This document shows, piece by piece, positions 1 through 27,442 of a stretch of DNA of 27,442 nt. The position numbers were made by a program, and so were the translations under genes. Under the pieces are notes generated by a model. That model was not told the DNA's origin, made no database searches, and saw nothing but the letters and a program-made list of their open reading frames with translations. Numbering within the stretch: the stretch's first letter is position 1; every line of letters begins with the position of its first letter. The DNA is from a virus: IMG/VR virus record IMGVR_UViG_3300045911_000045, positions 1 through 27,442 of that record; one strand, written 5' to 3'.

Positions 1-1
1 A

Positions 2-520
2 AATATTTTTAATGCTGCAAACCGTGGCAGGTTTAAGATTTTGTCAAAAACAACCAACAGCGTTACCGTTGAAAACTCATCGGCTATCGCTGAAGCTTCT
101 ATCACTTTAGGTTCTAACTATGCCGACGAAATTAGAATTTACTCCGCATCAGGAGTGCAGAAAGGCGACAAAATTAAACTTGGTTCTGGATTTTTTTCGA
201 CTAATCAAAGTACATACGAAGTTACAGGGGTACAAGATAATTTGGTCGAATTTTTCTCTGCTGGTGTATTGGCCACCGAAACAGGGCTGGTAAACCCTTC
301 AGTTACTATTTATTCTTCAGCAAAAAAGCTTGTGTATGTAGAAACCGATAAGCCTGTAAATGTTACTGTTAACGGTATAGCAGAATCTAAGATCGAGCCT
401 TTTATAGAAGGTAATAATTCACTTCCTGGTATGCTCTTAAAGCGTTCTACGATGTGGGAGATGACGATCACTAATAACGGTACGGATATGGCAACCCTTT
501 ACTTTGTAAGTATCGAGTAA
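2..520 (+). CDS. C-terminal part of a beta-rich virion structural protein (5' truncated)
   Basis: The reading frame is open from base 2 to the TAA at 518-520, so the gene most likely begins outside the window. A TTG at 41 is the only nearby start-like codon, but the codons before it (N-I-F-N-A-A-N-R-G-R-F-K-I) also read as protein and no clear ribosome binding site precedes it. The visible 172 codons are rich in Ser, Thr, Val and Gly, with short alternating hydrophobic stretches and no membrane segment, as in beta-sandwich or fibre-like virion proteins. It ends 3 nt before the portal start, so it is co-transcribed with the head genes. No family is recognised; a structural role is inferred from context and composition. 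Confidence 0.7.
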   Translation, partial: NIFNAANRGRFKILSKTTNSVTVENSSAIAEASITLGSNYADEIRIYSASGVQKGDKIKLGSGFFSTNQSTYEVTGVQDNLVEFFSAGVLATETGLVNPSVTIYSSAKKLVYVETDKPVNVTVNGIAESKIEPFIEGNNSLPGMLLKRSTMWEMTITNNGTDMATLYFVSIE

Positions 521-523
521 TCT

Positions 524-3500
524 ATGTCAGAAGATCAGCAAAAAACAAAAAAGAATGTGATTTTTGCGGCAGGAGAAATCGACGCAGCCGTATTAGAAGC
601 CAATAACTTAGTAAAAAATGAAGGTGAGGGACCCCTTACGTTTGCCATCAAGCATGCGATGGGGACGGCCAAAAAAAGTGCTGCTCCTCGTATCGGTTTT
701 ACAGAAGACCCAGTATCGACTGATCACTATGCAGGCGTTTATAAAATTAAGAAGAAGCTTCTTCCTGATTCGGTTCTTAAACTTGTTCGCGTCCAAAACC
801 ACTTGGTGGCATCAATACTTAGAGCACGGGCAAACACGATGTCCATGTTTGGACACATTAAGAAAGATCGTTTTGATGTAGGTATTGAAGTTTCTATCAA
901 ATCAGAATTTGAAGAACACATCAAGCCAGAGCAAATGGTTAAGGTTAAAGACCGTATCGAGAGATTTAAAAAAATGTTGGTCAATTGTGGCCACACTGAG
1001 GGCTTGCCAGAAAATGAAAAAATGAGCCTTTCAGACTTTTTCTATCTCCAAACTATGGACGGATTATCTTTAGGCCGTTTCGCTACCGAGATTGTCTACG
1101 AAGAAAATGACAACGGCGACGGTTCAAATCTAAAAGATCGCGCCAAAAAATTTAATCGTTTTCGACCTGTTGACGCAGGCACTGTATATAGAACGGTAAA
1201 AAAAGGCGAAACAGCTCAGGGTTTAAGACAGTCTGGTATCAGACTTCTTGAACAGGTTACGGGCAAAAAAATTAATGGGGCCGCCTTCGAAAAAGATGAA
1301 TACGCGTATGTTCAGGTTATAGAGGGCACGCCAAAACAGGCTTTTGCACCAGATGAATTGCTGGTTCACAACCTTTTCCCATCAAACGATATTGATCATA
1401 ACGGTTACCCAGTAACCCCTATCGATACATGTATTAGTTCAATTACTACACATCTTTCGATTGATGCCTACAACAAGCTTTACTTTCAGAACGGAAGGGC
1501 CGCTAAAGGTATCCTGGTAATCAAGTCTGAAGAGCTTGATCAGAATACTTTAAACCAGTTAAAACAAGACTTTATGGCATCCATCAACAATGTAGGCAAC
1601 TCTTTCAGAGTCCCTGTATTCGGAGTCGGTAAAGAAGACGAGATAGGCTGGACGCCTATGGTTTCAAGTGCAGGAGATGGAGAATTCCAATTCTTGTACG
1701 ATGCGGTCGCAAGAAATATCTTGTCAACTTTTAGTATGTCGCCTGATGAACTTCCTGGCTATGGACACTTGTCAAGGGGGACGAACGCTCAGACATTGTC
1801 TGAATGTTTCGATATAGACTCTCCTTTCTTGTCCAGTCTCGGATATAAGACTGCTAGACAAATTCTTGGAGAAAAAACAGAAGCACCTCTTATGGTGTGG
1901 ACTGGTAAAAAATGGCAAGAAGGTAGGGTATTTAAAACTGGAACCAAACAATTGGCCCAAACAGTTACAACTAGCGGTTTAACCGTAAGAACGTCTCCAG
2001 ACCACAGATTTTTAGCTTTAGGTGAAGACGGATCGCCTGCATGGGTTCACCAGTCAGATTTAAAAGAAGGTGATTACGTTCTAGTTAACGCTCAGCCTAT
2101 AAAGGGACACGAGGATTTCTTACCTTCTTTTAACGGCAAAAAAATCACTAAAGAACTTCTTGAAGTTCTAGGCTGGATGACAGGAGACGGTTCTCTTATT
2201 GCTCCTCGTTTTAGAGCAGGTGGAAAGATAGCCTTATTTTATCATCACGATAAAGAAGCAGACGTACAACAAAGACATTTAAATATACTGACTTCTTTTG
2301 GTGTTAACGCCAAAGAAGACAATAAGCCCGTTTCTCCAGAAGAGCAAGAAAAAATTAAGGGGCGCTATGGATTTAAAAATGTAGCAGAGTTAAGAAGGCG
2401 CATAACTATCTATGATACCGATTTTGTTAGATTTTTACTAGAAAATGGATTTGAAACCTCTTCAAACGGTAAATCCATCCCAGAATTCTTGCATCTAATA
2501 CCTGCTGAATATAAGGCTGCCTTTTTAAGAGGACTATTCTCCGCCGATGGACATGCGACCACCACAGGACAGATTATTTTAACTATACAAGAAGATCATT
2601 TAAGAAATGAAGTTAGAGGGCTCTTATACGAATTGGGTATAAGATCTAATGGGTATAAAGGAGTCAAAAGGGATAATAGCAGACCAGATAACCTATCTGG
2701 AACTCAAGATTTTAGCCATAAAATCTCTGTAAGAGACACTGAAAAATATTGGGAAATGATCGGTTTTGTTCAAGAGCATAAAAACTTTAGGAGAAAAGAG
2801 AAAAAATGGCTATTAGATGAACTTCCTCATTCTACCGTAAATCTTTTATGCTCTACGATAAAAGAATCGGAAGGTTTCAAGCTATTAGACAAGGCAGAAA
2901 GAGATGGTTTGACCGCAGCCATTAAAGGCACTATAAACCTAAGTTTAAATACCATAAAAAGGTATGCGGCTAAGGCTAATGTTATCTTGCCTGAATGGAT
3001 TAGCGAGTATAACGTAGAAAAGATAAAAAGTAAAAGTCTTCTTGGCGAATCATGCGAGATGGTCGATGTAGAGGTTTTTGATGACGAACACGCGTTTGTA
3101 TTGAACGGGTTTGTAGTCCATAACTCTTCAAACGAGTTCAAGCTAACAGCCGCTCGAGACACTGGTTTAAGACCGCTTATTCTTCAGTTTCAATCATTCT
3201 TAAATGAAAAACTTTTCCATATTATGGACCCTGAGCTTGCCCAGCTTTGCACGATCAAACTTTCCGGTTTAGATGCACAGTCAAGAGATCAGGAAACAAA
3301 TAGGCTTCAGCAAGCAATGCCGATCCATATGGACTATGATCAGGTTTTGATCGATGTCGACAAGAAGCCTGTTGGAGAACGAATGGCCGGAAAGGTGCCA
3401 TTTAACGAACACTGGCAAATTATCGCAGACAAGTATGTGGATGTTGCTGAAATTATGGCCGAATTCATGCAAAGTCCAGCGGCTTTGGCCGATCCTCTTT

Positions 3501-3661
3501 TAAAGTATAAGAGAGATCCGTTTTGGATTCAAAATATGCAAATTTTGATGCAAATCAACCCTGCTGCCGTAAAGGCTTATTACGCAACAAAACCTTATGC
3601 TATTGAGATCTTGAAGATGATGATACAAGATTATCTAGAAGAAGATTCAGAGAGGAAGTAA
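524..3661 (+). CDS. Portal protein interrupted by an in-frame LAGLIDADG intein
   Basis: 1045-residue frame. Residues 1-427 and 868-1045 together make a 605-residue portal of the large myovirus type. The portal forms the dodecameric ring at the head vertex through which DNA is packaged and ejected and to which the neck attaches. Portal-like stretches include Y-G-H-L-S-R-G-T-N just before the interruption and S-S-N-E-F-K-L-T-A-A-R-D just after it. Residues 428-867 are an intein (separate entry) that must splice out to restore the portal. ATG at 524 follows the previous stop by 3 nt; the ribosome binding site is weak, suggesting coupling. The next gene starts immediately after the TAA. Portal identity rests on remembered motifs and on the MuF-like gene downstream. 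Confidence 0.88.
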   Translation: MSEDQQKTKKNVIFAAGEIDAAVLEANNLVKNEGEGPLTFAIKHAMGTAKKSAAPRIGFTEDPVSTDHYAGVYKIKKKLLPDSVLKLVRVQNHLVASILRARANTMSMFGHIKKDRFDVGIEVSIKSEFEEHIKPEQMVKVKDRIERFKKMLVNCGHTEGLPENEKMSLSDFFYLQTMDGLSLGRFATEIVYEENDNGDGSNLKDRAKKFNRFRPVDAGTVYRTVKKGETAQGLRQSGIRLLEQVTGKKINGAAFEKDEYAYVQVIEGTPKQAFAPDELLVHNLFPSNDIDHNGYPVTPIDTCISSITTHLSIDAYNKLYFQNGRAAKGILVIKSEELDQNTLNQLKQDFMASINNVGNSFRVPVFGVGKEDEIGWTPMVSSAGDGEFQFLYDAVARNILSTFSMSPDELPGYGHLSRGTNAQTLSECFDIDSPFLSSLGYKTARQILGEKTEAPLMVWTGKKWQEGRVFKTGTKQLAQTVTTSGLTVRTSPDHRFLALGEDGSPAWVHQSDLKEGDYVLVNAQPIKGHEDFLPSFNGKKITKELLEVLGWMTGDGSLIAPRFRAGGKIALFYHHDKEADVQQRHLNILTSFGVNAKEDNKPVSPEEQEKIKGRYGFKNVAELRRRITIYDTDFVRFLLENGFETSSNGKSIPEFLHLIPAEYKAAFLRGLFSADGHATTTGQIILTIQEDHLRNEVRGLLYELGIRSNGYKGVKRDNSRPDNLSGTQDFSHKISVRDTEKYWEMIGFVQEHKNFRRKEKKWLLDELPHSTVNLLCSTIKESEGFKLLDKAERDGLTAAIKGTINLSLNTIKRYAAKANVILPEWISEYNVEKIKSKSLLGESCEMVDVEVFDDEHAFVLNGFVVHNSSNEFKLTAARDTGLRPLILQFQSFLNEKLFHIMDPELAQLCTIKLSGLDAQSRDQETNRLQQAMPIHMDYDQVLIDVDKKPVGERMAGKVPFNEHWQIIADKYVDVAEIMAEFMQSPAALADPLLKYKRDPFWIQNMQILMQINPAAVKAYYATKPYAIEILKMMIQDYLEEDSERK
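1805..3124 (+). other. Intein with LAGLIDADG homing endonuclease inside the portal
   Basis: Residues 428-867 of the portal frame (440 aa). Splice junctions: Cys428 (TGT at 1805) follows the N-extein L-S-E; the C-terminal H-N (His866, Asn867) precedes Ser868 of the C-extein. Block B is T490-S-P-D-H494. The C-terminal block reads V-F-D-D-E-H-A-F-V-L-N-G-F-V-V-H-N. Two LAGLIDADG-type helices, L-G-W-M-T-G-D-G (549-556, Asp555) and F-L-R-G-L-F-S-A-D-G (667-676, Asp675), keep their acidic catalytic residues. The element therefore looks competent for both splicing and homing. The reading frame is intact throughout. Confidence 0.93.
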
Positions 3662-3662
3662 C

Positions 3663-4274
3663 ATGCAAGGAAATGATGGAGTAGACTACAAAAAGAAGTA
3701 CATGGATTTAAGAGCCCGTTTCGTAGAAGCTCTTGATATTGCTTTCCGTACAGGTTACGAACAAGGCTCTAACGAGACTCAAGTTCAAAACATGGCACAA
3801 CAAGCCCAGATGCAGGCCCAACAAGCAGCTATGATGCAAAGCCAAATGGCCGCAGGACCTGCGATGAATCAGCCCCCTGGTGCTGAGATGCCTCCTGGGA
3901 TCGATCAACAAGCACCTGTTCCTGAAGCAGGTGGAGACGAAATGGATGCTGCTATTGCTGAGCTTGAAAGCTTAGTAAACAAATCAGAACCTTCTATTGA
4001 AGATATGAAAAAATCTTTAGAGGTTATAAAAAACAACCGAATGTTTCAAAAACTTGAAAAGGCTACCAAAGAAGCTAGTAAAAAAATGGGTCAACCTCCA
4101 AGACCTCTTTCGTTTTCATATAAGGTAAACCTTCCTGAGGATGCAAAACAAGCAGTGTCTATGCAAGCTAAAATCGTTGACGATATCTTAAAGAAGTGGG
4201 AACAAGAAGCACAAAACTCGGCAAAAGACATAACTTCTATCTTGAGTACAGAAGCCCTAACAAAGAAAGAGTAG
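3663..4274 (+). CDS. Small Gln/Met-rich head-associated protein of unknown function
   Basis: 203 residues. Residues 1-35 are a charged helical segment. Residues 40-95 are extremely rich in Gln, Met, Ala and Pro (M-A-Q-Q-A-Q-M-Q-A-Q-Q-A) and are probably disordered. A charged helical C-terminal half contains L-V-N-K-S-E-P, one of the K-S-E sites repeated across this window. ATG at 3663 lies 1 nt after the portal stop, and the next gene begins 6 nt downstream, so it sits between portal and MuF-like gene in one operon. Possibilities include a portal-associated core or scaffold-assisting protein. No family is recognised. Confidence 0.8.
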   Translation: MQGNDGVDYKKKYMDLRARFVEALDIAFRTGYEQGSNETQVQNMAQQAQMQAQQAAMMQSQMAAGPAMNQPPGAEMPPGIDQQAPVPEAGGDEMDAAIAELESLVNKSEPSIEDMKKSLEVIKNNRMFQKLEKATKEASKKMGQPPRPLSFSYKVNLPEDAKQAVSMQAKIVDDILKKWEQEAQNSAKDITSILSTEALTKKE

Positions 4275-4280
4275 GTCACT

Positions 4281-5048
4281 ATGCGTGGCATCAGCTCGGC
4301 TTCTAAAAACAAGATTCACGAACTTATAGATGATCTGTTTGATAGGATGGCTTTACAGCTTGTGGGTGAGATTCCATCTTTAAGAAATAAAAAATCCATA
4401 ATATTTACAAGTAAACCAAATTTAACCTTGGCTCATATCTTCCTAAAAACCTTAGGATCTGAAAGACCTTTGCCACAGGAACGAGAAGCTCTTAAAAATC
4501 TACTGTCAACAGCCGAAGAATATATCTCTTCTTTAAGAGCAAAGACAAAAGCTCAGATGACTGAAAAGATCGATAGCTATGTTAAGGAACAACATCTAAA
4601 AAATCAAAGGCCTTCTACGGTAGATATAAAAAGCATAATAAATGAAAATTTAGAAAAAGCCAAGAGCCATTTTAAAACTATCGCAGAAGCCGAAAGCACC
4701 AAAGCTAGAAACATGGGGAAAGCTCTTCAGATCGGTAAGGTCGCGGCTTCTCAGGGGGTTAGCGATCCTAATGTTTATTTTGTGGTAGTTAGAGACGGAA
4801 AAACTTGCAGCGAATGTGTCCGCTTGCATTTGATGCCCGATCTAGTTACACCAAGAGTTTGGAAGCTGAGCGAGATTGGTTTTGGCTATCACAAAAAAGG
4901 CGAAAACAACCCTAAAATCGCGGGGTTACATTGTCGATGCCGTTGCTCCCTCGCATTCCTAGCTCCTGGTTTTGGATTTAAAGGTGGACAGGTATCGTGG
5001 ATAGGTGAAGGACACGACGAATACAGAGCACAAAGAGGCCAGCAATGA
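4281..5048 (+). CDS. MuF/SPP1 gp7-like minor head protein
   Basis: 255 residues. The N-terminal ~160 residues are helical and end in T-I-A-E-A-E-S-T-K-A-R-N. They are followed by the Cys/His cluster typical of phage Mu F-like head morphogenesis proteins: D-G-K-T-C176-S-E-C179-V-R-L-H183 and G-L-H217-C218-R-C220-R-C222, probably a metal-binding fold. Such proteins sit at the portal vertex, help head morphogenesis and may be ejected with DNA. No toxin-like C-terminal extension is present; it stops about 30 residues after the cluster. It overlaps the next gene by 4 nt (ATGA at 5045). Family assignment is from the motif; exact role is inferred. Confidence 0.8.
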   Translation: MRGISSASKNKIHELIDDLFDRMALQLVGEIPSLRNKKSIIFTSKPNLTLAHIFLKTLGSERPLPQEREALKNLLSTAEEYISSLRAKTKAQMTEKIDSYVKEQHLKNQRPSTVDIKSIINENLEKAKSHFKTIAEAESTKARNMGKALQIGKVAASQGVSDPNVYFVVVRDGKTCSECVRLHLMPDLVTPRVWKLSEIGFGYHKKGENNPKIAGLHCRCRCSLAFLAPGFGFKGGQVSWIGEGHDEYRAQRGQQ

Positions 5049-5668
5049 TCAAGATCATAATTGAAATTATCAAGATGTTTATGGGCAACTCTCAGTCGGT
5101 AGCTTCAGAAGCTGTTAAGGACGTGGAGAATAAGTCAGAACCTAAAAAAGAAGAACCTCCAGCTAAAGAAGAAAAGAAACCGCAGGTTGCCGTAAAACAG
5201 TTTGTAACCATCGAAGACATCTTGATGGGTCGTGCAAAATTTGAAGAGCTTCCTGAAGAACATCAAAAGAACATGGAAGAACTGGTTGAGAAGATCAACA
5301 AGTTTTTTGAAGGCTACACCTGGCCAAAACAGTTACCTAAAAAGGTAAACGACGGGTACAGAAGACCTCAAGACAGTCCTAAAAACGGATCGGCTACAAG
5401 CTGGCACTTCAAAGGAGCGGCCATCGATCTAGATGACGACGCCTCTGGCATTACCTGGAAATATGTTTGGGCAAACAGGTCCAAGCTTAAAGATCTAGGC
5501 TTGTACGTCGAACACCCATGCTGGACCAACCATAAGGGTGGTTCCTGGATTCACTTACAGATAAGAGCGCCAAGATCTGGTAAGCGTTTCTTTGTACCCT
5601 CTACCCAACCTAATCCTAACCCAGCATTTTGGGACGGCAAATACGAGGCAGAGTTAGATAAAGCTTGA
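5045..5668 (+). CDS. M15-type zinc D,D-/L,D-peptidase (endolysin-like)
   Basis: 207 residues. A short hydrophobic start (M-I-K-I-I-I-E-I-I-K-M-F) leads into a Lys/Glu/Pro-rich linker (residues 22-50) and a C-terminal catalytic domain. The M15/VanY-like zinc site is visible as S-W-H121-F-K-G-A-A-I-D128-L-D, with E156-H157 and W-I-H170-L-Q supplying the remaining catalytic base and ligand. Enzymes of this type cut peptide cross-links in peptidoglycan. Being embedded in the head operon with an ATGA overlap to the MuF-like gene, it could be a virion-associated lysin used at entry, or the lysis endolysin. No holin gene is visible beside it. The hydrophobic N-terminus is too short to be a confident signal peptide. 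Confidence 0.78.
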   Translation: MIKIIIEIIKMFMGNSQSVASEAVKDVENKSEPKKEEPPAKEEKKPQVAVKQFVTIEDILMGRAKFEELPEEHQKNMEELVEKINKFFEGYTWPKQLPKKVNDGYRRPQDSPKNGSATSWHFKGAAIDLDDDASGITWKYVWANRSKLKDLGLYVEHPCWTNHKGGSWIHLQIRAPRSGKRFFVPSTQPNPNPAFWDGKYEAELDKA

Positions 5669-5698
5669 TTTTATCACAATATATGCTACATTTTGTGA

Positions 5699-5962
5699 AT
5701 GATAATCGAGTCTTTCTACTTATCTGACGAAGCTAATATACCAAAAGCGTTAGAGCTTACAGGCCTTTCGATGGATGAGCTATTGTCTATTGTAGGCAGG
5801 TTTAACAAAGCATCATGGAGAGCAGGCCAGATGCGTGGTGAGGTGGTTGTGTACTCTGATGGTAGGGTAAGGATCAGGCACCATTTTAATAAGAAGAAAC
5901 TATGGGAGTCTGAATCATCTTTTGATGAGTTCGATGAGCGCCTTGATTCCAGAATTTTCTGA
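5699..5962 (+). CDS. Small protein of unknown function, convergent with the Nudix gene
   Basis: 87 residues, mixed alpha/beta composition with G-E-V-V-V-Y-S-D-G-R-V-R-I-R-H near the C-terminus. It starts at ATG 5699, 30 nt after the previous stop. No good ribosome binding site is seen (TTTTGTGA precedes the ATG), so the start is uncertain. Its last 48 nt lie on the opposite strand of the end of the Nudix gene, an antisense tail-to-tail overlap. I recognise no family. It reads as real coding sequence because it is well balanced in composition and fills the only gap in the cluster. Confidence 0.6.
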   Translation: MIIESFYLSDEANIPKALELTGLSMDELLSIVGRFNKASWRAGQMRGEVVVYSDGRVRIRHHFNKKKLWESESSFDEFDERLDSRIF

Positions 5963-6319
5963 TGGCTTTATGTGTAAATCTTCACTGGGAACCGTAAAAG
6001 GGTCTCTCCAGTATATCGATTGAAACTCCATATCTGGATCTTTTTCAAGACTTGGTTTACCGTCGATCTCTGCGGTGTAAACGTAAACGATGATAGGCTT
6101 GCCTTGTTTATCTTTTTTCTTGTATAAACCAACAAGTTTGAAGTTTTTACCAGAAAAACCAGTTTCTTCTCGAAGTTCCCTCTCGGCCCCAACTTTTGGA
6201 TCTTCTCCATCGTTAATACCGCCAGCAGGAAAATTTACTTTTCCGTTGTCCTTACGAGTTCCCATTAGATAGGTAGGTCCCTGTCCCTTGACAAGAATGA
6301 CAGCGTACCGGCTACTCAT
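5915..6319 (-). CDS. Nudix (MutT-like) hydrolase
   Basis: 134 residues with a perfect Nudix box G-x5-E-x7-R-E-L-R-E-E-T-G-F, starting at the second Gly of P-A-G-G-I-N-D-G-E. Nudix enzymes hydrolyse nucleoside diphosphates linked to another group, such as ADP-ribose, NADH, oxidised dNTPs or capped RNA. The box is complete, so activity is expected. The start ATG overlaps the end of the upstream ADP-ribosyltransferase-like gene by 8 nt, so translation is probably coupled. That pairing suggests ADP-ribose or a related nucleotide as substrate (inference; T4 NudE.1 is a phage Nudix enzyme known to act on ADP-ribose). The 3' end overlaps a convergent plus-strand gene by 48 nt. Confidence 0.9.
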   Translation of the reverse strand: MSSRYAVILVKGQGPTYLMGTRKDNGKVNFPAGGINDGEDPKVGAERELREETGFSGKNFKLVGLYKKKDKQGKPIIVYVYTAEIDGKPSLEKDPDMEFQSIYWRDPFTVPSEDLHIKPSENSGIKALIELIKR

Positions 6320-8939
6320 TTTCTTCCTCGCTAGCTGCCATCTTCTTAGGAGCCTTCATGGTCCTCATGATATCTTTGACTGCTGAAGGAAGAGGCTTTG
6401 TTTCTCTAACTAGAGGGTATTGTTTTGTAGATCTGAAACCAGACTTATCCCGTTCTCCACGGTAGTTAATTCTTCCATGAAGGTCTTTTTGGGGGTCCGT
6501 TTGTGCCATCTTAGTTCTGGTTGGAGTATAGATTGCATAATACCTTTTGACGTCGCCTTTCGTAGCACGGTCGGAAGTATGTGGAGCCACAATAATTTCA
6601 TGCTCAAAACTATAATCGTTTTTGCCAGGCTTATTTTTATCGGGAGTGTAAAACTTTCCGGCGTTGTCCATGTCCATTTCGATGGACGGCATTTTCCCGT
6701 ACATGTGAGGAGCCGAATGGATTTTATCCTCATCTATCCACGCCGCTATAGTTTTTGAAGAGCCATCGTCCTTTATATCATAATCTTCCTCAAAACCCCT
6801 TGCGGCTGCAATGTGGGGAGTCCAGCTAGAATGTTCATTGTGTCGAACCAATCCTCGATTTAATACGTTTTCTTTTTCATCTCCACTAATACCTCTAAAA
6901 AGAAGAAACTGTCTTTTTCCTGTTTCAGGATGTATTCGGGTAAGTGTTTTATTTGAAAGCTTATTTAAAGCCCTAAGCCTTAATCCGCCTTCCATTTTAG
7001 GAATTTCGCTTCGAACTTGTCTATGGGTTTCGTCATCGTAGCTGCTGTCCATATCTTGTAGGAAACCAACGGATTGTTGCCATTCGTTAACCTTATCTCG
7101 ACCAGGAAGTTTATTTGGGTCAAGTTTACCAAAAATACGACGTGCAGCGCCTTTCTTCATCTCTTCAGAAGCTGCCATCTGCTGGTTTTCCATGGAGGTT
7201 GTGATATCTTCAGGCTTGATTGATTGTGCAACTTTGTAAGCCTTTTGATGACCACGCTTTAAGTTCTTCATGTGCTGATTAAACAGGTTATCGTCTTTAA
7301 TGTAGCGTTTAAAATCTTCTCTTTTCTTAGGATTGACCAGTAGATCTCGAGCATGGGTCAAGATCTCTTCTCCGAAATAAGGACTGTCACGCTTGTACCT
7401 TCTGGTATCGGCGATAAAATTACCAACAGCCTCGATAGCATCTGGATGATGCTGTTCAAGCAACTTTTGTTTTACCCTTACCGCAGCGTTTGGTCCATAC
7501 CGGTCAGAGATTTGATCGATAAGACTGTGGAAACCCTCATGCTCTATGGTGCTATCTATAGTCCGACCTCTAAGTGTCGCCTGTTCCGGTGTGAGCTGCT
7601 TGGTATCTTTTGCTTTTTTAGATGGAGTCCTTGGAAGCTTAGGCTTCTTAGGCTTTGACGCTATATGGTCTTCGTAAGCTTTCCTGTTTTCAGGTTTTGA
7701 AAAATCCAGCTTAGATAGCTCGTAAGCTTTTGATTGCCAGTCCTGATAGGCCTGGCCGTAATCTCTGATTACCTGACTTTTTTTCTCTTCATAGGCTTGA
7801 ACCTTCTGTGCGTATTCGTCATCGCCCTCTTCATACTTGGAACGCATCTTGCCTGCAAGTGCTGCAGGTTTAGGCCCTCGTGGAGTCTGATGATTTAGAC
7901 CAAGAGTGTTTCTGTCAAACTTGCCAGCTACTCTTTTTCCGTAAGCATCAATAAGCTCACTTGTGTTGTTGAGCACCCTGCTTGAGCCTTTGAGTCTTGT
8001 TTTTCCTTCTAGCGGCTTTCCGCCATACTCAGCGTTTGCAACCTTTTTTCCATAAAGATCTTTTTGTCTTCCAGTCTCGATAAGCTGAACATCCTGGTCA
8101 GGTCTGGTTGAGACTTGTTTAAGGTTTGGAAACGTAATGCGAGGACGAGACATCTTCTCGATCTTCTCAGGTAAATCTTTACCCTTGGATTGTTTGTCCC
8201 ATTCTTTGACAGCTTCTTTTCCACCAAGAGCCTTCATGCCAGATTTGGTATGAGCCCATTTTCTTTGGGCTTCTGAGCTATAAGGCTTCATAAGAGGTTC
8301 AAATTTGGGTTTGGATTTTTCAGATTTTGGAAGTTTTGGAATAGGCGAATTTCTTATTTGGCGAAGCTTTGCTCGGTGCATGAATCCTGCGATCTCTCTG
8401 TTCTTGGAAGCTCCAGATGCCATGCCGTAATTTTCTTTTTCCCAAGAGCTTTGTCTTTCTGCTCTGGCCGATCTTTTTTCTTCAGGACTCTTTCCCTCAT
8501 CAATACGAGCTTTTTTGAAAGGTTCTGCAAAATTAAAATTATGAGTAAAAGTTGAGCCATCCGGTAAAACCGAATACATATCTTTAGGTTTTGCCTGATG
8601 GAACTCTGTACCTTGACCCATTACAACCTTGCCAGAATTGGGGCCGTGGTTGTAGATCATTTTATGTGTGTAGCCGTCAGATTCAATGTGAGATTCTTGC
8701 CCCGTCATGTGAGCAAGGGTGCGAGCGGCTTCTTTTTGTTCGTCAGATGGGTCGGTAATCAGAATAGATTTTTCAGGCTTGCCATAATGGCCATCAAGAG
8801 AATAAACTTTTCCACCAGAAACATTTTGTTTTAAAAATTGTATGGCTTCCTCGTGCGCAAAGGGAACCTGAACCTTATCTGGATAAGGAGAATTCTCAAC
8901 CGAAAAGATGATATGTGGCTGACTAATCAGATGTCTCAT
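6312..8939 (-). CDS. Large multidomain protein: zincin motif plus ADP-ribosyltransferase-like domain
   Basis: 875 residues. The N-terminal ~100 residues are compact. A long Lys/Arg/Pro-rich linker region follows. The motif T-I-E-H467-E-G-F-H471-S-L-I-D matches HExxH zinc metallopeptidases, and Y-F-G-E-E-I-L-T-H-A downstream could supply a third Glu ligand. Near the C-terminus, L-F-R682-G, then H-S-S-W-T-P (704-708), then F-E779-H-E781-I form an R-S-ExE signature of arginine-type ADP-ribosyltransferases. It ends A-P-K-K-M-A-A-S-E-E-E-N-E; a second M-A-A-S-E-E lies between the two domains. Start ATG has a good site (AGGAGAGG). Gene context (connector upstream, Nudix downstream) suggests a virion-packaged effector. 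Family motifs are seen; packaging and substrates are inferred. Confidence 0.75.
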   Translation of the reverse strand: MRHLISQPHIIFSVENSPYPDKVQVPFAHEEAIQFLKQNVSGGKVYSLDGHYGKPEKSILITDPSDEQKEAARTLAHMTGQESHIESDGYTHKMIYNHGPNSGKVVMGQGTEFHQAKPKDMYSVLPDGSTFTHNFNFAEPFKKARIDEGKSPEEKRSARAERQSSWEKENYGMASGASKNREIAGFMHRAKLRQIRNSPIPKLPKSEKSKPKFEPLMKPYSSEAQRKWAHTKSGMKALGGKEAVKEWDKQSKGKDLPEKIEKMSRPRITFPNLKQVSTRPDQDVQLIETGRQKDLYGKKVANAEYGGKPLEGKTRLKGSSRVLNNTSELIDAYGKRVAGKFDRNTLGLNHQTPRGPKPAALAGKMRSKYEEGDDEYAQKVQAYEEKKSQVIRDYGQAYQDWQSKAYELSKLDFSKPENRKAYEDHIASKPKKPKLPRTPSKKAKDTKQLTPEQATLRGRTIDSTIEHEGFHSLIDQISDRYGPNAAVRVKQKLLEQHHPDAIEAVGNFIADTRRYKRDSPYFGEEILTHARDLLVNPKKREDFKRYIKDDNLFNQHMKNLKRGHQKAYKVAQSIKPEDITTSMENQQMAASEEMKKGAARRIFGKLDPNKLPGRDKVNEWQQSVGFLQDMDSSYDDETHRQVRSEIPKMEGGLRLRALNKLSNKTLTRIHPETGKRQFLLFRGISGDEKENVLNRGLVRHNEHSSWTPHIAAARGFEEDYDIKDDGSSKTIAAWIDEDKIHSAPHMYGKMPSIEMDMDNAGKFYTPDKNKPGKNDYSFEHEIIVAPHTSDRATKGDVKRYYAIYTPTRTKMAQTDPQKDLHGRINYRGERDKSGFRSTKQYPLVRETKPLPSAVKDIMRTMKAPKKMAASEEENE

Positions 8940-8946
8940 ACCTCTC

Positions 8947-9777
8947 CTATATAGTTGTTACAAACATCTTTTGGCCCATCAATCTTTGGAGCTGTTTTAA
9001 GATTTCTTTCTTTTTAAGTTGAAGCTCGTTAATTCGAGTTTGGAAGATAGCAGGACCAGGATTCGAAGAACTCTGACCGATACCGTCTTGGCTGATGCTG
9101 ACCGAAGTGTTCGAATTATTGGGCGCGATACTGCTTAAAATATTTAACGCAGCATATATTCCAATCAGGTTGTTAACAACGATAGGAACCTGACCTGCAT
9201 CTTTTGAAAGGCCGGCAGTAATAGTAATTTGCCAGTAGGTAGGAACCCATTGAAGACCATCCATAACAGTTAAAAAAGCAATACCTGCATTTCCAACGGC
9301 TCCTGTTACAGAGTTGACTCCGTAAGCAGCAAGCAAAGGAACAACATTGATAAGTCTTTGGTGGAAGTTTCCTGTATCAATCCATTCTGATGGGATTTCG
9401 AAAATATTTTCCCTATTAGCAGAAACAATCGCAAGCTGTTCGATAGAAATGATAGGCCCTGCATTTGATCTCAAATGAATATATGACTTGTAATCATTAT
9501 AATGGAAAGGAAGCCTTTCAACAAACTGCTCAGCAAAAACTGGAACTTTAAGCTCGATCTCAATTTCATTGATCGCAAGGTTGATCTGATCTTTAAGCTC
9601 GTCGTTTGAATAGCTTACGCCTGCAGGAAGTTTTTCAAGAATACCTTTTAAGTATCTGCTTTTTAGCTTTGCAGGAGTAAGAAGAGGCTCTACCCTGGAA
9701 AGAAGGCCAGATGTTCCATTTGCTTGAACAGGATAGGTTTTTGTGTTTATAGCTTTTGTTTTTGTGTAATCAGCCAT
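8947..9777 (-). CDS. Probable head-tail connector (gp6-like adaptor)
   Basis: 276 residues. The N-terminal part (K-S-R-Y-L-K-G-I-L, then L-K-D-Q-I-N-L-A-I-N-E-I-E-I-E-L) has the helical pattern of gp6-like connector proteins that form the ring under the portal. A middle region with P-T-Y-W-Q-I-T-I-T-A-G and a helical, Lys-rich C-terminus follow. I chose ATG 9777 because it forms TAATG with the upstream stop and has GGGCGG 6 nt upstream. ATG 9783, two codons earlier, is the alternative but abuts that site. It stops 7 nt before the 875-residue gene. The connector role is from pattern recall, not a firm match. Confidence 0.68.
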   Translation of the reverse strand: MADYTKTKAINTKTYPVQANGTSGLLSRVEPLLTPAKLKSRYLKGILEKLPAGVSYSNDELKDQINLAINEIEIELKVPVFAEQFVERLPFHYNDYKSYIHLRSNAGPIISIEQLAIVSANRENIFEIPSEWIDTGNFHQRLINVVPLLAAYGVNSVTGAVGNAGIAFLTVMDGLQWVPTYWQITITAGLSKDAGQVPIVVNNLIGIYAALNILSSIAPNNSNTSVSISQDGIGQSSSNPGPAIFQTRINELQLKKKEILKQLQRLMGQKMFVTTI

Positions 9778-10163
9778 TAGCATCCGCCCTGATTAAACAT
9801 TTCCACAACAAGACCTTGTAACACAACAAAACGTCTTGTGACGCCGCCTTCGGTAAGGATAAATTGAACGTTTCCTGAGCTTGGTTTTTCTGTACTCAGA
9901 AGGTCTACTTTCCATAGGGAACCATCGAGAGTAGAGGCTGCGGTTGCTGTTTTTGTGATAACGTTGTCTGGGTTTACCGCTGGGAAAACAACCTGAACAG
10001 AAGGACTTGCTCCTGTAGGGATATATCTCAATCCGTCTTGGTCAAGATCAATGAGCTGAAAATAGAGGGTATTAGGCTCATCATGTCTAATTGTCCACTC
10101 AGAAGACTTCTGAAAAGAGTTAACGTTTTGAAAATTTTTCAAAGTTTGTGCTGAAAGTCTCAC
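9777..10163 (-). CDS. Small beta-sandwich virion protein, first gene of the minus-strand unit
   Basis: 128 residues starting at GTG 10163 with TAGGAG upstream. Composition is beta-rich (L-Y-F-Q-L-I-D-L-D-Q-D-G, then S-V-Q-V-V-F-P-A-V, then V-Q-F-I-L-T-E-G-G-V-T-R-R-F-V-V) and ends G-G-C. It resembles Ig-like or N-terminal fibre/baseplate domains in phage virions, but no specific family is recognised. It is the first gene after the divergent spacer facing the dNMP-kinase-like gene and is coupled to the connector gene by TAATG. A GGCAATCTTTAAAGA element lies 20 nt upstream of the start (see separate entry). Confidence 0.75.
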   Translation of the reverse strand: MRLSAQTLKNFQNVNSFQKSSEWTIRHDEPNTLYFQLIDLDQDGLRYIPTGASPSVQVVFPAVNPDNVITKTATAASTLDGSLWKVDLLSTEKPSSGNVQFILTEGGVTRRFVVLQGLVVEMFNQGGC

Positions 10164-10183
10164 GGAATACTCCTATGGTCTAC

Positions 10184-10198
10184 TCTTTAAAGATTGCC
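10184..10198 (-). promoter_or_regulatory. Recurrent leader element GGCAATCTTTAAAGA
   Basis: Read on the minus strand, this lies 20 nt upstream of the GTG start of the first gene in its transcription unit. Closely similar elements occur upstream of three other minus-strand genes (15140-15153, 19803-19815, 24715-24729). Conserved core AATCTT(T)A. A phage-specific promoter or RNA leader is inferred. Confidence 0.4.
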
Positions 10199-10199
10199 T

Positions 10200-10246
10200 T
10201 TGACCACCTCTACTGTCTATGATAAGATATCATATATTGCAGGAGG
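10200..10246 (+). promoter_or_regulatory. Promoter, 17-bp dyad and ribosome binding site for the dNMP-kinase-like gene
   Basis: TTGACC (10200-10205), a 17-nt spacer and TAAGAT (10223-10228) form a sigma70-like promoter. A perfect inverted repeat TATGATA-AGA-TATCATA (10218-10234) covers the -10 box and likely start site, so it could be an operator. Because it is symmetric, it might also act as a -10 element in both directions. AGGAGG at 10241-10246 lies 6 nt before the TTG start and fixes it. Confidence 0.6.
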
Positions 10247-10252
10247 TTCAAA

Positions 10253-10870
10253 TTGATTATCGGTTTATCAGCTTGGAAAAGATCGGGCAAGGATGCCGCT
10301 TCAGACCTATTGGTCAATGAATTCAAATTTAAGAAGGTTTCGTTTGCTAATACCCTAAAAGATATGGTTGCGGAGCAGTATGATATCCCCAGAAGCTCTC
10401 TGGATGACCAAAACCTAAAAGAGGCCCCCTTGTTCCAATATCCCGTAGCCCCTCAGGACGCCTTTTCTAAGATGATCGCCGATTTCCTTCAAAAGGAATT
10501 CAAGGCGGACGGGAACGGAAAGCTTTACTGGACACCTAGGGCTTTAGCTATCCTTGAAGGCTCAGTTAAGCGCAGTGTAAATGCGGCGTATTGGACAAGC
10601 AGAGCTTTAAGTCAAATTAAGCCAGGCGATCTGGTAGTTATTTCAGATCTTAGATACAAGTCTGAGGCTTCTCAGATCAGAGGGTACGCTAACGCCATCG
10701 GCCAGAAGTCCTTGTTAATCAGGATTAACCGTTTTGACGAATCCCCTTCTAGCGACCCCTCAGAACGCGACCTGGATGACTATCAGCAGTTTGACGCCGT
10801 TATCGAGAACCGTGGCACTCTAGAAGAATACCTTGAAAAGGTCTCAAGTCTTGTTTTCTCCAAACTTTGA
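10253..10870 (+). CDS. Deoxynucleoside monophosphate kinase-like P-loop protein
   Basis: 205 residues from a TTG start with an ideal AGGAGG. The N-terminus M-I-I-G-L-S-A-W-K-R-S-G-K-D-A-A-S is a P-loop of the phage dNMP kinase type (G-x-x-x-x-S-G-K-D). V-V-I-S-D-L-R-Y is a Walker-B-like strand, and D-A-V-I-E-N-R-G-T-L-E-E is the typical C-terminal motif. The family phosphorylates dNMPs to dNDPs to supply phage DNA synthesis. It is the only plus-strand gene between two minus-strand blocks. It has its own promoter and rho-independent terminator, so it is an independent transcription unit and probably expressed at a different time from its structural neighbours. Confidence 0.82.
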   Translation: MIIGLSAWKRSGKDAASDLLVNEFKFKKVSFANTLKDMVAEQYDIPRSSLDDQNLKEAPLFQYPVAPQDAFSKMIADFLQKEFKADGNGKLYWTPRALAILEGSVKRSVNAAYWTSRALSQIKPGDLVVISDLRYKSEASQIRGYANAIGQKSLLIRINRFDESPSSDPSERDLDDYQQFDAVIENRGTLEEYLEKVSSLVFSKL

Positions 10871-10880
10871 TATGCACACC

Positions 10881-10909
10881 ACACCCCCTAAAGGGGGTGT
10901 CCATTTTTT
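10881..10909 (+). terminator. Rho-independent terminator of the dNMP-kinase-like gene
   Basis: Perfect 8-bp stem ACACCCCC / GGGGGTGT with TAAA loop (10881-10900), followed by six T (10904-10909) on the plus strand. It lies 10 nt after the stop codon. Confidence 0.9.
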
Positions 10910-11063
10910 GTGAAATGGTATTTATTTTTGAAAAATCAGATAGGGTTGTTTTGTAGTCAAAATCAGATATATGTTTTTCTATTTGATCTATGGGTGTTTT
11001 TTGTTGGCATATAGCTATATTATCACGATTGGGAAATTAGGATCTGCAGAAATAGCTCCAACA
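10910..11063. other. Non-coding spacer between convergent units, with a direct repeat
   Basis: About 150 nt between two terminators. It is AT-rich and contains AAAATCAGATA twice (10932-10942 and 10959-10969, 27 nt apart). A 32-codon frame from ATG 10971 would give a hydrophobic peptide but has no ribosome binding site. I see no convincing promoter or RNA gene. Confidence 0.5.
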
Positions 11064-11095
11064 TAAAAAATAAAGCCCCTAAAAGGGGCTTTATT
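11064..11095 (-). terminator. Terminator of the long minus-strand virion operon
   Basis: An 11-bp perfect stem (AATAAAGCCCC at 11069-11079 pairing with GGGGCTTTATT at 11085-11095) with a 5-nt loop. On the minus strand it is followed by a T-rich tail from the A run at 11064-11070. It sits 26 nt past the stop of the tube gene. It might also weakly stop plus-strand readthrough. Confidence 0.85.
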
Positions 11096-11121
11096 AAAAT
11101 ACCTGTAAGTATTTAAAATTA

Positions 11122-11568
11122 TTAAGGAAGGCTTGTTGCGCCCGATTCTTCTTGGTCACCTGACTCGTCTGTCACCTTCAGTCCAATATATGTTACTGAA
11201 ATTCTAGACGTAGCGCGAGCATTTACGCCTGTGCTATAGCTGTTGGGAATACAACCGATGGCGTTCATGATCAGCTTTCCAGTTTGGCGATCTCGAATGG
11301 AGATGCTGACAGGTCCAAGATTTAAAAGATCTTGGAGTTTTGGCATTTTTGGAAGCAAGTGTACGCCCTGATCAACAACTCTGAAACCGGAACAGTTGAT
11401 AGTGACAGCCTCGGCGCTTACGGGGGCGATTTCATCTGGCCCAAACCTACCTAAAATATGAATGGGTTCAGTTCCAATATTTACTCCGTATGTACAGCTT
11501 TCAAAAAGCCCAACGACCTGATTGTCTACGCTGACTACTGCCCTGGGACCTGTAAGTGTCTTTGCCAT
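11122..11568 (-). CDS. Tail tube protein
   Basis: 148 residues. The sequence F-E-S-C-T-Y-G-V-N-I-G-T-E-P-I-H-I-L-G-R-F and the later I-S-I-R-D-R-Q-T-G-K resemble tail tube proteins of large myoviruses. These stack as hexameric rings inside the sheath to form the DNA channel. It directly follows the sheath gene (17-nt gap), the classic sheath-tube order. Start ATG is preceded by TTAGGAG. Length is typical for a tube subunit. It is the last gene of the minus-strand operon, and the terminator follows within 60 nt. Confidence 0.82.
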   Translation of the reverse strand: MAKTLTGPRAVVSVDNQVVGLFESCTYGVNIGTEPIHILGRFGPDEIAPVSAEAVTINCSGFRVVDQGVHLLPKMPKLQDLLNLGPVSISIRDRQTGKLIMNAIGCIPNSYSTGVNARATSRISVTYIGLKVTDESGDQEESGATSLP

Positions 11569-11585
11569 TTTATACTCCTAATTCC

Positions 11586-13724
11586 TTATGCAGCCTGTTC
11601 GACCTGACTAATATCTATAGAGATTGGGATGAAGAAGATGGTAGTAGCGAGCTTGATCTCAACCTTAATAGTCATGGTTGGCCCACTAATAGTCACGTCT
11701 TCATTTTTGTAACCGAGAGGAGCGTCGTCGCTAGACGCGATAAGCTTGATTCGTCGGTAAATGTCCATCTTTTGTGCCAAGAAAGCAAGTCCGTCGGCCC
11801 GTGTGACGTCAGCCAAAGATTTTCCAACAAATTGAGTTTGGAAGCTTTCAGCTAAGTCAAGAGCAAGAACGTCAGCAGCGTAAACAGCTTGTAAGCTGTT
11901 GTATACGAAGTTCGAATCGATTCCGTATGTTGACTGGTCACTTACCCACTTAACTCCAGCGGTAGCAGATTGCAACAACAGAAGGCCTGCAAGAAGAGCT
12001 TTTTCAACATCACCAGGAGAACCACTATCAAAACCAGCAGGATCTTTGTAAGCAATTACGTTAGCTAGTTTATTTGTAAAAGATTTATAGAAACCAGCAG
12101 CCTGCATTCCAGCAGCTATACAAGCAGAATACCAAGGTGCAAAAGTTTGCTTTTCACCTTTTGAATCTATTTGATCAACGTCTTGGAATGTTAAATAGCA
12201 TCGGTAGCTAGCTAAAGAAGCGGCTTTTGCTTCAGCGTCAGCGTAGTTACCTTTGAAAGATAACATAGCTACGCGGTGTCTCTTAAGCTTAGCTGTGCTC
12301 ATCTTAAGAACGTGGCTCTTAGTAGCAGCATGGATAGCGTCGATCGTATAAGTAGAACCAGACTCAGTCAAGGCATCTGCAATGTCCGCAGTAGCGTCTC
12401 GACTAAAAAGAGGGACAACAAAGTTAACTGCAATACCTTCAAGTTTTGTTAAAGCGTCAACAATGTTTGCTCCTGTAGTAAAGCCTTTAGTTCCACCGCT
12501 TAAGAAAACGTAAGCAGACATAGGAGATGGAAGACCTTCTTTGTCCGTAGCAGTAAACTCAACAGCAGAGCTTGTAGCGATTGCGTCTTTGAAGTTTTTT
12601 AAGGATCTCTTGATTCGACCAGGTTTTAAAGAAGCACCAGAAGCGCAGATTCCTATGTTCGTAACCTTATCTAAATCTTTTGGGTTCATTTGAGCGCCAA
12701 AAGTTGTAGCTGAAGCAGTATATCCAGTTTGAGAAGAGATGTAAGAAGCAAGATCTGTTACTGTAGCGTATTGAGTAATATCGATAGAAAGGTTGGAACC
12801 AGTACCGCCTGTTACTGTAGTAGTTAAGATATTTGCGTTAGAAATTGAAAGAGTAGCTGTAGTTCCAGCATATCCAACTTCTAATGCGACTTGGCCTTTT
12901 GCTTCTATGGTTTCATCCAAACCAATGTCAGATCGAATAACAGACACTTCAATTTCAGATTCAGCAGCAGATTTATAAAGTCCAGCAGTTAAAGCAAGAG
13001 CAGCAAGAGACCCAGAAACAATCTCAAGAGTTTTACCCCAACCTTTTCTGTAGTTAGCAGTGTCAGCATCTATGCTGATCTCAAAAGTATTGGGAGCAGT
13101 ACCGGCAGCAGCAGTTACGCCAGTTGGTAACAAACCGTTAAGCTCTGTGACTAAAGTAGCGATGTTTGAGTGGTTAGCAGGGACGTTACTCAGTGTAATA
13201 GTAGTAGTAGCGCCGCCATTAACTCTAAAAACTAAAGTAGCACCGTCAAGAGCGGCACCAAAAGCTGGAACAGTTCCAGATACAACAGTAGGAGTATCTT
13301 CCAGTTGGCTAGCAGTAATTTTATATTTGATTTTGTTTCCATTCTTTCCAAAATTTTTGGCTTTAAGGGTACCGTAGTTTGTGTCCACGATAGCCTGTGC
13401 CTTTGCGCCAGAATTCGTCTTTAGGATGTAAACACGGTTTACAGAACCAGTAATGTCTGCATCAGCAGAAGGTGCGCTTAAAGCACGAAAAGCGTCAACG
13501 ATGGGGCCAGCAACATATTTTTGCTGAACCTGAGAAACTTGATCAGGAGTGAAGAAGTTGTCCTTCAAAACTTCGTCTGCAAAGCCTTTGCCACCATCGG
13601 CTTCACCGATGATAGCAATAACTCCTGTAGCGCCAATTCCGACAGGGGTAGATCGAACGTTTTGTTCGAAGTAGGCCCCTGGAGTAACCGTATTGATAAA
13701 TGATGTGGTAAGTCTGATTGCCAT
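11586..13724 (-). CDS. Contractile tail sheath protein
   Basis: 712 residues. N-terminal T-P-G-A-Y-F-E-Q-N and G-A-T-G-V-I-A-I-I-G-E-A-D-G-G match the sheath N-terminal arm and first domain. T-N-Y-G-T-L-K-A-K-N-F-G-K-N-G-N is the typical sheath domain turn. The C-terminal ~200 residues (G-D-V-E-K-A-L-L-A-G onward, ending in beta strands and V-E-Q-A-A) fit the conserved sheath C-terminal domain that links neighbouring subunits. A Thr/Ala/Gly-rich beta region (about residues 130-330) looks like an inserted surface domain. Start has TAGGAG. This gene is the main evidence that the phage is a myovirus. Confidence 0.92.
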   Translation of the reverse strand: MAIRLTTSFINTVTPGAYFEQNVRSTPVGIGATGVIAIIGEADGGKGFADEVLKDNFFTPDQVSQVQQKYVAGPIVDAFRALSAPSADADITGSVNRVYILKTNSGAKAQAIVDTNYGTLKAKNFGKNGNKIKYKITASQLEDTPTVVSGTVPAFGAALDGATLVFRVNGGATTTITLSNVPANHSNIATLVTELNGLLPTGVTAAAGTAPNTFEISIDADTANYRKGWGKTLEIVSGSLAALALTAGLYKSAAESEIEVSVIRSDIGLDETIEAKGQVALEVGYAGTTATLSISNANILTTTVTGGTGSNLSIDITQYATVTDLASYISSQTGYTASATTFGAQMNPKDLDKVTNIGICASGASLKPGRIKRSLKNFKDAIATSSAVEFTATDKEGLPSPMSAYVFLSGGTKGFTTGANIVDALTKLEGIAVNFVVPLFSRDATADIADALTESGSTYTIDAIHAATKSHVLKMSTAKLKRHRVAMLSFKGNYADAEAKAASLASYRCYLTFQDVDQIDSKGEKQTFAPWYSACIAAGMQAAGFYKSFTNKLANVIAYKDPAGFDSGSPGDVEKALLAGLLLLQSATAGVKWVSDQSTYGIDSNFVYNSLQAVYAADVLALDLAESFQTQFVGKSLADVTRADGLAFLAQKMDIYRRIKLIASSDDAPLGYKNEDVTISGPTMTIKVEIKLATTIFFIPISIDISQVEQAA

Positions 13725-13737
13725 CTTTTTCTCCTAC

Positions 13738-14025
13738 TTACTTCTTAAGTCCAAAGTGTTCTAAACCTTTTTCAAAAAGCTCAGGCTTGTCAAAGCCTGA
13801 CGCTTTCAGATGAGCCCACAGAATGTCCTCAAGGTCTTTTGATTTTCTATAATCCTTCTTAGCGATTGACCAGAAAGCTGCAAAAGCCTCTCTAGTATCC
13901 TGAGAACTTACGGGTGCCTCAAAATTCGACTGACGAGCTGAACGAAACTCGGTTTGTTCTTTCTCAAGAGCTTCTCTCACAATCTCCTCCGTCGTTTTTT
14001 TATCAGGATTTCTTTTTCTTCCCAT
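13738..14025 (-). CDS. Small charged protein of unknown function upstream of sheath
   Basis: 95 residues from ATG 14025 (M-G-R-K-R-N-P-D). A TTG six codons earlier keeps the frame open, but the ATG has AGAAAGAAG just upstream and starts 2 nt after the previous stop, so I prefer it. It is very basic at the N-terminus, then helical and acidic/basic mixed (F-W-S-I-A-K-K-D-Y-R-K-S-K-D-L-E-D). No domain is recognised. Its position between neck-associated genes and sheath suggests a tail-assembly role, which is inference only. Confidence 0.72.
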   Translation of the reverse strand: MGRKRNPDKKTTEEIVREALEKEQTEFRSARQSNFEAPVSSQDTREAFAAFWSIAKKDYRKSKDLEDILWAHLKASGFDKPELFEKGLEHFGLKK

Positions 14026-14027
14026 AA

Positions 14028-14471
14028 TTACTTCTTTCTGCAAGACCCTTCTGAATATGGCTTTTTACCAGGAACTGGTTCGTAACCCTCCCAGCATCGG
14101 CCTTCGGCTTTTGCCATTTTTTTAGCTTCTCGCCTTTCCATAAACTTTTTTAATTGAAGAGGCTGTTTGGCGATAGCTTTAGGTTGACCTTCAGGTACTT
14201 TAGGCTGCGGAACTTTAACCTCTGCCATCTGAGCTGAGTTTTGGTTTCTTGGGTCTGCCTTATCCATTCTCAGTTCTTTTAAAACATCATCACGCTTATC
14301 AGGGGCTACTTTTGGAAGAACCTCGTTGACTTTCTTGTCGCCCTTAATTTCTTTGGCAGCCTCTTTTACAGACATTTCGGCTTTCTGAAGTTGATCTTTA
14401 GCCAACTCCTTAGCTCTAGCAAGGATGCCCTCAGCGACTTCTTTTGCTGTGTATTCCTTCTTTTGTTCCAC
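14028..14471 (-). CDS. Virion-operon protein with C-terminal CWxGY...GSC motif
   Basis: 147 residues from GTG 14471, chosen because GAGGAG lies 6 nt upstream. The frame could extend to a TTG at 14525, but that stretch has no site and reads poorly. The first ~95 residues are Lys/Glu/Ala-rich helices, followed by a Pro/Lys/Gln linker (V-P-Q-P-K-V-P-E-G-Q-P-K). Then comes L-Q-L-K-K-F-M-E-R-R-E-A-K-K, a motif shared with three other proteins here. It ends with R-C-W-E-G-Y-E-P-V-P-G-K-K-P-Y-S-E-G-S-C, a small two-Cys module. Function unknown; a packaged or scaffold-bound protein is a guess from the shared motif. Confidence 0.7.
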   Translation of the reverse strand: MEQKKEYTAKEVAEGILARAKELAKDQLQKAEMSVKEAAKEIKGDKKVNEVLPKVAPDKRDDVLKELRMDKADPRNQNSAQMAEVKVPQPKVPEGQPKAIAKQPLQLKKFMERREAKKMAKAEGRCWEGYEPVPGKKPYSEGSCRKK

Positions 14472-14529
14472 TCTTAACTCCTCAACACAAAGATTCGTGC
14501 GCCATACAAAACCCAATGATTTCAAGTAG

Positions 14530-14549
14530 TTCCGAATACTATTTCGGAA
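14530..14549 (-). other. Hairpin spanning a stop codon
   Basis: Perfect inverted repeat TTCCGAA / TTCGGAA with a 6-nt loop; the stop codon of the 14539-15138 gene lies at the loop and the edge of one arm. No T-tract follows on either strand, so this is not a standard terminator. An RNA-stability or partial-polarity element is possible. Confidence 0.5.
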
Positions 14550-15138
14550 GTTTTGTTTTGGGTTCGTTTCTAATTTGCTCCAACTTGTCTTGGTGTATTT
14601 TTTTTGCTTGAGAAATTTCCCCTCTTCTAACCTTTACACCTGCAAGGCTTTCTTGATGCATTCTTCCTAATTTGCCGTCTTTTACATCGCTATATTCTCT
14701 AATTGGTGGATTTGCATCTTCAAAATTAGAAGTTTTTTGTTTTTGAGCTTTTTTTATGGAGCTTTTTTCCATGAACTTCCTAAGCTTTCCAATACCTTTC
14801 TCAGGAGCTTCCATACCTTGCTCTTCATTTACCATTAACCCCCCATAACCAGTCTTTTTAATTGCTGGCATTTTAGGTGTTTTAGGCATTTTAGGGGTCA
14901 TTCCAAGCTGCGCTTCTGCTTGAGCTTGTTTCTGTTGGTGTATTTCGGCAGGAGATACATCCTTTTGAAGGACATTTTCTTTTTGAGCAGGTATGCGATT
15001 AGAGGGTGCCTCAGGAATCATATTTGAATCAAGGATATCTCGGACAATATGCTGAGCAGCATGGGCTTGGCCTTGCTTAGAACCTAAAGCCTTTTTGAAG
15101 GCCTGATAAAGTGATTTTTTTAAGTTATTGCTGCTCAT
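14539..15138 (-). CDS. Lys/Gln-rich virion-operon protein of unknown function
   Basis: 199 residues, mostly low-complexity and charged, probably largely disordered. The N-terminal ~40 residues (L-K-K-S-L-Y-Q-A-F-K-K-A-L-G) form a likely amphipathic helix. M-T-P-K-M-P-K-T-P-K-M-P is a short internal repeat. I-G-K-L-R-K-F-M-E-K-S-S-I-K-K carries the L-K-x-F-M-E-K motif seen in neighbours. Start ATG 15138 is clear, but its ribosome binding site is weak and the AATCTTAAAGA element sits directly on it. It lies 20 nt after the preceding gene. Unknown family. Confidence 0.7.
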   Translation of the reverse strand: MSSNNLKKSLYQAFKKALGSKQGQAHAAQHIVRDILDSNMIPEAPSNRIPAQKENVLQKDVSPAEIHQQKQAQAEAQLGMTPKMPKTPKMPAIKKTGYGGLMVNEEQGMEAPEKGIGKLRKFMEKSSIKKAQKQKTSNFEDANPPIREYSDVKDGKLGRMHQESLAGVKVRRGEISQAKKIHQDKLEQIRNEPKTKLPK

Positions 15139-15139
15139 A

Positions 15140-15153
15140 TCTTTAAGATTGCC
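15140..15153 (-). promoter_or_regulatory. Recurrent leader element GGCAATCTTAAAGA
   Basis: Minus-strand copy of the element found at 10184-10198, with one T fewer. Unlike the other copies it directly abuts the ATG of the downstream gene. Confidence 0.3.
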
Positions 15154-15158
15154 TCTTG

Positions 15159-16157
15159 CTAGTCGTTCTCGCTATCGTCATCTATTGTGGTCCAAATATC
15201 ATCCTCAGTATCAAGGGAGTCTGGGCTGTTTAGGTTGGACAAAATCTTAATTCCAGAACGAAAACCATTTTCGGTTTCCTCATCAATTTCAACAGCTTCC
15301 AAGATTCTGAATGGCGTTTTAAGCCAACTATTTTCTACCTGTCCGGTTAGGGTTATATAGCGACTAAAAACATTTTCACCACCAGGGCCTTCGAAATTGG
15401 GATTCTGCATAAAATCGCTGCTACTTACCGAGCTTTGCATAAACTGTCTTCCCTCTAAAAGGCTTTCTCGGTATCTTAAAATTGTATAAAGCACAATTGC
15501 ATGGAGCCAAAGAAGGGTCGCAGGATCACCGTGAACATGGCACCCAATCGAATAGGTCTCTTGGAAAAAGGTGTGCTCTCTTCTTGCCTTATAAAATTGA
15601 TATTTAGGTACAATACCAGCCTTTGTAAGGGTAAGATCAAGATCAGGTTCTAGCTTTAGGCCGCCCGAAACTACTTCTTGGATGATATACCCGTTTCCAG
15701 TATTTGGGTCAACCAAAATTTGACCAGCCCGAACACCTCTAAGTTTTACGGATTTGGGTACGGAAAGGATTCCAGTTGTTTGGTTGTAAGAATCTGGAAT
15801 AAAGGGTTTTACTATGTACGGAATAGGTTTTCCGATCTGGTTAGGCATTAAAGTTTCAACTTCTGTTGAAAGATCGGCAAGATGCTTCATGTCTTCTTTT
15901 TCAGCAGAACTTCCAAGAGCTATTGTTACACAGGGAAACTGATCTTTGTCGTTTCGGTAGCGAAGATTAACTTCGATCTTATTGTTCATGAACCAGTCTT
16001 TGGCTGCGTCGATCTCTTTTTGGCCGTACTTATCTTTTAAAGCAGGCTCTTTTGTAAAACTTGCAAAAACGTCATCAAGAAGCCATAGGTTTTTCCTCAT
16101 GTCTTCTAGACCTTGGCGTATTGCCTCAGCTATGATTACGTCTCCAGCAAAGATCAT
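15159..16157 (-). CDS. Probable neck/tail-junction structural protein
   Basis: 332 residues. The N-terminal third is helical (A-E-A-I-R-Q-G-L-E-D-M-R-K-N). A beta-rich middle has I-P-Y-I-V-K-P-F-I-P and G-Q-I-L-V-D-P-N-T-G-N-G-Y-I-I. A mixed region follows (H-G-D-P-A-T-L-L-W-L-H-A-I-V-L-Y), and the tail is acidic. Its ATG overlaps the upstream neck-protein stop by 4 nt (ATGA). I recall no definite family. Position between a gp10-like neck protein and the sheath/tube pair suggests a tail terminator or connector role. Confidence 0.65.
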   Translation of the reverse strand: MIFAGDVIIAEAIRQGLEDMRKNLWLLDDVFASFTKEPALKDKYGQKEIDAAKDWFMNNKIEVNLRYRNDKDQFPCVTIALGSSAEKEDMKHLADLSTEVETLMPNQIGKPIPYIVKPFIPDSYNQTTGILSVPKSVKLRGVRAGQILVDPNTGNGYIIQEVVSGGLKLEPDLDLTLTKAGIVPKYQFYKARREHTFFQETYSIGCHVHGDPATLLWLHAIVLYTILRYRESLLEGRQFMQSSVSSSDFMQNPNFEGPGGENVFSRYITLTGQVENSWLKTPFRILEAVEIDEETENGFRSGIKILSNLNSPDSLDTEDDIWTTIDDDSEND

Positions 16158-16912
16158 TTTGTATACTTCTCCAAAATTGAAGGGAGGATCTCATCGTTAA
16201 AGATTTTCTCTGCCCATTCCAAAGCTTCATCCATAAATTTCTTACCATCAGACCCTGGATGAATCCACTTAGAACCCTTATGTTTAGAACTTACAACCCT
16301 AAATGTCATAATATCACGTCGAACCTTACCGGACGGCAGTTTTCGTTGATATATCGTAAGACCGTCTAGGGCTCCGTGTGATGCTCTAGCACTGGGTTTT
16401 AAGGAGCTTATATCCTTTATGGTGTGAAGCCTGCCAAGCCTAGGGCTGCCATCACTGTTATATTCAATTTTTTTATAGGGTATCTTTCTAGCTTTAAGCT
16501 CAGACTTTATCTGATTCACAAACATCAAAGCACTTGCAGATGTTTGGCTAGGAGCCTTTGCGTGGTCGAAAGGTATTGCTTTATATTTCGAGCCGTCTTT
16601 TGCTGTCTTAGCGTTCTTTCTGAGCAGATCTTCCGTCATATCGCCAGCTTTTCTTCCCTCTTCAATCCAAAGGGCAGGCTGATCGAGACTCACAACCCAA
16701 ATGCCATTTTCAATTTCTTGAAATTCAAGATTGTCTAAATATATCTGTCTAGTTGAGTGCAGTTTTTCAGATGCAAGCTCTTGTGTTTTGGCATAAGTCA
16801 TAGATGCCACTTGCTTTACGCCTTGGGTAATAGCTTCTTCGATTTCTTTTTTAAGCTCGCCAAATTCCTGAGCAATTGCTTCGGCGTTTACAAAAAATCT
16901 AAGATTTGACAT
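16154..16912 (-). CDS. Neck / tail-completion protein (HK97 gp10-like)
   Basis: 252 residues. An N-terminal helical region (F-G-E-L-K-K-E-I-E-E-A-I-T-Q-G-V-K-Q-V-A) is followed by W-I-E-E-G-R-K-A-G-D-M and a C-terminal K-H-K-G-S-K-W-I-H-P-G-S-D-G-K-K-F-M-D-E-A. This arrangement resembles gp10-type head-tail joining proteins. Its ATG overlaps by 1 nt (TAATG) the stop of an upstream 69-codon frame that has no start of its own. It also overlaps the next gene by 4 nt. The coupling at the start supports the reality of the upstream frame. Family assignment is moderate. Confidence 0.68.
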   Translation of the reverse strand: MSNLRFFVNAEAIAQEFGELKKEIEEAITQGVKQVASMTYAKTQELASEKLHSTRQIYLDNLEFQEIENGIWVVSLDQPALWIEEGRKAGDMTEDLLRKNAKTAKDGSKYKAIPFDHAKAPSQTSASALMFVNQIKSELKARKIPYKKIEYNSDGSPRLGRLHTIKDISSLKPSARASHGALDGLTIYQRKLPSGKVRRDIMTFRVVSSKHKGSKWIHPGSDGKKFMDEALEWAEKIFNDEILPSILEKYTK

Positions 16913-17121
16913 TAGTACCTCTCGTGAGTAATGTCGCCACCATTATCCAATAACATTCCAATTTTTGCATCTACATATTTCATTCTTCCGGTTTGATTAT
17001 CAACAACTTTTATGCGACCATCGTTTGTGACGAAACCTTCGGGTTTTTCCGGTTTGGCGACATGACGTGTCGTTTGTTTGGCTGGCAGGCGTCGCGTGCC
17101 TATCCCTGTCAGCCGTTCTGC
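16912..17121 (-). CDS. Hidden 69-codon frame, probable -1 frameshift extension of the palm-domain gene
   Basis: From 17121 down to TAA at 16914-16912, the frame one base back from the 17109-18401 gene is open and reads as ordinary protein. It includes K-P-E-K-P-E-G-F-V-T-N-D-G-R-I-K-V-V, then G-R-M-K-Y-V-D-A-K-I-G-M-L-L-D-N-G-G-D and a final T-H-E-R-Y. No ATG, GTG or TTG with a ribosome binding site begins it; the first in-frame ATG lies 45 codons in. Its TAA overlaps the next ATG as TAATG. The slippery heptamer and stem just upstream indicate expression as a C-terminal extension. An independent gene using a rare start is the alternative. Confidence 0.7.
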   Translation of the reverse strand, partial: AERLTGIGTRRLPAKQTTRHVAKPEKPEGFVTNDGRIKVVDNQTGRMKYVDAKIGMLLDNGGDITHERY

Positions 17122-17127
17122 TTTGGG
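17057..17127 (-). promoter_or_regulatory. Programmed -1 ribosomal frameshift signal
   Basis: On the minus strand: slippery C-CCA-AAG (17127-17121) in the correct phase of the zero frame; 6-nt spacer CAGAAC; stem GGCTGACAGG (17114-17105) with CCTGCCAGCC (17089-17080), one A-C mismatch in 10 pairs; 15-nt loop. Loop bases GCGAC (17095-17091) can pair with GTCGC (17061-17057) to make an H-type pseudoknot. The zero-frame stop TGA lies inside the 5' arm. No T-tract follows, so it is not a terminator. Confidence 0.72.
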
Positions 17128-18401
17128 AGTTGCTGCTCCAACTGCTGTTGTTGAGGGATATTCCCAGAAGGAACATCGATCATCTCTTCTTCCTGTTCTG
17201 GTGACACAGCGTCAGGACTGATCATCTTAGCAAGTTCGATCATGTTATGAAGAAGCCCCAACATGGAAGCGTAAAGCTCCGGTTTAGCTTCTTTGATTTG
17301 GTCCATAAGTTCTTTGTTTTGTTTAAAAGCATCAAGATTTGCGGCGATTCTTTGTAGAATATCTTCGTTAACGTCAGCATCTGCAAGGTCCGCATCAATA
17401 CTGTCTTCTTCTGTCGCCATTTCAGGGTCTGCTTTTTCAGCATTTGGATCTTCCTGATTTTCATCAAGAACATCCTCACCCTCAAGAGCGATAGTCGGCT
17501 CTTGTTCAAATTCAGATGGTTCTGATTGCTCATCCTCAGTCATGAAGTCTTCTTCTATATCAGACTGATCTTCATTTAAATCAACTGGAAATTCTCCATC
17601 AGACTCTGCATCTTCATTATTTTGATCTTGGTATTCGTCATACTGATCTTGGTATTCGTCATACTGATCTTGGTATTCGTCATACTGATCTTGGTATTCG
17701 TCATACTGATCTTGGTATTCGTCATACTGATCTTGGTATTCGTCATACTGATCTTGGTATTCGTCATCATCCATAGGAATTTCTCCGTCAGGAACGACGT
17801 CTTCATCTACCATCTCATCTTCTGGCAAAGAATCTTCCATACCCTCAGGTAATTGCATCATATCTTCTGGAGATTCTTCGTAAAATTCAGAATCCTCATC
17901 TTGAGGCATTTCTTCGTCTATTGGGGCCTGTTGGTCCTCTGCAATTGCATGAATATAGTGATCATCCATTTTTTGCTGTTCTTCATTAGCGGTTCCGGCC
18001 CGAGCCGCCTCATGAGCTTCGTTCAGTGCGTCCTCAACTGATTGGTCATATCGAACAGATTTGTTTTTTCCGGTGAGCTTAGCGGCAATCAAGGCCTTTC
18101 CAGCTTGGCTTAAGCTATTTCCTAAGCCAACAGAGGCAGAAAATCCTGTAATCTCTTTGTATTTTTCTCGCATTTCTTCTATTTTTGATTCATGCTCAGG
18201 ATCTAAAATTGCAGTCAGCTCATCTCCGCCAGAACTAATAATCTGTCCGCCCAAAGCAAGTATCATGTCTTTCACAGCTTTGCTTCCTGCGTCAATTTTT
18301 CTTGACATATCATGCAGCATCTGAACGTCATCCATCAAAACAGCTTGTCCGATGTGCTGCCCTGCGTTATCTCCATCTAAGGCTATGAACAAACGATTCA
18401 T
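17109..18401 (-). CDS. mCpol/GGDEF-like nucleotidyl-cyclase palm domain with long acidic repeat tail
   Basis: 430 residues in the zero frame (496 if frameshifted). Residues 1-118 look like a nucleotidyl cyclase/polymerase palm of the minimal CRISPR polymerase type. Visible motifs are F-I-A-L-D9-G-D11-N-A-G, G-G-Q-I-I-S-S-G-G-D60-E-L, F-S-A-S-V-G-L-G-N-S (87-96) and A-K-L-T-G-K-N-K (107-114). The metal-binding acids are present, so cyclic or oligonucleotide synthesis is plausible. Residues ~150-370 are extremely acidic and include seven D-E-Y-Q-D-Q-Y repeats. A helical segment and Gln-rich end follow. ATG overlaps the upstream stop (ATGA) and has AGGAG. Lying inside the neck/tail operon, it may be a virion protein (inference). 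A degenerate, structural use of the fold is possible. Confidence 0.72.
   Translation of the reverse strand: MNRLFIALDGDNAGQHIGQAVLMDDVQMLHDMSRKIDAGSKAVKDMILALGGQIISSGGDELTAILDPEHESKIEEMREKYKEITGFSASVGLGNSLSQAGKALIAAKLTGKNKSVRYDQSVEDALNEAHEAARAGTANEEQQKMDDHYIHAIAEDQQAPIDEEMPQDEDSEFYEESPEDMMQLPEGMEDSLPEDEMVDEDVVPDGEIPMDDDEYQDQYDEYQDQYDEYQDQYDEYQDQYDEYQDQYDEYQDQYDEYQDQNNEDAESDGEFPVDLNEDQSDIEEDFMTEDEQSEPSEFEQEPTIALEGEDVLDENQEDPNAEKADPEMATEEDSIDADLADADVNEDILQRIAANLDAFKQNKELMDQIKEAKPELYASMLGLLHNMIELAKMISPDAVSPEQEEEMIDVPSGNIPQQQQLEQQLPKQNG
17623..17766 (-). repeat. Seven tandem 21-bp coding repeats (DEYQDQY)
   Basis: Six full 21-bp units plus a seventh of 18 bp, starting every 21 nt from 17623 to 17749 and apparently identical in sequence. 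Each encodes Asp-Glu-Tyr-Gln-Asp-Gln-Tyr; the last copy in the protein ends in Asn. Nucleotide identity points to recent expansion by slippage or recombination. The period is a multiple of three, so copy number can change without breaking the frame. Confidence 0.95.
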
Positions 18402-19330
18402 TTTTTACTCCTGTTTCTTCTCTCTCGGAGAACCTCAAGTAACATTTCAATGTTTTCTGGGTCCCATTGCTTAGAAAAACTAAGCTGAAGTCCGGTTTCA
18501 CTTTTCCTGATATGAATCTTTTTATTTCGATCGGGGCCGAAGCAGATACATCCAGAAAAACCACTTTCATCAAAAATTTTATTTCCGCAATCTGGACAGG
18601 TTACGGATTCGCTTTTTTCAATTTTAATTTCATACGAAGGATTGGAAGCTTTTGCAGCTTTCTTTTCAAGAAACTGTTTTAGTTTTAATGGCTTCTTTTC
18701 CATGGTAAGCTTTTTTTCTTCCTTCTCTTGCGAGCTATTTAGCTTTTCTGAAGAACCCGAGCTTTCAAGTAGCATCTGGGAAAGCCTCATCTTAACAAGC
18801 TCTTCAATAGCCTGTCTTTGAGAAAGCTTTTCATCAACAACTTTAGACACAAGATCTCTAAGCCTAAGCTTTTCATCTATGATGTCTTGAACACGTTCAA
18901 GATCCAAAAGATCGGAAGAAGATTGCTTACCCATGCGGCTAAGATCATCAATGTCGTATAACTCGAAAGCCGACATGATGACGAGACCGACCCCAGGTAA
19001 GGACCGATATTTAAATGAGCTTACGATCTCGCTTTTTTGCCGGATTTCTCCAGAGTAGACGTCATTTGCAAATTTAGTGACGCTCAAAAAAGCCTCGGGC
19101 TCTATCGGAATTTTGATTTCCTTTCCTTCGTTCTCCTTCATTTCTCCAAGTTCTTTTTGTAAAAAACTTAGAATTGTTCTCGGTACAATCTGAAGAGCCG
19201 TTTTAATCTCTTCAGGGTCTAAGACCGTATTGGTCTTTTTTTTATATAGCTCTACCTTGTTAAGCTCCTCAAAGCCGTCTTCACCTAAAGTTTTTTTCAA
19301 AAAAATGATAGCTTGAGGTTTATAGGTCAT
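18398..19330 (-). CDS. Virion-operon protein with C-terminal zinc-ribbon-like Cys cluster
   Basis: 310 residues. The N-terminal ~190 residues are helical and charged. A linker holds K-P-L-K-L-K-Q-F-L-E-K-K-A-A-K, the motif shared with three neighbours. The C-terminal domain has T-C-P-D-C-G-N-K-I-F and G-C-I-C-F-G, a C-x2-C...C-x-C arrangement suggesting one bound zinc. K-S-E occurs at three places (Q-K-S-E-I, E-K-S-E-S, R-K-S-E-T), two of them flanking the Cys cluster. It couples to the palm-domain gene by ATGA, suggesting coordinated production. Unknown family. Confidence 0.72.
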   Translation of the reverse strand: MTYKPQAIIFLKKTLGEDGFEELNKVELYKKKTNTVLDPEEIKTALQIVPRTILSFLQKELGEMKENEGKEIKIPIEPEAFLSVTKFANDVYSGEIRQKSEIVSSFKYRSLPGVGLVIMSAFELYDIDDLSRMGKQSSSDLLDLERVQDIIDEKLRLRDLVSKVVDEKLSQRQAIEELVKMRLSQMLLESSGSSEKLNSSQEKEEKKLTMEKKPLKLKQFLEKKAAKASNPSYEIKIEKSESVTCPDCGNKIFDESGFSGCICFGPDRNKKIHIRKSETGLQLSFSKQWDPENIEMLLEVLRERRNRSKK

Positions 19331-19332
19331 TA

Positions 19333-19782
19333 TTAACCTTGTTTCTGAGAGCTGATATAAGTTTCGTCTTCAACTACAAAAGTTAGCAAAGCTGCCGCTG
19401 TTGTCCTGATGAACGTCTTGGTATTTGTTGATATGTAGGTCCATGAGTTAGGTGGGCATGGGATACCTACATTCCCATTTGAGTCCGTAGTGCCAGCAGC
19501 CAAAGCTGCCATAGAAGGCGAATCGCCACAGGTAATAGCCCCTAATGTTCCCGAATTGTTGTAAATTGCTATTACAGAACCTTTTCTAACGCCCCGAGCG
19601 GTGGTAGCGTCTGTGGTCCAAGAGTTGGCGCCGATTCTAATCGGTTTTAAAAAGGGTCCAATCTCAATACTTTTATACGCACCAGAAGCCTCGTTATAAA
19701 CCAAGTTTTTTATGCTTAGTGGGTCTTCGATAGCTCGTCCATCTATTTGTCTAATCTTTTTATCTGGTTTTTCTACAGCCAT
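19333..19782 (-). CDS. Small beta-rich structural protein
   Basis: 149 residues. It is rich in Ala, Thr, Gly and Ser, with strands such as R-K-G-S-V-I-A-I-Y-N-N-S-G and S-W-T-Y-I-S-T-N-T-K-T-F-I-R-T, typical of capsid decoration or neck beta proteins. Start ATG has TAGGAG 6 nt upstream. The AATCTTTA leader element lies 20 nt upstream of the start. It stops 2 nt before the next gene. No specific family recognised. Confidence 0.72.
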   Translation of the reverse strand: MAVEKPDKKIRQIDGRAIEDPLSIKNLVYNEASGAYKSIEIGPFLKPIRIGANSWTTDATTARGVRKGSVIAIYNNSGTLGAITCGDSPSMAALAAGTTDSNGNVGIPCPPNSWTYISTNTKTFIRTTAAALLTFVVEDETYISSQKQG

Positions 19783-19802
19783 TTTAAGCTCCTACTATTC
19801 AT

Positions 19803-19815
19803 CCTAAAGATTGCT
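19803..19815 (-). promoter_or_regulatory. Recurrent leader element AGCAATCTTTAGG
   Basis: Minus-strand copy of the element, 20 nt upstream of the ATG at 19782 and overlapping the stop codon of the preceding gene by two bases. Confidence 0.35.
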
Positions 19816-20737
19816 ACTGATCGTCCCCGTCGCCGATATCTCCCATGTTTACCCTAATTTGGGCTGCATTTGGAGCTATACTTTCGGTTGGTTCTTCTCT
19901 AGTCCTTCGTTTTTCTTCAGGTTTTAGATTTGAAGTTTTTGAATTTATTTGATTTTGGTAAACGTATTCACGTTGGATGACCGCATGAGAGGCCATTCTT
20001 TCAGGTGCTCTAACTTCACCATTTGTTACGTTTGTAATTCTTACCTCATTAGGTATCTGTACGATATACCAAAACGCTTTATACAGGTATCTGACAGAAT
20101 AAATTCTGCCTTTTTTAGTATCTGGGTCAATTCCAGGGTTACTTCCTCCAGGGACCCAGCGTATATCGCCGGCTGTAGTTATTGTAAAATCTACACCTTC
20201 TTGAAAAACTCGACCTTGGCTATCTTCAATATATTCCATTCTGCAAATGGGAAACATTGGGCGATTATCTTGATCGAACTCATAATCCATTCTTTGGAAA
20301 TTTGGAACAAGAACATCTGCATTAGGGTCTGCAATGTAAACACGGTCGCCTGGACTAAGATAAATCCTGTCGCCACCGGCGACTTCTTGGCCCTTATCGT
20401 AAAACCTAGGCATGATTATTCTGGCAGTAGATTCGTCTAAAAAGCCGCCGTCTGAGGACTTTCTTCTTCCTGAGTTTCCAACCATTGTAGCGGTAAAGCA
20501 ACCTGCTTTTTTATAGATAAAGCCGTTTGAACTAATTGTGTCAATACCGTCAGAACGACGGTAATCTCCTTTATCTTTCAATCCTATCGGAGAGGGAAGA
20601 GCTTTATAATGTAAAAATTGCACACCTAAAGACGTGACAAACTGGTCCTGTTTTCTCAGGTCAAACGAACCCTGGAAGAGATCTCCCTCTCTCGAAATCG
20701 TATCCAGTTGTTTTCCTTTGGGTGCGCGCTTAGGCAT
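19814..20737 (-). CDS. Virion structural protein, probable neck or head-closure component
   Basis: 307 residues. A basic N-terminus (M-P-K-R-A-P-K-G-K) is followed by beta-rich sequence with G-G-D-R-I-Y-L-S-P-G-D-R-V-Y-I-A-D-P, then E-Y-I-E-D-S-Q-G-R-V-F-Q-E-G-V-D-F-T-I and G-D-I-R-W-V-P-G-G. I associate this style with conserved structural proteins of large myoviruses. The C-terminal ~50 residues are charged and probably flexible. It overlaps the upstream gene by 8 nt. Function is inferred from location only. Confidence 0.68.
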   Translation of the reverse strand: MPKRAPKGKQLDTISREGDLFQGSFDLRKQDQFVTSLGVQFLHYKALPSPIGLKDKGDYRRSDGIDTISSNGFIYKKAGCFTATMVGNSGRRKSSDGGFLDESTARIIMPRFYDKGQEVAGGDRIYLSPGDRVYIADPNADVLVPNFQRMDYEFDQDNRPMFPICRMEYIEDSQGRVFQEGVDFTITTAGDIRWVPGGSNPGIDPDTKKGRIYSVRYLYKAFWYIVQIPNEVRITNVTNGEVRAPERMASHAVIQREYVYQNQINSKTSNLKPEEKRRTREEPTESIAPNAAQIRVNMGDIGDGDDQ

Positions 20738-21089
20738 TGTGTTTTTCCCTTATCGTAAGGATAATATCATTAAGTCGAGATTCTAGGTTGGCCTGGTTTT
20801 TTACGATCTCTTTTACCAACCATGTAAGAGCTGCACGCTTTGAAGCGCACTTGGCTTTTCTTGCAATCCGTGCCCCGACTATCGTATTTTTATGGTCCAC
20901 CTGTATCTCTACAGGGGGCAAAACTAGGTAGCTTGGAATGTCGCAGACAGCCGAAAGAAAACAGTCTGCTTTTTGTGTATTATCAACCTCGATCTTAACG
21001 ATAGAAGCGTTAGATAGCTGGGCAACAACACACTCGTTTTCGGTGAAATCTTTGGTCTTTCCGTCCTTGTAAAAGATCTTTACGCTCAT
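20730..21089 (-). CDS. Small protein of unknown function
   Basis: 119 residues with an N-terminal beta region (V-K-I-F-Y-K-D-G-K-T-K-D-F-T) and a helical, Lys/Arg-rich C-terminus. Four Cys are scattered without a clear zinc motif. Translation is coupled on both sides: ATGA overlap with the upstream gene and 8-nt overlap with the downstream one. No family recognised. Confidence 0.7.
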   Translation of the reverse strand: MSVKIFYKDGKTKDFTENECVVAQLSNASIVKIEVDNTQKADCFLSAVCDIPSYLVLPPVEIQVDHKNTIVGARIARKAKCASKRAALTWLVKEIVKNQANLESRLNDIILTIREKHNA

Positions 21090-21646
21090 GATTTCTTTAA
21101 GACAGATTTTGGATCGTAGCGTTTCCCACCTGTAACAATCCCTGTCTTACCCTCGTCGATAGCGACCATTGCAGCCGCAGAACTCACCGCCGAGACAGCA
21201 GGAACAAGGTCGTTAGTTATAAGTTTATCTGTTTTAGAAACAACAAGATCTGAATCAACAAGATGTCCATTATATCTTAAAACTTCGATCTGAGATTTAG
21301 TAAGGATAAAATCGACTTCATTAGACTTCTTTACGACGTAAAGATCGTAACCGCTGCTTCGCATCTTCAATGGCAACAGGTCGGTCATTCCGGCAACAAG
21401 GCTTTCTTCACCAGATTCGCTTTTCATCATAGAAGGCCGAAACTCAGAAAAAGATTTCTCGATGTTGTATCTGACAATAGCAGGGTGTGAGCCTGCTGCG
21501 ATAACCTCTTCTTTCTTTTTTCCACGAGGGCGACCAACTGCGATATAAAGGCCTCCCTTAGTTTTTACAAGTTTAACCTGTTCTCCGGCAAGATCGCCGA
21601 TGGAATCTACAGAATCAATTTCGCTAGGGCGTATTTCAATTGCCAT
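21086..21646 (-). CDS. Protein of unknown function in virion operon
   Basis: 186 residues. The N-terminal half has alternating strands (G-L-Y-I-A-V-G-R-P-R-G-K-K-K). The middle contains M-M-K-S-E-S-G, an example of the window's repeated K-S-E site, followed by V-V-K-K-S-N and L-T-K-S-Q. The C-terminal Ala/Val stretch (A-V-S-A-V-S-S-A-A-A-M-V-A-I) is mildly hydrophobic but broken by later charged residues, so it is not a sure membrane segment. It starts 2 nt after the previous stop and ends in ATGA with the next gene. Unknown family. Confidence 0.7.
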   Translation of the reverse strand: MAIEIRPSEIDSVDSIGDLAGEQVKLVKTKGGLYIAVGRPRGKKKEEVIAAGSHPAIVRYNIEKSFSEFRPSMMKSESGEESLVAGMTDLLPLKMRSSGYDLYVVKKSNEVDFILTKSQIEVLRYNGHLVDSDLVVSKTDKLITNDLVPAVSAVSSAAAMVAIDEGKTGIVTGGKRYDPKSVLKKS

Positions 21647-21648
21647 AA

Positions 21649-22692
21649 TTACCTCAACTTGGTTTCTTTTTTAACTGGTTGCGAGTGATAAAGAGCTACG
21701 ACGTTTCTCATATCTTCTCGGGGATGCTTTGAAGCCGTAAAACCATGATGGCCACCCTGCTTGATAAGCTCGTGCATCATGTCCATATTGAAAGCTCCGT
21801 TGTTATTTTGTCGAACCTGCTCAGCATATCCCATTGGATCTTCGCTAATATCGTAAATGCTTGCTTCTTCTGGGATCTCAACGGTATATTTTGATCTAGC
21901 GACTGAAGCAACGATATGCTCTGGCTCTGTTCCTGCTATATAGTAAAAACTATGGGGGTGTTTCGTATCTCTACCCTTAACGCCACGATCTACACCGGTT
22001 TGCTTATAAGAAGGGTCGATAGATTGTAAGTTTTCCTGAGGAGAATAGTGTTCAAGTTGACGTTTCGATTCAACTTTACTCATAAACTGTTTAAGTTTTT
22101 CAGACTTGCCCATGTCCTCAGATTTAGAACACTTCCAACGTTTAAGAGCTGCGCCCTTAGGAGTTAATTTTCCATCTTTAGATGTAGGAGCTTTGATTGC
22201 AGACATTCTGGCACAAAAACTCTTTCGGCGTTTTGCTGCCTTAGAGCCAGGCTTAACATCGCCAGTTACCGGTCTTTTAAGATTTGAGCCTGTTTCGCGG
22301 TTGTACTTCTTACGATAGGAATCGTTAAGGCCGCCTTCTTTTGAGTGTTTTTTTTCATTATACCCATGGAAAGGCTTATCGGCCTTTTCCATCTGAGATT
22401 TTTCCATGTAGGCTTTATAGATTTTTGGCATGTTTTCACCAATTACATCCATATGTTCTTTCATGCCGTGCTCAGAGATTTCGGTTTCAGCGATCTTTTC
22501 TCCTGTTTCTTCAACATAGACACAAACGTGTGAACCTTCATCGTGCTGACAAAACTCAATGATAAGAGGGCCTACATGAATATGGTCGACATCACACTTT
22601 GAATGATCTTCAGATTCAAAATCCGAGTACATGTCATAGTCTGACTGTTTATTAAAATCGGTAGTCATATTGTATGGAGAGTTCTTTTTCAT
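21649..22692 (-). CDS. Multidomain protein: SFCARM module plus ADP-ribosyltransferase-like C-terminus
   Basis: 347 residues. Residues 1-100 are acidic and His-rich. Residues 119-188 form a basic module G-G-L-N-D-S-Y-R-K-K-Y then R-K-S-F-C-A-R-M and K-L-T-P-K-G-A-A-L-K-R-W-K-C. I have seen similar modules in many phage proteins, and DUF6321 is my best but unsure recollection. Residues 194-206 hold K-S-E-K-L-K-Q-F-M-S-K. Residues 213-340 (L-E-H-Y-S-P, I-D-P-S-Y-K-Q-T-G, S-I-Y-D-I-S-E-D-P, V-V-A-L-Y-H) resemble the HYS...GTG...YD domain of phage polyvalent or toxin proteins, which may be ADP-ribosyltransferase-like. It lies 2 nt after the protease gene. An injected effector is possible; this is inference. 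Confidence 0.65.
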   Translation of the reverse strand: MKKNSPYNMTTDFNKQSDYDMYSDFESEDHSKCDVDHIHVGPLIIEFCQHDEGSHVCVYVEETGEKIAETEISEHGMKEHMDVIGENMPKIYKAYMEKSQMEKADKPFHGYNEKKHSKEGGLNDSYRKKYNRETGSNLKRPVTGDVKPGSKAAKRRKSFCARMSAIKAPTSKDGKLTPKGAALKRWKCSKSEDMGKSEKLKQFMSKVESKRQLEHYSPQENLQSIDPSYKQTGVDRGVKGRDTKHPHSFYYIAGTEPEHIVASVARSKYTVEIPEEASIYDISEDPMGYAEQVRQNNNGAFNMDMMHELIKQGGHHGFTASKHPREDMRNVVALYHSQPVKKETKLR

Positions 22693-22694
22693 AA

Positions 22695-24695
22695 CTACCT
22701 CTTCTTAAGATTTGTTTTAATCTTTTCGCTGGCAGCCATCTTTTTGGGAGCAGCAGGTTTATATCTCTGTTCCGCACGGATTTTAGCTTCTTCTGTTTTA
22801 CCACGACCACGAAGATTGATCAAAGCGTCAGGACTGCTGTCTTTAAACCAGCCTACTTCAGGGTGAAACTTTAAAGAACCTTCACGAACCTGCTCTACAC
22901 GCTCGCGTGTTTCTGGCGTCATAAGCCTAGATTGCCTATCGTAAAAAACTTTCCTACCTTTAGAGTCTTTACCTTCAACAAAACGATTTCCTTCATAGTC
23001 CAATGCTCTTTCATTTTGTTTTACAGGTTTGGTTGTTCTGTTGGCTGGAAGTCCAAGTTCACGTCGAATTGGATTTTCAACAGCCATAGGCTGTATTTCT
23101 CCAGAAGTTTTCTTTTGTTGCATGTGCCCGTACTTAGATTGAGACTCGCCCCAAAGTTTATCCATGTGTTCTTGAAACATAGCAGGTGTCATACCTTCAG
23201 GCGAAAGATACAAATGAGCCGCCTCATGAATAGCAGCATCGGGAGATGGCTGTGTTTCAAGACGTCCGGACCTCCAGTCAGGTTTTGGATCAACCCTCTT
23301 GATACCTTTCTTTTTATATTGCTCAAGAAGTTTTCTTTCTTTTTCTATACCTTCAGGAGAAAACACATCGTAGGCTGGCTGATTATCCTTATCTTCGCGC
23401 ATTTTTCCGGAAGAATCGCGCTTACCTTCGGCGGTGACCATAGGCATACCAAACCTACGTTGCGCAAAATCTCTAATTTGCTGCATCATCTTCATTCTTT
23501 TGTCAGAGAGACGGGGAGCATTGGCGTCGGTGCCAAAGATTTTTTTTCTTTGTTCGCGAACATTTTTAGATTTATCTAGATCTTCGCCAGCCATCTTCTC
23601 AAGGGCTTCTTCGGCCTTGATCATAGATCTAGCTGTAAAGTATTTAGCCATAGCTTCTGTCTCATCTTTAGACATGCCAGGATACTTATCTTGGATAAAC
23701 TTTAAGAATTTTGCAAAGCTAGGTAGTTTTTGGATATCTTTTTCGATACCCTCAGAAACCAGGGCTTCTCCGCCAATTTTTGCAGAAGGTGCAGAAAGAC
23801 CAGAACCGGCTGTCAAAGCTTTTTTCACCCCTTTATAGTCGATCTTTCCACTTCTTTGAGGGTCAAACAGTTTGTTTGTTTTTAAACTGGCAGGACCAGA
23901 GGACATGGTCGGAGTAGCTGGGACCGCAGGTGTTAGTTTGGGTTTTGAAAAACCCATTCTTTTCTGTCTATCTTCAGTGTCTAGCTGTCTTGTTTTTTCT
24001 TTAAACTTATCAACATCGGCCTGAGACTCTGCCCACCAAGGAAGTTTTTTAGGCTTTGCAGTGGGTGCAGGTTTCTGAGCCGAAGTTCCAAGTGTTGGTA
24101 ATTTAAGGATTTTTGCGTCTTTTTGCATGATTTCAACTCCGGATTCAGATTTTGCAAAATCCAAATTTTCGTTAGGCTCACTGCCAGGCTTAAGCTCTTC
24201 GGCAACCGCTACCTTATTACAGGCCGCAGTTGTGATGGTAACCTTTCGTCCCAAAGATCTTTGAATTTCTTGGCCTTCCTTATTTAATTTTGAGCCTTCG
24301 ATTGAAAAATTGATAACATTTTTACCAGGACGACCAGCTTTGCGAGAGGCAGAATCGTATCGGACCATTGCAGCAACTTCAGCAGCCGCCTTGTGTCCCA
24401 TCCCGTCAAAAAGCTCTCCCATAACGTAAACATACGGAGCCTGAGCCTTCTGCCAAAAGTAAAGCTCATGCTCATCTTCGCAATCTTCTTCGCTAAAAAT
24501 CTTCTTTGCTTTCAATATCTTACCAACGATTTGAAAGGAATTGTCGTTCTTGTGTTCCCAGTTAAAAACCCCATCGACAGGAAGTGAGGAGATATCAAGG
24601 CCACGGATAGAAATTCTTTCGCCTGAACTGTCCAAATGTTCAGATGCAGCTATTCCATGGATCATTGTTCCGAGAGGCTTAAAATCTTTCATCAT
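22695..24695 (-). CDS. Prohead protease with long C-terminal extension carrying HEAAH
   Basis: 666 residues. Residues 1-170 look like a herpes-assemblin/HK97-type prohead serine protease. They show H-G-I-A-A-S-E-H-L-D-S-S-G-E-R, F-N-W-E-H48-K (likely catalytic His), N-F-S131-I-E-G-S (likely Ser) and K-V-T-I-T...C-N-K-V-A-V-A-E-E-L. Such enzymes cut scaffold and head proteins during maturation and usually are only 170-250 residues. Here ~490 more residues follow: a Pro/Lys linker, a helical part, then A-I-H490-E-A-A-H494-L-Y-L (HExxH zincin motif). The protein ends A-P-K-K-M-A-A-S-E plus a basic tail. Two adjacent ATGs start it, with CGGAGA upstream. It is first in the operon. The protease call is strong; the zincin call is motif-only. 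Confidence 0.78.
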   Translation of the reverse strand: MMKDFKPLGTMIHGIAASEHLDSSGERISIRGLDISSLPVDGVFNWEHKNDNSFQIVGKILKAKKIFSEEDCEDEHELYFWQKAQAPYVYVMGELFDGMGHKAAAEVAAMVRYDSASRKAGRPGKNVINFSIEGSKLNKEGQEIQRSLGRKVTITTAACNKVAVAEELKPGSEPNENLDFAKSESGVEIMQKDAKILKLPTLGTSAQKPAPTAKPKKLPWWAESQADVDKFKEKTRQLDTEDRQKRMGFSKPKLTPAVPATPTMSSGPASLKTNKLFDPQRSGKIDYKGVKKALTAGSGLSAPSAKIGGEALVSEGIEKDIQKLPSFAKFLKFIQDKYPGMSKDETEAMAKYFTARSMIKAEEALEKMAGEDLDKSKNVREQRKKIFGTDANAPRLSDKRMKMMQQIRDFAQRRFGMPMVTAEGKRDSSGKMREDKDNQPAYDVFSPEGIEKERKLLEQYKKKGIKRVDPKPDWRSGRLETQPSPDAAIHEAAHLYLSPEGMTPAMFQEHMDKLWGESQSKYGHMQQKKTSGEIQPMAVENPIRRELGLPANRTTKPVKQNERALDYEGNRFVEGKDSKGRKVFYDRQSRLMTPETRERVEQVREGSLKFHPEVGWFKDSSPDALINLRGRGKTEEAKIRAEQRYKPAAPKKMAASEKIKTNLKKR

Positions 24696-24898
24696 TTTCT
24701 CCGAGCGGTCTTCTCCTTAAAGATTATCGCAGAGGCTATGAAATAGTTGTATTAATAGCTTAAAATAGTGGTTTTTATGAAAATTGAATGTTAAGTAGTT
24801 GAAATCACGCACTTTTTATTTCGGGCGGCAATAATTACATTGTAACCATAGGTTTGGCGTGGTGCCTGCCTATATAACACGCAAAAAGGAGCTACAAG
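24696..24898. promoter_or_regulatory. Divergent intergenic region between protease and capsid operons
   Basis: 203 nt separating two divergent late-type operons, so both probably start here. On the minus strand the AATCTTTAAGG leader element lies 19 nt upstream of the protease ATG. On the plus strand TATATAAC (24871-24878) sits 20-28 nt before the start of the first capsid-operon gene and AAAGGAG is its ribosome binding site. No TTGACA-like box is correctly spaced from it, so host sigma70 control is doubtful. The region is AT-rich. Confidence 0.5.
24715..24729 (-). promoter_or_regulatory. Recurrent leader element CGATAATCTTTAAGG
   Basis: Minus-strand copy, 19 nt upstream of the first ATG of the long virion operon. 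Shares AATCTTTAA with the copy at 10184-10198, which heads the other minus-strand unit. Confidence 0.4.
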
Positions 24899-25372
24899 AT
24901 GGCAATTAAAAATCTTGCTAAAGCTGACGCTCTCTTACGTCGATTGGCTGAAGACCTAAAAATCAGAACTAAAGGTTCTGCTGCTGGTTTTGTTGATACG
25001 GTAAGAGAAGCAAAAGACTCTCAGGGGTATCCATTCATCGTTCTTTCCGACAACGGAAACGAAGCTGCTGGACAGCCTGTAATTTTTATCCGCATCAAGC
25101 AAATTGATGCAATTTCCAAAGACATTTTTGGAAATGACCTTAAAGCTTACGCACCTCACATTTGTGAGCTGGCTTATGAGCTTGATACTGGTAACCAAGC
25201 TTTTGTTAAGCGTTTAGACCTTGCAAAAGTTATGTTCGAGCTTGTTCAGTCTGGCGTAAAAATCCAAGTTAAGGAGATCGCCAACGGTACCGCAGTTACT
25301 GCTGCTAACGTTGACGCCGCTTCTGCTGCATTAGAGCTTGACTGGTTAAGATGGCCTACTAAGGGCGCGTAA
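24899..25372 (+). CDS. Head-operon protein of unknown function (possible decoration or core protein)
   Basis: 157 residues. A helical N-terminus (A-K-A-D-A-L-L-R-R-L-A-E-D-L) is followed by a beta region with G-Q-P-V-I-F-I-R-I-K-Q-I-D and a helical C-terminus ending L-D-W-L-R-W-P-T-K-G-A. Start ATG has AAAGGAG. It is first in the operon that continues with the scaffold-like and capsid genes, and ends 27 nt before the next ATG. A capsid-associated role is inferred. I do not recognise a family. Confidence 0.7.
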   Translation: MAIKNLAKADALLRRLAEDLKIRTKGSAAGFVDTVREAKDSQGYPFIVLSDNGNEAAGQPVIFIRIKQIDAISKDIFGNDLKAYAPHICELAYELDTGNQAFVKRLDLAKVMFELVQSGVKIQVKEIANGTAVTAANVDAASAALELDWLRWPTKGA

Positions 25373-25399
25373 TTAATACAAACCCTTAAGGAGGCTGAG

Positions 25400-26185
25400 A
25401 TGGAAAAAAAGACCTATAGCAAAGAAGAATTTCAAGCAATGGTCGCAGATCTTGAATCTGAGTTCATGAATCTCATGAAGTCAGAGCAAGAAGCAGCTCA
25501 GCTCTTGGCTAAATCTGAAGAAGAAGCCAAAGAAGAAGAGAAAAAAGAAGAGTCCAAGGAAGAACCAAAAGCTGAGGCAAAAGAGTCTGAAGAAAAGAAA
25601 GATGAGCCAAAAGCTGAGGAAAAAAAGGACGAAGAAAAGAAAGAAGAAGACGACGAAGCTCACGGCTACGACGACGAAGACATGGAAGAAATGCACAAAA
25701 TGTATAGCTCTATGTCTAAAGGTGAGTTAAAGGCTCACAAAGACGCTGTCGAGAAATGCTACATGGCTAAGTGTGGAGAAATGACTCAGATGGCTAAATC
25801 TGAAGAGTCTTCTCAAAAACAGCCAGAAGTCAAAGCCGAAGAGCAGAAGTCTTCTGAAGAATCTACTCTTCTTAAGTCTGAGCTAGAAAGTATTAAGAAA
25901 GAAAACGAAGAACTCAAGAAAAACATTGAAGGACTTGTTGCCGCTATTAATACTTATGTGACTAAAAAACAGGCCCCAGCTCGCAAGGCCATCACAGACA
26001 TCGAGTTTGTGAAAAAGTCTGAAGAAGGAAGTCAGGAAAGACAGCTTACTAAGTCTGAGATTGATTCAATCTTGACCAAAAAAGCTCAAGATCCTAAAAC
26101 TTCTGCCCAAGACCGAGCAGCAATTAACTCGTTTTATTTAACCAATGCTGGTGTCGACAAAATCGCTCACCTGCTAAAGCAGTAA
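25400..26185 (+). CDS. Scaffold / prohead core-like protein
   Basis: 261 residues, extremely rich in Lys and Glu. Residues 45-95 are nearly all E/K/A/D. A coiled-coil-like helix is near 155-180 (L-L-K-S-E-L-E-S-I-K-K-E-N-E-E-L-K-K). The C-terminus is a compact helical segment (A-I-N-S-F-Y-L-T-N-A-G-V-D-K-I), suitable for binding capsid protein. It lies just before the major capsid gene with an AAGGAGG site, as scaffolds usually do. Six K-S-E tripeptides, mostly preceded by Leu, Met or Val two residues earlier, may be cleavage sites for the prohead protease encoded divergently upstream. Scaffold function is inferred from composition and position. Confidence 0.72.
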   Translation: MEKKTYSKEEFQAMVADLESEFMNLMKSEQEAAQLLAKSEEEAKEEEKKEESKEEPKAEAKESEEKKDEPKAEEKKDEEKKEEDDEAHGYDDEDMEEMHKMYSSMSKGELKAHKDAVEKCYMAKCGEMTQMAKSEESSQKQPEVKAEEQKSSEESTLLKSELESIKKENEELKKNIEGLVAAINTYVTKKQAPARKAITDIEFVKKSEEGSQERQLTKSEIDSILTKKAQDPKTSAQDRAAINSFYLTNAGVDKIAHLLKQ

Positions 26186-26204
26186 AGAAAAAAGGAGCAA
26201 ACAA

Positions 26205-27442
26205 ATGCTTACAGAAAATCTGCAATCACTAATGAAGGCATTGGAGGCAGGCTCTCAAAACGCTGCTCCTAGCACGCTCGTGCAAGGTGCTGCGTTGCAA
26301 GTTGAGGACCTCTCTCCGGTAATGCATAACGTAACTTTCGGAGACCAGCATATTAAAATGCAAAAGTCTCTGTCAGTGAAAGACGCTAAGTCTCAGTTGA
26401 TCCAATTCAACAGACAGCTTGACTACGGAATCTTCGGTGGTTCTGCCCAATTTGAAGGCGGAATCGGTGAAGAAGACACTAGCTCGTATGTACGAGCCGT
26501 AGTTCCGATGGCATACTACAGCACTACTCGACGAGTAACTGTTGCTGCCAACATGATCGGAGCTTTTGACGGTGTTAAAGCTGAAGACCGAGCTGCTGAT
26601 GATGCTACCAAGAAATTGGCTGGTGACATTGAGTTCGATATCTTCCACGGTCAAGCACACTTCTCAAATGCTGGTGTTTTTGATGGTAACCCATTGGCTG
26701 TTGCGCAAGTACCAAACATGGTTGGAATTGATCAGCAAATTCGTCAGTCTGATGACCAATCAAACACTCAAGATTTGATGTTTGCTGAGTTTGGATCTGA
26801 CCAGTCTGTCGTTTTGGCAGTAAATGGCGCGCTTACTCAGTCAATCATCGAAGACGCTGCAGTTCGTTCTGCAATGAACATGGGTGCTGCTGACGCTCTC
26901 CACCTTGACCCAATCAGCTTGTCAGCTTACAACAAGATCGCACACGCTAAAGAGCGTATCGTTCTTGCTGGATCTGCTCAAGAAGCTTCAGGTGCTAACT
27001 TGCGTCAACAGTGGACTTCTTCAGGTGCTATCGCACTTGAGCCTAGCCGATTCTTGGCTGGTAAGACAAAGCCTGCTCGTAGCCGCGCTGGAAGCCCTGC
27101 TGCTCCTGCTGCTCCTACTGCTGCTGCTGTATTGAATGCTGGATCATTGCTTGACGCCGGTGTTTACCAGTACAAGGTTACCGCTGTCAGTATGCGTGGT
27201 GAGTCAGCGCTTTCTGGTGCTGTTGCCCATACTGTTGCTACAGATGGTGACGGTGTTACGTTGACTATCACCGCTGTTTCAGGTGCTCAGTACTACAACG
27301 TTTACCGATCTAAGAAAGATGGATCTGCTAACGATGTTAAGTTCATCGGTCGCATCCGTCAAGGTTCTGGTAACCCTGTATTTACTGACCTTGGTAACAA
27401 GTCTCCTGGTTTCGTAACTGCTTATCTTTTACAAAAAGATAC
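26205..27442 (+). CDS. Major capsid protein, 3' truncated by window edge
   Basis: 412 codons visible with no stop. ATG 26205 follows AAAGGAG. The first ~290 residues fit an HK97-fold capsid protein of large myoviruses: an N-terminal helical arm, then F-G-D-Q-H-I-K-M-Q-K-S-L, R-Q-L-D-Y-G-I-F-G-G-S-A and E-D-A-A-V-R-S-A-M-N-M-G. An Ala/Pro linker (about residues 297-308) leads into an Ig/FN3-like domain (about 309-402). That domain has G-V-Y-Q-Y-K-V-T-A-V-S-M-R-G-E-S-A and Y-Y-N-V-Y-R-S-K-K-D-G, probably displayed on the capsid surface. Codons such as GCT and GGT dominate, as in highly expressed genes. The capsid assignment also rests on the scaffold-like gene upstream. Confidence 0.82.
   Translation, partial: MLTENLQSLMKALEAGSQNAAPSTLVQGAALQVEDLSPVMHNVTFGDQHIKMQKSLSVKDAKSQLIQFNRQLDYGIFGGSAQFEGGIGEEDTSSYVRAVVPMAYYSTTRRVTVAANMIGAFDGVKAEDRAADDATKKLAGDIEFDIFHGQAHFSNAGVFDGNPLAVAQVPNMVGIDQQIRQSDDQSNTQDLMFAEFGSDQSVVLAVNGALTQSIIEDAAVRSAMNMGAADALHLDPISLSAYNKIAHAKERIVLAGSAQEASGANLRQQWTSSGAIALEPSRFLAGKTKPARSRAGSPAAPAAPTAAAVLNAGSLLDAGVYQYKVTAVSMRGESALSGAVAHTVATDGDGVTLTITAVSGAQYYNVYRSKKDGSANDVKFIGRIRQGSGNPVFTDLGNKSPGFVTAYLLQKD

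Follow-up and report, generated by a model that had tools for sequence, protein, structure and literature searches.

A −1 ribosomal frameshift predicted in an mCpol gene of the head-to-tail operon of large uncultured myoviruses

Among phage frameshifts, the best-known examples affect tail-chaperone genes and a small number of genes for capsid or tail proteins. In dnaX, IS elements and lambda G/GT, an X_XXY_YYZ heptamer is followed by a short spacer and a 3′ stem, and the products have a common N-terminus. Late phage proteins can gain a C-terminal extension in this way, as in T3/T7 gene 10, Lactobacillus phage A2 and Listeria phages; frameshifted and in-frame versions are interchangeable from phage to phage (PMC5009743). 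A separate line of work has described Panoptes, a host defence system in which the product of the stand-alone enzyme OptS, an mCpol (minimal CRISPR polymerase) protein, keeps a toxic effector inhibited (PMC12657230, PMC12657218). OptS residues D6 and D57 are visible in the OptS structure (PMC12657218), and a D57A mutation abolishes activity (PMC12657230). Here we describe a viral locus in which a shift signal of the known bacterial −1 class is found in a new place, a late phage mCpol gene; the literature that we searched contained no account of mCpol in a phage structural operon, nor of a frameshift in such a gene. The locus shares the heptamer, short spacer, 3′ stem and common N-terminus of dnaX, IS elements and lambda G/GT, but the gene encodes an mCpol protein and several relatives are in-frame. 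It shares with T3/T7 gene 10, A2 and the Listeria phages the extension of a late gene, but those are capsid or tail proteins, often Ig-like, whereas the extension here is a 69-residue basic tail with no detectable known domain.

The stretch analysed (the window) spans a viral record of 27,442 bases, which is probably a fragment, and all features of the gene lie on its minus strand. The zero-frame ORF (17109..18401) encodes a short product of 430 aa with a pI of about 4.05 and ends in CTC CCA AAG CAG AAC GGC TGA. An earlier note, made from the letters of the window, had proposed a programmed −1 frameshift here. The in-phase C_CCA_AAG heptamer that it described is indeed present (17121..17127), followed by the 6-nt spacer CAGAAC (17115..17120), which is conserved among relatives, and by a putative stimulatory stem (5′ arm GGCTGACAGG, 17105..17114; 3′ arm CCTGCCAGCC, 17080..17089); the 10 stem positions with one mismatch (A.C) and the 15-nt loop are also as it stated. 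The zero-frame stop (TGA, 17109..17111) lies within the 5′ arm in the window, as claimed, but this is not a conserved feature, since in relatives it falls in the spacer or beyond. A pseudoknot formed by the loop and downstream sequence (GCGAC with GTCGC) was rejected: most of the divergent relatives disrupt this pairing, which is intact in 75.6% of cells, whereas the stem is paired in 100%. A pseudoknot is not required for membership in the canonical −1 class, and the features that define this class (an in-phase X_XXY_YYZ heptamer, a structure 5–9 nt downstream and a −1 frame under selection) are all found at this site. The genes of the window contain 38 in-phase X_XXY_YYZ heptamers, of which only C_CCA_AAG lies close to the end of its gene and opens into a long −1 frame that continues past it. 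For E. coli, C_CCA_AAG has been listed among the highly shift-prone heptamers (PMC5009743), and it would presumably shift in the host of this phage as well. By folding energy, the lone window stem is unexceptional (z about −1.3 to −1.6; 11–21 of 200 shuffles as stable), so the case for frameshifting is carried by conservation and covariation. Elsewhere in the window, a gene at 9777-10163 (minus strand) holds two in-phase heptamers, TTTCCCA and AAACCCA, followed by 60–64 open −1 codons.

The −1 frame runs from CCC AAA to TAA (16912..17127) and would add 69 residues past the shift, giving a 496-aa fusion whose tail has a pI of about 9.9. Its TAA (16914-16912) overlaps the ATG of the next gene, which confirms the TAATG junction. 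The earlier note had called the 69 codons protein-like, and in agreement, dN/dS is about 0.08 (0.09/1.07, 0.067/0.73 and 0.071/1.32 for close and middle relatives), with changes mostly at third positions and stops in the other two frames. These rates show, at the level of sequence, that the −1 frame codes under purifying selection. The claim that it lacks a usable start also held: no ATG, GTG or TTG occurs in the window from the preceding −1 stop to 25 codons beyond the heptamer. The −1 frames of L002, L003, L004, L011, L019, L029, L030, L042 and L048 are likewise start-less, and among relatives no start codon occupies a conserved position. Conservation sets in at the PK encoded by the heptamer. 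In L030, the TGA that bounds the −1 frame upstream directly adjoins the heptamer, and three codons later comes the zero-frame stop, so a shift must occur at the heptamer. The tail had no credible match in Pfam or PHROGs, Ig-like domains included, and its predicted structure (pLDDT 64) was too low in confidence for a fold search.

Three queries (the full-length protein, its N-terminal domain and the −1 domain) were scanned against uncultured viral contigs. The −1 domain was present in 34 viral loci which, with the window and Myxococcus phage Mx1, make a set of 36. In 21 of these (the window and 20 others), the tail lies in the −1 frame at an in-phase C_CCA_AAG or C_CCA_AAA, and in five (L061, L066, L068, L071 and L072) it lies in the −1 frame at A_AAA_AA(A/G). 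The earlier note had proposed a search for homologues with both parts in one frame; eight such viral relatives exist among the 36 (L067, L069, L075, L076, L077, L078, L079 and L080), in the order mCpol, acidic or charged linker region, tail. As these relatives encode both parts together, they show independently that body and tail belong to one protein, with the tail at its C-terminal end. One further locus (L073, 5900-6080 of a 176,870-bp contig) has its tail domain in the +1 (or −2) frame relative to the mCpol ORF, near CAG CGA TAA and with no clear slippery site, reflecting either a +1 frameshift or an assembly indel. In annotated phage records, searched with gene DNA and protein queries, Mx1 was the single relative, found via its neighbour genes and a weak N-terminal match. 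A scan for close relatives of Mx1 found none, nor was a relative found in one-per-species bacterial genomes. The best match among predicted viral proteins was an uncharacterised protein.

Comparison of these loci revealed constraint on each part of the shift site. The codon preceding CCA ends in C in 21 of 21 C_CCA_AAR loci, despite encoding L, A, D, S, I or others; among the 18 loci that group with the window, the residue is Leu, Ala, Asp, Ser or Ile. Given the codon use of each individual gene, these choices would jointly arise with a probability of about 1e-13 when nine divergent loci are taken as independent, which is not strictly so. The spacer is 6 nt in 17 of the 18 window-group loci and 7 nt in L030. 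The arms of the stem vary, with GGCTGACAGG/CCTGCCAGCC in the window versus GGTCGGAAG/CTTCCGACC, GGTCGGTAG/CTGCCGACC and others among relatives. Changes on both sides that keep pairing filled 19 cells compared with 7.0 expected (0/500 shuffles; 13 distinct arm pairs), and the covariation score of the stem was 0.401, against 0.018–0.083 for slid versions. When arms were swapped among sequences, mean pairing was 93.3, compared with the observed 114/130, a value reached in none of 10,000 swaps. These comparisons show selection acting on the heptamer and its spacer, on the stem and on the reading frame.

The earlier note had labelled the product palm-domain and nucleotidyl-cyclase-like, a description that can be sharpened to mCpol. 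Residues 5-118 (18048..18389) match Pfam PF18182 (E 2.4e-18; 67 bits, cut-off 26.4), and a sequence search of the PDB returned the OptS/mCpol chains 9nwn/9mnr. The domain model is confident (pLDDT 93.9), and its six best PDB fold matches are all OptS/mCpol, with TM-scores of 0.87–0.91 normalised to those chains. The conserved residues of this region comprise a catalytic-type Asp (D9, with D11), a G-D60-E motif and S33; D9 and D60 align with OptS D6 and D57. The equivalent Asp pair is kept in 27 of 28 relatives and the serine equivalent to the ATP-selecting OptS S30 in 28 of 28. By sequence and model, then, the gene product is an mCpol protein, whose mCpol domain has probably retained nucleotide binding and might synthesise a cyclic dinucleotide. 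Mx1 is missing both catalytic Asp residues, so catalysis is not essential across the whole family. The domain is thus the same by sequence and fold as that of Panoptes OptS/mCpol (PDB 9mnr, 9pd0, 9nwn), selectivity serine included, but whereas OptS serves host defence as a stand-alone enzyme paired with a 2TM-beta effector, the phage domain forms the N-terminus of a long acidic phage protein encoded in a head-tail operon. Within residues 151-330 there are 76 D/E and 1 K/R. The contrast between an acidic body (pI about 4) and a basic tail recurs in nine of nine relatives measured. A conserved helical segment, NEDILQRIAANLDAFKQNKELMDQIKEAKPELYASMLGLLHNMIELAKMISPD (17211..17369), is common to Mx1 (hhalign E 1e-7).

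The gene is preceded by a conserved upstream neighbour (18398..19330, minus strand; 310 aa) and followed by a 252-aa gene (16154..16912, minus strand) that is related to SPO1 gp7.1, from the head-tail connector region. This slot, upstream of the sheath gene, is constant wherever both flanks were detected (23 loci checked); the exceptions in the survey were L064, with no detectable 252-aa match, and L070, which is truncated upstream. Gene order matches the head-to-tail region of Herelleviridae, and SPO1-type phages of this family have the flanking genes but lack the mCpol gene. In a 149-kb relative, the terminase, portal, major head protein, sheath and tube genes stand in line. Because the late-operon slot is fixed, we read the mCpol gene, from this gene order, as a core late gene of large uncultured myoviruses and not as stray cargo. 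No effector domain was found in the two genes adjoining the mCpol gene; across the loci checked, the neighbours were conserved head/neck and tail genes, unlike the operon with a 2TM effector that marks Panoptes. Further upstream in the window, a 666-aa protein (22695-24695, minus strand) has a weak N-terminal head-maturation-protease match and adjoins a DUF6321 protein (21649-22692, minus strand), and the 149-kb relative has one separate gene (L053, 9279-11231) with PHROG matches of both kinds. A large upstream operon protein in L042 (796-3240) has a weak, sub-threshold match to ART-PolyVal (ADP-ribosyltransferase, polyvalent phage proteins).

The Mx1 protein (WNM70340.1, a hypothetical protein) shares the operon slot, the palm (hhalign E 1.8e-8) and the helical segment, directly after which comes C_CCA_AAA, where the −1 frame closes one codon later. 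It differs in being a single 468-aa frame that has lost the catalytic residues, and no homology was found between its C-terminus and the −1 domain (hhalign prob 0.1–2.6; 60/300 shuffles as good). The literature gave no usable account of Mx1 virion proteomics. An mCpol-domain tree requires at least three changes between in-frame and frameshift coding, and frameshift forms are nested among in-frame relatives (L074, with C_CCA_AAA, and L070, as judged by tail sequence). Four of the eight in-frame relatives (L069, L078, L079 and L080) carry an in-phase slippery heptamer at the junction, compared with 0.5 expected from gene-wide frequency or 1.1 from synonymous resampling, and in these four the −1 frame closes within 3–16 codons. 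A strong hairpin follows the junction heptamer in L069 (z −4.6) and L080 (z −3.9). This arrangement resembles dnaX, where the −1 frame terminates, and suggests that some in-frame phages may still make a short form by slipping. Frameshifting is not needed for the long form in the in-frame relatives, and having both forms is thus not a requirement everywhere, unless short forms arise by another route.

The earlier reading of a programmed −1 frameshift is supported by the conserved site, the compensated stem, purifying selection and the in-frame relatives, and canonical −1 programmed ribosomal frameshifting almost certainly decodes the gene. The majority of ribosomes would stop at the TGA (17111-17109) and release the 430-residue acidic mCpol protein. 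A fraction would pause at the stem 6 nt downstream of the heptamer, where both tRNAs would slip from CCA AAG to CCC AAA, and these ribosomes would append the 69-residue basic tail to give the 496-residue form. We propose that the phage needs short and long forms in a set ratio, that the acidic body would be the bulk form and that, in a minority of molecules, the basic tail might provide docking to a partner or to DNA. The protein would then act in the assembly or function of the head-neck-tail region. Taken as a whole, this combination of frameshift, ratio and docking is very probably the best explanation; the role given to the two forms is itself tentative and somewhat doubtful, and docking is a guess, given the low-confidence model of the −1 domain. 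Three features favour a role in assembly or structure: the constant operon position, the acidic body and the absence of catalysis in Mx1. The otherwise strict conservation of the putative active site favours a catalytic role as well.

Other ways of producing the tail were weighed against ribosomal frameshifting. One alternative makes the tail an independent small gene product, translated from a start codon of its own or by coupled reinitiation past the TGA; it would fit the overlap of the frames, as in translational coupling, and a GTG or TTG at −1 codon 3–13 in some relatives. It has very little credibility, since a start is absent in the window and nine relatives and none is at a conserved position, conservation begins exactly at the PK of the heptamer, and the tail is in frame with the body in eight relatives. 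We give almost no credence to a sequencing or assembly indel that split one ORF. In-frame relatives exist and L073 alone, with its +1 tail, could be such a case, but the identical frame break at the heptamer recurs in 21 independent contigs from many samples, the stems are compensated and the zero-frame stops are preserved, so that for the window this explanation is already refuted. Transcriptional slippage yielding the fusion is highly improbable: it acts on homopolymer runs, and the A_AAA_AA(A/G) relatives do have longer A runs, but the window site offers only CCC and AAA, and a covarying stem after a 6-nt spacer is a signature of ribosomal frameshifting.

Alternatives to the proposed function of the gene were also considered. 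A tail assembly chaperone (lambda G/GT) in another guise would follow a like logic, with a short form, a rarer long form and a morphogenesis operon. We consider this very unlikely, because a chaperone gene sits between tube and tape measure, whereas this gene precedes the sheath and tube genes; it is also 350–840 residues long and carries an enzyme domain. An anti-defence module in the late operon, in which mCpol would make cyclic dinucleotides and the tail would send the protein into the virion for injection, is unlikely. The catalytic Asp pair and ATP-selecting serine are kept in nearly all relatives, the fold is that of OptS, and, because the OptS product inhibits the Panoptes effector, a product supplied by the phage could likewise hold an effector inhibited. 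Against this, the fixed slot and the dead palm of Mx1 suggest a structural role, and the adjacent genes offer no effector partner. A combined scheme, which we regard as quite unlikely, would place an active mCpol cyclase in the virion or assembly line, with recoding setting the tailed, packaged fraction and, in several in-frame relatives, a polarity flipped as in dnaX. In that event the phage would deliver or make a second messenger at infection, blunting Panoptes- or CBASS-type defence.

Under the preferred reading, a wide group of uncultured myoviruses uses a −1 frameshift in one of its core late genes, and the product of this gene carries a polymerase-cyclase domain known from bacterial immunity; the fold of an immune-signalling enzyme would thereby be linked to phage particle assembly. 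About 36 hidden or half-annotated genes become readable, and the purpose of mCpol in a phage head-neck operon becomes a testable question. Since frameshifted, in-frame and possibly inverted forms occur in one family, what a phage gains from two forms is open to direct test.

The protein varies in length across the family, from 350 to 840 residues. An acidic 7-residue tandem repeat, EYQDQYD (17621..17762 in the window, minus strand), is present in unequal copy number in the near-identical window, L002 and L003. L061 (3497-6007) has a far longer body (837 aa), with a weak, sub-threshold DUF7218 match right before the shift site, and L066 has a DUF5661 domain after mCpol. In L004, identity with the window is mostly 98–100% downstream of position 18000 and about 60% upstream, which marks a recombination breakpoint inside the gene that joins another mCpol allele to the same body.
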